DNA of 64,000 nt from assembly GCF_030464345.1 (NCBI RefSeq), contig NZ_VCYH01000003.1:124001-188000 (forward strand). The letters are read 5' to 3'. This document shows positions 1-64,000 of the stretch, piece by piece (position 1 is the stretch's first letter; each line of letters starts with the position of its first letter). The position numbers and the translations under genes were made by a program. The DNA comes from Methanoculleus frigidifontis. Its GTDB lineage: Archaea; Halobacteriota; Methanomicrobia; Methanomicrobiales; Methanoculleaceae. A model generated the notes under the pieces. It was not told the origin of the DNA and did no database searches. It saw only the letters and a program-made list of their open reading frames with translations.

Positions 1-154
1 CTCAGCAAGTATCCGGGTAGCGCCTTGCGATACGACAGATCGCCCAGGTTCGGCATGTACCAAAATGCGGTATCCGTGCCGGATCGATACAAATCGACTG
101 CTCACTTCCTTTTTGAAAACAGTGCATACGCCGCAGAACGAACGACGAGATATC

Positions 155-163
155 TTTTTATTT
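155..163 (+). promoter_or_regulatory. TATA box of the DUF1616 gene
   Basis: A T-rich TATA-like run lies about 29 bases before the ATG at 188. That spacing would place transcription initiation at or just before the start codon, implying a leaderless mRNA. No Shine-Dalgarno precedes that ATG, which fits. Confidence 0.45.
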
Positions 164-187
164 GATCACCCGTTATGAGATAACTGA

Positions 188-1168
188 ATGCCACCCCAAG
201 CCCCCGCCGACACACTCATGCATTCCCTGAATCCACGGGCAGTACCGCAGGATCTTGCGATCATCTACGCCTGGATCGTTCTCACAATCCTCGGCATCTA
301 CCTGCCCGTCCTCAATACCAGTCCTCTCCGGGTGCTCTTCGCCCTGCCCTTCATCCTCTTCATACCCGGGTATCTCCTGATCGCGGCGCTCTTCCCGAAG
401 AAGGACGACCTCGACGGCATCGAGCGAACCGCCCTCTCCTTCGGGCTCTCCATTGCCGTCGTGCCGCTGATAGGACTCGCCCTGAACTACACCCCCTGGG
501 GCATCCGGCTCGACCCGATCGTCGCCTCGCTCCTCATCTTCAGCGCCGCGATGGGGCTCATCGCTCAGTACCGCCGGGCCGCGGTGCCTGCGGACGACCG
601 GTTCGCCGTGCCGTTCCGCGCCGGGTACGCCGCAGTCAAAGAGGAGTTCTTCAACGAAAGCGCCTCCCGGGTCGACCGGGTCTTAAGCATCGTTCTCCTC
701 GCCTCCATCCTCGTCGCCGTGACGACGACGGTCTACGTCATCGCCGTCCCGAAAGAGGGGGAGAAGTTCACCGAGTTCTACATCCTCGGGTCGAAGGGGA
801 AGGCAGCGGACTATCCTACGGCGTTCACCGCCGGAACGCCGCAGACGGTCATCATCGGGATCGGAAACCACGAGTACCGCAACGTCACCTACACCGTCGA
901 GACGCTGGCTCTCAATCAGGTCTTTGACGAGACGACGAACGAGTCGACCATCCTTTCATCGTCGCTCCTCGACCGGTACGCCGTGACGGTTCCGCACAAC
1001 GAGACGGTCGAGCAGCCCTATACCTTCACCGTCGACGACCCGGCGGTCAACCGGATCGAGTTCCTCCTCTTCGACAGTGCGGCGCCGGATGCCCTCGGGA
1101 CAGAAGAGCTGATAAACGAGAGTTACCGCGACCTCCACCTCTGGGTCACGGTACGACCGACAGGATGA
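188..1168 (+). CDS. DUF1616 family membrane protein
   Basis: The 326-residue protein has a first hydrophobic segment near residue 25, a second containing an FIPGYLL motif at about 55-70, two more by residue 125, and another near 165-185. The rest is an extracytoplasmic beta-rich domain with N-glycosylation-like NxT/S sites. This arrangement, a four-helix bundle followed by a beta domain, is that of DUF1616 proteins, which are widespread in methanogens and of unknown function. Leaderless start at 188 is favoured; an ATG at 218 is an alternative. Its 3' end overlaps the convergent gene at 1146 by 23 bases, so the two cannot both have long 3' UTRs. Confidence 0.8.
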   Translation: MPPQAPADTLMHSLNPRAVPQDLAIIYAWIVLTILGIYLPVLNTSPLRVLFALPFILFIPGYLLIAALFPKKDDLDGIERTALSFGLSIAVVPLIGLALNYTPWGIRLDPIVASLLIFSAAMGLIAQYRRAAVPADDRFAVPFRAGYAAVKEEFFNESASRVDRVLSIVLLASILVAVTTTVYVIAVPKEGEKFTEFYILGSKGKAADYPTAFTAGTPQTVIIGIGNHEYRNVTYTVETLALNQVFDETTNESTILSSSLLDRYAVTVPHNETVEQPYTFTVDDPAVNRIEFLLFDSAAPDALGTEELINESYRDLHLWVTVRPTG

Positions 1169-1922
1169 GCCGGAGGGTCTCGCTGCCCGGCTCAACCGTC
1201 ACCTGTTCGATGGTGCAGGCTCTGCCGGTGCCTTTTGCCAGCATGCAGGCGATCAGGCTGCAGACCGGGCAGGGGCAGATCAGGCAGGCCTTCGGCGACT
1301 CGCTTTGCACCGCACGGCAGCCCTGCAGCAGGCGGAATTCGGAGAGTTCCACGACAATAGAGTCCCCTGCCCGCTCGGCATCGACCCTGCCGGCGACCTC
1401 GAGGACTTCTTCGCAGACCTCTTTTATTGCGGCCAGCACCTCCTCCTCGTCGCCGGGGAGGCGGAGGTCAGAGGATTCTTCCAGCATCCGGAGCAGCGGA
1501 TACCCGAGCGGCGTGATGACGACGCCGTTTCCGTCCCGGCCGGTCACGAACGAGTAGCCGTCGGCCGGTGTCAGAGGACGGTAGTTAGCGACGGGCACCA
1601 CCTGGGTGACGGAAGGGTCTGCCGTCTCATCCGCGGCGGGCACCATATGGGCGTTGCCCTGCAGCCCGAGATCGGCGCAGATCCGGGCGATGCCGAGCGT
1701 CCCCTGCACCGGCAGCAGGCTGGTGAAGCGCATGTCGAGCGGTTCTTCCTTTGCAAACGTCAGGAGAAAGATGCCGGCGATGAAGGCGCTCACGCTCCCG
1801 AGAACCAGGGTCGCACTCGTGATGTCGCCGCGGTTCGTCAGCGTCACGACGATCATGATCAGGGCTGCCGCGGCGAAGAGAACCAGCGCCGCACGTGTCG
1901 TGTCGTTTCTTTTCAGATTCAT
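1146..1922 (-). CDS. Membrane-anchored protein with Cys-rich C-terminal domain
   Basis: The 258-residue protein is not recognised. Two hydrophobic helices (about 12-30 and 38-57) anchor a soluble domain. Near residues 200-240 there is a cluster of seven cysteines, including a CLICPCPVC motif, on an alpha/beta background. It is reminiscent of small metal-binding ligand domains such as 4VR, but I cannot assign it. It is the last gene of the MoxR operon; its start overlaps the end of the upstream membrane protein by four bases, so it is probably translated with it. The cysteines suggest a metal site or disulfides. Confidence 0.7.
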   Translation of the reverse strand: MNLKRNDTTRAALVLFAAAALIMIVVTLTNRGDITSATLVLGSVSAFIAGIFLLTFAKEEPLDMRFTSLLPVQGTLGIARICADLGLQGNAHMVPAADETADPSVTQVVPVANYRPLTPADGYSFVTGRDGNGVVITPLGYPLLRMLEESSDLRLPGDEEEVLAAIKEVCEEVLEVAGRVDAERAGDSIVVELSEFRLLQGCRAVQSESPKACLICPCPVCSLIACMLAKGTGRACTIEQVTVEPGSETLRLILSVVP

Positions 1923-2374
1923 GGTGTATCTCCGCCGCTGTATGCTGTTTTCAGCTGGTGTCCGGAGAGCCAGAGAGCGATATACGCCCCCGCAAGCACC
2001 GCTCCGATCAGCAGCACCGGAAGAAGCATATGGTGCGATGCGAGCATCATCGGGTAGAGGAGCAGGACGGCACCGCAGAGGCCGAGGAACCCGACGGCTT
2101 CAGCCCGTGCGGTGAGGAAGCCTTCGAGCCGCAGGAAATAGGCGAGAAGGATGACCTGCAGCAGGAGTGCCGGGGCAATGCCGGCGGCAGCGGCGGCGAC
2201 GACGACCGCCTCTCCCGCGCAGAGGAGGGAGAACGACCGTCCGTCGCCGTGCACCGTCCGTTCGGTCAGGACGAAGGCGCCGAGCAGGATCACCGTCAGG
2301 TACCATATATCGGATGCCGCCGCAGCGGCGAGAGCCCCGATGACGAACCCGGCCGGAAGGATGATCTCCCGCAT
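1919..2374 (-). CDS. Polytopic membrane protein of the MoxR operon
   Basis: The 151-residue, very hydrophobic protein has about five predicted helices and no charged catalytic motif. The ATG at 2374 was chosen because it overlaps the stop of the DUF58 gene as TGATG, typical translational coupling; the upstream extension in the same frame is Arg/Pro-rich shadow sequence. It likely forms a membrane partner of the DUF58/DUF4129 proteins. Function unknown. Confidence 0.7.
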   Translation of the reverse strand: MREIILPAGFVIGALAAAAASDIWYLTVILLGAFVLTERTVHGDGRSFSLLCAGEAVVVAAAAAGIAPALLLQVILLAYFLRLEGFLTARAEAVGFLGLCGAVLLLYPMMLASHHMLLPVLLIGAVLAGAYIALWLSGHQLKTAYSGGDTP

Positions 2375-3687
2375 CAGATCACCTCGACGCTTGCAACCCC
2401 GGCGTGCAGGAGCGACCGGAGCATCCCCGGCGATGCGGTCTCCTCCGGCACCCGGAGGTGCACGTCCTTTTGCGTCCGGCGTGCCTGCGTCACGATCTGC
2501 CAGATGTGGCTGCAATCGCCGGAGAACCGACTGAAGATGTAGACCGTCCCGGCGTTGGTCGAGGCCATGGCTCTGCCGACCTGGAGTTCGAACGCCGTCT
2601 GCGTCTGCTCTTCCTGCACGGATCGGTATATCTCTGCAAGATTGGCGCAGAACCTCCGTTCCGGAGACTCTTCGGCAGCGATCCCCCTATCCCGTTCGAC
2701 CCGGCTTCGTTTGGCGCGAATGCCGACCTTGTCCCTCGCATAGTAGAAGTGCACCAGCCGTTCCGTCGGCTCCATCGCGCCTGCGGCGGCCATCACCCGG
2801 TGAATGTCCCGCTCGCTTTCGAGAAACCGGATGATGTTTCCGCCGGAGATGACGAGGAGGGATACGGAACGGTATTCGCCGATCGCCTCCTCGAGCGCTC
2901 CGCTTGCGGCGGAGACGATCCGGCCGACCTCTGCGCCCCCGGCATCCAGCGTCCTCTCCGGCATGTCGACGATGATGAGGGGCAGATCGCCCTGCTGGCC
3001 GGTATACTCCTTCACGAAGAGTTTCTGGTGCTTTGCAGAGAGTTTCCAGTCGATCCGGCGCGGGTCGTCTCCCATGGCATATTCCCGGAAGGAGTGGATG
3101 GTATACCCGGAGACCGCCGATCTGGTGCGGTGTTCGGCTTCTCCGTAACTCCCGCTTCCCGCCTCCTTCTCAAACGCTCCTGCAGGATGGACGATCAGGT
3201 GCGGCGCCGTCCGGCCGTCCCCGGCAAGATCGATATCGGCTGCAAAGAACCGGTCTGCAAGCGTCACGCCGACGCCGCCGAAGGCGATCTCCCCCCGCGT
3301 CATCACCTTCATCCGGTACGCCACGTCTGCAGAGCCCGCTCCCGGCTCTGTTGCCGTATGAGAGAGATCGCCGCCTGCCAGGATGGCGCCTGCGGGAGGA
3401 CGATCCCGCAGGGTGAGCGTCGTGTGATCCGGGAGGTGGTAGGCGACCCTCGCCGTCACGTCCACCGTCGAGCCCTGCCGGAGGATCATCCTGCTCGCCG
3501 TGCGCGAGACCGTGAGCGAACCGACGACGGTGCGGAGCGACCGGTCGAAGAGGATACCCCGGTACACCAGGAAGAACGCAAGTGCCGCAGCCGGCAGGTA
3601 TGCCGCCGCATCGTCAAAGACCAGCGAGAACACAAGCAGCACCAGGACTGCAGCGCCGATCGCCCGGGTGCACCGTGTCGGCCGCAC
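2374..3687 (-). CDS. DUF58 domain protein (MoxR-associated)
   Basis: The 437-residue protein starts with two adjacent membrane helices (about 10-45), followed by a beta-rich region and then the DUF58 signature around residues 205-235 (DPRRIDWKLSAKH, then a VKEY motif and a hydrophobic IIVDM strand). DUF58 proteins resemble von Willebrand A domains and are nearly always encoded beside MoxR ATPases, where they are thought to act in chaperone-like maturation of surface or membrane proteins. The start is a GTG with a GAGGTG ribosome-binding site inside the end of the MoxR gene, three bases away. Confidence 0.88.
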   Translation of the reverse strand: MRPTRCTRAIGAAVLVLLVFSLVFDDAAAYLPAAALAFFLVYRGILFDRSLRTVVGSLTVSRTASRMILRQGSTVDVTARVAYHLPDHTTLTLRDRPPAGAILAGGDLSHTATEPGAGSADVAYRMKVMTRGEIAFGGVGVTLADRFFAADIDLAGDGRTAPHLIVHPAGAFEKEAGSGSYGEAEHRTRSAVSGYTIHSFREYAMGDDPRRIDWKLSAKHQKLFVKEYTGQQGDLPLIIVDMPERTLDAGGAEVGRIVSAASGALEEAIGEYRSVSLLVISGGNIIRFLESERDIHRVMAAAGAMEPTERLVHFYYARDKVGIRAKRSRVERDRGIAAEESPERRFCANLAEIYRSVQEEQTQTAFELQVGRAMASTNAGTVYIFSRFSGDCSHIWQIVTQARRTQKDVHLRVPEETASPGMLRSLLHAGVASVEVI

Positions 3688-3690
3688 CGC

Positions 3691-4665
3691 CTATGGCACC
3701 TCTACCGCAGCAAGAATCTCGTCCACCACCTGGCCGGGCGTGATCCCCCCGATCTCGGCCTCACGCTCGAGGATGATCCGGTGCTGGAAGACGGACGGCG
3801 CCAGCTTCTTGATGTCGTCAGGGATGACATACGTCCGGTTCTGCAGCGCGGCGACCGCTTTGCCGCCACGGACGAGGGCGATCGATGCACGCGAGCTCGC
3901 CCCCAGCCGCACGTCTCCGTGCATCCGCGTGGCGACGACGAGGTCTCTGATATACTGGAGCACCGGCTCTTCCATGTGAACCCTGCTCGTCGCCTCGACG
4001 AGGTGCTCGATGGTGGTGCGGTTCATCACCGGTTTCAGCCTCTCCAAGTACGGCTGCCACCGGAGTGCACCGGTATGCTCCCGCCGGACGACCTCGAGTT
4101 CGTCGTCACCGGCGAGGTGGCGGGAGGTGAACGAGAACATGAACCGGTCTTTCTGCGCCTCGATGAGCGGGAACGTCCCCTCAAACTCGTACGGGTTCTG
4201 GGTGGCGATCACAAAGAACGGCGAGTAGAGGTCGAGTGTGGTCCCGTCTATCGTCGCCTGCCGCTCGCTCATCACCTCGATGAACGCGCTCTGGGTCTTG
4301 GGGTTGAGTCGGTTGATCTCGTCGATGAGGAGAATATTGGAAAAAACCGGTCCTTTTCTGAGGTGAAAGTCTTTTGCTTCCTGGTCATAGACGCGCACCC
4401 CGATGATATCGGCGGGCTGAGTATCTACCGCGCACTGTACGCGGCGGAACTCACACCCGGAGAGGCGGGCCATTGCTTTTGCTATCGTCGTCTTGGCGGT
4501 CCCCGGGACGCCTTCGATGAGGACGTGGCCGCCGGAGAGGATGCCGATCACCAGCACTTCGACGAGAGCATCATTGCCCACGATATACTGGTTCAGCATC
4601 TCGGTTGTGGAGTGATAGATGCTCTTGAGCAGGGATAGATCCTGCTGTACGCTTGCTTCGGTCAT
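3691..4665 (-). CDS. MoxR family AAA+ ATPase
   Basis: The 324-residue protein has Walker A GVPGTAKTT at 52-60, Walker B LLIDEIN at 112-118, a sensor-1 ATQNPYE stretch and a C-terminal lid domain. MoxR ATPases are cytosolic hexameric chaperones that insert cofactors into, or activate, partner proteins. The partners here are presumably the products on either side: DUF58 (3 bases downstream) and DUF4350/DUF4129 (upstream). Length is normal for the family. ATG start at 4665, nine bases after the DUF4350 stop. Confidence 0.95.
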   Translation of the reverse strand: MTEASVQQDLSLLKSIYHSTTEMLNQYIVGNDALVEVLVIGILSGGHVLIEGVPGTAKTTIAKAMARLSGCEFRRVQCAVDTQPADIIGVRVYDQEAKDFHLRKGPVFSNILLIDEINRLNPKTQSAFIEVMSERQATIDGTTLDLYSPFFVIATQNPYEFEGTFPLIEAQKDRFMFSFTSRHLAGDDELEVVRREHTGALRWQPYLERLKPVMNRTTIEHLVEATSRVHMEEPVLQYIRDLVVATRMHGDVRLGASSRASIALVRGGKAVAALQNRTYVIPDDIKKLAPSVFQHRIILEREAEIGGITPGQVVDEILAAVEVP

Positions 4666-4674
4666 GGTGATCGC

Positions 4675-5550
4675 CTAGAATATCTTCCTTCGAAATGCGT
4701 ATGCCCCCAGGAGGAGTACCGTACATATGAGTGTTGTTTTAATTAGGGTTGTGCTTTTCACAGTATGCAGAATGCCGGCAATCCCGTCATCCGCCCGCGT
4801 CTGCGAGGCGACGGCGTCGAGGAGCAGCGGACGGCCACCCTCCAGGATATTTCCGATCAGCCGGTGATTGTCGCGGACGCTATCGAGCCCGACCATCGTG
4901 TTGATGAAGAGGCTCGGGTCGCTGATGACGTAGATCTCGCCTGCGCCCACGCTTTCCCGTGCGACCACGCCGTACTTCCCGAGCGTCTCTGCGGCATCGA
5001 TATGCCGGTTGCCGTCCGCATCGATCCAGCTTAAGATCGAGGTCTGCACGAGGATCTCCCCGCCCTCGAGCGCGGCCGGCCTGTTCAGCATGAGCGTCTC
5101 GACACCGTCGACGAGGGTGGCGTTCGCGGTGCGGTAGGCGATGACGGTATGGGGGTCGCTGTACTCCATGTCCATACTGGAGAGGTTGCCGGGGAGGATC
5201 CGGATCTCGCTCCCGAGGGCGCCGAGGATCTGGTTTCCGGTGCCGAAGTCGTCGGCGAGGACGATCGTGTTGCCGCGCTCCAGGAATGACCGGTAGGCTC
5301 CGGCCGCCGCGTCGTCGAAGTCCGTGTCGGGAGCGATGAGGAGGAGGCATGCGCCGGTGTAGCCCGCAAGGTCGTCCGGGCTCCGGACTTCCACTGCTCC
5401 CCGCTCTTCTGCAAGGTCGGAGAAGATCGACGTGCCGTTCCACTGGATATTGTACCTGCTGTACTCCTCGGTGGTGCTGGCGAGGTGCACGAAGAGAACC
5501 GCCGCCAGGATCAGGAGAGCGCAGCCGACGACTGCAGAGACCGCTTTAAT
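4675..5550 (-). CDS. DUF4350 domain protein, probable non-canonical ATT start
   Basis: The core matches DUF4350: an alpha/beta fold with a LLIAPD strand, a GNTIVLADDFGTGN loop and a C-terminal membrane helix with a short basic tail. With the first canonical start (GTG at 5490) the protein has 271 residues and begins in mid-helix. The frame is open upstream to a TGA at 5569 and encodes a convincing N-terminal membrane helix (RIKAVSAVVGCALLILAAVL). That stretch has no ATG, GTG or TTG. An ATT at 5550 lies nine bases after a strong AGGAGG site at 5560-5565, so I place the start there. The upstream DUF4129 stop overlaps this point. The family usually has a signal anchor, which supports the longer form. 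Confidence 0.7.
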   Translation of the reverse strand: MKAVSAVVGCALLILAAVLFVHLASTTEEYSRYNIQWNGTSIFSDLAEERGAVEVRSPDDLAGYTGACLLLIAPDTDFDDAAAGAYRSFLERGNTIVLADDFGTGNQILGALGSEIRILPGNLSSMDMEYSDPHTVIAYRTANATLVDGVETLMLNRPAALEGGEILVQTSILSWIDADGNRHIDAAETLGKYGVVARESVGAGEIYVISDPSLFINTMVGLDSVRDNHRLIGNILEGGRPLLLDAVASQTRADDGIAGILHTVKSTTLIKTTLICTVLLLGAYAFRRKIF

Positions 5551-7270
5551 CCGAACCCGCCTCCTCTTTCATCAGATCTTCAAACCATGCGACGAGTTCC
5601 TGCCGCTCACTGTCGTCCGGCACCGCGCCGCCATAGCGGACGGCCTCGTAGCGCCGGATAAACCGGGTGAGCGTCTCGATACAGGAGATGCTCCGGCAGG
5701 CGGCGAGGAACTCCCGCGGTGTCATCGCCGCATGGCCGTCGATCCGGTGCCGGACGGCGATGCTGCCTGCCAGGCGGAGGTAGAGGGCATGCACGGCGTC
5801 GCTGATGCTGCCCTCTCCGGCCAGGCGGGCGAAGGTCGCGAGGATATTTTCTTCCTCCTCGACGGGCGGCCGCTCGACGACGACCGGCGCCGGCGCCTCT
5901 TCATCCTCCGTTTCGGCCACGGATACTTCTTCCGGGGCTGGTGCGGGCTGCCGCCGCCTCCGCACATACCAGACGGCACCGAGAGCGGTGAGGAGGAGAA
6001 TCCCGGCGGAGATGAGGAGGGGCGACTCGAGAAGCGAGGGGGCGATCTCGATGAGGACGGTCTCGCTCTCCGATGCGTTGAGCGGGAAGGCCACGGCATC
6101 GAAGACCGCCCTGACGCGGTAGGTGCCCGCCTCCAGGTGGCCTTCCAGGGCGTAGCTGCCGGCACTGTTCGTCGTTGCCGAGAGGAACGCCTTCCCATCA
6201 GCCGTGATCGCCACGGGAGCGCCCGCTACCGGCATCCCCGCCGCGGTCAGGTTCCCCGAGAACGTCCGGTTCCCGGATGCCGTCCCTTCCGTAACCGCGA
6301 GAGTGAGCGCGGTATCGAGCGGCAGGACCGAGAAGGTGACGACGTCGGAGTAGGTGCTGCCGTAGACAGCGTAGACGAGGTGCTTTCCGGCGCGGATCCG
6401 GTCGATGGCGAACGCGGCCTTGTAGCCGCCGCCGTCGTCGGTGGTCGTTGTCGTCCAGGTTTTGCTGTCGATGAAGAGGGTGATGTTCTGCCCGGCGATT
6501 GTCCGCCCCGTCAGGTTCCCGGCTATCAGGAGGCGGTCACGGTAGACGCCATGATCAGGCGTGACGGCAATCGAGAGGCGATAGGGGGTAGCGGGAGCAT
6601 GCGTCGTGGTGCTCCGCGTCTCCTGCTCGGCGTCGATCGCGGCGACGATCTCCTCGAAGTCCTCGACGCTCTCTTCGTAGGCGGCGGTGTCGAGCTCGAA
6701 TTTCGTGCTGGTGTTGACCATCGCATCCGAGCGGGACTGGTAGCCTTTGAAGTTCTCGGCGACACGGGACCGCAGCGTCTCACCCTCGTACATAACCGAG
6801 TAGAGGAGTTCGGGACGGTTTTCGTCGCGGTAGCGGATCTCCAGCGACTGCAGTTCGTCGAACCGCCGGGTATCATTGAGCAGTTCCTCCAGGCTCTGGA
6901 CATTTTTCTGGTTGTTCCGCCGGAACTCCGCAAGCTCTGTCTCCGACATGTCGAGGTTGATGACCATCCGGTCGAGCTGCCGCGACCGCTCCATGTACTC
7001 CTTCAGGTCGCGCTCTGCGGAGTCGAAGTCCTTGAGCTTGATGTTGAGCACCAGCGTCCCGGTGCTCCCGAGGATCTCGGACATCAGCGGCAGGACGGTC
7101 TCTGACTGCTCGCGTGAGATCTGTTTGAGGGCTTCGGGATTCTGGTGCGACGAGGTAACCGAATCGTCCTTTACAGTGTAGAGCACCGGGGATGCGGCGT
7201 ACTGCGCGATGAAGATGAGGAATATGAGTGCCGGTATCGCCAGAAGTATCCAGGCGGCTCGTTTCTTCAT
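5546..7270 (-). CDS. Membrane protein with Ig-like repeats and C-terminal DUF4129
   Basis: The 574-residue protein has an N-terminal signal anchor (about 6-25) and an extracytoplasmic helical region to about 200. Two beta-sandwich domains of roughly 85 residues follow (about 225-410), each with the GNLTG-type strands of archaeal surface Ig-like folds. A membrane helix at about 416-436 leads to an acidic Pro/Glu linker and a cytoplasmic DUF4129 domain (about 480-565, with LYLRLAG and TPREFL motifs). DUF4129 accompanies MoxR/DUF58 and transglutaminase genes; here no transglutaminase domain is seen, and the Ig-like part may replace it. The start overlaps the upstream small gene as ATGA. Confidence 0.82.
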   Translation of the reverse strand: MKKRAAWILLAIPALIFLIFIAQYAASPVLYTVKDDSVTSSHQNPEALKQISREQSETVLPLMSEILGSTGTLVLNIKLKDFDSAERDLKEYMERSRQLDRMVINLDMSETELAEFRRNNQKNVQSLEELLNDTRRFDELQSLEIRYRDENRPELLYSVMYEGETLRSRVAENFKGYQSRSDAMVNTSTKFELDTAAYEESVEDFEEIVAAIDAEQETRSTTTHAPATPYRLSIAVTPDHGVYRDRLLIAGNLTGRTIAGQNITLFIDSKTWTTTTTDDGGGYKAAFAIDRIRAGKHLVYAVYGSTYSDVVTFSVLPLDTALTLAVTEGTASGNRTFSGNLTAAGMPVAGAPVAITADGKAFLSATTNSAGSYALEGHLEAGTYRVRAVFDAVAFPLNASESETVLIEIAPSLLESPLLISAGILLLTALGAVWYVRRRRQPAPAPEEVSVAETEDEEAPAPVVVERPPVEEEENILATFARLAGEGSISDAVHALYLRLAGSIAVRHRIDGHAAMTPREFLAACRSISCIETLTRFIRRYEAVRYGGAVPDDSERQELVAWFEDLMKEEAGSD

Positions 7271-7533
7271 GAATTCAGGATCTCCAGTACTTTGTTGGCG
7301 ACGATAGCGCCGAAGAGGATGACGCCCGTTGCTATGGCGTATCTGAGATAGCGGAGGTATGACGGCCGCGCGAATGCCGGATCGATCAGTTCAACGGCGA
7401 TGAGGATTCCGATAAGCCAGAGGACGAAGAAGATCTCAAGGTCAAGGTTGTACGAGAGTATCATGAAGAACGTGATGATACAGAGCCAGATGATGACGCC
7501 GCCCGCCGCGAGATACTTCTTTCTGATGGTCAT
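7267..7533 (-). CDS. Small membrane protein, first gene of the MoxR operon
   Basis: The 88-residue protein has three hydrophobic segments (about 8-25, 30-48, 62-80). It is not recognised. It is preceded by a purine-rich GGAGGGG ribosome-binding site and overlaps the DUF4129 gene by four bases, which places it as the promoter-proximal member of the operon running to 1146. Confidence 0.75.
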   Translation of the reverse strand: MTIRKKYLAAGGVIIWLCIITFFMILSYNLDLEIFFVLWLIGILIAVELIDPAFARPSYLRYLRYAIATGVILFGAIVANKVLEILNS

Positions 7534-7606
7534 GCTGCCCCCCCTCCGTTCCCGGCAGAAAACATATTTTCCGGGAAATTCCTGTCAGATAGAGATCTAT
7601 TGGTTA

Positions 7607-7620
7607 CAAATATTTATAAT
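7607..7620. promoter_or_regulatory. Shared AT-rich TATA element for divergent genes
   Basis: An ATATTTATAAT block is the only TATA-like element between the MoxR operon (start 7533, minus) and the secreted-protein gene (start 7655, plus). Read in either direction it resembles an archaeal TATA box. Plus-strand initiation would fall near 7640 and minus-strand initiation near 7585. Confidence 0.5.
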
Positions 7621-7654
7621 ACCAAATGGCATTATGTCGAGAGGAGGATTCGAG

Positions 7655-8152
7655 ATGAAACGAGTACTGTTGCTGCTTCCGGCGCTCCTTGCTGCGGCGC
7701 TCATATGCGCTCCGGCCAGTGCGTTCACCGCCAATGCGCTGGATATTTCCGTCAATGAGACCGGCGACGCAGAGGTCACGTTTGACTATTCTCTCTCCTG
7801 GTTTGAGCAGATTGCGGTCTTCTTCCAGATTGCGCAGCCCGACCGGGAGCTGAAGAATGCGCTTGAGAGCTACTCGGGCAAGCAGGTCGACGTCGTCGGT
7901 GTCGAGACCGGATCGGCTGTGTTTGCGGTCAGGGATTTTGCCCGCATCAAGGAGACCGCGAACGGGACGGTGTATACCCTTCCGGGGCTTGATTTCACCG
8001 CCGCCGAAGAGAAACTGAAATCCTACTGGTTTGCGCCGCTCGTGGAGGCGGATTTCTCACCTGCGGTGACCACCATCCGGTTCCCGGACGGGCATGAGGA
8101 GAAGGTCTTTAACGAGAGCGCCATCCCGTCGGCCTCCCACACGATCGCATAA
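7655..8152 (+). CDS. Secreted protein of unknown function
   Basis: The protein has 165 residues. Residues 1-23 form a clear Sec signal peptide ending in an ASA-F cleavage site. The mature part looks like a compact alpha/beta domain with no cysteine and no recognised motif. The ATG at 7655 has a GAGGAGG site eight bases upstream, and a TATA box lies 40 bases before it. An in-frame extension further upstream has no support. Transcription ends at a hairpin/poly-T terminator shared with the convergent permease gene. Confidence 0.75.
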   Translation: MKRVLLLLPALLAAALICAPASAFTANALDISVNETGDAEVTFDYSLSWFEQIAVFFQIAQPDRELKNALESYSGKQVDVVGVETGSAVFAVRDFARIKETANGTVYTLPGLDFTAAEEKLKSYWFAPLVEADFSPAVTTIRFPDGHEEKVFNESAIPSASHTIA

Positions 8153-8180
8153 CTTTTTTTGACCTGACAGGTCGGTTTTT
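8153..8180. terminator. Bidirectional terminator
   Basis: A run of seven T residues, a GACCT-GAC-AGGTC hairpin and a second T run lie between the stops of two convergent genes (8152 plus, 8180 minus). Archaeal termination relies mainly on T runs. The T tract after each stop serves the plus-strand gene; the minus-strand gene would read the complementary A tracts, so hairpin function there is less certain. Confidence 0.55.
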
Positions 8181-9433
8181 CATCCCCACGCCATCTGCAC
8201 GATCAGCGCGGCGGCGAGGGTCACGACGCCCGCTCCCGAGAGCGGCAGCGTATAGCGGCGCACGACCGTTCCGAACCCGTCGCCGGTCGTCCGCTTGACC
8301 AGCCAGAAGAACGGGTCGCTGACGTAGGAGACGAGGAAGGCGCCCGCCGCGATCATCAGGACGAGCGCCGCCGGGTGGAGGACTGCGGCAGCCGGCACCG
8401 TCGGGAGAATGGCGGCGGTGACCGCCGCGGTCACGACCCGTGAGCCCTGCGCCGCCTGGACGAGGGCCGCGATGACGAACGGCAGGAGCATGGCCGGGAG
8501 GATGCCGGCGACGAGCGCGGCGATGTCGGAGGGGAACGTGCTTGCGGCGATGACGCCGCCGAAGGCGCCCGCCCCGGCGAGATCGAAGATGATGATCCCG
8601 GCGTTCTTCGTGCCGCGTGCGAGCGCCGCATCACGCACCGCTGCGGGGGTCGCGATCAGGGCGGCAGCGAGTGCCGCCAGGAGTGCGATGTTGATGTTCG
8701 CCAGGGCATGCAACAGCGGGACGGCTGAGCCGATGCCGAGCATCAGGAAGAGCACGAGGACGGGCAGCCATGCGCGGAGGCTCTCGCCGGCGGCGGGTGC
8801 AGGCAGCGCGGCCTCTGCCGGCGTCTCCGGGGCGGGCACGCTCCGTCGCCGGAGGAGAAAGAGCCCGGCGAGGAGCAGAAGCGAGAGCGGCAGGGTGACG
8901 AGATCGATCCGCCAGGGATCGATCGGGTAGAGGGCGAGCGTGGCCAGGATTGTCTGGATCACCGGCGAGGGGTAGAGGAGCACGTAGGATATCGTGCCGC
9001 CGACCGCGGTAGTGTAGAGCAGGAGGGCGGCGACCGACCGCTCGCTGCGGAGGTGCGCAATGATCGGGGAGAGGATGACGAACGCGGTGATGCCGCACAT
9101 CAGCGGGACCGATAGGAGATACCCGGCAAATCCTGCCGCGTACAGCGGCCGGCGGACGATGCGCCGGAGATCGGCGACGATCCGTTCGATCCGTCCGCTC
9201 TCCCGCAGCACCTGAGCGATGGTGACGCCCGCGAAGATCACGATCCCGAGAACGGCAAAGATCCTGCCGGCTCCTGCGGTGAGCGCCATGACGGTCTCCT
9301 CGGCCGATGTCCCCGAGAGGACGCCGAAGAGCAGCGCCGCCCCGACCAGGGTGAGAAACGGCGGCAGGCGGTACCTGACCGAGGCGAGCGTGATCAGAAG
9401 AAGGCAGACAACGAACGGGAGAGTGGTCGCCAT
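8180..9433 (-). CDS. GntP-like permease
   Basis: The 417-residue protein has about eleven to twelve hydrophobic helices. The N-terminal half has the GntP-family pattern: a glycine-rich loop, a GIVIFAGVTIAQVLRESG stretch at about 62-80, and a helix ending SVPLMCGITAFVILSP at about 108-122. GntP proteins are proton symporters for gluconate and related hydroxy acids; the substrate here is unknown. A distant relationship to other ion-transporter-superfamily carriers is possible. It lies 15 bases after the methyltransferase gene, probably in the same transcript. Confidence 0.75.
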   Translation of the reverse strand: MATTLPFVVCLLLITLASVRYRLPPFLTLVGAALLFGVLSGTSAEETVMALTAGAGRIFAVLGIVIFAGVTIAQVLRESGRIERIVADLRRIVRRPLYAAGFAGYLLSVPLMCGITAFVILSPIIAHLRSERSVAALLLYTTAVGGTISYVLLYPSPVIQTILATLALYPIDPWRIDLVTLPLSLLLLAGLFLLRRRSVPAPETPAEAALPAPAAGESLRAWLPVLVLFLMLGIGSAVPLLHALANINIALLAALAAALIATPAAVRDAALARGTKNAGIIIFDLAGAGAFGGVIAASTFPSDIAALVAGILPAMLLPFVIAALVQAAQGSRVVTAAVTAAILPTVPAAAVLHPAALVLMIAAGAFLVSYVSDPFFWLVKRTTGDGFGTVVRRYTLPLSGAGVVTLAAALIVQMAWG

Positions 9434-9448
9434 GGGAGCGCTCTCCCG

Positions 9449-10318
9449 CTACCGGAGCGCAGCGACCCGTTCACGGGCGATTGCTGCATACTCTTCGTCT
9501 ATCTCAAACCCGATATACCGGACGCCGAGGACGGTACAGGCGCAGGCGGTGCTCCCGATACCCATGAACGGATCGAGCACGAGCGTCTCTGCCGAGCAGC
9601 CGTGCAGCCGGATACACATCTCGGGGAGTTTTTCGGGAAAAGCCGTCGGGTGCGGCCGCGACGACCGGATCGTGCGGTAGGGGATGAACCACGTATTACC
9701 CCGGTCGCGGAGGTCCCGGCCGGCCGCCTTCCACCTGCCGATGTTGGACTTGTCCTGATACGGGACGCCGACTGCGAGTTTCTCGAGGTGCACGTCGCCG
9801 TGCCCGGTGAAGTGGAATACGTGCTCGTGGCACTGGCTCAGAAACCGCGGGCTGTTCACCGGCTGGTAGTGGCCGACGGCGACGTCGCCGACGATCCGGT
9901 CGTAGTTCCCGACGGCCGCCTTCTCGATGGCGATCGATTTGACCCAGTGGATCACGTTCTGGAGGTGGTAGTGCGGCCGGAACCGCTGGACGACGTCGAA
10001 GGGAATCCAGGGATCGGCGGGTCTCCCCCCGATGTTCAGAAAGAACGATCCGTCCTCCTTCAGCACCCGCTTTGCTGCGACGGCGACCGTCTCGATCCAG
10101 TCGAGGTACTCCTCGCGGGGCTGGCGGTCGTCGTAGGTGTTGTAGTCCTTCCCGATGTTGTAGGGCGGTGACGTAACGATGATATCCACCGAATTCGCCG
10201 CAAGCTGCTGCATCCCTGCGATGCAGTCGATGGTGTGAATTGTGTTCACCGTAAGGCCGCCGCCCGCTGCGCCGCCCGTCTCCCCTCTCCTCGCTGTTTT
10301 CCCTGCCACGCGTATCAT
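9449..10318 (-). CDS. Orphan DNA methyltransferase, beta class
   Basis: The 289-residue protein has catalytic motif IV TSPPYN at about 49-54 and the AdoMet-binding motif [10 protein letters not shown] at about 249-257. Motif IV before motif I is the permuted beta-class order. TSPPY is more usual in N4-cytosine than N6-adenine enzymes, but this is not decisive. No restriction endonuclease is encoded nearby, so it is probably a solitary methylase. ATG at 10318 is preferred over a TTG at 10342. It lies 45 bases downstream of the amidotransferase gene. Confidence 0.88.
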
Positions 10319-10363
10319 AGACTGATTGGCGCTTCTCCCCAAAAAAGGTGAATCATACGAAGG

Positions 10364-11014
10364 CTACCGGCGGAGGAAGTCGTCCGCGATCAGCCGGCAG
10401 AGGCGGCCGCTCTCCGGAAGATACTCCGCCGTATCCCGGCGGATCGCCGCCTGCTCGTCCTCCGGACGGTCGCGGATCCAGTCTGCGATCATCGCCCGGG
10501 TCGGTTCCAGGTGGAACTGGAGTCCGACTGCGCTGCCGACGGAGAATGCCTGGTTCTGCACCGCGTCCCCGATGCAGAGGAGCGTTCCTCCGGGGGGCAT
10601 GTCGAAGGTCTCGCCATGGAGCTGGAACGCCCGGAACCGGGACGGAAACCGGGAAAAAGGCCCTTCGCCGGTCGATGTTATTGTGTACCACCCGACTTCG
10701 GCGACGGTGGGGTAGACCGCCGCCCCGAAGGCTGCGGCGATCAGCTGGGCGCCGAGGCAGACTCCGAGAACGGGCCGCTCCTCCCGAACGTACTTCCGGA
10801 TGAGCGCTTTTTCGTCCCGGAGGAAGGGAAACTCCTCCTCGTCGTTCACGCTCATGGGGGCGCCGAGGAAGAGGAGATGGGATGCATCGACGGACGGCAT
10901 CTCTGCGGTTTCGTCGAGGCGGATGTACTCGACGGCGATGCCTCGCTCCGCAAAGATAACCTCGAAGAGTCCGGGCGGTTCGTTGCCGGCATGCTGGAAG
11001 ACTGCTACCTTCAT
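10364..11014 (-). CDS. Class I glutamine amidotransferase (GATase1)
   Basis: The 216-residue protein has the catalytic triad of the class: Cys86 in GVCLGAQ, His168 and Glu170 in QFHLEP. It resembles stand-alone GMP-synthase-glutaminase-like proteins that hydrolyse glutamine or gamma-glutamyl compounds; the acceptor partner is unknown. The ATG has a well-placed AGGAGGG site, and a TATA-like ATATACATA lies near 11050. It probably heads an operon with the methyltransferase and the permease. Confidence 0.9.
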   Translation of the reverse strand: MKVAVFQHAGNEPPGLFEVIFAERGIAVEYIRLDETAEMPSVDASHLLFLGAPMSVNDEEEFPFLRDEKALIRKYVREERPVLGVCLGAQLIAAAFGAAVYPTVAEVGWYTITSTGEGPFSRFPSRFRAFQLHGETFDMPPGGTLLCIGDAVQNQAFSVGSAVGLQFHLEPTRAMIADWIRDRPEDEQAAIRRDTAEYLPESGRLCRLIADDFLRR

Positions 11015-11155
11015 GCGATGCCCTCCTGGGATCTTCTCCGCTGAAACCCTATGTATATCTGCCGATCCTGCGGAGGCGCACCGTGTCGGCGGTGAGGGAG
11101 GATGACCTATTCATAGGTGTCCTGCAATCGTCCCCTCCCGGGTAAGGAAGAGAGA

Positions 11156-11710
11156 ATGACGCGGGGAATGGATACGCAGGACATGCTGAAGGAGTGATCC
11201 GATGACGCCCGGCAGGTTGCACAGGCGATCATCGAGAAGTACGGCGAGCCGGATGAGGCCATCCCCTCGGAGCTCGTCTGGCACCGCAACGGTCCCTGGA
11301 AACGGACGGTCGTCCACCGGGAAGGGGCGACCCCCCGCTTCCCGATGCCGCACGGCGATTTCGTCGAGCAGATCGTCGACTACCACGTTCCGGTCGAGAA
11401 GTTCGGCGATCTGGCCGCATTCGACGGCAGCGTCGTCGCAGTCCGGACGCTCGGCGATATGGCGGCGCGGTGCCACGATGAGGAGGCGAACTTTCTGGCG
11501 CTGAACCTTGCGCACGACATCGTCACCGGCAGCCGCTCCGTCGATGATGCGCGGAACCACTACGTCGGGAGCATGAAGGCCTACCGCCGCGGCGAGGCGG
11601 CGCCCTACATGGAGAAGCTGAACTTCACGCCGCAGAAGGGATCCGCCGACCCGGATGAGGAGCTGATCTCGCGGGAGGTTCTCCAGGCCGCGGCAACGTC
11701 CGGCAGGTGA
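11156..11710 (+). pseudogene. Conserved hypothetical gene interrupted by an in-frame TGA
   Basis: From the ATG at 11156, thirteen codons run to a TGA at 11195-11197; the same frame then stays open for 170 codons to 11710. The continuation has normal composition (EKYGEPDEAIPSELVWH, GPWKRTVVHREG) and no good ATG before 11345. The simplest reading is a CGA-to-TGA nonsense change in a ~184-residue cytosolic protein. Function not recognised. Alternatively a shortened protein starts at the ATG at 11345 (121 residues). Selenocysteine is unlikely: no SECIS-like hairpin was sought exhaustively and Methanomicrobiales are not known to use it. Confidence 0.6.
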
Positions 11711-11855
11711 CGGCATGCCTCTGCGATCGGTTCGCGCTCGATGAAGAGGAACTCGAGGACGAGCATCGCCGCGAAGATCACCCCGATGGTGATGAGGGTC
11801 GCCGGCTGCGCGACGGCGGGGTGGTGATCTCCGCGAGCGTCCCGCCGGTGTCCAT
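11690..11855 (-). pseudogene. Possible frameshifted single-helix membrane protein
   Basis: An ATG at 11855 has a GGGAG site nine bases upstream and begins MDTGGTLAEITTP. After a probable one-base slip near 11812-11822 another frame gives a good membrane helix (TLITIGVIFAAMLVLEFLF) and IEREPIAEACRHLPD. Joined, these make a plausible small membrane protein. The 3' end is unclear because it overlaps the convergent broken gene. Could be a relic or an artefact. Confidence 0.3.
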
Positions 11856-12086
11856 GGCGATGCTCTCCCGCAGCTCCGGCTGTGCACCCTCGGTCACTGC
11901 AGACTGCTTCAGGGTCTTTCCGGCCAAAGAGTTTTCCGGAGAGGCGGGCTCCCGCATCCCGGTTCGGTGTGGGTTTTTGGGATGAAAATCCGGCCTTTCG
12001 CCCTCTTTTTCCGCCGATACCCGAGTATCCCTTGAGCCCGGTAGCGACGTTCCGCAGCATCAGTGAATGCCGAAACCATGCTAGGA

Positions 12087-12096
12087 TTTATATAAA
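12087..12096 (+). promoter_or_regulatory. TATA box of the mechanosensitive-channel-like gene
   Basis: A TTTATATAAA block lies 32-41 bases before the ATG at 12128, a canonical archaeal TATA element. Initiation is expected about 10 bases before the start codon. Confidence 0.6.
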
Positions 12097-12127
12097 ACTG
12101 CGTATATCTCTCACCCGGTGGTTTACC

Positions 12128-12829
12128 ATGGCAAATGGAATCACGCCGTCCGATATGACGGCACAGGTTGGAGAGATCAACAGTTTCATCGACAGCGCCA
12201 TCGCATTTCTTCCGAATCTCATTCTGGCAATCATCATTCTTATTATCGGCTGGATAGTGGGACGAATTCTCGGGCGGATCACCGCAGAAATTCTCGACAG
12301 GCTCGGTGTCGACGACGCCCTCCGCAAGACCTCCGTCGGGACGTATATCGAGCGTTCGACGATGAACATATCGCGGCTCTTTGACCTCATCGTCCGCTGG
12401 TTCATCTACCTGATCGCAATCCTGGCAGCGGTCGGCGTGCTCGAGATCGAAGCCCTGACGGCAGCAGTCGGCACAATCCTCGCATACATCCCGAACGTCG
12501 TGGCATTCCTCCTGATCCTGATCGTCGGGTTCATCGTCGTCGACTGGGTACTCGATTTCATCAGCAGCACCGGCGAGCGGCACCAGGTCGAGTACATGGG
12601 TCTTGTCACCATGCTGCTGCGGGCATTCTTCTACTTCATCATCGTGATCCTCGCCCTCGAGCAGCTCCTGCTCGACCTTTCGATCATCTACGTCTTCGTC
12701 GTCCCGATCGCCTGGGGTGTCGGCATCGGCATCGGTGCGGCGATCGCTATCATCGTCGGGTTCGGCCTCAAAGACCAGGCGCCCGAGATCATGGACAATC
12801 TCCAGGGCAGGATGAAGAAAAAAGAGTAA
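12128..12829 (+). CDS. MscS-like/TM-helix membrane protein
   Basis: The 233-residue protein has an N-terminal helix with the conserved TM-helix pattern (FLPNLILAIIILIIGWIVG at about 28-46, then RILGR) and three further pairs of helices. It ends in a glycine-rich helix and a basic KKKE tail. The pattern is that of short conserved-TM-helix proteins related to MscS channels but lacking the large cytoplasmic beta/alpha domain. A role in osmotic stress or channel formation is inferred from the family. A poly-T run follows the stop. Confidence 0.8.
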   Translation: MANGITPSDMTAQVGEINSFIDSAIAFLPNLILAIIILIIGWIVGRILGRITAEILDRLGVDDALRKTSVGTYIERSTMNISRLFDLIVRWFIYLIAILAAVGVLEIEALTAAVGTILAYIPNVVAFLLILIVGFIVVDWVLDFISSTGERHQVEYMGLVTMLLRAFFYFIIVILALEQLLLDLSIIYVFVVPIAWGVGIGIGAAIAIIVGFGLKDQAPEIMDNLQGRMKKKE

Positions 12830-12832
12830 TCC

Positions 12833-12838
12833 TTTTTT
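12833..12838 (+). terminator. Poly-T terminator
   Basis: Six consecutive T residues lie four bases after the channel-like gene's stop codon. No hairpin precedes them. Confidence 0.4.
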
Positions 12839-13028
12839 GGCAGGTTCCCTCCCGGGACCTCCCTTTCCTGATGCCGCCTGCCTCCCATCCCCGGCAGGTT
12901 CCGCTCTCTCGCCCGAACGAGTGCCGGAAAACCGTCGCCCGGCGGAGCGGGGATACCCTTAAATGCCATCGGTACGTGACCTGCGAGTCCTACCCTGCAC
13001 GGGCGAACGAACGTGGAGATGATTGAGA

Positions 13029-13892
13029 ATGGCTGATGGGAGATCGAGTGTTATTCTGGAGCGAAAGACCCGAAGGACGGGAGCGGAAGGATTCATGAAG
13101 TCCGAGGAGATCCTCGGGAAGCGGGTGAAGAATGCCGAAGGCCACGACCTTGGAGAGATCGCGAGCATGTGGGTGGGGCTGCTCCGGGGCCGTGTCGAGT
13201 ACGCCGTGCTTGCATACCGGGGCGGCGAGGGGATCGGGAGGAAACTCTTTGCCGTCCCCGTAGAGGCGCTCGCCTACCGGCCCGGGGACGATATCTTTCT
13301 GGTAAACATCGACCGGAAGGTGCTGGACTCGAGAGACGGCTTTTCGGAGGACGACTGGCCCGCCGAAGCAGACTGGGGGCTGATTGCGTCCGACCGGCCG
13401 GTGGTGCCGCCGACCCGGGATGAGGCGCTTGCCGTGGAATCGACCGAGGCTCCGCCCCCGGAGATTACCACGACGGAGCGTATGGTCGTGAGCGAGAGGC
13501 CTCCCCCCGCCGGCGGGGTGGTCTTCGGTCAGCAGGTCGAGGTCACGGCGGGAGAGCGGCCTTCAGAGGCTGAAGCGGTTGCAGGAGAGCGAGTTTCTGC
13601 CGGGGTCGCAGAGTCCGAAGAGGAACGGGGTTCGAGGACGGTCGTTGAACAGGAACAGCCTAGAGGGCCGCTCCGTGTGGGGCGCAGGACGGCCGGCGGC
13701 CGGCAGGTGAGCGATTCCGAGTTTTTCGGTTACCTCGCAGGAACGGAGTACCCTGCAGGAAAGCACGACCTGCTCAGCCGTGCGACGACGAAGAATGCAC
13801 CGGAGGATGTCATCGAGCTGCTCGACAGATTCGAGACGAAGAACTATGCGTCGGCCGCGGACGTGAGAGACGAGCTCGAACGGGTGAGATGA
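13029..13892 (+). CDS. PRC-barrel protein with C-terminal DUF2795
   Basis: The 287-residue protein has an N-terminal PRC-barrel-like beta domain (about 20-110: GKRVKNAEGHDLGEIA ... GRKLFAVPVEAL). A Pro/Glu-rich disordered linker follows (about 125-215). The C-terminal domain (about 230-287, YPAGKHDLLSRA ... LDRFETKNYASAADV) is of the DUF2795 type. PRC-barrels are small adaptor or RNA-processing-linked domains; DUF2795 is of unknown function and common with stress proteins. The ATG at 13029 has a GGAG site ten bases upstream. The tandem paralogue at 14058 lacks the C-terminal domain. Confidence 0.8.
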   Translation: MADGRSSVILERKTRRTGAEGFMKSEEILGKRVKNAEGHDLGEIASMWVGLLRGRVEYAVLAYRGGEGIGRKLFAVPVEALAYRPGDDIFLVNIDRKVLDSRDGFSEDDWPAEADWGLIASDRPVVPPTRDEALAVESTEAPPPEITTTERMVVSERPPPAGGVVFGQQVEVTAGERPSEAEAVAGERVSAGVAESEEERGSRTVVEQEQPRGPLRVGRRTAGGRQVSDSEFFGYLAGTEYPAGKHDLLSRATTKNAPEDVIELLDRFETKNYASAADVRDELERVR

Positions 13893-14057
13893 CACGCTGC
13901 CGCCTTGCTTTCCGAATTCCTGTGACCATCCGGGCGATCGCACGCTGAAGATGCGGCCGTTTCACGCCCCGGGGAATGCTTAAGTACTCTTGGTGCCTTA
14001 CTGCCGCCCCTGCCCGGTGCGGCCGATGCATCCGGGCAGAGATGGGAGATGAGTGCA

Positions 14058-14543
14058 ATGGTTGAAGGACAATCAGGGATGGTCATGGAGCGAAGGGTGC
14101 GGGAGACGGGAGCGGAATGGTATATGTCGGGTGACGACGTGATGGGCAAGAGCATCATCAACCCGCAGGGGGAGGACCTCGGCAAGGTCTCCGATATGCG
14201 GATCGCGTTTCCCGAAGGGCGCGTCGAGTACGTCGTCCTGCGATACGGCGGCATGCTCGGCATGGGCGGGAAGCACTTTGCCGTCCCGCCCGAGGCGCTG
14301 ACGTACCGGTCCGGCGACGATGTCTTCGTCGCGAACATCGCAAAGAGCACCTTGGACAATGCAGAGGGATTTTCGGAGGACAACTGGCCGCGGGAGCCTG
14401 ACTGGAACCTGATCGAGTCGGCCAGAGCCCGGGCGCCCCCGAGCAGGGAAGAGGCGGAGGCCGTGGAGTCTGCGGAGGCGCCGCCGCCGGAGGTCGTCAC
14501 CAAGGAGCGGGTCGAGGTGCACGAACCGCCCCGGAAGAGGTAG
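14058..14543 (+). CDS. PRC-barrel domain protein (tandem paralogue)
   Basis: The 161-residue protein aligns with the N-terminal 150 residues of the gene at 13029, including the shared start region (MVEGQSG versus MADGRSS), the ERR/K...R.TGAE motif and the GFSEDNWP motif. This alignment and a GGGAG site nine bases upstream favour the ATG at 14058 over one at 14049. It ends in an acidic, Pro-rich tail without DUF2795. Each copy has its own upstream CTTAA-type promoter element, so they are probably separate transcripts. Confidence 0.8.
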   Translation: MVEGQSGMVMERRVRETGAEWYMSGDDVMGKSIINPQGEDLGKVSDMRIAFPEGRVEYVVLRYGGMLGMGGKHFAVPPEALTYRSGDDVFVANIAKSTLDNAEGFSEDNWPREPDWNLIESARARAPPSREEAEAVESAEAPPPEVVTKERVEVHEPPRKR

Positions 14544-14558
14544 ATTCCTTCCCGATGA

Positions 14559-14566
14559 TTTTTTTT
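14559..14566 (+). terminator. Poly-T terminator
   Basis: Eight T residues lie 16 bases after the stop of the second PRC-barrel gene, the strongest T run in this part of the window. Confidence 0.5.
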
Positions 14567-14641
14567 CGCCGGTATGTGTGAACCACCACAACCATTTTGA
14601 TGTCTCCACGCAAGGGGCAGCCCCCACAGGAGGGTGAACAT

Positions 14642-15088
14642 ATGGCACGGAACGTGATTGATATCCTGAAACAGGAGCACGAGGAGGTTCTCTCGATGCT
14701 CGAGAAGCTGTCAAGCAAGGGCGTCAGCGACCGGAGCAGCATGTACTCTTCGATGAAGAGCGCTCTTCTGCCGCACATGGAGGGCGAGGAGAAGGCAGTC
14801 TATCCCGGGTTCGAACAGGCGGGGATGCACGACAAAGTTCTGGAATCGATAGAGGAGCACAACGCAGTGAAGAGCCTGATCAGCCAGCTCGACAACGCCT
14901 CGATGTCGAACGAGGACGTATGGGTCGCCAAGATAAAGGTGATCCGGGAGAACGTCCAGCACCATGTCAAAGAAGAAGAGGAAGAGATCTTCCCGAAAGC
15001 CCGGCAGTCGATGAGCAGCAGCGACCTTGAGGAGATGGGCAACAAATTTGAGGAAGCAAAAGGGAAAGTGCCGATGGCGGCACGGTAA
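14642..15088 (+). CDS. Hemerythrin HHE domain protein
   Basis: The 148-residue, four-helix, acidic protein carries the metal-ligand pattern of HHE cation-binding domains: His13-Glu near the N-terminus, HMEGEEKAVYP around 45-56, EEHN near 75, and HHVKEEEEEIFP around 103-115. Such proteins bind a di-iron centre and are linked to oxygen or iron sensing and oxidative stress. A GGAGG site lies eight bases before the ATG. It sits upstream of the iron-uptake genes, but 1.1 kb away. Confidence 0.88.
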   Translation: MARNVIDILKQEHEEVLSMLEKLSSKGVSDRSSMYSSMKSALLPHMEGEEKAVYPGFEQAGMHDKVLESIEEHNAVKSLISQLDNASMSNEDVWVAKIKVIRENVQHHVKEEEEEIFPKARQSMSSSDLEEMGNKFEEAKGKVPMAAR

Positions 15089-15342
15089 TCTCTCATTTTT
15101 CACGCAGCGGGGGCAGGCCTCTTTTTGCTCGTACCGAAATATGTGGTTCCCTGGCTTTGCTCTTCGTTATCTTCCCGGCATGACCATCGGTGGGTTTCCG
15201 CTCAATGGTGCTGCTCGGGACGGGTCTTTGTTCCGCAGCGCTCGCCGGTTTTCGGTTTGCATCCGTACACCGAATGTTTCGGGAGATTTTTGTGAAAACC
15301 GAATCAGATTCGGGGTGATTTGATACGTCCCGAACGACGTAT
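15089..15342. other. Low-coding stretch after hemerythrin
   Basis: No supported gene. Short T runs near 15097 may terminate the hemerythrin transcript. A TATA-like ACGTATATGA near 15333 precedes the small open frame at 15343. Confidence 0.4.
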
Positions 15343-15588
15343 ATGATAGATAGCAACAGCGTCATCCGGAGTTTGAGAAAAATGGAGACAATACGCGAAA
15401 AATCCCTCTCCGGTCACCAGATGCCGCACGTCTACGATGTGGCTCTGGAGGCCGGGCATGAAGATATGGTTTGGGAGATCCCGTATCACAGGATGCTCCT
15501 GATCGTTCCGAGACAGGAGAACTCGCAGGATGGATATGTGCCTGGCCGGTGCAGCGCCGCAGGGGCCGCTCATACCCGGGAGGTGTAG
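15343..15588 (+). CDS. Hypothetical small protein, doubtful
   Basis: An 81-codon frame with balanced composition in its middle (MPHVYDVALEAGHEDMVWEI). It is not recognised. The start is uncertain (ATG at 15343, 15382 or 15421, none with a good ribosome-binding site). A second small frame begins at an ATG at 15592 with a good GGGAGGTG site and runs 51 codons; the pair could be coupled small genes or a decayed gene. Nothing on the opposite strand looks better. Confidence 0.25.
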   Translation: MIDSNSVIRSLRKMETIREKSLSGHQMPHVYDVALEAGHEDMVWEIPYHRMLLIVPRQENSQDGYVPGRCSAAGAAHTREV

Positions 15589-15591
15589 GCG

Positions 15592-15747
15592 ATGGGAAGC
15601 ACCTCATCGATCCGCGGGATAAGGAACGCCGGCGACGAGCCGGGCGACCTTCGAAACATTCTGCAGGACTTCCTGCTGCGGTCGGGGCGGACCCGGGGAT
15701 GCCATGGCCGCGGAGAATCACGGGAGGTGGTTTTCTGTAGCGTATGA
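15592..15747 (+). CDS. Hypothetical 51-residue protein, doubtful
   Basis: The ATG is preceded by GGGAGGTG at 15578-15585 with six-base spacing, a better ribosome-binding site than most in the window. The product is basic and begins MGSTSSIRGIRN, with an amphipathic stretch DLRNILQDFLL. It has no recognised family and no downstream partner. Support rests on the ribosome-binding site only. Confidence 0.22.
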   Translation: MGSTSSIRGIRNAGDEPGDLRNILQDFLLRSGRTRGCHGRGESREVVFCSV

Positions 15748-16248
15748 ATGCGAGCGGATCACACTTCGGTTCCGCATCGCGATATGTAGGCATCCCGATG
15801 GAATATACATCCATGCGCACGCCTCACTCCACACAACGCACCAGTACATAATGCAAAGCCGCGACTTCTCTTTTTGATTTCTTAGCAATCTCTCCGCAGG
15901 GGAGATTCCTGTCGATATTTTCCCGTATGTCCCATGCATCCGCCGTCCATTCGATCCCGGGCGGCGTTCTGGCACGGGGTAGCACGGCAGCATCTTTCTC
16001 TACTGCGATCGGATGTCCGGTTCGTACGGAGGAATCGCTTCGGAAGAGGAGAATGGGAATTCTGCACGCCAGATGCGGGTTTTGATGTTTTCTGTCCGCG
16101 GTGCAGACGGCAGATCGGGCGGCACCGGCGGCGAGTTCTCTTCGGATTTTTGCAAATCTCCGAATATCTTTCGGCATTCCTCTCGCTTTCCGAGTAATCT
16201 TCGGCATCCGTTCATTGCCACCGAACAGCATACCCGGTTTCTGACAAT
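15748..16248. other. Non-coding stretch upstream of the iron-uptake operon
   Basis: About 500 bases without a supported gene. At 16141-16164 an imperfect inverted repeat (TTCGGATTT, then AAATCTCCGAA) lies about 85-110 bases before feoA; a DtxR-type repressor is the last gene of that operon, so this is a candidate iron operator, weakly supported. A TTCGGCAT word is repeated at about 16172 and 16199. Confidence 0.3.
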
Positions 16249-16467
16249 ATGCATCTTTCAGACCTGTCCCCCGGGAATTCAGCCCGCGTTCTTGCCTTCG
16301 AGGGCGGATCCGGCTTCGGCAGGCAGCTCGCCCTGCGCGGGCTTGCCGAAGGGCGGATCGTACCCGTGCTGTCGGGCTCCTTCGGCCCGGTCGTCGTCAG
16401 GATTGCCGGCGAAACGCTCGTCCTCGGCCGGGGGGCGGCACGGAAAGTTCGTGTGCAGACGGTGTAA
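16249..16467 (+). CDS. feoA: FeoA-like protein (first copy)
   Basis: The 72-residue SH3-like FeoA protein has the GFGRQLALRGLAEGRIVPVL core and ends in a short beta strand. FeoA is a small cytosolic partner of the FeoB ferrous-iron transporter, thought to bind its GTPase part. It opens a five- to six-gene operon; the next gene follows after two bases. Confidence 0.88.
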   Translation: MHLSDLSPGNSARVLAFEGGSGFGRQLALRGLAEGRIVPVLSGSFGPVVVRIAGETLVLGRGAARKVRVQTV

Positions 16468-16469
16468 CC

Positions 16470-16691
16470 ATGCAGAAAAAAGTATCAGACCTTGAATATG
16501 GCGAGTCCGGAATTGTCCGGGAGATCCTCGCGTCGCAGCATGACCTGAGCTGCCTGGGCATCAGGCGCAACAAGCACCTGAAGATGATCACCCGCCAGCC
16601 GATCAAAGGGCCGGTCGTCGTAATCGTCGACGAAATGGAGGTCGCCATGGGGATTGAGATTGCTGCGCAGGTGGTAGTCGAGATCGCGTGA
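16470..16691 (+). CDS. feoA: FeoA-like protein (second copy)
   Basis: The 73-residue paralogue of the preceding gene keeps the LGIRRNKHLKMITRQPIKGPVVV pattern of FeoA: a positively charged loop followed by a beta strand. Two unlike FeoA proteins in series are common in archaea and clostridia and may form a heteromeric complex with FeoB. The gap to the FeoB GTPase gene is 30 bases. Confidence 0.82.
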   Translation: MQKKVSDLEYGESGIVREILASQHDLSCLGIRRNKHLKMITRQPIKGPVVVIVDEMEVAMGIEIAAQVVVEIA

Positions 16692-16721
16692 CACACGAGC
16701 GATACTACGGAGATACAGAAC

Positions 16722-17330
16722 ATGAAAGAACAAAGCAACAATACAACCACTATTCTGATGGTGGGGAACCCGAATGTGGGGAAGAGCGCGCTTTTTAACC
16801 GGCTCACCGGGGCGAACGCGGTCGTCTCCAATTATCCGGGTACGACCGTCGATTATACCGCCGGGACGCTGATCGAGGATCACCGGACCTACGAGATCAT
16901 CGACGTGCCCGGCACCTATTCGCTTAAGCCGCGGGACGCTGCCGAGATGGTTGCCGTCCGGATGCTCGACGAGCACAGGGACGCGACGGTGCTGGTCGTC
17001 CTGGATGCGACGAAGATCGAGCGGGGCCTCTATCTTGCCCTGGAGGTCTTTGAGCGGGGAATCCCGTGCATCGTCGCGCTGAATATGACGGATGCGGCGC
17101 ACGACAAACAGATCGCCGTCGATGCGGCCGGGCTCCAGAGGATACTCGGCGTGCCGGTGATCGCGACCACCGCAATCAGCGGCGAGGGCGTCAAACACCT
17201 CGCCGACATGATCCGCAAGGCACAGGCTGCGGATATATCTGCCATCCGGAGCCGCCTGAACGGTCAGGAGCAGAACAGGAGAAGCATGGCGGGATGCGGC
17301 GGATGCAGCGGCTGCGGGGGGTGCCGGTAG
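16722..17330 (+). CDS. feoB: FeoB GTPase domain protein (split FeoB, N-terminal part)
   Basis: The 202-residue protein carries the G motifs: G1 GNPNVGKS at 15-22, G3 DVPG at about 60-63 and G4 NMTD at about 121-124. It ends in a Cys-rich CGGCSGCGGC tail. It corresponds to the cytosolic GTPase half of FeoB; the membrane half is the next gene, whose ATG directly abuts this gene's TAG. The two chains presumably assemble. The Cys tail could bind iron or form a redox switch, in place of the C-terminal Cys motif seen in some FeoB or FeoC proteins. Confidence 0.92.
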   Translation: MKEQSNNTTTILMVGNPNVGKSALFNRLTGANAVVSNYPGTTVDYTAGTLIEDHRTYEIIDVPGTYSLKPRDAAEMVAVRMLDEHRDATVLVVLDATKIERGLYLALEVFERGIPCIVALNMTDAAHDKQIAVDAAGLQRILGVPVIATTAISGEGVKHLADMIRKAQAADISAIRSRLNGQEQNRRSMAGCGGCSGCGGCR

Positions 17331-18545
17331 ATGGGCCTCACCGCAGACGAGCGCTGGGACATCATCGACGCAATCACGCAGCGGACGGTCGGCACCGGCA
17401 CCTACCGGCGCACCCTCGGCGACGCCCTCGGGGATCTGACGATACAGCCCCTCACGGGCATTCCGGTCGCCCTGGGGGTGCTCTATGCATTCTGGAGCAT
17501 CTTCGGCTCCTTTGCCGGGTCGCTCGTGACCGACGGGTTCATGGTCAAACTCTTCGACAGCTCCTGGCTGCCGTGGCTGCAGGCCGCGTGGCCGAACCCG
17601 GACAGTATCCTCTACTATCTCTTCGTGGGAGACCCGGCGGCCGACAACTGTTTCGAGGCCTTCGGGGCGCTTACCTCCGGCCTCTTCGTCGCCATCGGCG
17701 TGGTGCTGCCGGCGGTGCTCATCTTCTACCTGATGATGACCGTCCTCGAGGACTCGGGCTACCTGCCGCGGCTGGCGGTGCTCATGGATACCGTGCTCCA
17801 CAAGATCGGGCTGCACGGCTACGCCATCGTGCCTGCCATCCTCGGCCTCGGGTGCAACGTGCCCGCGGTGACGGCGACCCGGATTCTTGAGACCCGGAAG
17901 CAGCGGTTCATCATGATGTCGCTCCTCGCCATCTTCATCCCCTGCGGCGCCCAGCTCGGTGTGATGCTCGAGGTCATCCCCGAGACGGTCGGGCTGGTCA
18001 TGCTCTACCTGATCATCGGTTTCGGGATCTTCGGCTTCGTGCTCGACCGGCTCATCCCCGGCAGCAATCCCGAGATCCTCATCGACGTGCCCCCCTACCG
18101 CTGGCCGGCCTGGGAGAACGTCACCCGCAAGCTCTGGAGCCGGACGAAAGGATTCCTCAAAGAAGCGGTTCCGTTCGTCCTCCTCGGGGTGCTGATCGTC
18201 AACGTCCTCTACCTTACCGGCGTCATCGCTGCGCTCGCCGACCTCTTCGCACCGCTCTTCGTCACCTGGTTCGGGGTGCCGAAAGAGACGGTCGGGCCCC
18301 TCGTTGCAGGGTTCCTGCGCAAAGACCTCGCCGTCGCCCAGCTCTCCACCATCGCCATGACGCCCTACCAGATGATCACCTCGGTTGTGCTCGTCTCCAT
18401 CTACTTCCCCTGCGTGGCCACCTTCGTGGTGATGCTGCGTGAGGGATGGCGGGAGCTTCTGGCGGCGATTGCCGTGCTCATCGCGGTGGTCTTCATCTAC
18501 GGCGGGCTGATCCACGCCATCGGCATCCTCATGGGGGTTGCATAA
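17331..18545 (+). CDS. feoB: FeoB membrane domain protein (split FeoB, C-terminal part)
   Basis: The 404-residue protein has about eight helices in two Gate-type repeats and the conserved FeoB motifs GLGCNVPAVTATR (about 175-187) and PCGAQLGVM (about 202-210), whose cysteines lie in the iron path. Together with the preceding GTPase it makes a complete ferrous-iron permease. The split falls between the GTPase and the first membrane helix, with stop and start codons adjacent, so it is a true two-gene arrangement and not a frameshift. Confidence 0.92.
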   Translation: MGLTADERWDIIDAITQRTVGTGTYRRTLGDALGDLTIQPLTGIPVALGVLYAFWSIFGSFAGSLVTDGFMVKLFDSSWLPWLQAAWPNPDSILYYLFVGDPAADNCFEAFGALTSGLFVAIGVVLPAVLIFYLMMTVLEDSGYLPRLAVLMDTVLHKIGLHGYAIVPAILGLGCNVPAVTATRILETRKQRFIMMSLLAIFIPCGAQLGVMLEVIPETVGLVMLYLIIGFGIFGFVLDRLIPGSNPEILIDVPPYRWPAWENVTRKLWSRTKGFLKEAVPFVLLGVLIVNVLYLTGVIAALADLFAPLFVTWFGVPKETVGPLVAGFLRKDLAVAQLSTIAMTPYQMITSVVLVSIYFPCVATFVVMLREGWRELLAAIAVLIAVVFIYGGLIHAIGILMGVA

Positions 18546-19046
18546 ATGAACAAAAATGTCAGTGTATTCTCACTCTTCATCGGGCTGCTCGGCCTGGCCA
18601 CGCTTGCATCCGGCCTCGCCGACATCCTCGTCTGGGCCGGGGCAGATCCCGGCTTTTCGATCGGCATTCTTGAAATCGCAGGCGACGACTTCTTCCGCTG
18701 GGCATGGGGCGGAGCCATCGTGGCCTTCGGCGGCCTCTTCATGCTGGCGGGGCTGAAGAACACCGATGATCTGCAACAGTCTGCAACGGTGCTGCTCGGC
18801 GCCGCCATGGTCTGGATCATCGCCGGCACCGATATCTTCGCCCGGTTCTGCGAGAGCGTCCCCGCAGGCGAGGAAGCGCCGGAGTTCTTCAACTCGCTCT
18901 CCGGCTTCCTGGCCGGGTTTGCCCCGCCCTACCCGCCGGCGATCCTCCTCCTGCCGTTCACGCTGGTGGTTGCGTACGTCCTCTTCACACGGAGGTTCGA
19001 TGAGGCAGAACCACCGTCAACCGCTGATTTCCCGAACAGATTATAA
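18546..19046 (+). CDS. Membrane protein of the Feo operon
   Basis: The 166-residue protein has four hydrophobic segments (about 8-30, 50-70, 80-97, 130-150). Its ATG directly follows the FeoB TAA. It is not recognised; position in the operon suggests a role in iron import or its regulation. Confidence 0.72.
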   Translation: MNKNVSVFSLFIGLLGLATLASGLADILVWAGADPGFSIGILEIAGDDFFRWAWGGAIVAFGGLFMLAGLKNTDDLQQSATVLLGAAMVWIIAGTDIFARFCESVPAGEEAPEFFNSLSGFLAGFAPPYPPAILLLPFTLVVAYVLFTRRFDEAEPPSTADFPNRL

Positions 19047-19055
19047 GGATCCGCC

Positions 19056-19499
19056 ATGAAACATACTGGATGCGTGATGAATCTCAGCAGGAAGGCCGAA
19101 GACTATCTCGAGGCCATTCTCAACGTGACCCTCGAGAAGGGGTATGCCCGGACAAAGGATGTGGCGCGTGAACTGGACGTCAGCCCGTCGAGCGTCGTCG
19201 AGATGTTCCAGAAGCTCGACGGCATGGGCCTGATCGAGTACCGACGATACGAGGGCGTGGTGCTGGAGCCCCGGGGACGGGAGATTGCAGAGGTCATCAA
19301 GTTCCGGCACGATACGCTGAAAGAGTTCCTGCTGCTGATCAAAGTGCCGGAGAAGGTCGCCGAGCAGGATGCGTGCTTCATGGAGCACGAGCTCCATCCA
19401 GAGACCGTCCGGCAGATCCGGTCGCTGATCGAGGCTCTGCGGGCCGACTCCCGGCTGTACGGTCATCTTGAACGCTCCATCCGGAATCAGGCAGAGTAA
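19056..19499 (+). CDS. DtxR/MntR family metal-dependent regulator
   Basis: The 147-residue protein has an N-terminal winged helix (about 10-70: SRKAEDYLEAI, TKDVARELDVSPSSVVEMFQKL) and the dimerisation domain (about 75-140) with the metal-ligand pattern CFMEHELHPE. There is no C-terminal SH3/FeoA-like domain, so it is the short MntR/TroR form. As last gene of the Feo operon it probably represses the operon when ferrous iron is plentiful. ATG at 19056 has a GGAT site; an ATG at 19077 is the alternative. Confidence 0.9.
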   Translation: MKHTGCVMNLSRKAEDYLEAILNVTLEKGYARTKDVARELDVSPSSVVEMFQKLDGMGLIEYRRYEGVVLEPRGREIAEVIKFRHDTLKEFLLLIKVPEKVAEQDACFMEHELHPETVRQIRSLIEALRADSRLYGHLERSIRNQAE

Positions 19500-19624
19500 A
19501 TACACTTTTCCTGCCGGCTCTCGTGCCCGGCAGATAGAACCGGATACTCACGTTCCTTTTCTGGATACCCGGGCGCCGCCCCTGCTTGCGTGAGCGAAAA
19601 AATGTGGTGCCGTGCTGAATTTCG

Positions 19625-20566
19625 TCACCGAGCCCTGTCGAGGAAGGCCTGCACGATCGCGGTGAACTCGTCCGGGTACTGGTACATGAGCCCGTGGCCC
19701 GCTCCCCGTACCTGCACCACAGAGGCCGACGCTATCCGCTCGCCGATGAAGAATGAGTTGCCGGGCGGGGAGATGACGTCCCGGTCGCCCACGATGAGGA
19801 GGGTGGGCGTGTCGATGGTGCCGAGCCACGCAGAGACGCCCGTCCGTGCTCCCATCGCCTCTCCCTGCCGGGCGATATTCTCGGGGCTGCTCTTCTCGGT
19901 GACGCTCGGGAAGTACTCCCGCGGGTCGGGGTGCTCCGCCATCCAGTCTGCAGGGAAGAGGAGCGAGAGCAGGCGCATGCCCCGTTCAGCGTCTGTGCCG
20001 CTGGTGTCGAGGAGTTTCTTCTGCACCTCGGGATCCATGGGCACGCTCTCGTTTCCGCCGGGATCGGCGGCGTAGAGCACGAGTTTCTCGACCCGTTCGG
20101 GATGTTCGTGGGCGAGCGCGAGCGCGACGTCGGCACCCATCGACCAGCCGAGCACGGGCGTCTTCTCGATCCCGAGCGCGTCCATGAGGCCGGCGGTGTC
20201 GTTTGCAAAGAGCGATATCGAGTAATTCTGCTCAGACGAGGTGGAAAGCCCCATTCCCCGGTTGTCGAAGACGATCACCCGGTACCGGCGGGCAAGGTCT
20301 TCGAGCATCCGGGTGTCCCACATGTCCATCGTGCTGGCGTAGCCCATGATGAGCACGAGCGGCGGCCCGTCCCCGAATTCCTTGTAGGCGATCTCGATGT
20401 CGTCGACGGCAGCCGTCTGCACCGTCGCGTTCGCGACATCGATCGGGTCGTCGGCGGTCTCCGACGGGGTTCTGGTGCCGGTGCAGCCGCAGAGGAGGCA
20501 GGCTGCGGCAAGAAGCAGGAAGGCGGCACCCGTAAGGGCAGAGAAGAGCGGATGCATGGTGTTCAT
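19625..20566 (-). CDS. Alpha/beta hydrolase lipoprotein
   Basis: The 313-residue protein starts with a hydrophobic signal ending in a LLCGC lipobox-like motif near residue 28, so it is probably lipid-anchored outside the cell. The hydrolase fold follows: oxyanion GYAS at about 73-76, nucleophile elbow GWSMG at about 138-142, acid Asp in GDRD near 256 and His in GAGHG near 286. The substrate is unknown (esterase, lipase or haloperoxidase-like). A TATA-like element at 20594-20605 (minus strand) lies 28-39 bases upstream, suggesting a leaderless or nearly leaderless mRNA. Confidence 0.88.
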   Translation of the reverse strand: MNTMHPLFSALTGAAFLLLAAACLLCGCTGTRTPSETADDPIDVANATVQTAAVDDIEIAYKEFGDGPPLVLIMGYASTMDMWDTRMLEDLARRYRVIVFDNRGMGLSTSSEQNYSISLFANDTAGLMDALGIEKTPVLGWSMGADVALALAHEHPERVEKLVLYAADPGGNESVPMDPEVQKKLLDTSGTDAERGMRLLSLLFPADWMAEHPDPREYFPSVTEKSSPENIARQGEAMGARTGVSAWLGTIDTPTLLIVGDRDVISPPGNSFFIGERIASASVVQVRGAGHGLMYQYPDEFTAIVQAFLDRAR

Positions 20567-20637
20567 CCATTTTGAAGATCAAAACCCGGAGGCTAAATAT
20601 TTTTCTAAATGCAGTTTTCGGGTTTTTCCGCACCCCG

Positions 20638-20747
20638 GCAGCGCTCGGTGTCGAGCTGGAAACGGGGGAGTGCCTGCCGGGCGGTCTGCGGTGCGTGTAT
20701 CGCCGTTCGTGAGCATGCAGAAGAGAGAACCCGACACCGAGCGCTGC
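20638..20747. repeat. Perfect 16-bp inverted repeat with 78-base spacer
   Basis: Arms GCAGCGCTCGGTGTCG (20638-20653) and its exact reverse complement (20732-20747) enclose 78 bases containing no gene. The unit could be a long stem-loop RNA or a miniature terminal-inverted-repeat element. No flanking target duplication is seen. Confidence 0.6.
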
Positions 20748-20834
20748 GATAGGAGCTCTTGAAAGGCTCCCGGAAGAACCCTGTACTTTTCTGGTGTCCG
20801 GTCATCACAGCCGGAGGTGAAGGGGGAGCAGAAA

Positions 20835-21179
20835 ATGAAAGGCCTGGCAATGCTGCGGATCGGTGAGGTAGGATGGATCGAAAAAGACCGGCCGGCCGCC
20901 ATTGAGGTGGCGAAGAAATGCGGTGCGACGGATATCATCCCGATCCCCCGTGTCGGCTGGGGTGTCGGGATGGCGAACAAAACTATCGTGACCGACCTCT
21001 GCCCCGGCGGACGGGTGCGCATGGAGCGGCTGGCCGAGGTCGTGATGCACGGGCGGATGGACCCGTCGCTGATGGCGACGCATGTCTTTCGGGGTTTCGA
21101 CAGGCTCGAAGAGGCGCTGCACCTGATGAAGGAGAAACCCCGCGACCTGATCAAACCGGTCGTCATCGTGGAAGAGTAG
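20835..21179 (+). pseudogene. adh: Collapsed NADP-dependent secondary alcohol dehydrogenase
   Basis: The first 21 residues (MKGLAMLRIGEVGWIEKDRP) match the N-terminus of isopropanol-type zinc alcohol dehydrogenases. Residues about 23-34 (EVAKKCGATDI) match the strand after the Rossmann motif. From about residue 36 the sequence matches the C-terminus (IPRVGWGVGMANKTI, LCPGGRVRMERL, GFDRLEEALHLMKEKPRDLIKPVVI). Two internal in-frame deletions have removed the catalytic zinc ligands and the nucleotide-binding GxGxxG, shrinking about 350 residues to 114. Start, ribosome-binding site and stop are kept. In related methanogens the intact enzyme oxidises 2-propanol to feed methanogenesis. Confidence 0.75.
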
Positions 21180-21249
21180 ACTTTTCCTCTCTTTTGGTAT
21201 ATGCGGGCCGGCAGCCCGACACGCCGACGTCCGGCTTGCCTGGTAAGAG

Positions 21250-21590
21250 ATTCTCCGGGGCTCCGGCTCCCAATAACCTTCCCGGTTAAGCAAAGCTTAT
21301 ATATCGGAAATCCGGGCAGGATCCTCCGGAATTTCGACCCGCACAGAAGCCCTCAGACGGTCGTTCTCACCGCGAGCTATGGTAGAACATCCTCCGGAAT
21401 CGGTCCGGCTCAGATCGGCGTTATATCTCGATGAATCTTCCGTTTTTCAGGGATCTGGGTGATATGCTTCGGTTTATCGCGGATCACAGAACCGCGATCC
21501 GAAACGCCCGGTAAAACCGGAGAAGAACGGCAATATGGGCATCTTTCAGGACGGGGAGAGGGGCGGTTCACCCCGACTCGAGGTGCTCAC
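21250..21590 (+). repeat. Direct duplication, upstream copy (non-coding element)
   Basis: This stretch aligns along its length with 23750-24060. Shared blocks include a TATATATCGG promoter-like start, AATCCGGGCAGGATC, CCGGAATTTCGACC, CGTTCTCACCG, GATATGCTTCG and CGATCCGAAAC, with small gaps. Neither copy has a conserved long frame, though both contain an ATG followed by a similar GGN-TTC/ATC-TTT opening near the 3' end. A structured RNA or long leader is possible. Confidence 0.65.
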
Positions 21591-21669
21591 GTCGACGGCT
21601 GTGTGCTGTTGAAGAGCCCTCCCGGAGATCCGACGGAGGTACCCGGTATCGCACGCATCGGCGGTACCT

Positions 21670-21905
21670 GAATATTCTCTCCGGATGATCCCTCGCAGCG
21701 CTGTCGTGAGGATCGCTCGTTGCCGGGTGTCCGTTCATCATGGATTCTGCAGGGGATGTGTGTGCATGAAGCGGAGCGACAAACTCCCGGATACCTCTCG
21801 ATCAGCCGTATCCTCACCGGTGTATGGATGGCTACTCTTACGGTCGACCTCCGTGAAACGGTCTTTGCGTGCGTGAGCACGGGTCTCCTGCATTCCTGCA
21901 GATGA
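21670..21905 (+). pseudogene. Relic of the four-helix membrane protein gene
   Basis: At the DNA level this stretch matches the 3' half of the gene at 24254 (CTCGCAGCGCTGTCGTG; CCGTATCCTCACCGGTGT; CTCTTACGGTCG), but with frame-disrupting insertions and deletions and with the 5' half missing. It lies downstream of the first copy of the duplicated element, in the same order as the better copy. Confidence 0.65.
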
Positions 21906-21951
21906 ATCCGCAAACCACCGGGATAAAAAAGATCGGCGAAGGATGTCCTGT

Positions 21952-23550
21952 CTATCGGGTTCCTTTGATCACCAGCAGCGTGATGTCGTCAAACTGGGGC
22001 ATGTCCCCGGAAAACTCCCGGACACCGGATAGAATCCGGTCGAGAATCTCCTGCGCCGGAAGCCGGGCGGTTTCCCGTATGATTGCGGTGAGCCGGTCTG
22101 TCCCGAACAGTTCTTCCTCTGCATTGATCGCTTCCGTGACGCCGTCGGTATACATGACGACGAGATCGTCCGGGCCGATCGACAGGGACCGGGAAAAATA
22201 TTCCTGGTTCTCGAATGCGCCAAGCACGATGCCGGTGGGCAGGAGCTCCTCGAGCGTCTCGGTCCGGCTCCGGAATACCACCGGGGGGTTGTGGCCGGCA
22301 TTCACGTACGTCAGGGTCCTGTCCCCTTCGCTGAGCGTTCCGAAGAAGAGGGTGACAAACATGCCGGACTTGGCATCCTGGGCAATAATATTGTTGGAGT
22401 CGGAGATCGCCTTTGCCGGATCGCGGTGCCAGAGTGCATTCACCCTTACCACGATACGGGACAATGCCATAAAAAGGGCTGCCGGAACGCCTTTTCCGGC
22501 AACATCGGCAATGAGGAGCCCGAGCGTCCCTTTGTTCAAGGCGATGATCTCAAAGGGTATCACATCGAAGAAATCGCCGCCGACTTCTTTTGCCATGACT
22601 GCGCGTGCAGCGATATCGAACCCCGCGATCTGGGGGATCACCTTCGGCATGAAGCTCGTCTGGATCTCCGCGGCGATCTGGAGTTCGGCATTCGAACGGG
22701 CAAGCCGTCCCTCCAGCTCGCGGCGCTCGGTGATGTCCCGGATCGACTCGATGGCGCCGGTGACGTTGCCTTCCGGATCGTAGAGCGGGCTTGCCTTGGC
22801 CCAGAAGTACCGGCCCGATCTTCCCCGGAGGCTCGGAATGAACGTGTCCACCACAAGCGTATCTCCTTCCCGTTGCACATGGGTATAGCGGCTCTCCACT
22901 TCCGCCTCCGGCATGAGGATGAGGTTTGCCAGCATCGGTCTTTGTTCCTGGTAAAACGGGAGGGCATATTCGTAGGCCCCTTTTCCGATCATGGATGCAG
23001 CGGGAATTCCGGTCAGTTCCTCCATTCCCCGATTCCACGTAATGACAAAGCCCTCCCTGTCGATGGCAAATGTGGCGTCGGGGAGAAAACTGATGATGTC
23101 TGCAAGACTCCTCCGGGATCGGACGATCTCCTGTTCGGCGCGTTTCCGGTCGGTGATGTCCCGGATCGTCTCGATGGCACCGGTGACGTTGCCTTTGGAG
23201 TCATAGAGCGGGCTGGCCTTGGCCCAGAAGAACGTCCCGCCCGGCCGGAAGTCGGGAATGAAGATATCGACCACGAGGGTATCTCCGCTCCGCTCCACGG
23301 AATCGTACCGCTTCTCGATATCGGACTCAGACATGAAGATGAGGTTTGCCAGCATCGGTTTCTGCGTCCCGTAGAACGGGACCGCGTACTCGTAGTTGCC
23401 CTTCCCGAGCATGGCCTCTGCCGGGACGCCGGTCAGCGCCTCCATCGCCTTGTTCCACGCGATGACCGTTCCTTCCCGATCGATAACCAGCGTTGCATCC
23501 GGTAGGAAATCGATGATTGCGTCCTGAAAAGTCCGGCTCTGTGACTCCAT
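21952..23550 (-). CDS. Tandem-PAS, SpoIIE-type PP2C phosphatase
   Basis: The 532-residue cytosolic protein has two PAS domains (about 5-140 and 140-280) that are so alike (FLPDAT..IDREG, GKG.YEYA.PFY) that they arose by internal duplication. A short coiled coil leads to a PP2C/SpoIIE phosphatase domain (about 305-530) with VGGDFFDV, DVAGKG, YTDGVTEA and a terminal FDDITLL motif, which supply the metal-binding aspartates. Such proteins dephosphorylate anti-sigma-antagonist-like partners in bacteria; in archaea the target is unknown. A TATA-like element lies near 23640. Confidence 0.92.
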   Translation of the reverse strand: MESQSRTFQDAIIDFLPDATLVIDREGTVIAWNKAMEALTGVPAEAMLGKGNYEYAVPFYGTQKPMLANLIFMSESDIEKRYDSVERSGDTLVVDIFIPDFRPGGTFFWAKASPLYDSKGNVTGAIETIRDITDRKRAEQEIVRSRRSLADIISFLPDATFAIDREGFVITWNRGMEELTGIPAASMIGKGAYEYALPFYQEQRPMLANLILMPEAEVESRYTHVQREGDTLVVDTFIPSLRGRSGRYFWAKASPLYDPEGNVTGAIESIRDITERRELEGRLARSNAELQIAAEIQTSFMPKVIPQIAGFDIAARAVMAKEVGGDFFDVIPFEIIALNKGTLGLLIADVAGKGVPAALFMALSRIVVRVNALWHRDPAKAISDSNNIIAQDAKSGMFVTLFFGTLSEGDRTLTYVNAGHNPPVVFRSRTETLEELLPTGIVLGAFENQEYFSRSLSIGPDDLVVMYTDGVTEAINAEEELFGTDRLTAIIRETARLPAQEILDRILSGVREFSGDMPQFDDITLLVIKGTR

Positions 23551-23749
23551 TCTCCTGCTCCTATGGGAGGATTATGTCCTTCCTGGGTATGAAGATTCTC
23601 TATCTCCAGCGCCGCCTCTCGTTTCCAGGATTCGCTAAAATATTGCCTTTGATTCCTCGATTTCGGTTATACCATCAGATTCTTCGGGAATTATTGGCCG
23701 GATCTTGCCGGGATAGCTCCTCCTTCCCCTGCTTGAGCAATCCTCCCGG

Positions 23750-24060
23750 TTTTTCCCGGAGGCCTCGGCTCAACCAATGCATATATATCGGCAATCCGGG
23801 CAGGATCCGCCGGAATTTCGACCATCACCGAAAGCCTTCAGACGGCCGTTCTCACCGGGAGCCATAGCCATCCTCCGGGAATTACCTCTCCTCATATGGC
23901 CGTTATAGCTCGGTAAATTTTCCGTTTCTCAGGTATTTGGGCGATATGCTTCGCTTTTTTGCGGTTCTGCGATCCGCGATCCGAAACACCCGATAAAACC
24001 TGAAAAAACGGCAGCATGGGGTTCTTTAAGGACGGGGAGCGGGGCGGTCGCCTCGCCTCG
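23750..24060 (+). repeat. Direct duplication, downstream copy (non-coding element)
   Basis: This is the second copy of the element at 21250-21590, in the same orientation and about 2.5 kb away, with the phosphatase gene between. It begins with a GCATATATATCGG promoter-like block and ends about 190 bases before the membrane-protein gene, so it could be a long 5' leader or an independent small RNA gene. Confidence 0.65.
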
Positions 24061-24253
24061 GGGCCGGCGTCCCTGGATGCACCCTCTCCGAAGACCTCGT
24101 ATCCAGACTTCTCCGGGGAGCCGAAATCAAAATTGCTGGAATTATCTGGTAATCCCGTGATTTCTCTTTACGAGCGATTCGATGAATATTCTCAAGCAGC
24201 TTGCCGCAGAATTCGCGCCCTGGATCAGCTTCTGCCTCCTCCCGGGAGATACG

Positions 24254-24756
24254 ATGGAGGAACTCGGCATCGCACTCATTGCCGGTCTCGTCTCCACCGT
24301 CGTCCTCAATTTCAATGGCATCAGGAAAAGATACCTCTTCCCCGTAACGACGCTCGTGTTCTTCGTCGTTATGTGCATAGCGGTCATCGGCCTTCAGAGC
24401 GTGCCGGTCGCCGGGTTCTTGGGTATCCTCGCCTACGGAACCCTCGCAGCGCTGTCGTGGGGTTCGCTCCTTGCCGGACGCCCGTTCACCATGGATTATG
24501 CAGGGGAGGATGTGAGCGAAGAGGGGAGAAAAATGCCTGAGTACCTCTCAATCAACCGTATCCTCACCGGTGTCTGGGCGATCACTCTTACGGTCGGCCT
24601 CGGTGAGATGGTCTTCGAGTACGGGAGCCCCACTCCCCCGGGGCTCCTGCAGATGTTCATCCCGTGGGCCAGTTTCGTGGTAGGATGGCCTTTACGCTCT
24701 GGTATCCCGGGTACGCGGTGGCACGGGAGGCGGCGTCTGCCGGTGGCAGCGAGTGA
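24254..24756 (+). pseudogene. Four-helix membrane protein with a 3' frameshift
   Basis: The ATG at 24254 has GGGAG five bases upstream; an ATG at 24182 is possible. The protein has helices at about 4-20, 27-47, 51-70 and 100-120 and a last helix from PWASFVVG. At 24684-24686 the frame is lost: shifting by one base continues as MAFTLWYPGYAVAREAASAG and stops at 24756, which completes the helix naturally. Read unshifted, the tail becomes Arg/Gly/Pro-rich nonsense to 24943. A one-base deletion is the simplest cause. The family is unknown. A more decayed copy lies at 21670. Confidence 0.6.
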
Positions 24757-24891
24757 TGAAGAGGGGAACCATCCCGGTACCGCCGGTGTCCTCTCCTGCA
24801 GGGGGGCTCTGACGCGCCCTCCTGCTCATTTTCCCCGATGCGGATGGCCCGGGAGTGGGGATGGAATGGGCGTGATGAGGATTGCGAATTT

Positions 24892-26025
24892 TTACGGTGC
24901 CGGTTCGGAAGGTTCCTCCCGAACCGGTCCCACCGGCTTTTGATCTGGGACGCTCTCGGCAGACTGCCGTTCTGAGATCAGGAGCCTGACCTGATCCCAG
25001 ATGTCAAGCCGGAGGAGCAGAACCGCTGCGATGCCCATGATGGCGATCCCGTATATCCCCGTCCCGAACGAGGAGATCATATCGGCCGGGTAGGAGAGGT
25101 ACAGCCATGCAAGGGGCTCCATGGTGTCCGTAATCAGGTGGAGGAGTACTGCAATCCAGACGCTCCCCGTCTTCAGCACGGCGATGCTGTAGAAGACCCC
25201 CATGACGACGGCGAGCAGTATCATGACCGCATTGCCGAGGACGGGCTGGCCCGGGTAGTTCATGCCCATGAGAATCAGGCCGCTGTGCCAGAGCCCCCAG
25301 ACGACCCCGAGCAGCAGAACCCCTTTTCTCCCCCCAAGCACCGTGAAGAGGCGGTCCTGGAGATACACCCTCCACCCATACTCTTCGCCGAAGTAGAAGT
25401 ACCACCCGACACAAAAACCGATGAGGAGGTTGACGGCCAGGCCTGCCCAGAAAGCCTCCAGACTGTACTCGATGAAGGGATCTCCGAAACCGAAGGTATG
25501 GTTCAGATAATAGGCGGCGAAGAAGAGAACAGTGAACAGTCCGGGGATGATGGCATACCACTTAAGGTTCCTGCCAAACGACAGCCCCGCGGGGTAGAGT
25601 TCCTCGCGCGACCGCTTCACCAGGTTTATTCCTATGAGGATGAAGACGCTTGCGACTGAAACGATGATGGATAGGGTCGGCATGAACCGGTAGATCGGCA
25701 GGGTAACCAGCGTTGCCGGGATGATCGGGCCGATGGTCATCTCCCAGAGGAATACGGCGGCATTGACGGCAAATACTGCAAAAAATACCTTTGACGCCGG
25801 TGTGAGTGTACGATCCCGGAAGAAACAGGCGCAGAATATTGCGACCGCCGCAGGGATCAGCATCTGTACAAGGGTGCTGTACGGCGGTACCTTGCTGATG
25901 TCCCCGAAGGTGACGATCAGCCAGAGATCAAAGGCATACGTCAGAATAAATGTGATGCCGACGAATGCAAGGATTTCTTTGTGAATGCCGGACAGGTGGG
26001 GCATTTCAGAACCTGCGATATTCAT
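24892..26025 (-). CDS. CPBP family intramembrane metalloprotease
   Basis: The 377-residue protein has about ten hydrophobic segments. It carries the CPBP (Rce1/Abi) motifs in order: E214-E215 and R219 in FGEEYGWR, W243 and H247 in WGLWHS, and H296 with D300 in HLITD. These form the zinc/glutamate active site inside the membrane. Archaeal members have been linked to protein maturation or to bacteriocin-type immunity, but the substrate is unknown. The acidic/proline C-terminal tail is cytosolic. The 26026-26419 stretch upstream has no gene; an AT-rich TAATTAATAG near 26172 may be its promoter. Confidence 0.88.
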   Translation of the reverse strand: MNIAGSEMPHLSGIHKEILAFVGITFILTYAFDLWLIVTFGDISKVPPYSTLVQMLIPAAVAIFCACFFRDRTLTPASKVFFAVFAVNAAVFLWEMTIGPIIPATLVTLPIYRFMPTLSIIVSVASVFILIGINLVKRSREELYPAGLSFGRNLKWYAIIPGLFTVLFFAAYYLNHTFGFGDPFIEYSLEAFWAGLAVNLLIGFCVGWYFYFGEEYGWRVYLQDRLFTVLGGRKGVLLLGVVWGLWHSGLILMGMNYPGQPVLGNAVMILLAVVMGVFYSIAVLKTGSVWIAVLLHLITDTMEPLAWLYLSYPADMISSFGTGIYGIAIMGIAAVLLLRLDIWDQVRLLISERQSAESVPDQKPVGPVREEPSEPAP

Positions 26026-26419
26026 TGCAAACAGCTCCCCGCAAGGTCACCTCTCCTGAATGGAGTCGTTGTGGAGACACGCCCTCCCCTCTCTGGTCCA
26101 CTTCACCCGGATGCATGTACGGCAATTTTTCAGGATGGATGTACTCGTTAATGGCACATATGCAGAATTCATAATTAATAGTATCGATCAACCCGGGCGC
26201 ATGCCGGCGCTCGCACGGGATTTTGCGGGCACTTGATTCCCTCAATCGCCGAACTGCATCAGATCATCGAGAAATTTGGCTCTCTCTCCTTGCCGGGCAG
26301 CGACATGCACCCGCCAGGATCGTCCTCACGCCGGATCGACTACCCTTCGGTGGACGGGTACACATCGAAACCTGACCGCAAAAGAGATCCCTCCGAGAGA
26401 TGTGAACCAAAATAATGAA
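26026..26419. other. Intergenic stretch between CPBP gene and tRNA
   Basis: No supported gene. It holds the AT-rich block near 26165-26185, a possible promoter for the CPBP gene on the minus strand, and otherwise unremarkable sequence up to the tRNA 3' end. Confidence 0.4.
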
Positions 26420-26492
26420 AGCCCCAGCCGAGATTTGAACTCGGGGCCTGCTGATTACAAGTCAGCCGCTCTGCCAGCTAAGCCACTGGGGC
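26420..26492 (-). tRNA. tRNA-Thr (anticodon TGT)
   Basis: A full cloverleaf of 73 bases can be folded: acceptor stem GCCCCAG/CTGGGGC, D stem GCTT/GAGC, anticodon stem GCTGA/TCAGC with loop CTTGTAA, five-base variable region and T stem CCGAG/CTCGG with loop TTCAAAT. The anticodon TGT reads ACN threonine codons beginning with ACA. There is no intron and no encoded CCA. A T-rich block about 30 bases upstream (near 26520-26528 on the minus strand) may be its TATA element. Confidence 0.95.
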
Positions 26493-26541
26493 GCAGCATA
26501 TACATTGGCACTCCCGGATAAAAAGGATGGCGTTTGCATAC

Positions 26542-26814
26542 CTATCCCCCGCTGCTCCGTGCCGATACTCCCTCCCGGCTCCAGAGAACCCGGTCGCCGT
26601 AGCGGATCTCGCGGATCCGGTGGTAGGGGATGCAGGCCGTCCGGTCGCCCTCGGCGATCTCCAGGTAGTAGGCGTCGAGAGCGCTGATCGCCGGTCCTGC
26701 GACCGTCGAGACGTCGCCGGGCGCCCCGCGGTCGACGTAGGTCACGGCGACCCGGTCGAAGTCGCACGCGGGGTCGTGGTAGAGTCGGAGCAGCAGCCGG
26801 TGGCTCGTTCTCAT
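26542..26814 (-). CDS. UPF0248 (DUF504) family protein
   Basis: The 90-residue protein has the family layout: N-terminal LLRLYHDP, a central VTYVDRGAPGD strand-turn, and a C-terminal IPYHRIREIRYGDRVLW motif. UPF0248 proteins are small archaeal proteins of unknown function, sometimes found with RNA-processing genes. The ATG at 26814 was chosen because the upstream frame is shadow-like. The short serine/glycine tail is unusual but harmless. Confidence 0.85.
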   Translation of the reverse strand: MRTSHRLLLRLYHDPACDFDRVAVTYVDRGAPGDVSTVAGPAISALDAYYLEIAEGDRTACIPYHRIREIRYGDRVLWSREGVSARSSGG

Positions 26815-26972
26815 GGTGCGCTCACCAAAGGAGGCATATGCCCCCGCTTCAGGTAAAAACCCTGCCCCTCGCCGGCCGGGGCGGAGCCATCCACCCGGCG
26901 GGGCATGCAAACCCGGGCAGGATCATCCTTAAGTGGGAGGCATGCCACGTAGCGCACCATCGGAAGTTGCCT

Positions 26973-27770
26973 ATGTCGCGACGAAGCCCTGCGGCCGGGT
27001 CATGCGATGACGAATTCGTCATCTCCGTGATCATCCCCGCCCGGAACGAAGCGGAGACCATCGGCACCTGCCTGCGGTCGCTGACAGATCAGCGAATGGC
27101 GCGTGATCTGTACGAGATCATCGTCGTGGACGGCGACTCGTCGGACGGCACCTGCTCCGTCGCCGGGCAGTACGCCGACAGCATCGTTGCGCAGAAGCGG
27201 CAGGGGATCGGCGGTGCCCGGCGGGACGGTGCCGACGCCGCTTCCGGCAGCGTTCTTGTCTTCACCGACGCCGACACCTGTCATGCCCCGACCTGGCTGC
27301 CGGCGATCGCCGAGAACCTGCTCGCGGGCCGCTACGACGCCAGCACCGGCCCCATCCGCTTCTGCGACCGGACGATCCGCTCCGACATCCTCCAGATCTG
27401 GCGAAAACAGTACCACCTCTTCCACATCTTCAACTACTACCGGCTGATCGGATCGAACATCGCCGTCACCCGCGCTGCCTACGACCGGATCCAGGGACAT
27501 CGGGACATCTCGCTCCTGGAGGACTACGATCTGTCGGTGCGGATCTTCCGCGAGGGCTCGATCCTCTGCCGTTACGACCCGCGGCAGATCGTCTACACCT
27601 CGAGCCGGCGCGTCTGCAATCTCTTCAGCTACATGCTCATCTACCTCTACGGGCAGTACCACTACCACGTCACCCGGGACTACTCCCGGCTGCTCCGGTA
27701 CCCCAGGTTCGACGAGATGGATCTTCTGGTCATGCTGGAGCATCTCGCCGAGAAGCCGGAAGAGAAATAA
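26973..27770 (+). CDS. Family 2 glycosyltransferase
   Basis: The 265-residue protein has a GT-A fold: ISVIIPARNEAETI near the N-terminus, VVDGDSSDGT, and a DxD-type metal site FTDADT near 100. An LLEDYDLSVRI motif near 190 serves as the ED-Y acceptor region. A hydrophobic stretch near 225 suggests a membrane-associated inverting glycosyltransferase acting on lipid-linked or surface glycans. The acceptor is unknown. ATG at 26973 is the first good start; a GTG at 26949 is possible. It lies 41 bases upstream of mmp10, perhaps cotranscribed. Confidence 0.88.
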   Translation: MSRRSPAAGSCDDEFVISVIIPARNEAETIGTCLRSLTDQRMARDLYEIIVVDGDSSDGTCSVAGQYADSIVAQKRQGIGGARRDGADAASGSVLVFTDADTCHAPTWLPAIAENLLAGRYDASTGPIRFCDRTIRSDILQIWRKQYHLFHIFNYYRLIGSNIAVTRAAYDRIQGHRDISLLEDYDLSVRIFREGSILCRYDPRQIVYTSSRRVCNLFSYMLIYLYGQYHYHVTRDYSRLLRYPRFDEMDLLVMLEHLAEKPEEK

Positions 27771-27811
27771 CGACCGACTGAGACCCTGAAAACCGCTATC
27801 ACAAAGTCATT

Positions 27812-29068
27812 ATGCGAGTGGCGACAGAGTATACGCAACGTATGTCTCATCTCACCGTTGATATCGGCGGCCGCCCCGGGCTCGACTGCAGGGGCTTCTG
27901 CGAGTACTGTTACTTCAAGCACGTCTCCGGTACGCAGGCGTTCGGGTGCCGCTACTGCCTCCCGTTCTCTGTCGGATGCGACTACTGCACCCGGGGCGTC
28001 CGGGAAGGCTACCAGGGCTTCAAAGACCTCCGGACGGTTGCGGATGAGACACTGGCCAACATCAGCGTCAGCAGCGACGACATCACCCGTGTCACCATCA
28101 GCGGCGGCGGCGACCCGAGCTGCTACCCGGCGTTTGCCGACCTCGTCGACCTGCTCTCCTCCCTGGAGGCGCCGCTCCACATCGGCTACACCAGCGGGAA
28201 GGGCTTCGACGACCCGGCCATCGCCGATCATCTCATCGACTGCGGCCTTGCCGAGGTCTCCTACACCGTCTTCGCATCAGACCCTGCGCTCCGGAAACGC
28301 TGGATGCACGACCCGACGCCGGAGGCATCGCTTCGGGTGCTGGAGCGGCTCGCCGAGGAGATCGACGTCTACGCCGCAGCCGTGATCCTCCCGGGCGTGA
28401 ACGACGGTGCGGTGCTCGAAGAGACCTGCGAATGGCTGGATGAGCGGGGCGTGCGCGGCCTCATCCTGATGCGGTTTGCAAATACGCTTGAGCAGGGGCT
28501 GATCCTCGGCAACGCTCCGATCATCAAGGGGCAGGGTGTCCAGACCGTGAAGGAGTTTGCGGGGACGGTCACGGCCATGAACGAACGCTTCTCCATGAAG
28601 GTCAGCGGCACGCCCCTCGGCGACCCCGATATCGGCTCTCCGTTCGCCATCCTGCACGAACCCGATCTCTTAAAGAAACTCCCCCGCGTCAGGAAGCGTG
28701 CGTCGGTTATCACCGGGAGCGTTGCTGCACCGTTCATCCAGCGGGTCCTGCAGATCCGGGGGTATCAGTCCCGGGTTGTCAAGGTAAAGAAGGATATCGC
28801 CTGCCTGATCACCCTCGACGATCTCCGGGAGATCGACCCGGCAAAGCTCGAGGAGGTCGTCATCATCCCGGGCAGGGCGTTTGTGCACGACGGGGAGGCG
28901 CAGAAGGTCCTCTCCGCAGACGGTGTCTACCGGGAGGTCGTCCGGGGGCCTGAGACCCTGACCGCGGACGCCGAGACCAGCATGGGCATGACGAAGAGCG
29001 CGGTGCTGCAGATGGAGCTCGACGGGTTCGCCGCCCTGATCAACACCATCAACCTCCACGGGAAGTAG
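27812..29068 (+). CDS. mmp10: Methyl-coenzyme M reductase arginine methylase Mmp10
   Basis: The 418-residue protein is the methanogenesis marker 10 family, a cobalamin-dependent radical-SAM enzyme that C-methylates an active-site arginine of McrA. The radical-SAM cluster motif CX3CX2C is at C26, C30 and C33, directly after VDIGGRPGLD. Further cysteines at 46, 49, 56 and 59 (CRYC, CDYC) match the family's extra metal region. The TIM-barrel motif SGGGDPS is near residue 94. Length is normal. An ATG at 27842 is an alternative start that would leave MSHLTVDIGG at the N-terminus. This gene is the firmest evidence that the organism is a methanogen. Confidence 0.95.
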   Translation: MRVATEYTQRMSHLTVDIGGRPGLDCRGFCEYCYFKHVSGTQAFGCRYCLPFSVGCDYCTRGVREGYQGFKDLRTVADETLANISVSSDDITRVTISGGGDPSCYPAFADLVDLLSSLEAPLHIGYTSGKGFDDPAIADHLIDCGLAEVSYTVFASDPALRKRWMHDPTPEASLRVLERLAEEIDVYAAAVILPGVNDGAVLEETCEWLDERGVRGLILMRFANTLEQGLILGNAPIIKGQGVQTVKEFAGTVTAMNERFSMKVSGTPLGDPDIGSPFAILHEPDLLKKLPRVRKRASVITGSVAAPFIQRVLQIRGYQSRVVKVKKDIACLITLDDLREIDPAKLEEVVIIPGRAFVHDGEAQKVLSADGVYREVVRGPETLTADAETSMGMTKSAVLQMELDGFAALINTINLHGK

Positions 29069-31310
29069 GGTCTGCCGAACGCTTCGGCAGCGTGAACCGG
29101 AACGCCGCACCTTCCTCCGGCCGGCCGCACAGCCGGTCATCAGCCCGGATGCTGCCGCCGTAGCGCTCCACGAGAACGCGGGTAATATAGAGGCCGAGCC
29201 CTTTTCCGCTCCTCCCCCGGCCACCCGTCCGGAAACGGTTGAATACCCCGGGCTTCACGGTGTCCGCGATGCCGGGACCGGTGTCCTCGACCGTCACCTG
29301 CACCCTGTCGTCCCGGTCATCGACCCGGATCGCGATCACGACGTCCGTACCGCCGTACTTGCGGCTGTTGCCGATGAGGTTGATAAAGACCTCCGGCAGC
29401 AGGTCGTCCGCGAGGACTGTCGCGTCCGCCCCGGCATAGCGGATGGTCGCGTCGGGGAAGAGGCGGATCACCTCGCGGATGACGGTGTCGAGATCGACCG
29501 GGCTTAAGGGCGGATTTGCTTCCTGCAGCCGCCGGATCGTCGAGACGTTCCCGATGATCTCCGTGCTCTGCCGGATCCCGGCAAGCAGTTTTCGGGCGTA
29601 CTGTTTCTCCTCGCCGGTGAGTATCTCCTCCAGCAGCGATGCGTAGAGCAGCGACGACGTATTGGCGTTGTTGATGTCGTGAGCCATCACGTCGAGGTAG
29701 AAGTTCGCCTGCTCGTTCGCCGCTTCGAGCTGCCGCTGCAGCATGAGACGGTCGAGCGCTCTGCCGGTTTCCTGCCCGATGGCGATGAGCAGGCTCTTCT
29801 CTTCGTCCGTAAAGCGGTGCCGCCGTGTGCTGATCAGCGTCATGACGCCGATCATGGTTCCGTCCGAAGCGAGGGGAAGGCCGGCGCACGACCCGGACTC
29901 CGTTCCCCCCTCCTCCGCCAGGCACGGGAGAGGAACGTCTTCCTCGAAGACGGGTGTCCCGGTCTTTGCCACCCGGTCGCAGGGGAGCGGCCCGGTCCAG
30001 TCCTGCATATCGGCGGCGATGCCCCGGTGGCAGGCGGGTACTGCCCGCCCTTCGGCGTCGATGAGGGCGATCCCGGCGCCCTCGAAGCTGAGCAGTTCCA
30101 TAGCCTGGTCCAGGGTCTTCTCCATCAGTTCCCCGGCGGCGCCCGACCTGCTCGCGGTGCCGATGATCCGGTTGATGATGGAGAGCTGCCGGTTCCGGTC
30201 CTGTATCTTTCTCTCCGCATCTCTTCGTTCGGTGATATCGTGGACGATCGAGTGGAGGAGCGGCCTGCCGCCGACGGTGATCGCGCCCGAGTAGACCTCG
30301 ACGTCCCTGACTTCGCCCGTAGCAAGGCGGTGCTGGAAGAGAAAGAGGTTCCGCGTCTCCGCCCGTGCCCGCTCCATCTCCGCAAAGACTTCGTCGCGAT
30401 CGAGCGTGTTGATCTCGGCGATCTGAAGGCCGGTCAGCGTGCTGTGCGGATAGCCGTAGTACTTGGATGCGGCAGCGTTTGCATCCACGATCTCGCCGCT
30501 CTCCGGGTCGATGAGGAGCATGGGGGCCAGGCTTTCGGTGAAGATGCTCCGATAGCGCTCTTCGCTCTCCCGCAGCGTCTCCTCCGCACGTATCCGTTCC
30601 GTCACCCGGCCGAGCCGTTCGGTGACGGCGTCGATGAGCAGCCGCTCTTCCGCAAGGAACGCTCCTTCGCCCGCGTCGGGGTGCTCGCTGCGATACCAGA
30701 CGTCGAGCCTCCCTGCAGGTTTTCCGTACACCACGATTGGGCTTTCCAGCCGCCACGGTGTCTCGGTGCAGGCTCCTGTTTGAAATTCCCGGCCGTGCAC
30801 GGTGATCCGGGCGCAGGCGTCGTCCGCGTATTGCATGGCGGCCGGGATCAGCCCGGTCACCCCCCGGTAGATCTCGTCGAGCCCGATCCCGGGCGCCTCG
30901 ATGAGACGGCCGAGAGCGTAGAGGCACCGGAGCTCCTTCTCGCGCTCGGTGAGAACCGCTGCCGCCCTCCGCCGGGAAGCAGCGCAGCGGATCACGCGGG
31001 CGATGAGATCGGGGGTCAGCCGCTGCCTGATGAGATAGTCGTCTGCTCCGGCTTGCCGTGCCCGGTGCTCGTCGGCCGGATCGGCGAGGAGGATGATGGG
31101 CGTGTCGCCTGCCGCCTCTGTTATCTGTGCGAGTGCCCCGGCGAGTCCCGCGTCCAGCAGCACCACATCGCAGGGAGCATCGCTTAGAGTTTTTGCGGCG
31201 TCTTCCGGCCGGCTGCGGCGGACGACGTCGCACTCGCCGCTGCTCTCGCTGATCATTTTTGCATCGTCGTTGCTGCCCCCGATAAGGAGAACTCTCCCGT
31301 GCGTCTGCAT
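29049..31310 (-). CDS. Hybrid sensor histidine kinase (receiver-PAS-GAF-kinase)
   Basis: The 753-residue protein begins with a receiver-like domain (about 4-112, VVLLDAGL around Asp53) that lacks some typical acidic residues. A GAF-like region (about 120-245), a PAS domain (about 250-365) and a second GAF (about 375-525) follow. The kinase core has the phosphoacceptor His544 in MAHDINN and an ATPase domain (about 635-745) with INLIGNSRKYGG, EDTGPGI and GKGLGLYI boxes. It has no membrane helix, so it is cytosolic. The ATG at 31310 is preferred because the upstream extension is basic and shadow-like. It overlaps the convergent mmp10 3' end by 20 bases. Confidence 0.9.
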   Translation of the reverse strand: MQTHGRVLLIGGSNDDAKMISESSGECDVVRRSRPEDAAKTLSDAPCDVVLLDAGLAGALAQITEAAGDTPIILLADPADEHRARQAGADDYLIRQRLTPDLIARVIRCAASRRRAAAVLTEREKELRCLYALGRLIEAPGIGLDEIYRGVTGLIPAAMQYADDACARITVHGREFQTGACTETPWRLESPIVVYGKPAGRLDVWYRSEHPDAGEGAFLAEERLLIDAVTERLGRVTERIRAEETLRESEERYRSIFTESLAPMLLIDPESGEIVDANAAASKYYGYPHSTLTGLQIAEINTLDRDEVFAEMERARAETRNLFLFQHRLATGEVRDVEVYSGAITVGGRPLLHSIVHDITERRDAERKIQDRNRQLSIINRIIGTASRSGAAGELMEKTLDQAMELLSFEGAGIALIDAEGRAVPACHRGIAADMQDWTGPLPCDRVAKTGTPVFEEDVPLPCLAEEGGTESGSCAGLPLASDGTMIGVMTLISTRRHRFTDEEKSLLIAIGQETGRALDRLMLQRQLEAANEQANFYLDVMAHDINNANTSSLLYASLLEEILTGEEKQYARKLLAGIRQSTEIIGNVSTIRRLQEANPPLSPVDLDTVIREVIRLFPDATIRYAGADATVLADDLLPEVFINLIGNSRKYGGTDVVIAIRVDDRDDRVQVTVEDTGPGIADTVKPGVFNRFRTGGRGRSGKGLGLYITRVLVERYGGSIRADDRLCGRPEEGAAFRFTLPKRSADPTSRGG

Positions 31311-31395
31311 ATGTCGGATACGCCCCTGCTGTGGCTGTCCGATCCCCCTGTAACGGTGACGACGGTAATAAAAGATTCGCCGGAGCCCCGGCGGT

Positions 31396-31962
31396 TCAGG
31401 CGACGAGCCCATTCTGGTGCAGGAAGCGGGTCACCACCCACTCGCTGCGCACTTCCGGGTGGAAGATCACGCCGTAGAGGGGGCGGGCCCGGTGCCGGAC
31501 GGCCTGGATGCAGCGGTCCGAGTGGGCGAGAACCGTGAACGGTTCCGGCGGTTTCACTGAAAAGGTGTGCAGCTCGTATGCCGTAAAATCGTCCCGGCCG
31601 TCGAAGAGCGGATCCGCGGCGGTGACCCGGATATCGGTCATGCCGATCTCGCCGCAGGCCTCGATGCTGCCGCCAAAGATCAGCGTCAGTACCTGCATCC
31701 CGGCGCAGATGCCGAGCACGGGTTTTTCGAAGCCTTCCAGCCACGCAAATTCACCGATACGGTCCGCGAAGAGGTTGTCCCGGAGGGCGGTGCCGCAGAG
31801 GATGACGCCGTCAGCCTGCCTGAGAATATCCTCGTCGATGTCGGTGAAGTGCCTGATGCAGCAGTCCGCGCCCGCCTCGCGGACGATATGCACGATCGGC
31901 ATGACGAACTCGTCGAGGCCGAGCGAGTTCTCCCGGTAACCGAGGTCGACGATCAGGATCAT
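31396..31962 (-). CDS. Class I glutamine amidotransferase paired with Dph6
   Basis: The 188-residue protein has Cys86 in GICAGMQ and His168-Pro-Glu170 in IFHPE, a complete glutaminase triad. Its ATG overlaps the stop of the ATP-pyrophosphatase gene by four bases (ATGA). The close pairing with an ammonia-dependent ATP-PPase suggests it delivers ammonia from glutamine to that enzyme, as the two halves of archaeal GMP synthetase do. That is inference from neighbourhood. Confidence 0.88.
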   Translation of the reverse strand: MILIVDLGYRENSLGLDEFVMPIVHIVREAGADCCIRHFTDIDEDILRQADGVILCGTALRDNLFADRIGEFAWLEGFEKPVLGICAGMQVLTLIFGGSIEACGEIGMTDIRVTAADPLFDGRDDFTAYELHTFSVKPPEPFTVLAHSDRCIQAVRHRARPLYGVIFHPEVRSEWVVTRFLHQNGLVA

Positions 31963-32639
31963 TTCGCCACCAGCCGTGCCTGCCGGATGGTGTACCGGCC
32001 GTTATGGTTCCGGTAGGTCACGGAGGCTTCGTCGACCACGATCCGTTGTGTAAAGAAGGGCGCATCGGTGACGAACGTCTCAAGCTCCCCGCCTTCGCCG
32101 GTCAGCGAGATCCGGTAGCGATCGGCCAGCCTGCGGAGCTCGGCCAGGGTATCGGCGTCGATCTCGCGGCCGAGCCAGGTCTCGTCGAAGGGTTCCGCAA
32201 AGACGCCGGCGATCAGGACGCGAAAGCCTGCAGCGAGCAGCGCCTCCATATAGGCCGCCTGGTCGGTGTGCCAGAGGGGGTTGAAGCACCAGAGGCCGAG
32301 ACCCGCGCAGATCCGCTGGACGCGGGTCGCCTGGTAGACCGAGAGGATCGCACCGGTGACGACGCCCTCGATCCCGTGCTCGTCCCGGGCGAGGGCGATC
32401 GCCCGCTGCAGGTCGTCAAGTTCCCGCTCCTCTTCCCCGGCCGTCTCCACCTCGACGAGCGGGAGGCCTGCTGCCTCTGCCTGGAGCGCCGCAAGATGGA
32501 TATTCGGCGTGTGGAACATATAGCTCTCGTCGTTCCGCGAGACAACGGTGATCAGGCAGACGACCTCTTCCTTCTCCATCGCCCGGTAACAGGCGAAGAG
32601 GGAGTCTTTCCCTCCTGAAAGCAGCACCCCGAGTTTCAT
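31959..32639 (-). CDS. dph6: Diphthine-ammonia ligase-like ATP pyrophosphatase (Dph6)
   Basis: The 226-residue protein opens with the PP-loop SGGKDS at 8-13 and contains the family's HTPNIHL, TGAILSVYQATRV and CFNPLWHTDQ motifs and a C-terminal GEGGELETFVTDAP motif. This is the Dph6/MJ0570 family, which converts diphthine to diphthamide on elongation factor 2 using ATP and ammonia. It is an upstream partner of an overlapping glutaminase gene. The upstream 32640-32918 holds no gene except a promoter for the divergent kinase. Confidence 0.93.
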   Translation of the reverse strand: MKLGVLLSGGKDSLFACYRAMEKEEVVCLITVVSRNDESYMFHTPNIHLAALQAEAAGLPLVEVETAGEEERELDDLQRAIALARDEHGIEGVVTGAILSVYQATRVQRICAGLGLWCFNPLWHTDQAAYMEALLAAGFRVLIAGVFAEPFDETWLGREIDADTLAELRRLADRYRISLTGEGGELETFVTDAPFFTQRIVVDEASVTYRNHNGRYTIRQARLVAK

Positions 32640-32804
32640 TTCAGTCCAGTATGTTGGTGTCGGAGAGGCATAACACCCGCGCCTCCCCTGCCCCGCCGGA
32701 GTCGATTGTGCTCCGGCAGAGCTGGTATCCGCATCAGGAAGAATCTGGCATTTATGAATGTTTTTCTCTTGAAATACTGTTTAACGGCGACAACAAAAAT
32801 CGAT

Positions 32805-32814
32805 TGTTTTATAG
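32805..32814 (+). promoter_or_regulatory. TATA-like element before the Cache kinase
   Basis: A TGTTTTATAG block in an AT-rich stretch lies about 105 bases before the ATG at 32919. It is the best promoter candidate for the kinase gene; the 5' leader would be about 75 bases. Confidence 0.35.
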
Positions 32815-33013
32815 CTCCAAACGTGCAAAAAAGGGATGTTCACAGTTCCGGTGAATGTTCATCGCTCCGCTTACGCTTCCCCTGCGTCCCGGAGAACTGC
32901 ACGATCGGTGAAACGCGTATGGTCAGGCGTACTCTCTCTCCCGGCACGACGGGATCCAACGGATACGCCGGTCGCTCCCGGCCAACACGCACTATGTTCT
33001 GGTCTTTGTTGCG

Positions 33014-34309
33014 GTGCTCATCCTGTTCGTCCTGTCAGTATTCTTTGTCTTCCAGCAGAGCGAGGCCGTCAGCCAGACGGCGATCGCATCGTACCAGCAG
33101 ACGGAACTCGCGGTGGTCAGGGAAGCCGCACGGGGCATGCAGGAGTACGTCGCCGTCCAGACGGAGGTTCTCGGACGGACGGACATCGAGAATATCGAAC
33201 AGGAAGCGCTCAGGAAGTTCATCGAGCCCATCCACCTGCTGGAGAACGGCGACGCCTGGATCTACGCCCCGGATCACGTGGTCTTCGACCAGAGCTCCGA
33301 CTTCCCCGATATCTACCGCGGAAAAAGTATGGCTGAGATCTTCGCCATCCAGGCGGAGCAGGGAGCAAGCCACTTCGAGGAGATGACCGCCGATGTCGCG
33401 AACGTCCGGGAGGGCTCCGGCTGGTACATCTGGCTGCCGGAGAAAGGGGCCGAGATCGCGGCGTGGACGCCGGTGCACGTCGGAAACTATTCCTGGACGA
33501 TCGGCCTGTCGACACCGCTTCCCGAGATCCTGGAAGCCTCCGGTGCGGCCGGCCAGAGTACGCAATCGCTGATCGTCCTTGCGGCAGGGATTCTGCTGGC
33601 TCTTGCCCTCTGCTCGGCCTGGGTCGTCTCGGATATAAAAAGGGTGCGTGCGGAACAGGCTCTCCAGAAGGCGAACAACAAACTGCACCTCCTCTCCAGC
33701 ATGACGCGGCACGATACCCTGAATAGGATCATGGTGCTTGGAGGATACCTTGAGCTGGCGCGGGAGTCGACGGAAAACGAGCCGGCCAGGACGTTTCTGA
33801 TCAAAATGGACACCGAGCTGGATGCCGTCCGCAGGCAGATCCTCTTCACCCGGGAGTACCAGCAGCTCGGGATACTGGCTCCTGTCTGGCAGGATGCAGG
33901 AGCGGTATTCGAGAACGTCCTGCACGAGTTCGATCTCTCGGGCGTCGCGGTGTCGAGCACGGCCGGAGGACTGCTGGTCTCTGCAGACCCGCTGTTTGAG
34001 CGGGTGCTGTATAACCTGGTCGAGAACTCGCTCCGGCATGGCGGGACGGTGACCCGGATATCGCTGGACGTTGCGATGCAGCCTTCGGGTGCGGTGCTGA
34101 TCTACGAAGACGACGGGGTCGGTGTTCCGGAGAAGATCAAAGAGCAGATCTTCCGGCGCGGGTTTGGGTCGAACACCGGTTTCGGCCTGTTCCTCTCCCG
34201 GGAGATCCTGGAGATCACCGGCATCACCATCCGGGAGACCGGGGTTCCGGGAGAGGGCGTGCGGTTCGAGATGAACCTTCCGCCGAAGGGGTGGCGGCGG
34301 GGAGCCTGA
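33014..34309 (+). CDS. Cache-domain sensor histidine kinase with apparent 5' frameshift
   Basis: From a GTG at 33014 the protein has 431 residues: part of a membrane helix, an extracellular Cache-like domain (about 25-170), a second helix (about 184-204), a phosphoacceptor His233 in MTRHDTLN and an ATPase domain with LYNLVENSLRHGG, EDDGVGVP and GFGLFLSREI. The first helix is cut by this start. The same frame reads back through THYVLVFVAV and basic residues to 32912 with no start codon. An ATG at 32919 with a GGTGA site lies in another frame, and removing two bases from the CTCTCTCTC tract near 32931-32940 would join them. So the gene is probably frameshifted at its 5' end. Confidence 0.8.
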   Translation: MLILFVLSVFFVFQQSEAVSQTAIASYQQTELAVVREAARGMQEYVAVQTEVLGRTDIENIEQEALRKFIEPIHLLENGDAWIYAPDHVVFDQSSDFPDIYRGKSMAEIFAIQAEQGASHFEEMTADVANVREGSGWYIWLPEKGAEIAAWTPVHVGNYSWTIGLSTPLPEILEASGAAGQSTQSLIVLAAGILLALALCSAWVVSDIKRVRAEQALQKANNKLHLLSSMTRHDTLNRIMVLGGYLELARESTENEPARTFLIKMDTELDAVRRQILFTREYQQLGILAPVWQDAGAVFENVLHEFDLSGVAVSSTAGGLLVSADPLFERVLYNLVENSLRHGGTVTRISLDVAMQPSGAVLIYEDDGVGVPEKIKEQIFRRGFGSNTGFGLFLSREILEITGITIRETGVPGEGVRFEMNLPPKGWRRGA

Positions 34310-34416
34310 GTGACGGCCGTGAGGGCTGCGCCGACTGCACGTACTCCTGCTTGTTTTTCATGAGCGTGTAGGCATACCCGCGATAGGGGGATGTTCTTAA
34401 TAGCGGCAGGCGGCCA

Positions 34417-34500
34417 ATGGGTGTACTGAAAGACGAAGAGCTCCCGCGCGGGATCGGCGGCTACGTGCGGCTGCCGCCGAAAACGGGAGCAGACAGGTGA
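34417..34500 (+). CDS. 27-residue leader-like ORF overlapping the RMD1-like gene
   Basis: The short frame (MGVLKDEELPRGIGGYVRLP, then PKTGADR) ends in a TGA that overlaps the next gene's GTG start as GTGA. A TTCTTAATAG element lies 14-23 bases before its ATG, so the mRNA would be almost leaderless. Its coupling suggests either a translated leader or a small partner protein. No family recognised. Confidence 0.4.
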   Translation: MGVLKDEELPRGIGGYVRLPPKTGADR

Positions 34501-35582
34501 CGGATACGTACGCGATACGCTTTTACCGGATCTACGATGCCGGCGATCTCATCGATCTCGACCTGCTCGAACGGCGCCTCGCCGTCGGCCACACCACCGC
34601 CCGCGCCAGATTCACCCGCGTCTCGCCCAAATCGGTCAGCATGGGTGCCCCTCCGCTGGTGATGGAGCTGCCGCCGGTCAGGGTTACTATAGAGGGGCGC
34701 GAATGGCAGATGGGCACGGTTGCCCGGATCTACGATATCGGTGCAATCAGCCTCTGCTTTACCCTCGAAGAGGAGCAGGGGACTCCTGCCGCCCTCCAGG
34801 TGACGGCGCTCCAGTTTGCAGGGCAGAAGGGTTTCGATCCACTGTACGCCGCATTCCTCGACGAAATCCGACAGGTTCTGGCGCCGCATATCGGCGATAT
34901 CCCTCTCGATCCCGACTTTTATGAGGATTATACCATCCACATCACCGATCGCACCGATCCGGCGCTCGACCCGGTCGTCGTTCTCCTCGGGGAGGATATT
35001 GCCTACAGCGCCCAGACCCGCGACGATACCCTGAAATACTCTTCCAGTTACGGCGCCGCCGATCGCACGATCCTCTCGTGGGACGCCGCCCTGCTCATCG
35101 GCCCGGCATCGCCCGGAGATCTCATCGATCTCATCGACCTGATCGAGTACGCCCTCGTCCAGACGCTGGAGTTCCGGTACTACGACCGGGTGCTCACGGT
35201 GCAGATGGAGCGGATGTACGACGACATCGAGGCTGCGGAGAAGAGGACGCGGTTCGTCAGGACGAGCCGGTACCACGGCATCATGACCCGGCTGATGGAG
35301 ACCCAGGCGGACATCTCCGAGATCACCGACAAGGTCGACAACCTCATCAAGATCACCGAGGACGTCTACTATGCCCGGGTGTACGCCATGGCGCTCAGCG
35401 TCCTGCGGATCTCGCAGTGGCGGGCCAGTGTCGACCGGCGGATCGCGGTGATCCACCGGAACTACACCATGCTCTCCGACGAGGTGAACATCCATCACTC
35501 CCACTTCCTCGAAGTCGTCATCATCCTGCTGATCGCGTTTGAGATCTTCTTCCTCCTCTTGGAGCGGCTCGGGGCGGCGTGA
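34497..35582 (+). CDS. RMD1/DUF155-like membrane-anchored protein
   Basis: The 361-residue protein has a mixed alpha/beta N-terminal part, helices with heptad character at about 215-300, and a single C-terminal membrane helix (about 338-356, VVIILLIAFEIFFLLL). The overall layout (LEYALVQTLEFRYYD, a coiled coil, then a tail anchor) resembles RMD1/Sif2/DUF155 proteins, which in eukaryotes are mitochondrial and in archaea uncharacterised. The GTG start has a GGGAG site eight bases upstream. The assignment is moderate. Confidence 0.72.
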   Translation: MTDTYAIRFYRIYDAGDLIDLDLLERRLAVGHTTARARFTRVSPKSVSMGAPPLVMELPPVRVTIEGREWQMGTVARIYDIGAISLCFTLEEEQGTPAALQVTALQFAGQKGFDPLYAAFLDEIRQVLAPHIGDIPLDPDFYEDYTIHITDRTDPALDPVVVLLGEDIAYSAQTRDDTLKYSSSYGAADRTILSWDAALLIGPASPGDLIDLIDLIEYALVQTLEFRYYDRVLTVQMERMYDDIEAAEKRTRFVRTSRYHGIMTRLMETQADISEITDKVDNLIKITEDVYYARVYAMALSVLRISQWRASVDRRIAVIHRNYTMLSDEVNIHHSHFLEVVIILLIAFEIFFLLLERLGAA

Positions 35583-35650
35583 GCAGCTTGGGTCGCTCCC
35601 AAGGGTATTTAAGGCGGCAACCCCATCCCGGAGACTATACGGAAGTGGAC

Positions 35651-36073
35651 ATGATGCCGTCGAAACTGATGGAATATTTCAACAAACAGCCGCGAATCGG
35701 AGTTCTGGGCACCTCAAACGGGTCGGGCGCGGTCGATGCCGCCGTCTACGGCTCGCCGCAGATGGTGGACGAAAAGACCGTCGTCATGGGGTCAGGCGAG
35801 AACCGCACGCTTGCAGACCTCCGCGAAAACCCCCATGCCGTCTACCTGATCATGGAGCCGGGGGAGACGGTCATGGACTGGAAAGGGATCCGGGTCTACC
35901 TGAAGATGACGTCGCTCGAGACCTCGGGAGAGGGGCTCGAGACCTACCGGCGGCAGATCGCGGAGGCCGTCGGCGAGCAGGCTGCGCAGATGATAGCCGC
36001 GACGGTGAAGTTCGAGGTCACCGACGTCCGGCCGCTCGTCGACATGGGGCAGGGCTGGGAACAGTCCGTATGA
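35651..36073 (+). CDS. Pyridoxamine 5'-phosphate oxidase-like protein
   Basis: The 140-residue protein has the split-barrel fold pattern: MEYFNKQPRIGVLGTSN, VDAAVYGSPQMVDE, and strand-rich VYLIMEPGE. It belongs to the PNPOx-like/FMN or F420-binding family common in methanogens. The ligand cannot be set from sequence alone. A TATTTAAGG element near 35606 acts as TATA box. ATG at 35651 or 35654. Confidence 0.85.
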   Translation: MMPSKLMEYFNKQPRIGVLGTSNGSGAVDAAVYGSPQMVDEKTVVMGSGENRTLADLRENPHAVYLIMEPGETVMDWKGIRVYLKMTSLETSGEGLETYRRQIAEAVGEQAAQMIAATVKFEVTDVRPLVDMGQGWEQSV

Positions 36074-36089
36074 ATAGGGAGGCCGGGGC

Positions 36090-36365
36090 TCACTCCCCGG
36101 CGTTTCGGTATTCCTGCAGAATGGCATCCGCATAGGCGTCCATCTTCTTCGTCGGGACATAGTTGCATTCCTGGACGGCCTTGAGCAGGTTCTCCCGGAT
36201 AGCGGCGGTGTCGGTCAGGTTCAGTTTCCGCACGCCGGCGATGATCTCGTCGAGCCGGTTGATCCCGGTCTCCCTGCCGTCGACGAGGATCGTCTTTGTC
36301 GTGATTGCGTCCGGCCGGATGCCGCCGCAGACAGTGCAGTAATCACCTTCCTTCTCGTTCGTCAT
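36090..36365 (-). CDS. Small CxxC protein of the redox cluster
   Basis: The 91-residue, mostly helical protein has an N-terminal CTVC pair (about residues 10-13), which could be half of a metal or redox site, and an acidic C-terminus (DAYADAILQEYRN). Not recognised. It lies five bases after the cupin gene and is the last gene of a minus-strand run from 38642. Confidence 0.7.
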   Translation of the reverse strand: MTNEKEGDYCTVCGGIRPDAITTKTILVDGRETGINRLDEIIAGVRKLNLTDTAAIRENLLKAVQECNYVPTKKMDAYADAILQEYRNAGE

Positions 36366-36370
36366 CCTCT

Positions 36371-36706
36371 CTACTCCCGGATCATCACGAGCGACATCTT
36401 GAACCGGGTGATGGCGGAGAGCGCGTGGGGGACGTTCGCCGGGAAGATGATCGTCTCGCCCTCGCCCATCCGGTGCGTCTCCCCCGCCACCCAGACCTCG
36501 CACTCGCCGTCCAGGATCGTTACGACCGCATCGTACGGTGCCGTGTGCTCGCTCAGCCCCTCGTCCTCGTCGAAGGAGAAGAGCGTGATGCTCCCCGACG
36601 GTTTGTTGATGATCATCCGGCTCGCCACCGTTCCGTCCTGGTAGGCGACAAGGTCGCCGAGCCGGAGAACCTTTCCCCGGATTTCATTCCGCTTCTCTTC
36701 TGACAT
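36371..36706 (-). CDS. Cupin domain protein (first)
   Basis: The 111-residue protein has a single conserved beta-barrel with the cupin motif 1 pattern (EHTAPYDAVVTILDGECEVWVAGE) and motif 2 (GETIIFPANVPHAL). The ligands are His/Glu/His-like, so metal binding is likely. Cupins of this length often act as small-molecule sensors or isomerases. The start at 36706 removes an Arg-rich shadow extension. It follows the ferredoxin gene by 23 bases. Confidence 0.82.
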   Translation of the reverse strand: MSEEKRNEIRGKVLRLGDLVAYQDGTVASRMIINKPSGSITLFSFDEDEGLSEHTAPYDAVVTILDGECEVWVAGETHRMGEGETIIFPANVPHALSAITRFKMSLVMIRE

Positions 36707-36729
36707 ACTGTTTCGTCTCTCTTTTTCCT

Positions 36730-37512
36730 CTATATCTCTTTCTGCTCCTTTCCATACAGAAGCGCTCCGTCCACCGGGCAGTTCTCGGTACACCGCCCGC
36801 AGAGATAGCACTCTGCCTTTGCATCCCCAATCTTCGCCTCGTCGACCGGACAGACGCGCTCGCACTTTCCGCAGTTGATACAGGCATCGGTCCGCCGGAT
36901 CTTCGTGCGGCTCCTGGCGGCCGCGAGCGCGAGCAGCAGGCCGTAGGGGCAGACGAACCGGCAGAATGGGCGATAGACGACGGTGGAGAGGAGGACTAGC
37001 CCGAGGAAGACGAAGAACGATACGCTCGAGGCTGCGAGGAAGAAGAAGTCCCGAAATCCGAGGAGAGCGAGCAGGTTTGCCGACAGACTGAAACCGGCGG
37101 CGAGGAAGACGAGGAAGAATCCCGCCCTGACGGTCGAAGAGAACCTCCCGGCCGCTCTGCCGCGTTTTACGACCGGTGCCAGGAACGCGAGCTCCTGCAC
37201 GGCTCCGGCAGGGCAGACCGCACTGCAGAAGACCCTGCCGAACCCGAGGGCGACGGCGATGAAGAGCGCCAGCCCTGCGACCGCCAGGGGCAGAGGAGCT
37301 CCGAGCGCCGCCATATCGCGGAGGACGATGAGCTGGAACTGGTAGGGAGCGACGGGGGTAAAGATAACGAACCCGAACAGGGCAGAGACGGCGAGGACGG
37401 GCAGGACTCGCCGCCGCGAGAACCGCTGCGAGCGCCAGAGGGCGATGAGGATACCGGTGGCGGCGACGGCATAGATGAGCCCGATGACCTTCGGGACGGC
37501 TTCGACGACCAT
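36730..37512 (-). CDS. NapH/NosR-like membrane ferredoxin
   Basis: The 260-residue protein has five or so membrane helices, each half with a CxxxCP motif (CSAVCPAG at about 97, CRFVCPYG at about 187), as in the NapH/NosR family. The C-terminal domain carries two classic four-cysteine [4Fe-4S] motifs (CINCGKCERVCP; CYLCGRCTENCP). It is likely a membrane electron carrier that passes electrons to or from the quinone-free membrane of a methanogen, to a partner not obvious here. Confidence 0.9.
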   Translation of the reverse strand: MVVEAVPKVIGLIYAVAATGILIALWRSQRFSRRRVLPVLAVSALFGFVIFTPVAPYQFQLIVLRDMAALGAPLPLAVAGLALFIAVALGFGRVFCSAVCPAGAVQELAFLAPVVKRGRAAGRFSSTVRAGFFLVFLAAGFSLSANLLALLGFRDFFFLAASSVSFFVFLGLVLLSTVVYRPFCRFVCPYGLLLALAAARSRTKIRRTDACINCGKCERVCPVDEAKIGDAKAECYLCGRCTENCPVDGALLYGKEQKEI

Positions 37513-37516
37513 GCTC

Positions 37517-37855
37517 TCAGAGCAGCCTTGTTCCGCTCGTCGGTCGCGGAACCTTCACGACCAGCACCCGGAACGGCCGGTCGCTCTCGTTGATCCAGCG
37601 GTGCGCGATCTCCGCCGGGCTCTCGACCAGGCAGTCTGCACCGACCCGGCTCCGCTCATCCCCGATCTCGACGACGCCCGTCCCTTCCAGGACGTAGAAG
37701 AAGACGTCCACCGGGGTGATGTGCTTCTTCAGAGCCTCGCCGGGCTGCAGGGTGATCACCACCGCCGTCGCGTGCTCGGTGTCGTAGACCTTCCGGGCAT
37801 CGACGTTGTGCGGGCTCTGGCTGACGGGTTCCTTCATGACATCAATAATCTTCAT
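37517..37855 (-). CDS. Cupin domain protein (second)
   Basis: The 112-residue protein is another single cupin: KKHITPVDVFFYVLEGTGVVEIGDE followed by VESPAEIAHRWINE, giving His ligands at both motifs. It is a distant paralogue of the cupin at 36371. It lies between the DUF2115 gene (7 bases upstream) and the ferredoxin gene (4 bases downstream), which supports a single operon. Confidence 0.85.
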   Translation of the reverse strand: MKIIDVMKEPVSQSPHNVDARKVYDTEHATAVVITLQPGEALKKHITPVDVFFYVLEGTGVVEIGDERSRVGADCLVESPAEIAHRWINESDRPFRVLVVKVPRPTSGTRLL

Positions 37856-37862
37856 ACGTATC

Positions 37863-38642
37863 TCATCCCTTGTAGTTCGTCCAGTAGTTTGCCAGGCACT
37901 CGCGCCGCCGCCGCTCCTCCCGGCGTGCCCGCATCTCCGGGTAGGTCGGCTCGGTGCTCTGCACCGCCGGGCAGTAGGGGCAGAGGGCGAACGAGACGTC
38001 GTCCGCCATCTCCCTGACCGGGCAGAGGTAGGTCCCCTCCCATTCGTCGACGATCTGGCCGCCCGGGAACGGGGTGCCGACGGGGTGCGCCGGCTCCTCC
38101 AGCACGAAGATAGTGAACCCGGCGAGGAGGTACTTCAGGTAGAGGAACTTCGGATCTTTCTCTTTCGCTTTCGCGCTGCAGGCCTCAGCGACCATCCGGC
38201 AGTATGCGGGCAGCGCCGGAGCCGGCGGGTCGCTCATGGCGGTGGCGGCCCCGCTCCGGGAGAGGACGAGGAGGCGGTGGTGCGCTGAAAATATCTGCTG
38301 TCTGACCGCCTCGAGGAGCCGGGTGCGATACTCGTCCGGCAGGCCTTCGACCTTCGCTTCGAACCCGGCGTACATCAGTTCGAGGTCGCGGAGGCTGCAC
38401 TCCTCCACCTCCCGGGCAAGCAGCTGGAGGAGGTCCCCCTTCGTCCGGACATCCTGCATCCGGCGGCAGGATGCGGCGATCCGTCTGGCAGAGGCTGCAG
38501 CAGGGTGTGCCTCGCCGCCGGCGTCCTCCGCGAAGGGATCGATCAGAAGGGTGCGGACCTCGGCCGAAGCGGCGCCGGCCGGCCGGCGCCGATCTCCGCC
38601 GATACGCCTGACGATGCGTGCAAGAAGGTGGTGCAGATCCAT
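37863..38642 (-). CDS. DUF2115 family protein
   Basis: The 259-residue protein matches the methanogen-specific DUF2115 family: a helical middle part (TKGDLLQLLAREVEE, LPDEYRTRLLEAV) and a C-terminal cysteine motif region with HPVGTPFPGGQ, YLCPVRE and LCPYCPA. The conserved cysteines suggest a metal centre. Function unknown but restricted to methanogens. The first 60 residues are a basic extension not typical of the family. Start ATG at 38642 has GGTGA five bases upstream. It heads the minus-strand redox operon. Confidence 0.85.
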   Translation of the reverse strand: MDLHHLLARIVRRIGGDRRRPAGAASAEVRTLLIDPFAEDAGGEAHPAAASARRIAASCRRMQDVRTKGDLLQLLAREVEECSLRDLELMYAGFEAKVEGLPDEYRTRLLEAVRQQIFSAHHRLLVLSRSGAATAMSDPPAPALPAYCRMVAEACSAKAKEKDPKFLYLKYLLAGFTIFVLEEPAHPVGTPFPGGQIVDEWEGTYLCPVREMADDVSFALCPYCPAVQSTEPTYPEMRARREERRRRECLANYWTNYKG

Positions 38643-38689
38643 GGCTTCACCCGGGAGAAGAATCGTAGAGGTACTCTGCCCTGCGATTG

Positions 38690-38697
38690 TTTAAATA
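38690..38697. promoter_or_regulatory. Shared TATA element between DUF2115 operon and TrmB gene
   Basis: A TTTAAATA block is nearly symmetric and can serve as TATA box in both directions. It lies 26-33 bases before the GTG at 38723 and about 48-55 bases before the ATG at 38642. Confidence 0.5.
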
Positions 38698-38699
38698 TG

Positions 38700-38720
38700 T
38701 TGTAACTGAAAGAGTAACAG
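38700..38720. promoter_or_regulatory. Candidate TrmB operator, copy 1
   Basis: TTGTAAC-N7-GTAACAG sits between the TATA box and the TrmB start codon. It matches 40310-40330 (TTGTAAC-N7-GTTACAA) in length, spacing and both half-site words, with two mismatches in the right arm. Position directly at the expected initiation point fits autorepression. Confidence 0.5.
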
Positions 38721-38722
38721 TA

Positions 38723-39535
38723 GTGGATGACCTGATCCGGAACCTGACGACCCTCGGGCTGAAAGAGTACGAAGCACGGGTGTACGCCGCTCTCGTCGGC
38801 ATCGGCGAGGGGACCGCACGCCAGATCCATGAAGCCAGCGATGTGCCCCGGCCCCGTGTCTACGACATCGTCGAAGGTCTTGTGAACCGGGGTTTTGTCA
38901 GTGTGCAGCGGGGAAACCCGCATGTCTACATCCCGGTCGAACCCGCAGTTTTCGTCCACCAGCTCAAGAGCAGCATGGAACAGGCAGCGGTCGATGCGGT
39001 GCACGACCTCGAAAACCTCTCCCTCGATGCCCGGTCGAAGCACTCGCCGATCTGGTATGTGCAGGGCGAGTGGAGCATCCTCCGCCATGTCGAGTCGCTT
39101 GTCGCCGGCGTCTCGCGGGAACTTGCCGTCGTCTGTATGGACTACGAGCGGATCGGTGAGTTCGCCCGGCTGCTCGCCGACGCGTCGGCAGTCCACCCGG
39201 TCAGCATTCTCCTCCCAAGCGGCAAGCGGGGGATCGGCCGCATGCTCGGCAACGCGTCGCTCCACGTGCCGACGGCGTTCTGCGATTTCTTCCAGGAGCA
39301 CATCTTCCAGAAGATCTACCAGGGGCCTATCGCCGTCGACGGGTCATCGTTTCTGCTCGAGTACCTCTTCCTCGCCGATGACCGCGTCTGCCTGATCGTC
39401 TACACCCAGAACGGAGTGCGAAACGCCGTGGTGATCACGCTCCCCTTCATCACCTGCGTCCAGAAGCAGTACGTGAACAAGATGATCGCCCACGCGGAAC
39501 GTATCGACGCTGCCGGGAAAAAAGAAGCGGAATAG
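38723..39535 (+). CDS. TrmB family transcriptional regulator
   Basis: The 270-residue protein has an N-terminal winged helix (about 3-75: LTTLGLKEYEARVYAALVG, EASDVPRPRVYDIVEGL) and a C-terminal effector-type alpha/beta domain with YVQGEWSILRHVESLV. TrmB proteins often bind sugars or metabolites and act as repressors. The start is set at a GTG at 38723 because the TATA box lies 26-33 bases upstream, implying a leaderless mRNA; a TTG at 38687 within the TATA box is unlikely. It converges with the siroheme-reductase gene four bases away and diverges from the DUF2115 operon. Confidence 0.87.
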   Translation: MDDLIRNLTTLGLKEYEARVYAALVGIGEGTARQIHEASDVPRPRVYDIVEGLVNRGFVSVQRGNPHVYIPVEPAVFVHQLKSSMEQAAVDAVHDLENLSLDARSKHSPIWYVQGEWSILRHVESLVAGVSRELAVVCMDYERIGEFARLLADASAVHPVSILLPSGKRGIGRMLGNASLHVPTAFCDFFQEHIFQKIYQGPIAVDGSSFLLEYLFLADDRVCLIVYTQNGVRNAVVITLPFITCVQKQYVNKMIAHAERIDAAGKKEAE

Positions 39536-39538
39536 GCC

Positions 39539-40234
39539 TTATTCTGAACGGGTCTCTTCGACCGGGACGTACGGGGCGAAGGCAAGGACGTCTTTTCTGA
39601 TTGCGTCGAGACCGACCCGCTCGACGAATCGCGCCGTCCGCTCTCCCGGCCTGCCGTGGTCGCGGTAGTACTCGAGCAGGCGCCTGACGAGATCCCTGGC
39701 CTCGTCATCGGAGAGATCTTTCGCCATCACGTCGCCGATCCGGGGGCGTCCGCCGGAATTGCCGCCGATGATCACGGTCCAGCCTTTCGCAGTCCCGACA
39801 ACACCGATATCGCGGAGGTAGCTCTCCCCACAGCAGCGCGGGCAGCCGGAGATCCCCATCTTGAGTTTGGCGGGGAGGTTCATGGTCTGGTACATCTCCT
39901 CGAGTCCGAGGCCGAGCCCGAGGGAGTCCTGTTTGCCGTACCTGCAGACCACGGTTCCGGGGCATGCCTGCACGTAATGCACGCAGGGTGCGGTCGCCTG
40001 CCCCACCGTCATGCCGAGTTCGTTCCAGATATTCTCGACATCCTCCTCTTTGATCCCGACAAGAACCATCCGCTGCCCGGATGTCATTTTGATGACCGGG
40101 ATCTCGTAGCGCCGGACGACTTTGACGATATTCTCCAGGTCTTCGGGGCTGACAATGCCGGCCGGTGTCCGGGGTACGATCGCGTAGGTCGCTCTGTCGC
40201 GCTGGATGATTGCGCCTCTGGGTCCGTTTTCCAT
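39539..40234 (-). CDS. Small siroheme sulfite/nitrite reductase-like protein
   Basis: The 231-residue protein is a single ferredoxin-nitrite/sulfite reductase half with the siroheme-[4Fe-4S] ligand motifs CPGTVVC (CX5C, about 90-96) and CPRCC (about 132-136). The N-terminal part (TPAGIVSPEDLENI, VIKMTSGQRMVLVG) forms the ferredoxin-like sub-domain. Small one-domain forms (group Dsr-LP/aSir) occur widely in methanogens; the reaction is uncertain, perhaps sulfite detoxification. ATG has a GAGGTGA site six bases upstream. Confidence 0.9.
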   Translation of the reverse strand: MENGPRGAIIQRDRATYAIVPRTPAGIVSPEDLENIVKVVRRYEIPVIKMTSGQRMVLVGIKEEDVENIWNELGMTVGQATAPCVHYVQACPGTVVCRYGKQDSLGLGLGLEEMYQTMNLPAKLKMGISGCPRCCGESYLRDIGVVGTAKGWTVIIGGNSGGRPRIGDVMAKDLSDDEARDLVRRLLEYYRDHGRPGERTARFVERVGLDAIRKDVLAFAPYVPVEETRSE

Positions 40235-40251
40235 TGGTATCTCACCTCACG

Positions 40252-40272
40252 TGTGGCGCAGCGTGCGCCACA
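40252..40272. promoter_or_regulatory. Perfect 9-bp inverted repeat in the reductase 5' leader
   Basis: Arms TGTGGCGCA and TGCGCCACA flank a three-base GCG spacer, 18 bases before the reductase start codon (minus strand). It may be a second operator or an RNA hairpin that affects ribosome binding. Confidence 0.5.
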
Positions 40273-40309
40273 GACGAAAACCGGTTCAGCGGCGAGAGGG
40301 AAAAAAGTG

Positions 40310-40330
40310 TTGTAACTTTCCGGGTTACAA
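40310..40330. promoter_or_regulatory. Candidate TrmB operator, copy 2
   Basis: TTGTAAC-N7-GTTACAA is a perfect 7-bp inverted repeat with a 7-base spacer, about 76 bases upstream of the siroheme-reductase start. It matches the 38700 site in front of the TrmB gene, which suggests one regulator controls both. Confidence 0.55.
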
Positions 40331-40369
40331 AACCGGTTCGGGAGGTGGCCCGAGCCTGCCCGCTCCCGG

Positions 40370-41620
40370 TCAGGCCTGCTGTGGTGCTGAGGGCGTGTAC
40401 ATCCCGCTGATCACGATGTACCGGTTGTCATCGCTCCCTTCGACGAGCCGGAAGTAGGCTGATTTGCAATAGATCCCGTTCTTCTCCGGGATCATCCAGA
40501 TATAGTCCACCCAGCCGGTTCTCTCTGCAAGAGCTCTTTCTGTGATCTGGTCGCGGAACGGTGTGCCGGCGATATCGGTCTTCCCCTTCATGTTCACGCC
40601 GATCAGCCGCGGGTTGTCCGCCTCGGCCACGATGGTTGTGTTGGTATCGTACACAAAGACATAGAGCGCCCGGTTGTTCTCGTCCCAGTACGGGTGCTCC
40701 CCTGCGTTGATCCGCGCCAGGGTTCCGGGTGTGTCCGCTTCGAGAGCCTCCGCCGTGAGGTTCACCAGCCCTGTCACCTGGTCTGCCGCGACGGGCGGAT
40801 CGGAGAGGCACGAAACCCCGATATACCGGTACACGATCCGCTGGTACGCCGTCACCCCGGTGGCATCGGGCTCGTGGCGAAGGGTGTCCAGCGCTGCCTG
40901 AAATGTCTCGACGACCGAGTCGGGAGTGTCCTTGTTAAAGGCGTAGTAGAGATCCCGCGTGTCGAGTGTAGAGACGACCTCGAAGTATCCGGCGTCGCCG
41001 GTCACCTCCCTGGTGAAGTGCCGGCCGGCGAGGTCGCCGTAACACCAGAGATCGATGGCGCCTTCCTGCATGAGCGCGATGAGCGCCGGCACGTCCTTTG
41101 CGCTGACGAGGTTTGAGGGGTTCACGCCGAGCGCCAGGAGCTCGGAAGCGGCGGCGTCGTCCTGCACCACCCCGATCCGGTACTTGGTCAGGTCGCCGGG
41201 CTCTGCGATCTCGATACTGCTGCCGGGGTCTGCGAAGATCACCTGCCGCTCGGAACCGAGCGGCCCCGCCCATTTGAAGAGGTTCTCCCGCTCCGGGAGC
41301 CGGACGGTGGCGAAGAGAACCGTATTGTTCTGCGAAAGAGCGGCCCTGTAGGCGTCTGACCAGGGCAGCACCCGGATATCTTCGGCAGAGATTGTGCCGC
41401 CGGTCTCCCGGAACGCTTCCAGAAGCAGGTCTACCGCGATCCCCTGTGCCGTTCCGTTCTCCACATAATTGTAGGGCGGGTAGTCCTCGGTTACGAGGAC
41501 CAGATCTTCGGAGACTTCTTCACTCTCGCCGACGCTCGACGTGGCCGGGGACAAACACCCCGGAACGAGACACGCGAGCACCACCATGCCCAGAACGAGC
41601 ACTGCACCGATGGGTTTCAT
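40370..41620 (-). CDS. Family 3 solute-binding lipoprotein fused to a Cache-like domain
   Basis: The 416-residue protein begins with a signal sequence ending in VPGC (about residues 18-24), a lipobox-like site. A periplasmic-binding-protein-type-II domain follows (about 40-265, LVLVTEDYPPYNYVENG; AALSQNNTVLFATVRLPERE; IGVVQDDAAASELL). The C-terminal 140 residues have a single-Cache pattern (YWDENNRALYVFVYDTNTTIVAEADNPRLIGVN ... KSAYFRLV). There is no permease nearby. The combination suggests an external ligand sensor or chemoreceptor-type protein more than an importer. Confidence 0.85.
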   Translation of the reverse strand: MKPIGAVLVLGMVVLACLVPGCLSPATSSVGESEEVSEDLVLVTEDYPPYNYVENGTAQGIAVDLLLEAFRETGGTISAEDIRVLPWSDAYRAALSQNNTVLFATVRLPERENLFKWAGPLGSERQVIFADPGSSIEIAEPGDLTKYRIGVVQDDAAASELLALGVNPSNLVSAKDVPALIALMQEGAIDLWCYGDLAGRHFTREVTGDAGYFEVVSTLDTRDLYYAFNKDTPDSVVETFQAALDTLRHEPDATGVTAYQRIVYRYIGVSCLSDPPVAADQVTGLVNLTAEALEADTPGTLARINAGEHPYWDENNRALYVFVYDTNTTIVAEADNPRLIGVNMKGKTDIAGTPFRDQITERALAERTGWVDYIWMIPEKNGIYCKSAYFRLVEGSDDNRYIVISGMYTPSAPQQA

Positions 41621-41810
41621 GCTCCACCAACCTGATGAAGTCTTCGGTCTCCTCCTATTTGAATGCCCCAATTTTATTTCCGGGGTTTCCAGGTTGCCCC
41701 TCGACCCGGGCGCTGGCTGCCGTCTGTGAACAGAACGGTAATCCGGGATTGCAGCTCCTGTCAGGAGACTTTTTAAAGAGAACGCGAACGGGATGAGCCT
41801 TTGGGTATAT

Positions 41811-42215
41811 TCAGGTCCGCGTGCGTATCGCCTCTCGCTCACCTGCTTTCGGCCGTGAGCGGAGCAGCACATTCTCTGTTACCACCTGAACGCGGAGATC
41901 GGTCAGGTTCAGGCCTCCCGGATAGAGCCTGGCGTTGCCGCCACCGAGCTTCACTTCCAGGGACAGCGGAATACAGGGGCTCATCTCCAGGTTCCAGGTA
42001 TACTGGCGCCCGCCGCTGACGTCCGGAACCGCTGTCGGCTGCCGGATGGTAAGCCGGCCGGTGCCCATGAGCAGAGCATGGATAGAATCCGCCCCGGTCC
42101 GATCGTCGGTTTCGTCCGTTGCCTCCGGTGGGGCGCCCTGAAGCGACCCGCTGATCGCGATCAGGAGAAGAATTGCCAGCATCAGCCACCCCGGGAGATC
42201 CACATCCTGCCGCAT
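41811..42215 (-). CDS. Secreted or membrane-anchored protein of unknown function
   Basis: The 134-residue protein has a signal anchor (about 8-25, LPGWLMLAILLLIAISGSL) and an archaellin-like extracytoplasmic beta region with VTENVLL. An N-terminal basic/hydrophobic motif and the strand pattern recall archaeal flagellin/pilin-associated domain DUF1628, but the length and motif are not decisive. The ATG at 42215 lacks a strong ribosome-binding site. The following 42216-42572 has no supported gene. Confidence 0.6.
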   Translation of the reverse strand: MRQDVDLPGWLMLAILLLIAISGSLQGAPPEATDETDDRTGADSIHALLMGTGRLTIRQPTAVPDVSGGRQYTWNLEMSPCIPLSLEVKLGGGNARLYPGGLNLTDLRVQVVTENVLLRSRPKAGEREAIRTRT

Positions 42216-42572
42216 GAAATCGAACGTTGAGTTTACCCATAGCTGATAAGGGTATCCGACGGTGGGCGGGGAGGGGTGAGCGATCCGTCCTCTCGCGCCT
42301 CCTTTGGCACAATAGAGTATTCTTCGAACGCTGTGGCCGTGCAAAACTCTTGAGAACTGCGACGGATTGCCTGTGCTCGTACGCTTGTCGTATGGGCATA
42401 CAACGCTACCGCCCCCACCGCATGCCGGCACGAAACTGTCTTATGCTCGGACGATCATCTTGGGTGTCCCGATGCTTTCATGCCGCCCGCAAAGGTGGCG
42501 ATGTGCAGAGATTGAATGCCGCTTAAACGCACGTTAATCGGCAAAAAAGCGCAAAAAAACAGAGGTTTTGAC
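42216..42572. other. Non-coding stretch
   Basis: About 350 bases with no gene I can support on either strand. It includes the promoter region of the secreted protein (minus) and, towards its end, a purine-rich ribosome-binding site for the small gene at 42573. Confidence 0.4.
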
Positions 42573-42713
42573 ATGAACAAATCACTTGAAAGACGGTTCG
42601 CAGAGCTGGAACGAGAGGAGAAGCAGAAACCGAAGATCACCCTCTGCGGACCTGTGGGACGCGACGGCGCACCGGATACGAACAGATCGGACCCGGGGGG
42701 CGAAGCGCTCTGA
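42573..42713 (+). CDS. Hypothetical 46-residue charged protein
   Basis: The ATG at 42573 has a GAGGT site six bases upstream. The product is helical and highly charged at the start (MNKSLERRFAELEREEKQKP) and then disordered. No family recognised. The ribosome-binding site and start context are the main support. Confidence 0.45.
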   Translation: MNKSLERRFAELEREEKQKPKITLCGPVGRDGAPDTNRSDPGGEAL

Positions 42714-43249
42714 CGGACGCACCCCCGGGCGGCGGTTGCTCTCCGCCCGGTGCTTGCATAACCTGCCCGGGTCTGCTCGGAGTTGCCGGAAGGTTGTACT
42801 CATGCAAAGATTCTGGAATACCGTGGAGATTGGTACGGCCGTGATCGTGTAATCTCGAGAAAATCGTTTCTTTGCAAGGTTGGGACGCGAAGAACTGAAA
42901 TTATGCTGCGGGCGATTTCTCCCGATTGGGGGCCAATGAGATCTCCGATTGAATTTTTGCCCGCTTTGCTAACTTGGAATGTGTCGTCAAAAAAAGAAAA
43001 ATTTTGTGCGCGCACGATCATAGCTTCATCCTTCTCGTTTTGTGCCTGCTTTCACCGATACGACTGCTCCACATCGAATTTTTCGCGCCACCGATCTGCT
43101 GCTGCAACCACCGCCGCCTGACCTCGATCGCAGGACTCGCCGCAACAGCCGCACGACCCCGCTTCGCTCCACTGTGCGGCACTGAAGACGCACTCCTGCA
43201 CAGGCGGTCGGTGCACACGGTTGATCGCACCGGCGGAGGGTGTAGAACA
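42714..43249. other. AT-richer stretch without a supported gene
   Basis: No supported gene in about 530 bases. Composition around 42840-43060 is visibly richer in A and T than the neighbours, with A runs near 42987, which may mark a transferred segment or a long promoter region. Confidence 0.35.
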
Positions 43250-43555
43250 ATGTCGGAAACGGCGAAAGTAGAGAGGTTGGCGCCCCTGGCTTCAAACAAC
43301 GGCGCGACCCGTGCTCGTATAGAGCAAGAGATTGTTTTGGACGAACGCATTCACCACCTTTTCGATGGGGTGGCGGACGAGATTGCGGAGGCGGCCGAAC
43401 TCGAGTGGCAGGCGCGATGGCTGAACGCCCGGGCAAAGCAACTCCACGATACGGCGGAAGGGATCAAGCGGCACTACGCGGAGCGGGTGCACCGCGACGG
43501 GCTTGCGGCCTGCACCCGCCGGGCCGAAATGATGGATGCGGTGGAGGGACTCTGA
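43250..43555 (+). CDS. Hypothetical helical protein (101 residues)
   Basis: The ATG has a GGAGGG site nine bases upstream. The product is almost wholly helical with long amphipathic stretches (RIEQEIVLDERIHHLFDGVA; RWLNARAKQLHDTAEGIKRH), probably a coiled coil. Not recognised. Its TGA overlaps the next ATG as TGATG, so it is coupled to the small zinc-finger-like gene. The style resembles small mobile-element genes, but no integrase or replication gene is near. Confidence 0.6.
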   Translation: MSETAKVERLAPLASNNGATRARIEQEIVLDERIHHLFDGVADEIAEAAELEWQARWLNARAKQLHDTAEGIKRHYAERVHRDGLAACTRRAEMMDAVEGL

Positions 43556-43683
43556 TGCCGGCGATCTGCGACGGCTGCGGCGCCGAGGTCCCGGACGAGT
43601 TTGTCTCTTTCAAAGCAGCGGCCCCTCACAGACTCTGCTCTTTCAAAGACTGCTTGAGGGTTCGTCCGAAGAACAGGCGCTAA
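43555..43683 (+). CDS. Small zinc-finger-like protein, 3' end antisense to a TMEM175 relic
   Basis: The 42-residue product begins MPAICDGCGAEVPDEF, a CxxC knuckle, with two later cysteines near residues 28 and 33. Its last 16 codons run over a fragment that on the opposite strand encodes FFGRTLKQSL, the C-terminal end of a TMEM175-type protein. So the 3' part of this frame may be accidental, and the gene may be truncated at that junction. Confidence 0.4.
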   Translation: MPAICDGCGAEVPDEFVSFKAAAPHRLCSFKDCLRVRPKNRR

Positions 43684-43735
43684 AGAGGATAGTCACGGAG
43701 ACGTGCAACGCGATTGGTCACCGGAGAGGCAGGGA
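43625..43735 (-). pseudogene. Fragment of a TMEM175 gene 3' end (relic 1)
   Basis: On the minus strand this encodes RLFFGRTLKQSLKEQSL-stop, matching the C-terminus of the intact TMEM175 protein at 48899 (LFYGRTLKHSLEKQGE-stop). Upstream DNA (GCGTTGCACGTCTCCGT) also matches the intact gene (GCGATATACGTCTTGGT). The rest of the gene is absent. Confidence 0.6.
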
Positions 43736-44021
43736 ATGAAGAAACCGTCCTCGGCGCAGGGGTTGGTCGGGGTTTGCGGTGTGCCCTCGCGGTACGTATC
43801 TCCATACCCTGCACACATCCACGCGCCCGGCTCATCCGTCACGGTGGAAAACATCACAGAGGGCCGAGGACACCTGCGGTAACGTCAGGATACAGCTCGA
43901 AATGCCACGTAGGTCTTTCATTTTTCCTGAACGAAGGATGCGCTCTCCGCCACCATGCCGGCAGATACATTCATATTAACTTTGTCCATTTGAGTCTTTA
44001 CTCCGGGGGGGTACCAGGGTT

Positions 44022-45512
44022 ATGGACACCACATCCGATCAGGCTCCTGTAGCATCGGCGGGACAGCCACAGGGTTTCCTCCTCCCGCTTGCGATGGCGC
44101 AGTTCATCTGCAGCTACGCCGCCTCGAACATGAACGTGGCCATAAGCGACATTGCCGCCGACCTGGGGACGACGGTAAGCGGCGTCCAGGTAACCATCAC
44201 CGTTTTCACACTCACCATGGCGGCCCTGATGATCCCCGGCAGCAAATTGACCGATATCCTGGGTCGTACGTACCTGTTCAGGCGAGGCCTCATTATTTAC
44301 GGTGTGGGAGCAACGCTAGCGGCAGCGTCGCCCGGACTCGGGATCCTGATACTCGGCTATTCCCTCCTCGAAGGCATCGGGACCGCGCTATTGATCCCGC
44401 CCGTGTATATCCTCGCCACAATTTTTTCTCCCGACCTTACCTCGCGTGCCCGCAATTTCGGTGCGATCAGTGCGGCGGGCGGCATCGGGGCGGCAACAGG
44501 TCCGCTGGTCGGGGGTATCATCACCACGGGGATCAGCTGGCGCGCCGCCTTTCTCGTTCAAACGCTCGTTGTAATCATCATCATCATTATGAGCAGGCGA
44601 ATCGTTGATCCGGGTGTGCAGGGCAAGAAGCCCCGTTTCGACACTGTCGGAGCCATTCTGTCGGCGGCCGGACTGTTCTTCATCGTCATCGGCATCCTGC
44701 AAGCCTCGACGTATGGCTGGTTCAGGGCCACGCAGGATTTTGTTATCGGTAATACCGTCGTTATCCCGCAAGGCGGCATCTCACCGGTCTGGCTGTTTGT
44801 CTTCATCGGAATGCTCTTACTGGTCGGGTTCTTCTGGCATATCCGATCCCGGGAACGGTCGGGCAAGGAGCCATTATTGCACACCAGGCTGTTCCGTAAC
44901 CGCGTGGCCAACCTCGGCCTCATCACACAGAACATCCAGTGGCTGGTCCTGCTCGGCCTCTCCTTTGTGATCTCCGTCTATGTGCAGACGGTGCGGGGCG
45001 CAACCGCGATCGAGACCGGTCTGATCCTTACGCCGACCACGATCGGCGTTTTGCTCTCCTCGCTGGCTGCGGGCAGGCTGGCGCAACGGCGCTCCCAGCC
45101 GATACTAATCCGGGTGGGCTTTGTCGTGACGGTAGCCGGCGTGTTCCTCCTGCTGGCGCTGGTACGAGAGACCTCCAGCGTCTTTACCTTTGTGCCGGGC
45201 CTCTTTCTGGTCGGTGTGGGCGTCGGGGTCATGCTGACATCCTCGGTCAACGTCGTACAGTCCCTCTTTCCCGAGAAGGATCAGGGGGAGATATCGGGCC
45301 TGTCACGCGCCGTCTCAAACCTGGGCTCCTCGCTCGGCGTCGCCATCGCAGGTACCGTCATCGTAGCCAGCCTTGCCGTGCCGAACGCGGGTTATGCCCT
45401 GGCCCTGATTGTTCTCGTAGTGTTTGCGGTGATCGGTCTTGCGGCCGCAATGTTGATGCCCGCGGGCCTGGTGCCGGAAGCCCGGGAGCCCGAACCCAAT
45501 CCGACGGATTGA
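44022..45512 (+). CDS. MFS drug exporter, DHA2 (14-helix) family
   Basis: The 496-residue protein has 14 predicted helices and the DHA2 motifs: PGSKLTDILGRTYLFRRG at about 68-85 (motif A), GIGAATGPLVGG at about 152-163 (motif C) and a central domain-linking loop at about 193-205. Members export hydrophobic drugs, dyes or bile acids in exchange for protons. It is flanked on both sides by TMEM175 3'-end fragments, as if inserted next to, or together with, duplicated TMEM175 copies. A TATA-like CATATTAAC lies near 43973 and a poly-T run follows the stop. Confidence 0.9.
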   Translation: MDTTSDQAPVASAGQPQGFLLPLAMAQFICSYAASNMNVAISDIAADLGTTVSGVQVTITVFTLTMAALMIPGSKLTDILGRTYLFRRGLIIYGVGATLAAASPGLGILILGYSLLEGIGTALLIPPVYILATIFSPDLTSRARNFGAISAAGGIGAATGPLVGGIITTGISWRAAFLVQTLVVIIIIIMSRRIVDPGVQGKKPRFDTVGAILSAAGLFFIVIGILQASTYGWFRATQDFVIGNTVVIPQGGISPVWLFVFIGMLLLVGFFWHIRSRERSGKEPLLHTRLFRNRVANLGLITQNIQWLVLLGLSFVISVYVQTVRGATAIETGLILTPTTIGVLLSSLAAGRLAQRRSQPILIRVGFVVTVAGVFLLLALVRETSSVFTFVPGLFLVGVGVGVMLTSSVNVVQSLFPEKDQGEISGLSRAVSNLGSSLGVAIAGTVIVASLAVPNAGYALALIVLVVFAVIGLAAAMLMPAGLVPEAREPEPNPTD

Positions 45513-45531
45513 CGGTTTGCCGAACCCCTCC

Positions 45532-45538
45532 TTTTTTT
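45532..45538 (+). terminator. Poly-T terminator of the MFS gene
   Basis: Seven T residues preceded by CCCCTCC lie 20 bases after the MFS stop codon. A near-identical CCCCTCC-T6 block occurs at 60627-60639. Confidence 0.45.
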
Positions 45539-45699
45539 ACCAGCCGTCGCCCCATCCAGGTTCCAAAAGAGGCGAGATCCTGCGGTGTACTGGAGCGCAG
45601 CTCGTCGATCGTGCAGGGTTTCAAAAAATTGGCCGAAGATGTCCGTTCCGTTGCCATCGATCACCGCGCCTCTGCAAGGAGCGGTTGGATCTCCGAAAG

Positions 45700-45805
45700 C
45701 AGTGGGTTCTCACTGCTCCTGCTCTTTCAGAGAATGCCTGAGCGTTCGTCCCGGGAAAAGGAGCTGGAGATGGGAGGAAGATCGCCACCGAGACCTACAT
45801 CGCAG
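45700..45805 (-). pseudogene. Fragment of a TMEM175 gene 3' end (relic 2)
   Basis: On the minus strand this encodes LFPGRTLRHSLKEQEQ-stop, matching the C-terminus of the TMEM175 protein at 48899. About 100 bases of DNA match the intact gene, including ACGCTC-A-CATTCTCTG and the stop with following GAGAACC. The remainder is lost. Confidence 0.65.
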
Positions 45806-45895
45806 TTGCCGCCGGGGGCAGGAAAGGGGAGAGATGTCTCCCTCTTCCGGGCGGCCAAAGATGCATGGAGAGGGTCTGCAGGAGGTGGTCTCCAC

Positions 45896-48673
45896 TTACC
45901 GAACGACCTCCTCGGCTCCTATTCCAGGCTCCAGTTTGGGGGAAGCAGCCTCCTTCCTGTAGACGAGCTTCCGCGGCTCTGCACCGAGGATCTGTTCGGG
46001 GCGCAAATATCCATACAACTGAATAATCCGGGCGACGAGCCCCGTCCACCCGGTCTGGTGGCTGGCGCCGATGCCTGCCCCGTTGTCCCCGTGGAAGTAT
46101 TCGTAGAAGAGAGGGTAATCGCGCCAGTGGGGGTCGTCCTGGAACTTCCGGACGTAGCCGAGCACAGGTCGGCGGCCGCTCTCATCGCGGAGGAATATCC
46201 TCGTCAGGCGTTGTGAAATCTCCTCGCTCACCTGGTAGAGATTCATCCGGTTCCCGGACCCTGTCGGGCATTCGACGGTAAAATCGTCTCCGTAGTAGGC
46301 GTACAGGTTGAGCAGCGCCCGTATCAGCATGATATTCATCGGGAACCATATCGGTCCCCGCCAGTTGGAGTTCCCGCCGAACATCGCCGTATTGGAGTCC
46401 GCCGGCAGGTACTGCACCCGGTACTCATGGCCGTCCTGGTAGAAGACGTAGGGATTGTCCAGGTGTGCGCGGGAGAGGGATCGAATCCCGTACTCGCTTA
46501 AAAATTCGTTCTCATCCAGCATTCGTGACAGGACCCTGCGCAATCTCTCCTCGTCGAGCAGTGAAAGGAGCAATCGTCCTCCGACGCCGGGCTTACGGAG
46601 GCTCGAGATGGTGGAGGTCATACGCGTATGGTACTGCCCGAACCATCGCGCCCGCTCTATGAACTCCGGCATATGCTCTATCATCTCCCGGGAAAAGACC
46701 GTGCTCGCGGCGAGCGGTAGCAGCCCCACCAGGGACCGCACCTTCAGCCGCGTTGCGCTGCCGTCGGGAAGGCGGAGGAGGTCGTAGTAGAAGCCGTCCT
46801 CTTCGTCCCACATCCCCTCCTGGTGCTCGCCGATGTTGTTCATGGCCGATGCTATCCAGACGAAGTGCTCGAAGAATTTGATTGCGAGATCCTGGTAGAT
46901 CGGATCGTGAACGGCGAGTTCCGAGGCGATCTCGAGCATAGTCTGGGCAAAGAGGGCCATCCACGCCGTCCCGTCGGCCTGCTCGAGGTAACCTCCTGTG
47001 GGCAGCGGTGCGCTGCGGTCGAAGACCCCGATATTGTCCAGGCCGAGGAAACCCCCCTCGAAGACGTTCTGCCCGGTGCGGTCTTTGCGGTTCACCCACC
47101 AGGTGAAGTTCATCAGGAGTTTCTGGAATATCTTTCCCAGGAACTGCACATCCCCTTTGCCGAAAATCTCCTTCTCTGTGCGGTATATGAAGAGGGACGC
47201 CCACGCATGCACGGGAGGATTGACGTCGCTGAAGTTCCATTCGTAGGCCGGGATCTGGCCGTTCGGATGAAGATACCGCTCGCGCAGCATCAGGTCGAGC
47301 TGGTTTTTGGCAAATTCGGGGTCCACCATGGCAAGGGCGACGGTATGAAACGCCAGATCCCATGCGGCGTACCAGGGATACTCCCACTTGTCGGGCATGG
47401 AGATGATATCCGCGTTCACCATGTGGAACCATGAACTGTTCCGGACGGGCTGCTGCCGGCCGGCTTCGGCACTCGAACCGTGCTCCTCGAGCCAGCGATC
47501 GACCTCGTAGAGGTAGTACTGCTTCGACCAGAGCATCCCGGCAAGCGCCTGGCGCATCACCTGCGCCTCATCCGGACTGACGGGAGGGGTGATGTTATCG
47601 TAGAATTCATCCGCCTCCCGCTGCCGCTGTGAGAACGTAGCCTCAAAGGGGCTCCCGAATAGACGGGTTTCATGAGAGGTCGGCGGTACTCCGTTCAGCC
47701 GCAACCGCACTCGTTGCATCTCCCCCGGGCCGAGGGTGAGCCGGTAGTGGGCACACGCCTTGGTCCCGGTTCCCTCGGGGTTCACGGCGTCGCTCTGCCC
47801 CTCGATGATATAGTCATTGATGCCGTCTTTTGCGAACGGCGAGGCGTTCGGCGTTCCGAAGAGGCGTTCTGTGTTGGTCTCGTTCTCGGTGAAGAGAAGC
47901 GGGGGTTCACCTTCGCAGGAGAGGTAGCGTTCGCCCAGGACAGGATGGCTGGCTGCGATCACGCTGGTTCCCGGAGGGCCTTCCGCCTTCTTCAGGAGAG
48001 GCTTCTCCCCGCCGCCTCCCTGCCACCAGGTGTTGCGGAACCAGAGGGTGGGCAGCAGATGGAGGGACGCTTCCTCCGGGCCGCGGTTATGGACGGTGAT
48101 CTGCACCAGGATATCCTCGGGAGAGTCCTTGGCGTACTCCACGAAGACGTCGAAGTACCGGTCGCCGTCAAAGATGCCGGTATCGATCAGCTCGTACTCC
48201 AGTTCGTCCCGGCTGCGCTGCCGGTTCGTGGCGACCAGATCGTTGTACGGGAACGCTGCCTGCGGATACTTGTACAGGCACTTCATGTACGCGTGCGTCG
48301 GGGTGTTGTCGAGGTAGTAGTAATACTCCTTCACGTCCTCCCCGTGGTTCCCCTCGGCATTGGACAGGCCGAAGAGCCGCTCCTTGAGGATGGGATCGGC
48401 ACCGTTCCAGAGGGCGAGCGCAAAGCAGAGCGCTTGAGAATCGTCCGAAATGCCCGCAAGCCCGTCTTCCCCCCATCGGTAGGCGCGGGACCGTGCCTGG
48501 TCGTGGGGAAAGTAGGCCCAGGCGTCACCGTCATCGCTGTAGTCCTCCCGCACCGTTCCCCATTGCCGTTCGCTCAGGTAGGGTCCCCATCTGCGCCAGG
48601 GCATGCTGCCGGTATAGGCTTCGAGCAGCCGTCGTCCCTCTGCTACATTGGGCACAAATTCTACGGGTGTCAT
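45896..48673 (-). CDS. GH63-type glucosidase (MGH1-like)
   Basis: The 925-residue protein has an N-terminal beta-sandwich domain (residues 1 to about 350) and a C-terminal (alpha/alpha)6 barrel with the family patterns GNSNWRGPIWFPMN, WYAAWDLAFHTVAL and DGFYYDLLR. It belongs to the GH63/MGH1-like clan, whose members hydrolyse alpha-glucosyl compounds such as mannosylglycerate, glucosylglycerate or glycogen-type oligosaccharides. It has no signal peptide, so it acts in the cytosol, perhaps on compatible solutes. A TATA box (GATAAATATATTAG, near 48700-48712) implies an almost leaderless mRNA. Confidence 0.9.
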   Translation of the reverse strand: MTPVEFVPNVAEGRRLLEAYTGSMPWRRWGPYLSERQWGTVREDYSDDGDAWAYFPHDQARSRAYRWGEDGLAGISDDSQALCFALALWNGADPILKERLFGLSNAEGNHGEDVKEYYYYLDNTPTHAYMKCLYKYPQAAFPYNDLVATNRQRSRDELEYELIDTGIFDGDRYFDVFVEYAKDSPEDILVQITVHNRGPEEASLHLLPTLWFRNTWWQGGGGEKPLLKKAEGPPGTSVIAASHPVLGERYLSCEGEPPLLFTENETNTERLFGTPNASPFAKDGINDYIIEGQSDAVNPEGTGTKACAHYRLTLGPGEMQRVRLRLNGVPPTSHETRLFGSPFEATFSQRQREADEFYDNITPPVSPDEAQVMRQALAGMLWSKQYYLYEVDRWLEEHGSSAEAGRQQPVRNSSWFHMVNADIISMPDKWEYPWYAAWDLAFHTVALAMVDPEFAKNQLDLMLRERYLHPNGQIPAYEWNFSDVNPPVHAWASLFIYRTEKEIFGKGDVQFLGKIFQKLLMNFTWWVNRKDRTGQNVFEGGFLGLDNIGVFDRSAPLPTGGYLEQADGTAWMALFAQTMLEIASELAVHDPIYQDLAIKFFEHFVWIASAMNNIGEHQEGMWDEEDGFYYDLLRLPDGSATRLKVRSLVGLLPLAASTVFSREMIEHMPEFIERARWFGQYHTRMTSTISSLRKPGVGGRLLLSLLDEERLRRVLSRMLDENEFLSEYGIRSLSRAHLDNPYVFYQDGHEYRVQYLPADSNTAMFGGNSNWRGPIWFPMNIMLIRALLNLYAYYGDDFTVECPTGSGNRMNLYQVSEEISQRLTRIFLRDESGRRPVLGYVRKFQDDPHWRDYPLFYEYFHGDNGAGIGASHQTGWTGLVARIIQLYGYLRPEQILGAEPRKLVYRKEAASPKLEPGIGAEEVVR

Positions 48674-48699
48674 GGACGAGATTGGTTATCTGACCGCTA

Positions 48700-48712
48700 A
48701 TATATTTATCTC
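48700..48712 (-). promoter_or_regulatory. TATA box of the GH63 gene
   Basis: On the minus strand the element reads ATAAATATATTAG and lies 27-39 bases before the ATG at 48673. Spacing implies initiation within a few bases of the start codon. Confidence 0.55.
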
Positions 48713-48898
48713 CGAATTTCATTCCGAGTGGCTTGAATAGCGCCATGCAGATTCCAGAGCCTTTTGAAACGACTCGAGCAGAATAGTGTTCCCGCAGAAG
48801 AACCGGCATCAGGAACCGTCCGGAGGTCACGGGGTTGCCCAAAAGCCTGTTAGCCGGATAACGGCATACGTGGGATGCCTCTCCTCCTGTTCCGGTTC

Positions 48899-49582
48899 TC
48901 ACTCTCCTTGCTTCTCCAGAGAATGTTTGAGCGTTCTTCCATAGAACAGGGGTTGGAGAATGAAGTAGAAAGCTACCAAGACGTATATCGCGATTGCCAC
49001 ACGGGGCAGGATCAGCGCGAGCAGCACGCCGACTCCATCGAGCATGATACCGTACAGCCGCCGGTGCTCCATGATCCGGAGATCCTCTTCTGCGAGGCCG
49101 TCGACGAGGAGCTCCGGGCGCCGGGCAAGGTAGCGCATGATCCGATCGAGCATGAATGATGCGAAGAGCAGATCCAGCCCGTAGATGAAGACCGACAGCC
49201 GGGAACCAGGTCCGACGAGATGCTTGGCCATCAGGCTCGTGGAGAACGGGAGCAGGGAGACGAAGAAGAGCATCACGAGCGTCATCCGGAACGTAACGCC
49301 GTCTTCATGCTCCGTCAGCCGGGTGATGGACGAGTGGGTGATCCAGAACCCGCCGATAAACACGAAACTGATGACATAGGCGAGGAAATCGGGCCACGCT
49401 TCGAGAAGCGCCCACAGCAGGTCATCGGTGGCTTCCGGCACGGGGAGTTCGAGGACGAGCAGCGTGATGACGATCGCGAAGACCCCGTCGGCAAATGCAC
49501 GCAGCCTATCGGCGGGGAGAAAGGCGGTCAGGCGGTTTTCACCGGACCTCTTCGGGCTATCATCACTGCGGGACGCCACCAC
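48899..49582 (-). CDS. TMEM175/DUF1211 family potassium-channel-like protein
   Basis: The 227-residue protein has the family signature RLRAFADGVFAIVITLLVLEL (first helix, about residues 27-47), five further helices and a basic C-terminal tail. Prokaryotic TMEM175 proteins are leucine-gated potassium channels. It is the only intact copy of three TMEM175 3' ends in this region (relics at 43625 and 45700). ATG at 49582. Confidence 0.88.
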   Translation of the reverse strand: MVASRSDDSPKRSGENRLTAFLPADRLRAFADGVFAIVITLLVLELPVPEATDDLLWALLEAWPDFLAYVISFVFIGGFWITHSSITRLTEHEDGVTFRMTLVMLFFVSLLPFSTSLMAKHLVGPGSRLSVFIYGLDLLFASFMLDRIMRYLARRPELLVDGLAEEDLRIMEHRRLYGIMLDGVGVLLALILPRVAIAIYVLVAFYFILQPLFYGRTLKHSLEKQGE

Positions 49583-49679
49583 CCCTCACCTGCACGCTGG
49601 CATGAATCATGCACGCACTCCTCCCCGTATCAAAGAGGTACTGCTGCTCACGCGAAAGCACGCCGTTCCCGGCACCGAC

Positions 49680-50243
49680 TCATCGTGCCGGGGCAGCCAT
49701 CGGTTTCTTCTGCTCCTGTGTATCGACCGCTTCGACCGCTTCACGAAGCGCCGCACCGGCCTCCACGAGGGCTTCCGTCGTGACCATGCCCTGAGCGATG
49801 AGGAATCCGTTTGCATCGCGGAGCGCCTGCTTGAGGTCCTTCGCCCAGAGGTGCTCGATGAGGAAGACCGCGGCGGCGGTGTCGTTCGGGATGTCGTCCG
49901 CGATTCTCTTGACGTCCTCCTCGGTCATCCCGAAAGTCTGCTGGGCAGCCGCCATGGTGCCCACCTCGGCACCGGTCTGTGCTCCCTCCGCTCCGCCGGC
50001 CCCAAAGCCGATGAGCGCCCCGACCACGGCGCCGAAACGCTCCCGCTCCATGTCGTCGAGTTGTGTCGCCTCCATGCCGCTGACGTTGCCGTCCGCATCC
50101 TTGTACACGAACCTGAGATCGATCAGCCTGACGACACCCTTCTCCATCGCCGAGCCGAGCGCCTGCCGGATCTGGCCGTGGAAGTCCGGGTTCTCGAATC
50201 CGATGACCAGGAGTTGCATCGGTCCATACACTACTTCTGCCAT
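49680..50243 (-). CDS. DUF6325/DUF1269-like protein with membrane-active loop
   Basis: The 187-residue protein has an alpha/beta N-terminal part (GPMQLLVIGFENPDFHG; IDLRFVYKDADGN), a glycine/alanine-rich hydrophobic stretch (about 73-95) and a second alpha/beta part (IPNDTAAAVFLIEHLWAKDLKQAL). It shares its N- and C-terminal parts with the protein at 54999, so they are paralogues. The family lies near general-stress proteins; function unknown. An AT-rich promoter block at 50395-50425 lies upstream. Confidence 0.78.
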   Translation of the reverse strand: MAEVVYGPMQLLVIGFENPDFHGQIRQALGSAMEKGVVRLIDLRFVYKDADGNVSGMEATQLDDMERERFGAVVGALIGFGAGGAEGAQTGAEVGTMAAAQQTFGMTEEDVKRIADDIPNDTAAAVFLIEHLWAKDLKQALRDANGFLIAQGMVTTEALVEAGAALREAVEAVDTQEQKKPMAAPAR

Positions 50244-50565
50244 TTTGTATACCCCCTTGATGCTATTGCCTGCCCGCGCACCGTGATCCGTTGCCCCCGT
50301 GCCGACGAGTCAGAGAGCAGAATGCCTCTGCCTGCAATATTCACGCCTCTCGGGCAGTGCGCAGACCGGCAGCGGGTTCGAACCATGATGGGGCGTTAAA
50401 TATAAAATATTATGTATATAATCCAATTGCGCCCGAATATTCGGATAATCCCTGATTTTGGAGCCATTCCTCTTCAATCAGGCTCCGTGCCCTCCGGCAT
50501 TCCCGCCCTGCCGCCCCGATGGACCCGTTGATTCTCCATCGCTCGCTCCCTTCTCCCGTTGCGGC
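50244..50565. other. Intergenic region with an AT-rich promoter block
   Basis: No gene. At 50395-50425 a very AT-rich block (TTAAATATAAAATATTATG) contains overlapping TATA-like words that can serve the gene at 50243. A CGAATATTCG palindrome lies at about 50435. Confidence 0.45.
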
Positions 50566-51105
50566 CTAATCGTGTGACATCTGGTCGATCGCCGCCGCAA
50601 TGGCGAGGACGAGCGCGTCGTCGTGCCCCGGCTCCACCTCGACGCCGTAGGTATCCCGGATCCGGAACCATTTCTTTGAGACCTCCGCACCTCGATCCCG
50701 CCGCCCGGCGTCAATATGGTACTCGTGGTCGAGGATGTTCCCCTGCACCTCCCAGTCCTCCTCACCGGGGATACTCACCGTCCAGCGGTCACGGAGCGGC
50801 GCGATCAGCGCCTTCTTGATCGTCGCTGCTGTCCCGCCCTCGCTCTTCTCGATCTCCATGGTGTCCTTGATCCGGAGCATCCGCTCCTGGATCTTGTAGA
50901 GATCCTGCCCCTCCCGGTTCTGAATCACCAGGGTATTCCGGACGCGGAGCGCTTTGCCGTCCACCTTGAACGCCCGCTCTCCCGCTGCATCCTCGATCCA
51001 GAAGTCGTCCCCGATGGAGACGAGTTTCTCGCGCATCTTATACCGGTGTGCGCCGGCGGCCTCTTCACGGCTCTGCGGACCGCCCTCCGCTCTTCTTCGC
51101 ATCAT
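50566..51105 (-). CDS. LURP-one-related (LOR) family protein
   Basis: The 179-residue protein has the LOR/Tubby-like beta-barrel pattern: RYKMREKLVSIGDDFWIEDAAGE, followed by repeated strands with KVDGKALRVRNTLVI and LYKIQERMLRIKDTMEI. It ends in an amphipathic helix (ALVLAIAAAIDQMSHD). LOR proteins bind lipids or are of unknown role in prokaryotes. The first 20 residues are a basic extension, so the real start may be later, near 51045. A TATATATTAATTA element near 51175-51187 (minus strand) is a good TATA box. Confidence 0.85.
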   Translation of the reverse strand: MMRRRAEGGPQSREEAAGAHRYKMREKLVSIGDDFWIEDAAGERAFKVDGKALRVRNTLVIQNREGQDLYKIQERMLRIKDTMEIEKSEGGTAATIKKALIAPLRDRWTVSIPGEEDWEVQGNILDHEYHIDAGRRDRGAEVSKKWFRIRDTYGVEVEPGHDDALVLAIAAAIDQMSHD

Positions 51106-51489
51106 TCTCTCTACTTCATGGCCTTGGTTCAGTCATTCTCTGTCGTTTGTCAAGGCCACACCAAAATGCATTCAAATATATATTAATTAGCACATGTTTC
51201 TAATTAAACGGGGCACCGGTGGTGTTTGCCGTGCTATTGCCCGCCGATGGGGAGACTGAAGATGTCGGCGACGCCGGTGAAGACGACGGAAAATGTCCAC
51301 GACTGGTTGCACCACACAACCCTGCTATAGTGTATAACCGGACAGGTGCGGCGTGCTTGGAAGGGAGGAGCGATGGACAAGGAAAGCGATCTTCCCGCGT
51401 GCCGGCAATGGAGAGCTGGTATCCTGCTCGAACGGCTTGCGCTGCACAAATGTTATATTCGATGTCGGATACGGGCACCCCTTACACCC
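51106..51489. other. Intergenic region
   Basis: No supported gene. It contains the TATA box of the LOR gene (near 51175) and a short stretch at 51220-51300 whose minus strand reads as a possible broken helix. Nothing firm. Confidence 0.35.
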
Positions 51490-51726
51490 ATGCGAAAGGG
51501 GGTGATAGTGTTGAGAAAAGCGATTGTGGTAGTCTTGCTGCTTATTGCAGCAGCAGTCTTCGTGACCGGATGTGTCCAACCGCAACCCACAGAGGAGACG
51601 CCGGCGACGACGCCTTCGGAGACGGAACCTGGTGGAATGGCACCTGAAGCAACAATGCCTGAACTGACCTCTCCTGCCGGGCTGCCGGCCACGGAACTGC
51701 CCACAGGGCCTACCAGCCCGACCTGA
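51490..51726 (+). CDS. Small Pro/Thr-rich lipoprotein
   Basis: The 78-residue protein has an N-terminal hydrophobic signal (about 9-25) ending in FVTGC, a lipobox, followed by a low-complexity Pro/Thr/Glu-rich tail. A GGGGGTGAT ribosome-binding region follows the ATG, so a GTG at 51508 or TTG at 51511 is the likelier start and still leaves a complete signal peptide. Probably a surface-exposed lipoprotein of unknown role. Confidence 0.6.
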   Translation: MRKGVIVLRKAIVVVLLLIAAAVFVTGCVQPQPTEETPATTPSETEPGGMAPEATMPELTSPAGLPATELPTGPTSPT

Positions 51727-51925
51727 AACCACACATTTTTCTCTTTCACGGACGTGCTGCTCGCCCGCAGCATTTTTATCGCCGGCCGATCTGAGGATCA
51801 CCCGCCTTCCTCCTCCCTCGATCCAGAAAAGGAAAGGTCATGGATAAGAGGATCATGCCCTGCCTCCGATGCGCTCGACCATATGCCGCGGAAGGAATTG
51901 ATCTCCCTCCGGCGGCTCCCCGCAT

Positions 51926-52282
51926 TCACCGCCCCTTCAGGGCACCTCCCAGCACCCCTCCCAGGTAGCCGACGAAGCCGAGGAGCGGGAAGAGCATCAG
52001 GGTGATGAGGAGCGTCGATCCGAGGAAGCGAAGGAGGGCGAGATCGCTTGGAGCGGCCTGGATGCCCAGCACCGTGAGGTACACCGCCAGGACGAGTGCG
52101 TCTAAGAGGCCGGTGTAGACGCCCGCTTTCCCTCCGGTCTTCTTTCCTCCCGCAGCGATCCAGCCCGCAACAATACCGCCGACGAACGCACCGCCGATCG
52201 CTATCAGGACGTTAATGATGAGCGCGGCAATGAGCCCGACGATCACCCCGACCCAGAAGGTCCGTGGGTCTCCTTTTACCAT
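51926..52282 (-). CDS. DUF5518-like four-helix membrane protein
   Basis: The 118-residue, glycine-rich protein has helices at about 8-25, 28-45, 58-75 and 85-108 and resembles DUF5518 proteins of haloarchaea and methanogens. The ATG at 52282 lies nine bases after GGGAG; an ATG at 52291 abuts that site and is less likely. Function unknown; perhaps a stress-induced membrane protein. Confidence 0.75.
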   Translation of the reverse strand: MVKGDPRTFWVGVIVGLIAALIINVLIAIGGAFVGGIVAGWIAAGGKKTGGKAGVYTGLLDALVLAVYLTVLGIQAAPSDLALLRFLGSTLLITLMLFPLLGFVGYLGGVLGGALKGR

Positions 52283-52460
52283 AGACTGCATCTCCCGATT
52301 TTCCGCCCGGATCCGGTTGAATGCCGTTGCGGGAACAGAATGCGAATGCCCACAATGAGATATAAAGGTGCGGCCATGACATGTGCATCCGGCGGGTATG
52401 AAAACCGGCACCCGCCGGTTTTCTCCTCCGCTTGTTGCTGCAGACCAATTCCTGCGGCGC

Positions 52461-52877
52461 TCACTGCTGCGGGCAGTTCAGCTCCGCACTGAGGTTCTGC
52501 CGTGCATCGCGGACGGCCTGCACTTCAGGGCGGACGGTCTGGATGGCTTCGACGACGCTCGCATCGTCGGGAAGGTTCTGCACGGTCTGGTCGAGGTTGT
52601 CGTACGCCGCGTTGAGTTCGTCGACCCGGACGTCACCGAGCTGGGCAGCAGAGTTCCTGACATTCTCCATGGCAGACTGGACCTCATCACGTGCATCCCG
52701 AATATCTCCCACAGACGAACTTGCGTTGAGGTCCTGCATGTTCTGGAGCGCTGCTCCGAGTTCATCAAGGTCCTGGCAGAGCTGCGCCTGCGCCTCTTCC
52801 TCGGTCGGCTGGACGCACCCTGCAGCGGCACAGACCAGGATCAGGACTCCGGCGACCAAAAACATCCACGTTTTCAT
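52461..52877 (-). CDS. Helical lipoprotein
   Basis: The 138-residue protein has a signal sequence ending in AAAGC (about residues 17-21), a lipobox. The mature part is an acidic, amphipathic helical bundle or coiled coil (LCQDLDELGAALQNMQDLNA, DELNAAYDNLDQTVQNLP). Its two further cysteines could form a disulfide. Such small helical lipoproteins are common on methanogen surfaces; role unknown. Confidence 0.75.
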   Translation of the reverse strand: MKTWMFLVAGVLILVCAAAGCVQPTEEEAQAQLCQDLDELGAALQNMQDLNASSSVGDIRDARDEVQSAMENVRNSAAQLGDVRVDELNAAYDNLDQTVQNLPDDASVVEAIQTVRPEVQAVRDARQNLSAELNCPQQ

Positions 52878-53048
52878 ATCTGTCTCCCGAGCAGAACGGC
52901 AATTACTGCTCGAGGGAAATAATAGAAGACACTATATAAAAATAACGGAATGCACGGGACTGATGCTCCGCCCGTCAGGCGAGGAGCGCCCTCCATCTGC
53001 AGAAATGGAAAAGAGGGGAGATGAACGCCCCTCGCCTCCGGTTCCCCG

Positions 53049-53600
53049 TCACCCCGGCATCCGGAACGTCAGGACGATCGCCGCAATGCCGCCGATAATC
53101 GCGAGCACTGCGAGGAACAGCACCAGGCCGGCGGCGGCGATGAGCGGGTTTGCGATCAGGATCAGCCCGAAGATGATGCTGAGGATGCCGAGTATCCCGG
53201 TCCCCCACCCGCCGCCGGAAAACCCCTGCACCAGGTAGACCGCCCCGATGATCAGACCCTCCACGCCGATGAATATGGCAAAGATGGTCGGGACGAGGAT
53301 TGCGCTGTAGAAGGGATAGGCCAGCACGAGGATTCCTGCAAGGATGCCGAGGATACTGACCAGGAGTTTCCAGCCCCGTCCGGTTGTATCGGTAAAAATG
53401 CTGATGAACACGGCGATACCGTTGAACAACCAGTAGAAGCCGAGGAACGTGATGAGGAGCGTCAGCGTCTGAATGGGGTAGACGAAGAAGAGAAGACCGA
53501 AGAGGAGCGCGATAATGCCGAGCAGCAGCACGAGCCAGCGGGGCGGAGCGGCAACGGCGCCGGTCTCGGGAGAGCCGGCACTGAATGGTACGTTAGCCAT
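53049..53600 (-). CDS. HdeD/DUF308 family membrane protein
   Basis: The 183-residue protein has six helices arranged as three similar two-helix units, each with a GIIALLFGLLFFVYP/GILAGILVLAYPF pattern, typical of HdeD/DUF308. In Escherichia coli HdeD is linked to acid resistance. ATG at 53600 was chosen; the earlier in-frame GTG-type extension is not supported. Confidence 0.88.
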   Translation of the reverse strand: MANVPFSAGSPETGAVAAPPRWLVLLLGIIALLFGLLFFVYPIQTLTLLITFLGFYWLFNGIAVFISIFTDTTGRGWKLLVSILGILAGILVLAYPFYSAILVPTIFAIFIGVEGLIIGAVYLVQGFSGGGWGTGILGILSIIFGLILIANPLIAAAGLVLFLAVLAIIGGIAAIVLTFRMPG

Positions 53601-53711
53601 GACAACACCAGGGAAAGGGTTCAGTACCACTATAAGAATGTATCTGCTCTGCAGCGAACGGGATGTCGGGACCTGCGTGCACTGTCCGGAATACCCCGGA
53701 GCATCCGGAAT

Positions 53712-53720
53712 GCTTTTATA
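53712..53720 (+). promoter_or_regulatory. TATA box before the COG2426-like gene
   Basis: A CTTTTATAC block lies about 65 bases before the ATG at 53786; initiation is expected near 53742. Confidence 0.45.
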
Positions 53721-53785
53721 CTCAGTCGGTTTTCTCCCCTACCTGTGAAGGGAGCGTCCGCCCGGTTCGTGGACGGTAACGGCAT

Positions 53786-54325
53786 ATGAACCTCTCGGGA
53801 GCAGTCATCTGGCTGCGGCAGGCTGCAGAGGCGCTGGCGTTTATCATGGTACTTTCCGTGCTCCTGCCGCTCCTCTTCGGCTCCGCGGCGGGTATCCCGG
53901 CCGGGCGGGTGCTGACGCTGGTCGGTTCCACCGTCATCCTGCAGGCGAACGGCGCATTTACAGGGGCGGGGCTTGGGATGGAGCCCTGGGAGATCCTGGT
54001 GATCATGACCCTGGTGGCGCTCGGGGCGGTTCTCGGGATCTTTGCGATCTGCGACACCTTCGCCCTGACTTCGAAGCGGGTTCGCACCTTCCTGGAGAAG
54101 GCCGAAAAGAGCATGCAGAAATTTCCCTGGGTATCGAAGTACGGGGCTGTTTCGCTCATCGTTCTCCCTGCACTGCCGGTAATCGGCCTCTACGCCAGCG
54201 TCGTGATAGCCTGGATTCTCCGGTGGAACCGATTCGAATCGGTTCTCTTCATCACCATCGGTTGGATTGGGGCGGTTATCTTTGTCCTCCTGCTCGCCTT
54301 TGGGTTTATCAGTCTCGTCTTTTGA
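53786..54325 (+). CDS. Small multidrug export/DedA-like membrane protein (COG2426-type)
   Basis: The 179-residue protein has an N-terminal helix, two central helices in re-entrant style (about 65-90) and a C-terminal pair with LPALPVIGLYASVVIAWILRW. The pattern fits the small multidrug-export protein family. Ligand unknown. It ends 17 bases past the 3' end of the convergent transposase fragment. Confidence 0.75.
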   Translation: MNLSGAVIWLRQAAEALAFIMVLSVLLPLLFGSAAGIPAGRVLTLVGSTVILQANGAFTGAGLGMEPWEILVIMTLVALGAVLGIFAICDTFALTSKRVRTFLEKAEKSMQKFPWVSKYGAVSLIVLPALPVIGLYASVVIAWILRWNRFESVLFITIGWIGAVIFVLLLAFGFISLVF

Positions 54326-54683
54326 GGGGTGCGGCATCGGCGCCGCGGCGTGGCGGCCGTCGTCCGGGCAGGGGCGTTTGGTTAAGCAATACCACCTTGG
54401 CGATCCAGGCGGCATCGACTTTGTCTGTCTTCTTGTGGGAGAGCGCCTTGATCTCCCGGGCATTCCCGACGATCACCGGGATTTCCCCCGCAAACAGGTC
54501 GTAGACCTGCACCCGGTAGTCGCTGGTGGATTCGCAGGCCACAACCTCGCAGCCGTGATAGAGAACCCGGTCCTTCAGGGCAAACAGATCAGCCTGCGTC
54601 CGGCTGAACTGCTGTTCCACCGTTGTGCCGTCCTGATCGGTAACAGCAGCGAGGATGAACGTTTTGTGGCTATCCAAACCCAC
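54309..54683 (-). pseudogene. IS110 family transposase, N-terminal stump
   Basis: The 124 codons match the DEDD RuvC-like N-terminal domain of IS110 transposases: GLDSHKT (first Asp), ACESTSDY (Glu) and KTDKVDAAWIAK (two Asp). The frame then ends in an Arg/Pro-rich tail and stops; the remaining two-thirds of the enzyme, with its Ser-type C-terminal domain, is missing. An upstream ATG (54700) is put out of frame by one base in an A5 run. So the element is dead at both ends. IS110 elements lack long terminal repeats, and none are seen. Confidence 0.8.
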
Positions 54684-54998
54684 AGGCTTTTTCTCTCATA
54701 CGTCATCACACTCGGGTGTGGACAGAGGAACTGCCTCGAAGGTTACTTTCGCGTCCGTGTTCGCAGACACAGTATGACCCTGGCAAAATGCGTTAGTTTG
54801 GGACGCAGGATCCGGATCCTAAAATCTCTTCAACCTCCCCTGCCCACGTCCTCTGCTCAGGCTGCACCAAGAAGAGTGTTGTCATCGGTCGAGCCTGTGG
54901 CCGAGACGCCTCATGGCCGTTTGGGATGAACGTATCAGAACAGGGGTTCCAAACCATTATATATCCATGCGGATATGCCCCCAACAAAGGTGATGAGT
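54684..54998. other. Region upstream of the IS110 stump and DUF6325 gene
   Basis: No gene in about 315 bases. The part next to the transposase may be the element's left end. A CATTATATATCC element at 54954-54965 is a convincing TATA box for the DUF6325 gene at 54999. Confidence 0.45.
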
Positions 54999-55451
54999 AT
55001 GGCAGAAACTGTTGGCAGAGTCATGGGTCCCGTGGACTTCCTTATCGTGAAGTTTCCCGGGAACAAATTCAGTGGGAAGATTGCCCCGGAGCTCGCCCGC
55101 CTGGAACAGAACGGTATCATTCGCGTGATGGACTTCGTCTTTGTCATGAAGGACGAGACAGGGAAACTGGTGAATGTCGAGACCGATAGTCTGGAGGGAG
55201 AGGTGGGCGCTGCCTATCGCGAGGTGGCCCGTCGCACGGACGAATGGTTCACCGAGGACGATATCGAGGCCTTCACGGAGAATCTCCCAAAGAACAGCTC
55301 GGGGCTGCTCCTGCTCGTCGAGAACCTCTGGGCCATCCGGTTCAAGGAGGCGTTGATGGACGCGGATGTCGAACTGGTCGAGATGGGAAGGATTCCACCG
55401 GAGACGATTGCGAAAGTTAAGGTGTCAGTGAAGGCAGCACCGGGGGCCTAA
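54999..55451 (+). CDS. DUF6325 family protein
   Basis: The 150-residue protein (GPVDFLIVKFPGNKFSGKIAPELARL; GIIRVMDFVFVMKDETG; PKNSSGLLLLVENLWAIRFKEALMD) is a paralogue of the gene at 49680 but lacks its hydrophobic stretch. The ATG at 54999 lies six bases after a GGTGA site and aligns with the paralogue's start (MAETVG versus MAEVVY). It is followed after two bases by a SHOCT-domain gene, probably one operon. Confidence 0.82.
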   Translation: MAETVGRVMGPVDFLIVKFPGNKFSGKIAPELARLEQNGIIRVMDFVFVMKDETGKLVNVETDSLEGEVGAAYREVARRTDEWFTEDDIEAFTENLPKNSSGLLLLVENLWAIRFKEALMDADVELVEMGRIPPETIAKVKVSVKAAPGA

Positions 55452-55453
55452 AG

Positions 55454-55678
55454 ATGAGAGGAAGAGGGTTGGCGCTCGCTGCAGGGTACCGGATGGGGCA
55501 GCGGCAGGCGGAGGAACAGAGGGCACCGGAAGAGGCATACAGGCAGCAGCCTGCGCAGGCGGCTGCGCCGCCCAAGGAGGACGTCATCGCACAGATCGAA
55601 AAACTGTCCGAGCTGCACCAGTCAGGCGCCCTGACCGACGAGGAGTACGCGGCCGCGAAGAGGAAGCTCCTGGAATAA
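55454..55678 (+). CDS. SHOCT domain protein
   Basis: The 74-residue protein has a Gln/Ala-rich N-terminal segment and a C-terminal SHOCT domain (about 45-74: IAQIEKLSELHQSGALTDEEYAAAKRKLLE), a short oligomerisation module. It is coupled to the DUF6325 gene with a two-base gap. SHOCT proteins of this size probably self-associate or bind the partner. Confidence 0.88.
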   Translation: MRGRGLALAAGYRMGQRQAEEQRAPEEAYRQQPAQAAAPPKEDVIAQIEKLSELHQSGALTDEEYAAAKRKLLE

Positions 55679-55717
55679 TCTCGTCAAACCCGTCCCGGCT
55701 CCGGTTCCTCGGTACCG

Positions 55718-56008
55718 ATGGGCGGCACCATCGCTTCGTCGTATAGAGGCGCCTACCAGCCGGTGCTCCTGCCGGTGAACGCGACCGTCTCGATCCCACT
55801 CACCGTGGTGCAAAACGGCGACGCCAACGAGGACAACCGGGTTTCGCTCTACGGCGCCGTCTATACTGCCCGGCATACCATCGGGCTGGAGGGTTGCCCG
55901 ATGACGGAGAGCACCGGCGAGGTTTCCGGTGATGGGGAACTGTCAATCCACGATGCGATGTATCTCGCAAAGCACGTGCTGGCGATTCACGGTTTTGAGC
56001 TGCATTGA
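55718..56008 (+). pseudogene. Truncated dockerin-type C-terminus of a surface protein
   Basis: The open frame encodes the end of a surface protein: an Ig-like strand (VLLPVNATVSIPLTVVQ) followed by two dockerin type I calcium-binding repeats (GDANEDNRVSLYGAVYTAR and GDGELSIHDAMYLAKHVL). The first repeat has lost a typical glycine and aspartate. The start of the protein is missing, there is no signal peptide and no ribosome-binding site, so it is a 5'-truncated remnant. In methanogens such domains mark large secreted proteins. Confidence 0.7.
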
Positions 56009-56192
56009 TGAAACACCATCTCTTTTTCTCTTCACCAACCCGAAAACCGTATCTCTGACCTGTCCCGTGTCCTGTGCGCCCTGCTCCTAGCTTCCGGTGT
56101 GCCGTCGGGCGATCTTCCGCACTCGCGCCGCTCGCTTCGGAACAACCGCCCGGTTCGTCGCAGTGTGTGGGATCGCCGCCGCCCTCCCCCTC

Positions 56193-58022
56193 TTACCGGG
56201 CGGCAACCGCGACCGGTTCCGCCCGTCCCCGTTTCTCCTCCCCGGCATGATCGATCGCCCAGGCTGCAAGCACGTGCGAAAGATGCGTCAGCGCCTGCGG
56301 GAAGTTGCCGAGCATCACCCGGCCGACCCCGTCGATCTCCTCCGAAAAGAGCCCGAGCGGGCTTGCCGCCCGATAGGCCCGTGCATACCAGTCCCGGGCG
56401 CTGCCGAGGTCTCCCTGGTTCGCCTTCACCGTCGCCATCCAGAAGCACGCCGGGAGGAACGCGCCTTCGCGGCCCGGCAGGTTGTCGTCGATGATGTAGC
56501 GCTGCAGGTAGCCCTCCTCATCGAGGGTCTCCTCGATATAGCGGACCGTGCCGGCGAACCGCTCGTGGTCGTAGTCGGTCACCCCGACGATCGGGAAGAG
56601 GAGCATTGCCACATCCGCATCGATGCGCTCCGTCATCTGGGTGTATGCCCCGATCTCCTCGCTGTAGCCTTCGGTGTTCACGTACTCCCAGATCTCGTCC
56701 CGGGCCTGCTCCCAGCGTTCCAGGGGTGCGGGAAATCCGTTCTCGGCCGCGATCTCGATCCCCCGCCGGACCGCCATGTAGGCCATCGCTTTTGAGAATA
56801 CCTGCTGGTAGTTCTCGCCCCGGATCTCCCAGATTCCGGCGTCGGGCCGCCGCCAGTTCGCGCAGACCCAGTCGACGAGCCGGCGGAGCGCCTCCCATAT
56901 CGCGGGGCCTTCGAATCCCCGCATCAGGTGCGGCGCCCGGTGAAAGCAGAGCATCACCTCGCCGTAGGTGTCGAGCTGGAACTGGTTGCCCGCCCCGTTC
57001 CCGACGTGGACGGGACGGGAGTGGCGGTAGCCCTCCGCATGATCGAGGTCGCGCTCCGCGACCTCCCGTCCGTGATCGACGGTGTAGAGGGGCTGGAGCC
57101 GTTCGGGAGGATCGCGCCGGAGGAGCGTTGCCAGCCACCGCCGGAACGCATCGGCCTCCTCGGTATACCCCGTCGACTCGAACGCCATCACCACGAAGAC
57201 CCCGTCGCGGAGCCAGACGTAGCGGTAGTCCCAGTTCCGCTCCCCGCCCGGCTGTTCGGGGAGCCCGAGCGTGGGGGCGGCGACGAAGGTGCCGGCTGGC
57301 TGGTACTGGATCAGTTTGAGCGAGAGGAGGCTGCGGAGGACGTCGCCACGGTGCTCGCCGGCATACGTGCAGCGGCCCGACCACTCCCGCCAGTACGCCC
57401 GGGTTGCCGTGAGGAGGCGCTCGGCATACCCGCGGGGATCGGGGCACTTTGCCCCGTCGCCGTAGGCGAGGACGAAGGCGTGGACGTCGCCGTCTCTGAA
57501 CCGGTTCGTCGCGTCGGCCCGCCCGTCCCCGAGCTCCATCGGCGCCGTCGCAAAGAGCCGGAGGGTTTCGCCGTCGCCACGGGCAACGATACCCTCCCCG
57601 TCCTGCTCCAGCGTCGGCAGCACCTCGCCGTACCGGAATGCCGGAGCGAACGTGGCGGTGACGTCGATAGGAAGGCCGCTCGAGGAGACCAGCCGGATCA
57701 GGAGGGGAGCCCCGTTCCGCGGGTAGGGCATGAACGTCGTGACCCGGACGGTGGCGTCGGCCGTCCCGAGGTCAGAGACGAGAATGTTCGTCCCCTCCTC
57801 GTAGTACGAGGCTATCTTGTGGTGCACGGGAAGCCCGGTCGCGAAGTAGCCGCCGTTTGGGGCGTCGATGAGACGGGCAAAGACGGCCGGGGCGTCGAAC
57901 CGCTCCGGGCACCACCACTCTACGACCCCTTCGTCGGTGACGAGCGCAGCGGTCTGCCCGTCCCCGACGATGCCGATCTGGGAAAGGTCGGGATACGGCG
58001 TCAGCGTGAGTGGCCGGATCAT
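56193..58022 (-). CDS. GH15 glucoamylase/trehalase-type glycoside hydrolase
   Basis: The 609-residue protein has an N-terminal trehalase-like beta domain (about 1-200, YPDLSQIGIVGDGQTAALV) and a GH15 (alpha/alpha)6 catalytic domain (about 225-590) with RNWDYRYVWLRD at 262-273 and the acid/base region GIWEIRGENYQ near 400. Archaeal members hydrolyse trehalose or malto-oligosaccharides in the cytosol. Its ATG overlaps the stop of a collapsed SDR gene as ATGA. A decayed copy of its first 25 codons lies at 59440-59519 after the intact SDR. Confidence 0.92.
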   Translation of the reverse strand: MIRPLTLTPYPDLSQIGIVGDGQTAALVTDEGVVEWWCPERFDAPAVFARLIDAPNGGYFATGLPVHHKIASYYEEGTNILVSDLGTADATVRVTTFMPYPRNGAPLLIRLVSSSGLPIDVTATFAPAFRYGEVLPTLEQDGEGIVARGDGETLRLFATAPMELGDGRADATNRFRDGDVHAFVLAYGDGAKCPDPRGYAERLLTATRAYWREWSGRCTYAGEHRGDVLRSLLSLKLIQYQPAGTFVAAPTLGLPEQPGGERNWDYRYVWLRDGVFVVMAFESTGYTEEADAFRRWLATLLRRDPPERLQPLYTVDHGREVAERDLDHAEGYRHSRPVHVGNGAGNQFQLDTYGEVMLCFHRAPHLMRGFEGPAIWEALRRLVDWVCANWRRPDAGIWEIRGENYQQVFSKAMAYMAVRRGIEIAAENGFPAPLERWEQARDEIWEYVNTEGYSEEIGAYTQMTERIDADVAMLLFPIVGVTDYDHERFAGTVRYIEETLDEEGYLQRYIIDDNLPGREGAFLPACFWMATVKANQGDLGSARDWYARAYRAASPLGLFSEEIDGVGRVMLGNFPQALTHLSHVLAAWAIDHAGEEKRGRAEPVAVAAR

Positions 58023-58258
58023 ACCTCCTGTCCCCTGCTCTGCATCAGCCCGCCGTCGACGGAGACCGTGGTGCCGGGTTCGTCGGCCACCCGGCGAAAG
58101 AGGTCTTCGACGCTCCCCGGGTCTTTCTGCTCGCGATCAGTAGGGACACTTGTCGCAGCATCTGCACCTCTCCAGGCGGACGCCACCGTGCTCGCATACC
58201 CGATACCGGAGCCCGGTCCGGTGACAGCTGCACCTTCACCTTCCAATCTTCCGGCCAT
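58019..58258 (-). pseudogene. Collapsed SDR gene
   Basis: The 79-codon frame has the N-terminus of the SDR at 59516 (MAGRLEGEGAAVTGPGSGIG), then VEDLFRRVADE from its middle, then GTTVSVDGGLMQ and the C-terminal end. Several in-frame deletions have removed about two-thirds of the gene, including the catalytic Tyr-x3-Lys. Start, stop and frame are kept, and the stop overlaps the GH15 start as it does in the intact pair. Confidence 0.75.
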
Positions 58259-58419
58259 AGTATCACCTGGTGGGCTCTGGAAACCCGATCGCACTTAAAA
58301 GTATGTGCGGAAGGCCGCCTTCAAGAATCCAAAACGCGGCGAGGAGCGGGAGTTTGAAGATTGAGACGCAGCACCCGGGCTCCGGCGACGTACTCCCGGA
58401 TCGGGGCGCATGTCCGACC

Positions 58420-58430
58420 GGTATATTAAT
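58420..58430 (+). promoter_or_regulatory. TATA box of the gnd gene
   Basis: A GTATATTAAT block lies about 37-47 bases before the ATG at 58467. Confidence 0.5.
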
Positions 58431-58466
58431 CACCGCTCCTCGCCACCCGGGCAGACGGTGACCGAC

Positions 58467-59417
58467 ATGGCAGGAAGCGATCTGCAGCTCGGGATCGTCG
58501 GGCTCGGCAAGATGGGAGGAAACCTCGCACTGCAGGCCGTCGAGAGGGGAATCGACGTCGTGGGAACCGCTCACCACAAAAAACCGGATCTCGAAGAGCA
58601 GGGAGTGACATTTGCTGAGAATTACCGGGATTTTGCAGCGTATCTCAAACCCCCGCGGGTGGTCTATCTCTCCGTCCCGGCTGGCCCGCCGGTTGACGAC
58701 GTTCTTGCGGAGCTGCTGCCGCACCTCGGCGTCGGCGACGTGGTGATGGACGGCGGCAACTCGTTCTACCTCGATTCCATGGCACGGGAGAAGGAGTGTG
58801 CGGAGAGGGGCATCCTCTTCCTCGACTGCGGCACGAGCGGCGGATACACGGGCGCCCGGCACGGGGCGTGCTTCATGGTCGGCGGGCCGGAAGAGGGCTA
58901 CCGGATCGCAGAACCCGTCCTCAGACGGCTCGCGGTTCCTGAAGGGCTGGTGCACACCGGAAAGCCCGGGAGCGGCCACTTCGTCAAACTCGTCCACAAC
59001 GGGATCGAGTTCGGGATGCTCCAGGCGATCGGCGAAGGCGTCTCGCTGATGCGGGGCTGCGGGCAGTTTGACCTCGATCTCCGCGCAATCTTCCACAACT
59101 GGGCGCACGGGTCGGTGATCCGGAGCTGGCTCGTCGAGCTGATGGAGCAGGGGCTCGGTGAGCGGAGCATCGAATCCATCGAGAGTTACGTTGAAGACAC
59201 CGGCGAGGTGAACTGGCTCGTGGAGAGCGCCATCCAGTGGGAGATACCTATCCCGGCCACGACGATCGCGATCATGGAGCTCTTCGAGTCCCGGGAGAAG
59301 GACAGCGACACCCATCGAGCGATCGCGCTCATGCGGCACGGCTTCGGCGGCCACCCCTTCGGCAAAGACGAGCATATTGCAGAGGAGCGGCGGGTGAGCC
59401 GTATCACGAAGATATGA
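58467..59417 (+). CDS. gnd: 6-phosphogluconate dehydrogenase, decarboxylating (short form)
   Basis: The 316-residue protein has the Rossmann motif GLGKMG at 12-17, the substrate/signature region DGGNSFYLDS near 98-107 and FLDCGTSGGYTGA near 122-134, and the catalytic lysine motif GHFVKLVHNGIE near 172-183. The length is that of the short (GntZ-like) bacterial/archaeal form. It converts 6-phosphogluconate to ribulose 5-phosphate. It lies between two copies of an SDR-GH15 segment. ATG at 58467 with GGTGA five bases upstream. Confidence 0.93.
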   Translation: MAGSDLQLGIVGLGKMGGNLALQAVERGIDVVGTAHHKKPDLEEQGVTFAENYRDFAAYLKPPRVVYLSVPAGPPVDDVLAELLPHLGVGDVVMDGGNSFYLDSMAREKECAERGILFLDCGTSGGYTGARHGACFMVGGPEEGYRIAEPVLRRLAVPEGLVHTGKPGSGHFVKLVHNGIEFGMLQAIGEGVSLMRGCGQFDLDLRAIFHNWAHGSVIRSWLVELMEQGLGERSIESIESYVEDTGEVNWLVESAIQWEIPIPATTIAIMELFESREKDSDTHRAIALMRHGFGGHPFGKDEHIAEERRVSRITKI

Positions 59418-59439
59418 GGGATTGCCTGCGGGAAGGTGC

Positions 59440-59519
59440 CGGCCACACCGCTGCGCCCGTCACGGATGATGCCGATCCGGCCCTGCCAGGGTACCGGGGA
59501 GCGTGAGCGGCCGGATCAT
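59440..59519 (-). pseudogene. Fragment of a GH15 gene 5' end
   Basis: Reading on the minus strand, an ATG at 59519 overlaps the SDR stop exactly as in the other copy, and the DNA (ATGATCCGGCC-CTCACGCT; GATCGGCATC; GACGGGC) matches the first 80 bases of the intact GH15 gene at 58022. Small insertions and deletions have destroyed the frame. The rest of the gene is absent. Confidence 0.7.
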
Positions 59520-60295
59520 GCCCCCTGTCCCTGGTTCTGCATCAGCCCGCCGTCGACGTAGACCGTGGTGCCGTGGATGTAGTCCGCCTCTCGTGATGCG
59601 AGGAAGACCGCTACTTTCGCGATCTCCTCCGGCTCGGCCGCCCGTTTCTGGGGTATCGAAGCTACCTGTTCCCTGAGGATCTCCGGGTCGTCGATCGCAG
59701 GCTGGTTGAACGGCGTCAGCACCATCCCGGGTGCGATGTTCTTGACGGTGATGTTGCTCTCGGCGAGCTCGAGCGCCAGGCACCGGGTGAGGTTCCGGAG
59801 AGCGCCTTTGGCCGCACAGTAGCCTGACGCCCCGGCCCGCGGGATCTCCTGGTGGACGCTCGTGATGTTGATGATGGTGCCGTGCAGGTCGCTCCCGGCA
59901 AGGCCGCGGATAAACTCCCGGGCGCAGTAAAACGGCCCATACAGGTTCGTCCGGATCTCGTCGTCCCAGTCTTCGAGCGGCATATCCCCGACGTGCTTGC
60001 CGGTAGAGTCGATCCCGGCGTCGTTGACGAGGATCGTCGGCGTGCCGAGTTCTTCGGCCACCCGGCGGAAGAGGTCCTCGACGCTTTTCGGGTCTCTCTG
60101 GTCGAGATTCACGAGCAGGGCACGGCGGCCGAGGTCGCCGACCTCCTTTGCCGTTCTCTCCGCTCCTGCGACATCCTCGTGGATGGTCACCGCCACATCC
60201 GCACCTTCACGGGCGAACGCCACCGCAGTCGCGTGCCCGATCCCGGAGTCCGATCCGGTGACGACGGCTATCTCGCCTTCCAGTCTTCCGGCCAT
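59516..60295 (-). CDS. Short-chain dehydrogenase/reductase
   Basis: The 259-residue protein has the classic SDR motifs: TGSDSGIG at 13-20, VNDAGI near 90-95 and the catalytic Ser...YCAAK near 152-170. It resembles glucose dehydrogenase-type SDRs; the substrate is not set by sequence. The ATG at 60295 is also found at the collapsed copy (58258), and the two share an upstream promoter segment (CGATCG-ACTTAA...TATGTGCGG). The gene and the following GH15 fragment form the mirror of the 58019-58258/GH15 pair. Confidence 0.9.
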   Translation of the reverse strand: MAGRLEGEIAVVTGSDSGIGHATAVAFAREGADVAVTIHEDVAGAERTAKEVGDLGRRALLVNLDQRDPKSVEDLFRRVAEELGTPTILVNDAGIDSTGKHVGDMPLEDWDDEIRTNLYGPFYCAREFIRGLAGSDLHGTIINITSVHQEIPRAGASGYCAAKGALRNLTRCLALELAESNITVKNIAPGMVLTPFNQPAIDDPEILREQVASIPQKRAAEPEEIAKVAVFLASREADYIHGTTVYVDGGLMQNQGQGA

Positions 60296-60372
60296 AGAAT
60301 CACCGGGGGGCATGGACGGTCCGATCGTACTTAAGGATATGTGCGGCGGTGCCGGGCTGAGTCCGTCCGGCA

Positions 60373-60603
60373 ATGGCCTTCGGCTTCGAGCCGCGGAATG
60401 AGCATCGCGCCTGCTACGCATCCGCCGAACCGATCATCCCGGGCCGGGAGCTGGAGGCACTTTCCTGTTCCGGCGCACTCATTTCCAGTGACGAATTCGG
60501 CGAAGGGAACGCCCGGGGCGTGAGTGCTCCGCAGATGGAGGACACCATCCTGACCTTCCCGCCCTTTGGTCCGTCGATCGACCATACTGCGGGAACGGCC
60601 TGA
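60373..60603 (+). CDS. Hypothetical 76-residue protein, doubtful
   Basis: Open frame MAFGFEPRNEHRACYASAEP onward with balanced composition but no recognised family and no clear ribosome-binding site. Its TGA lies inside a hairpin followed by a T run (60597-60639), which is where a transcript from this frame would end. That terminator is the main support. Confidence 0.3.
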   Translation: MAFGFEPRNEHRACYASAEPIIPGRELEALSCSGALISSDEFGEGNARGVSAPQMEDTILTFPPFGPSIDHTAGTA

Positions 60604-60639
60604 AACGGGTGTTTCGGCCGACCAGACCCCTCCTTTTTT
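60597..60639 (+). terminator. Hairpin terminator with T run
   Basis: GGCC-(T)-GAAAC and GTTTC-GGCC pair over nine bases with a GGGT loop, and CCCCTCC plus six T residues follow. The T-run portion closely matches the terminator after the MFS gene at 45525-45538. Confidence 0.55.
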
Positions 60640-61455
60640 AGAACCGGCGCGGATCGGCCGATTCATCCCGACCGTCGGGCATGCTCGCTCGCTGCCCGGA
60701 GGTCCGCATAGTGCTGAAGGTGCCCGGGATATGGGGCTATCGCAATGACTGCTCTCTTCTCGGGAGGAGAGCGGAGCGACCGGAGAGAGCGGGCGGAGGT
60801 GGGGTAAACGCACCCGGCCAGGCAGTAGAAGATGTGGCTGGTATGTCGCATTCAAGAAATGGTGCAACGGCCAGAGACAGGAAGGTATTCCACTCCAGGC
60901 CGTTTTACGCGGCCTTCTGCAGCGTGAACCGGAAGGCCGCCCCCCTCCTCCGGCCGGCCGGGAATCCGATCCTCGACTCATACTCTGCCGCCGTAGCGCT
61001 CGACCACGATCTGACCCCGGGAACGTTCGCTACAATCATAAAAGAACGCCGGTTTACCCGTTTTTCAGGACGGATGAAAGGGTGTCCCGGGCACCGGACA
61101 GATCGGGGGGACAGCAACTGCTCGAGCGATCTTCAAGAGGTCTTCGCTCCATAGTTCACGACGAAACGGCGAAGCCTGGAAGAGCAAACGCTGCATGAAT
61201 TTTCCTTCTGCTCCTGGTCTTACCGTCCGCCCTGCGAACAGGCAGCGATGAGCGTTTGCCGTTCATTGACCGGGCACACTGAAAAATCCGTTGTTTTTTA
61301 CGTATCGCTCTTGAGCTGGCATCCACTTCGTTTATTCTATTCAATTCGTATGAATGACGCAGAGATTCAATTTCAGCACGTTTATTACGTAGCAACAGCA
61401 AAAAAATGTGTAGTAAACAAAAAAATCTGCATTAAAGTAAAAAATATTGTCACGC
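60640..61455. other. Long non-coding region before the FmdE-like gene
   Basis: No intact gene in about 800 bases. It contains the histidine kinase fragment at 60905-61020, then an AT-rich part (61270-61450) with TTTATTACGTAG, repeated A runs and a TAAAGTAAAAAATATT block near 61435, likely the promoter of the downstream operon. Confidence 0.45.
60905..61025 (-). pseudogene. Fragment of a histidine kinase C-terminus
   Basis: On the minus strand the DNA encodes IVVERYGG, then after a frameshift GFPAGRRRGAAFRFTLQKAA. This matches the end of the kinase at 29049 (VLVERYGGSIRADD ... GRPEEGAAFRFTLPK). Only the last ATPase segment survives. Confidence 0.6.
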
Positions 61456-62115
61456 ATGCACGAAGACGTCTCACCAGGCACCGGCAGCGCCGATCAACCC
61501 GGTTCTCAGGAACCGGAAATCCTGCCGCTTTCCGAAGTCGCCAGATTTCATGGCCATCTCTGCCCCGGGGTTGCCCTCGGCTATCTGGCTGCAAAAATTG
61601 CAATCCGGAAGCTGCGTCCCGACCGGGATATGGACGGGCAGCTCGTAGCAATCGTCGAGAACGGCGGCTGCAGTCTCAACGCGATCCAGGCGGCCGCCGG
61701 CTGCACAATGGGCAAAGGTAACCTGATCATCCGGAATCACGGTAAAAACGTCTACACCTTCATCAACAAAGCGACAAACGATGCCGTGCGGCTCTCGGTC
61801 AAAGACCGGGAAACGGATGAGGATCCGGTCTTCAAAGCCCTCATGACCAGGGCCGTGGAGGGCACGGCATCCCCGGAGGATATGCAGGAGCTGCAGAGCA
61901 GGATGAAGCAACAGGTCGATGCAATGCTGGCCGAACCTCCGGAAACACACTTCGACATACGCCATGTAACGGTCGAGATTCCCAAAAAAAGCCACCTCGC
62001 CACATCCGTGAAATGCTCGAAGTGCGGGGAGATGGTTGCCGAATCCCGTGCGCGAGTGCAGAACGGGAGTTTCGTCTGCATCCCGTGTTTTGACGAGCAT
62101 ACCCGCGGCCGGTGA
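61456..62115 (+). CDS. FmdE-like protein with zinc ribbon
   Basis: The 219-residue protein has the FmdE-type fold: FHGHLCPGVALGYLAA near 30-45 with the Cys-His motif, ENGGCSLNAIQAAAGCTMGKGN near 70-92, and NHGKNVYTFIN. The C-terminal zinc ribbon (CSKCGEMV ... CIPC) is near 185-213. FmdE was named from association with formylmethanofuran dehydrogenase but its members are mostly found near metal transporters and are thought to bind a metal. No formylmethanofuran dehydrogenase subunit lies nearby. It starts an operon with a solute-binding protein. Confidence 0.88.
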   Translation: MHEDVSPGTGSADQPGSQEPEILPLSEVARFHGHLCPGVALGYLAAKIAIRKLRPDRDMDGQLVAIVENGGCSLNAIQAAAGCTMGKGNLIIRNHGKNVYTFINKATNDAVRLSVKDRETDEDPVFKALMTRAVEGTASPEDMQELQSRMKQQVDAMLAEPPETHFDIRHVTVEIPKKSHLATSVKCSKCGEMVAESRARVQNGSFVCIPCFDEHTRGR

Positions 62116-62168
62116 ACTGCAGGACGAAAATGCGTGCGACCGGTTCATTCGAAAGGAACGTGAACAGT

Positions 62169-63821
62169 ATGAAAAAGAACGGATTATTAGGACTTGCGCT
62201 CGCCCTTGTGGTCTTTGCGCTGATAGCGGCAGGATGTGCATCGCAGAACACGACATCGCAGAGCACCGCCGGCAGTACGGACACGACGACCGCCGGCGCC
62301 CTGGAGGCGGATGTCGTCCACCTGACCGGGGGAGACTACGGCTACCCGCAGCCGTTCTCGGTCTCTCCCCGGGGGCCTGCGTCGTCCAAGGTGAACATGA
62401 TCTTTGACTGTCTGCTCGAACGGGACGAAAAAGGACTCATCCCATGGCTTGCCGAGAGCTGGACCGTCAGCCCGGACGGCACGGAGTACACGTTCGTGCT
62501 CCGCAAGGGTGTCGTGTGGCAGGATGGTGTCGCCTTCACCGCAGATGACGTAAAGTTCACCTTCGACTACGAAAAGGACCACCCTCCCATAGCAGGGGGG
62601 ATGGAGGACGGCGTCGTTGACCGCGTCGAGGTCATTGACGACCACACGGTGAAGTTCGTGCTTGTCGAGCCGATCTCCACGTTCCTGTACAAACTCAGCT
62701 CGTTCATGATCATCCCGGAGCATATTTACAGCACGGTCTCCGATCCGGCGGCATTCCTTGCCCCCGAGGCTGTCACCGGCACCGGGCCTTACCTGCTTGA
62801 CGAGTACAACAAAGAGCACGGGTCCTACCGCTTTGTGGCAAACGAAGCGTTCTGGGGGCCGAAACCGGCGGTACAAACGGTCGAGTTCATCCCGGTCAGC
62901 GACGAGATGATCGCCTTTGAACAGGGGCAGATCGATTTCAGCAGCAGCATCAGCCCCGACGTGATGGACAGGTTCGCGAGCAATCCCGACATCCGGGTCG
63001 TGGCGCAGCCCGGGGTCTGGGCGTACGAGCTCCACTTCAATATGAAAAAGTGCCCCGGACTGGGCGACATGGCGGTGCGGCAGGCATTCGTGTATGCCAT
63101 CGACCGTAACGAACTCGTCGAGAAGATCCAGCGCGGCGCCGGGAAACCGGGCAACATGGGCATGCTGCCCGAGGAACACATCTGGTACAACCCCGACCAG
63201 CCCGCATACGCATTCGACGCAGAGAAGGCAAAGACGCTGCTCGACGAAGCCGGGTGGACCGATACCGATGGAGACGGGATCCGCGACAAGGACGGGAAGA
63301 AACTCTCCTTCACCCTCATCGTGGGAAGCGACGAAGTCAGGATAGGCGAGGTGCTCAAGGAACGTCTTGGAGACGTCGGCATAGAGATCCAGGTCAAGGC
63401 GCTCGAGAGCAAATCCCGTGACGCCAACCTGAAGAAAGGCGACTTCGAGCTGATCATAGCCGGCTACGGAGGCTGGGGCGGCGACGCCGACTTCCTGCGC
63501 ACGCGGTACACCGACGTCACGTCTACGACCAGCAGCCTTACCCCCCTGGCATCCGTCTACGGCTACCAGAGCGACGAACTCGATGCGCTTGCTGCCGCTG
63601 AAATGACGGAGATGGACGATGTAAAGCGAAAAGAGATCGTGTACGACATGCAGGAGATCCTCGCAGAGGACGTGCCGACGATCCCCCTGCTCTACACGAC
63701 CCGCCCCGATGTATGGTACAGTTCGCAGTACGACGGGTGGATGTGCCCGTTCAACCACCATTCACGGACGCAGGCCAAACTCTCATACCTGACGAGGGAA
63801 GGAATTGCAGCAGAGCGATAA
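62169..63821 (+). CDS. ABC transporter solute-binding lipoprotein, family 5 (peptide/nickel type)
   Basis: The 550-residue protein has a signal sequence with lipobox AAGCA (residues about 19-23), a Ser/Thr-rich linker and a family 5 solute-binding domain: LIPWLAESWTVSPDGTEYTF, FTADDVKFTFDY and a C-terminal PTIPLLYTTRPDVWYS. Family 5 proteins bind peptides, nickel or nickel/cobalt-chelator complexes. The neighbouring FmdE-like protein and methyltransferase point to metal or metallophore rather than peptides; this is inference. ATG at 62169 with AGGA upstream. Confidence 0.92.
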   Translation: MKKNGLLGLALALVVFALIAAGCASQNTTSQSTAGSTDTTTAGALEADVVHLTGGDYGYPQPFSVSPRGPASSKVNMIFDCLLERDEKGLIPWLAESWTVSPDGTEYTFVLRKGVVWQDGVAFTADDVKFTFDYEKDHPPIAGGMEDGVVDRVEVIDDHTVKFVLVEPISTFLYKLSSFMIIPEHIYSTVSDPAAFLAPEAVTGTGPYLLDEYNKEHGSYRFVANEAFWGPKPAVQTVEFIPVSDEMIAFEQGQIDFSSSISPDVMDRFASNPDIRVVAQPGVWAYELHFNMKKCPGLGDMAVRQAFVYAIDRNELVEKIQRGAGKPGNMGMLPEEHIWYNPDQPAYAFDAEKAKTLLDEAGWTDTDGDGIRDKDGKKLSFTLIVGSDEVRIGEVLKERLGDVGIEIQVKALESKSRDANLKKGDFELIIAGYGGWGGDADFLRTRYTDVTSTTSSLTPLASVYGYQSDELDALAAAEMTEMDDVKRKEIVYDMQEILAEDVPTIPLLYTTRPDVWYSSQYDGWMCPFNHHSRTQAKLSYLTREGIAAER

Positions 63822-64000
63822 CGTCCGCTACTGGGTCGACTACTGGAACGCATCGGCGCAGGAGATAGGCACGGTCACCGACGATGACGCCATCGCAGCG
63901 ATCTGGAACCGGCGATCGGGTCGCTTCATACGGGACATGGACGGTGAAAAACGGCAGAAACGAGTCGCCGACATGTTTGCGATCCTCGATGAGGCCGGGT
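63804..64000 (+). CDS. Class I SAM-dependent methyltransferase, partial
   Basis: The frame starts at a TTG at 63804, with purine-rich GAGGGAAGGA upstream, overlaps the solute-binding gene by 18 bases, and is open to the window edge (65 codons seen). The N-terminal part (NVRYWVDYWNASAQEIG ... DEAG) matches the start of methyltransferases that accompany family 5 importers in methanogens; the AdoMet motif would lie just beyond the window. It may methylate a chelator or ligand. Confidence 0.7.

Follow-up and report, generated by a model that had tools for sequence, protein, structure and literature searches.

Mosaic ancestry of a split SDR-GH15-gnd region in Methanoculleus frigidifontis and recurrent erosion of its SDR gene

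In archaea, genes that overlap by the four nucleotides ATGA can be translationally coupled (PMC6728339, PMC10666635), and in Haloferax volcanii the downstream gene of such a pair was found to be no longer translated once stops had been placed in the upstream one (PMC6728339). The short-chain dehydrogenase (SDR) stubs described here resemble these coupled pairs in their 4-nt stop/start overlap, their open upstream frame and the Shine-Dalgarno motif at the upstream start, but differ in that most of the upstream gene is gone and the length of what remains varies by genome. Two further known situations bear comparison with the locus as a whole. As in duplication-degeneration-complementation, two units each keep a different functional part; what is kept here, however, is whole operon genes rather than subfunctions, the copies are not sisters, and the SDR decays without a duplicate. 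As in a Campbell-type merodiploid, two partial direct copies flank a non-duplicated gene (gnd), with opposite parentage on the left and right and one novel junction, although no vector or mobile-element gene was found at that junction, the donor and the pre-integration state are unsampled, and both redundant halves have eroded. A literature search returned nothing on this gene cluster.

The window is the whole stretch of DNA that was analysed, 64,000 nucleotides from Methanoculleus frigidifontis (GCF_030464345.1, NZ_VCYH01000003.1, positions 124,001 to 188,000 of the forward strand; genome G000, with the cluster on contig C3). Read from the right on the minus strand, the cluster begins with an intact SDR gene of 259 aa (SDR_B, 59516-60295) and a relic of a glycoside hydrolase family 15 gene (GH15_B, 59424-59519); these are followed by gnd on the plus strand (58467-59417) and then, again on the minus strand, by the flank of SDR_A, the SDR_A stub (58019-58258) and an intact glucoamylase/trehalase-like GH15 gene of 609 aa (GH15_A, 56193-58022). 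The preliminary description of the region had paired a collapsed SDR with an intact GH15 in copy A, and an intact SDR with a GH15 fragment in copy B, and had reported an ATGA overlap and a similar promoter in both; all of this was borne out. The overlaps lie at 58019-58022 (SDR_A/GH15_A) and 59516-59519 (SDR_B/GH15_B), and the promoter-like CGCACATA..TTAAGT and the start region GGTGAT(A/T)CTATG are present upstream of both SDR starts. For SDR_A, the upstream signals occupy 58262-58310 on the minus strand by sequence match, with the promoter-like CACATACTTTTAAGT at about 58293-58307 and the Shine-Dalgarno motif GGTGAT at 58262-58267, while for SDR_B the promoter-like CGCACATATCCTTAAGT was matched at 60329-60346 (minus strand), with GGTGAT next, before the ATG. 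A Shine-Dalgarno-like AGGAGG stands directly before GH15_A, which may as a result have some translation initiation of its own. Copies A and B are 77-85% identical over their shared stretches, far above chance, and their difference of about 20% excludes a duplicate created during assembly as the source of the pattern.

The two damaged genes were not damaged alike. SDR_A measures 240 nt against 780 nt for SDR_B, with internal deletions that are in-frame relative to the latter, leaving a 79-codon stub that is still an open frame, a detail beyond the preliminary description. GH15_B retains some 28 N-terminal codons, in which a frameshift of 2 nt occurs near codon 7, and a C-terminal piece (59424-59442) that reads GTFPQA (GNFPQA in intact copies) and runs into the junction with gnd. 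Because both ends are kept, GH15_B is read as a once-complete gene that has lost its interior. Convergent with GH15_B, gnd is part of unit B.

At the protein level, GH15_A has a full-length GH15 catalytic domain (PF00723; residues 224-587 on profile positions 3-426/427, 207 bits against a cut-off of 22) and was assigned to the family on that basis; it also carries a TREH_N domain. In these nearly full-length features it resembles the archaeal GH15 trehalases TreH1 and TreH2 and the GH15 glucoamylases, but its scores fall far below the TreH equivalog cut-offs (309 bits against 820 for NF041084 and 238 against 1000 for NF041085), and its assignment as an archaeal TreH trehalase was rejected. SDR_B is a classical SDR (PF13561, 199 bits, and PF00106), with TGSDSGIG, NDAG, an Asn, Ser and YCAAK in one open gene; SDR_A has no Pfam match and lacks YxxxK, and so fails the same assignment. 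The gnd product scores 302.2 bits against a cut-off of 297.2 for TIGR00872, the NAD-type 6-phosphogluconate dehydrogenase.

Relatives were sought in 232 genomes of the order, and a search at class level returned the same 232. Among the matches listed, this GH15 was found at E < 1e-120 in five genomes: that of M. frigidifontis, that of a sister species (G037), UBA206 (G038), which belongs to another genus of the same family, and two genomes placed by kinship in another family, M17C-73-02 (G099, L071) and BL5_bin.5 (G098, L072), together designated f5. The next best GH15 matches listed were at most 39% identical, and more distant relatives may exist. At E < 1e-60, gnd was present in four of the 232 genomes, all of them GH15 carriers. 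The sister species has one SDR-GH15 pair, the single pair that had been sought in relatives, and its gnd lies elsewhere in the genome. In the f5 genomes the order is an SDR remnant, GH15 and a convergent gnd (SDR stub-GH15-><-gnd), then a second SDR. This order bears on the earlier statement that gnd lies between the two copies: the position is correct, but it does not reflect an insertion of gnd between them, since f5 has gnd directly 3' of GH15, joined to it by the junction sequence that is also seen in unit B. That GH15-gnd junction is common to the window and f5. At 59418-59424 the sequence ATCCCTCATATCTTCGTGATACGGCTCACCCGCCGCTCCTCTG is identical in the window and M17C-73-02, within 43 nt of identity between the two, and the junction is absent in the sister species.

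The ancestry of each segment was then compared with the earlier proposal of a single in-lineage duplication of SDR-GH15(-gnd), followed by complementary loss that left a single functional set divided between two loci. Two tandem homologous units with one intact gene of each kind are indeed what such a history would leave. In the 5' part of the SDR, however, 15 quartet sites group SDR_A with BL5_bin.5 and SDR_B with the sister species, none group A with B, and one groups A with the sister species, although the gene is degenerate and only some 200 of its sites could be aligned. Maximum likelihood on the same part joined A to BL5_bin.5 with a bootstrap of 100 and rejected A+B (AU p=0.005). The SDR_A head thus belongs with f5, SDR_B belongs with the sister species, and A and B are rejected as sisters by their sequences. 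Only over the last ~60 nt of the SDR does the signal switch to A+B, at three sites, a point in favour of a duplication; in A the breakpoint (p=0.0012) falls after SDR codon ~70 and before the tail, and GH15_B is too decayed to type. GH15_A is of the sister type to its last codons: its nucleotide identity is 90.6% to the sister species and 85% to f5, 105 informative sites go with the former against 13 polarised sites with the latter, the resemblance holds throughout, and the C-terminus DHAGEEK is common to the sister species only. The first 94 nt of GH15_A were considered as a crossover site and discarded (1:3 vs 104:58, p=0.14, not significant).

Synonymous divergence told against the duplication as well. 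GH15_A and SDR_B, the latter also of sister type, have equal dS to the sister species (0.31), below all baseline genes (0.48-1.16 in 11 others; rpoB 0.59), values that are not expected from a vertical duplication. For gnd, which is of f5 type, dS was 0.36-0.39 to f5 and 0.62 to the sister species; since rpoB separates M. frigidifontis from f5 by 1.14-1.19, the cassette must have moved horizontally. The left of GH15_A, moreover, contains no second gnd or trace of one, and four genomes that have no second copy of the SDR show it eroded too, so complementary loss is as little supported as the single duplication. What stands of the earlier reading is two homologous units with one intact gene per kind, together with a single SDR-GH15 pair in a relative, and an origin by in-lineage duplication is considered improbable.

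On the site counts, dS values and junction taken together, SDR_B and GH15_A, at the outside of the cluster, are sister-like, and what lies between them (gnd, the junction and the SDR_A head) is f5-like. The region is probably a mosaic in which two lineages of the same sugar-oxidation cassette are combined, with a separate, recurrent erosion of the SDR, rather than the product of duplication and reciprocal loss within one lineage. The route by which the mosaic formed is inferred. A resident, sister-like SDR-GH15 operon, now represented by SDR_B and GH15_A, would have taken up a foreign segment close to where SDR and GH15 meet, the foreign unit being an SDR(eroding)-GH15-><-gnd arrangement as in the f5 genomes. 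If the resident operon recombined by a Campbell-type single crossover with that unit, present as a circle or in tandem, the outcome would be, in order, resident SDR_B, the foreign GH15 3' end with gnd, a junction J, the foreign SDR_A head and resident GH15_A; the foreign GH15 (GH15_B) would afterwards have lost its interior. From a single crossover one would expect reciprocal hybrids, only one gnd and a new junction that joins the outer unit edges, and all three are seen in the window. The hybrids are SDR_B and GH15_A resembling the sister species and SDR_A and gnd resembling f5. The junction J (58405-58412, from blastn coordinates and sequences) joins the upstream flank of gnd to that of SDR_A; the 5' flank of SDR_A matches BL5_bin.5 up to window position 58408, and the two edges correspond by blastn to positions 12799 and 9444 of L072, at opposite ends of the unit there. 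The direction of transfer is likewise inferred, and neither a pre-integration state nor a circular unit was seen among the five GH15-carrying genomes. Shared nonsynonymous changes were examined as a sign that the decay of SDR_A had begun in the donor, and the idea was dropped (8:5 vs 37:43, p=0.38, not significant).

The same topology would arise from an old tandem array in a donor lineage, which the window keeps and of which one recombined unit came down to f5 and one to the sister species; the ancient paralogy would have been sorted by pop-out, with transfer following later. Pop-out would leave SDR_B-GH15_A, sister-like, and release SDR_A-GH15_B-gnd, f5-like, exactly as for integration. The low dS values would, however, still need horizontal transfer, and the pair of the sister species occupies a different site from the window cluster, a locus with CofG and TPR genes common to that species and UBA206; an old array is accordingly held to be unlikely. 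In both of those genomes, the GH15 locus lies next to CofG, TPR and CofH genes. The same locus in M. frigidifontis, between the CofG and TPR genes on contig C4, holds only a 153-nt GH15 relic (L156 6359-6511), and the place that gnd occupies in the sister species, between MFS transporter and nitroreductase genes, is closed on contig C6 (L155 5897-5999). Because the native GH15 site holds a relic and the gnd site is closed, the window cluster is regarded as a relocated or acquired set. It is not syntenic with the SDR-GH15 locus of the sister species, and the arrival of a sister-type pair on contig C3 is unexplained by the mosaic reading.

Several features were also recorded in the DNA around the cluster. 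To its left, a DUF6325 gene and the short gene that follows it (54934-55692) are 86-87% identical to both f5 genomes and have no match in the sister species; judging by this identity, the stretch is further DNA shared with f5. Beyond it, near the left side of the cluster, lies an N-terminal fragment of an IS110-family transposase (54309-54683, 124 aa). A dockerin-like C-terminal fragment of 96 aa (55718-56008), from which the rest of the protein is missing, is closest to the C-termini of large surface proteins of the sister species. It was considered as sister-type synteny to the left of GH15_A and set aside, as its best relatives in that species, at 71%, lie away from GH15, whose neighbour there reaches 60%. 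To the right, 60906-61013 (and 60722-60803) belongs to a dispersed repeat of about 100 nt, with more than 20 copies in M. frigidifontis (77-84%) and many in the sister species and in G001; the piece at 60722-60803 has 90% copies on contig C1.

Erosion of the SDR extends to all five genomes that carry this GH15, four of which (the sister species, UBA206, M17C-73-02 and BL5_bin.5) have neither a second copy nor a close intact SDR; among the genomes examined, the only close intact SDR is SDR_B of the window. Since these four single-copy genomes are eroded, SDR loss did not wait for a duplicate and GH15 does not need the SDR. The remnants are 79 codons long in SDR_A, 229 in the sister species, 129 in BL5_bin.5, 28 in M17C-73-02 and about 28 in UBA206, where the remnant is fused to GH15. 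In the sister species the stretch with the catalytic-type Asn has been deleted and a glycine motif carries a G to R change. GGTG or GGT is kept before the ATG of each remnant, and all four remnants that end in ATGA (SDR_A, the sister species, BL5_bin.5 and M17C-73-02) are open from the Shine-Dalgarno-preceded SDR start to the overlapping stop. At the fifth locus, in UBA206 (L073 9911-10004), one frame runs from the SDR start straight into GH15, and the ATG of GH15 itself is ACG; this is an apparent start-codon capture, with the SDR start the only plausible start for GH15.

These remnants suggest that, apart from the mosaic, the SDR upstream of GH15 is eroding in every lineage, mostly through in-frame internal deletions that spare the promoter, Shine-Dalgarno motif, start and ATGA, and that it may be shrinking into a leader open reading frame that delivers ribosomes to GH15. 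The remnant would most likely persist because GH15 is translated by ribosomes terminating on it. The alternative for the stubs is that they are plain pseudogenes, in frame by chance in GC-rich, stop-poor DNA, with ends kept as deletions there would destroy GH15 expression. When deletions were placed at random in intact SDR_B, a remnant open to the ATGA was left with a frequency of 0.33, 0.28 or 0.24 for one, two or three deletions, so that a single open stub is readily had by chance; for four out of four the joint probability is roughly 0.01, and weaker if a fusion also counts as success. The relatives are few and not all independent, and no clear constraint emerged on the stub codons, which would suit pseudogenes. 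The in-frame, stop-free state of all four ATGA remnants argues against them, as do the sole plausible GH15 start at the UBA206 locus and the frameshifted GH15_B relic, the last being as expected of the leader reading because no downstream gene is served. Plain pseudogenes are a possible but somewhat doubtful account. It is likewise only tentatively proposed that at least five archaeal lineages have, each on its own, been converting the SDR gene into a short leader with the sole role of bringing ribosomes to the overlapping gene downstream, and that in one lineage the start of the leader already serves as that of the downstream enzyme.

GH15 enzymes release glucose from trehalose or an alpha-glucan; that glucose could be oxidised by an SDR if it is of the glucose-dehydrogenase kind, and gnd oxidises 6-phosphogluconate. 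That four genomes have both GH15 and gnd would fit a glucose-oxidation route, and the pair hints at an unusual one in methanogens; rare in the order (five and four of 232 genomes, respectively), it moves between families. The SDR stubs of varied length before one GH15 would offer a natural series of what a coupled upstream gene must keep, namely promoter, start, frame and stop. Interspecies recombination may leave half-broken copies with the look of reciprocal loss although no function has been partitioned between them, which would provide a testable replacement for the duplicate-then-lose account.
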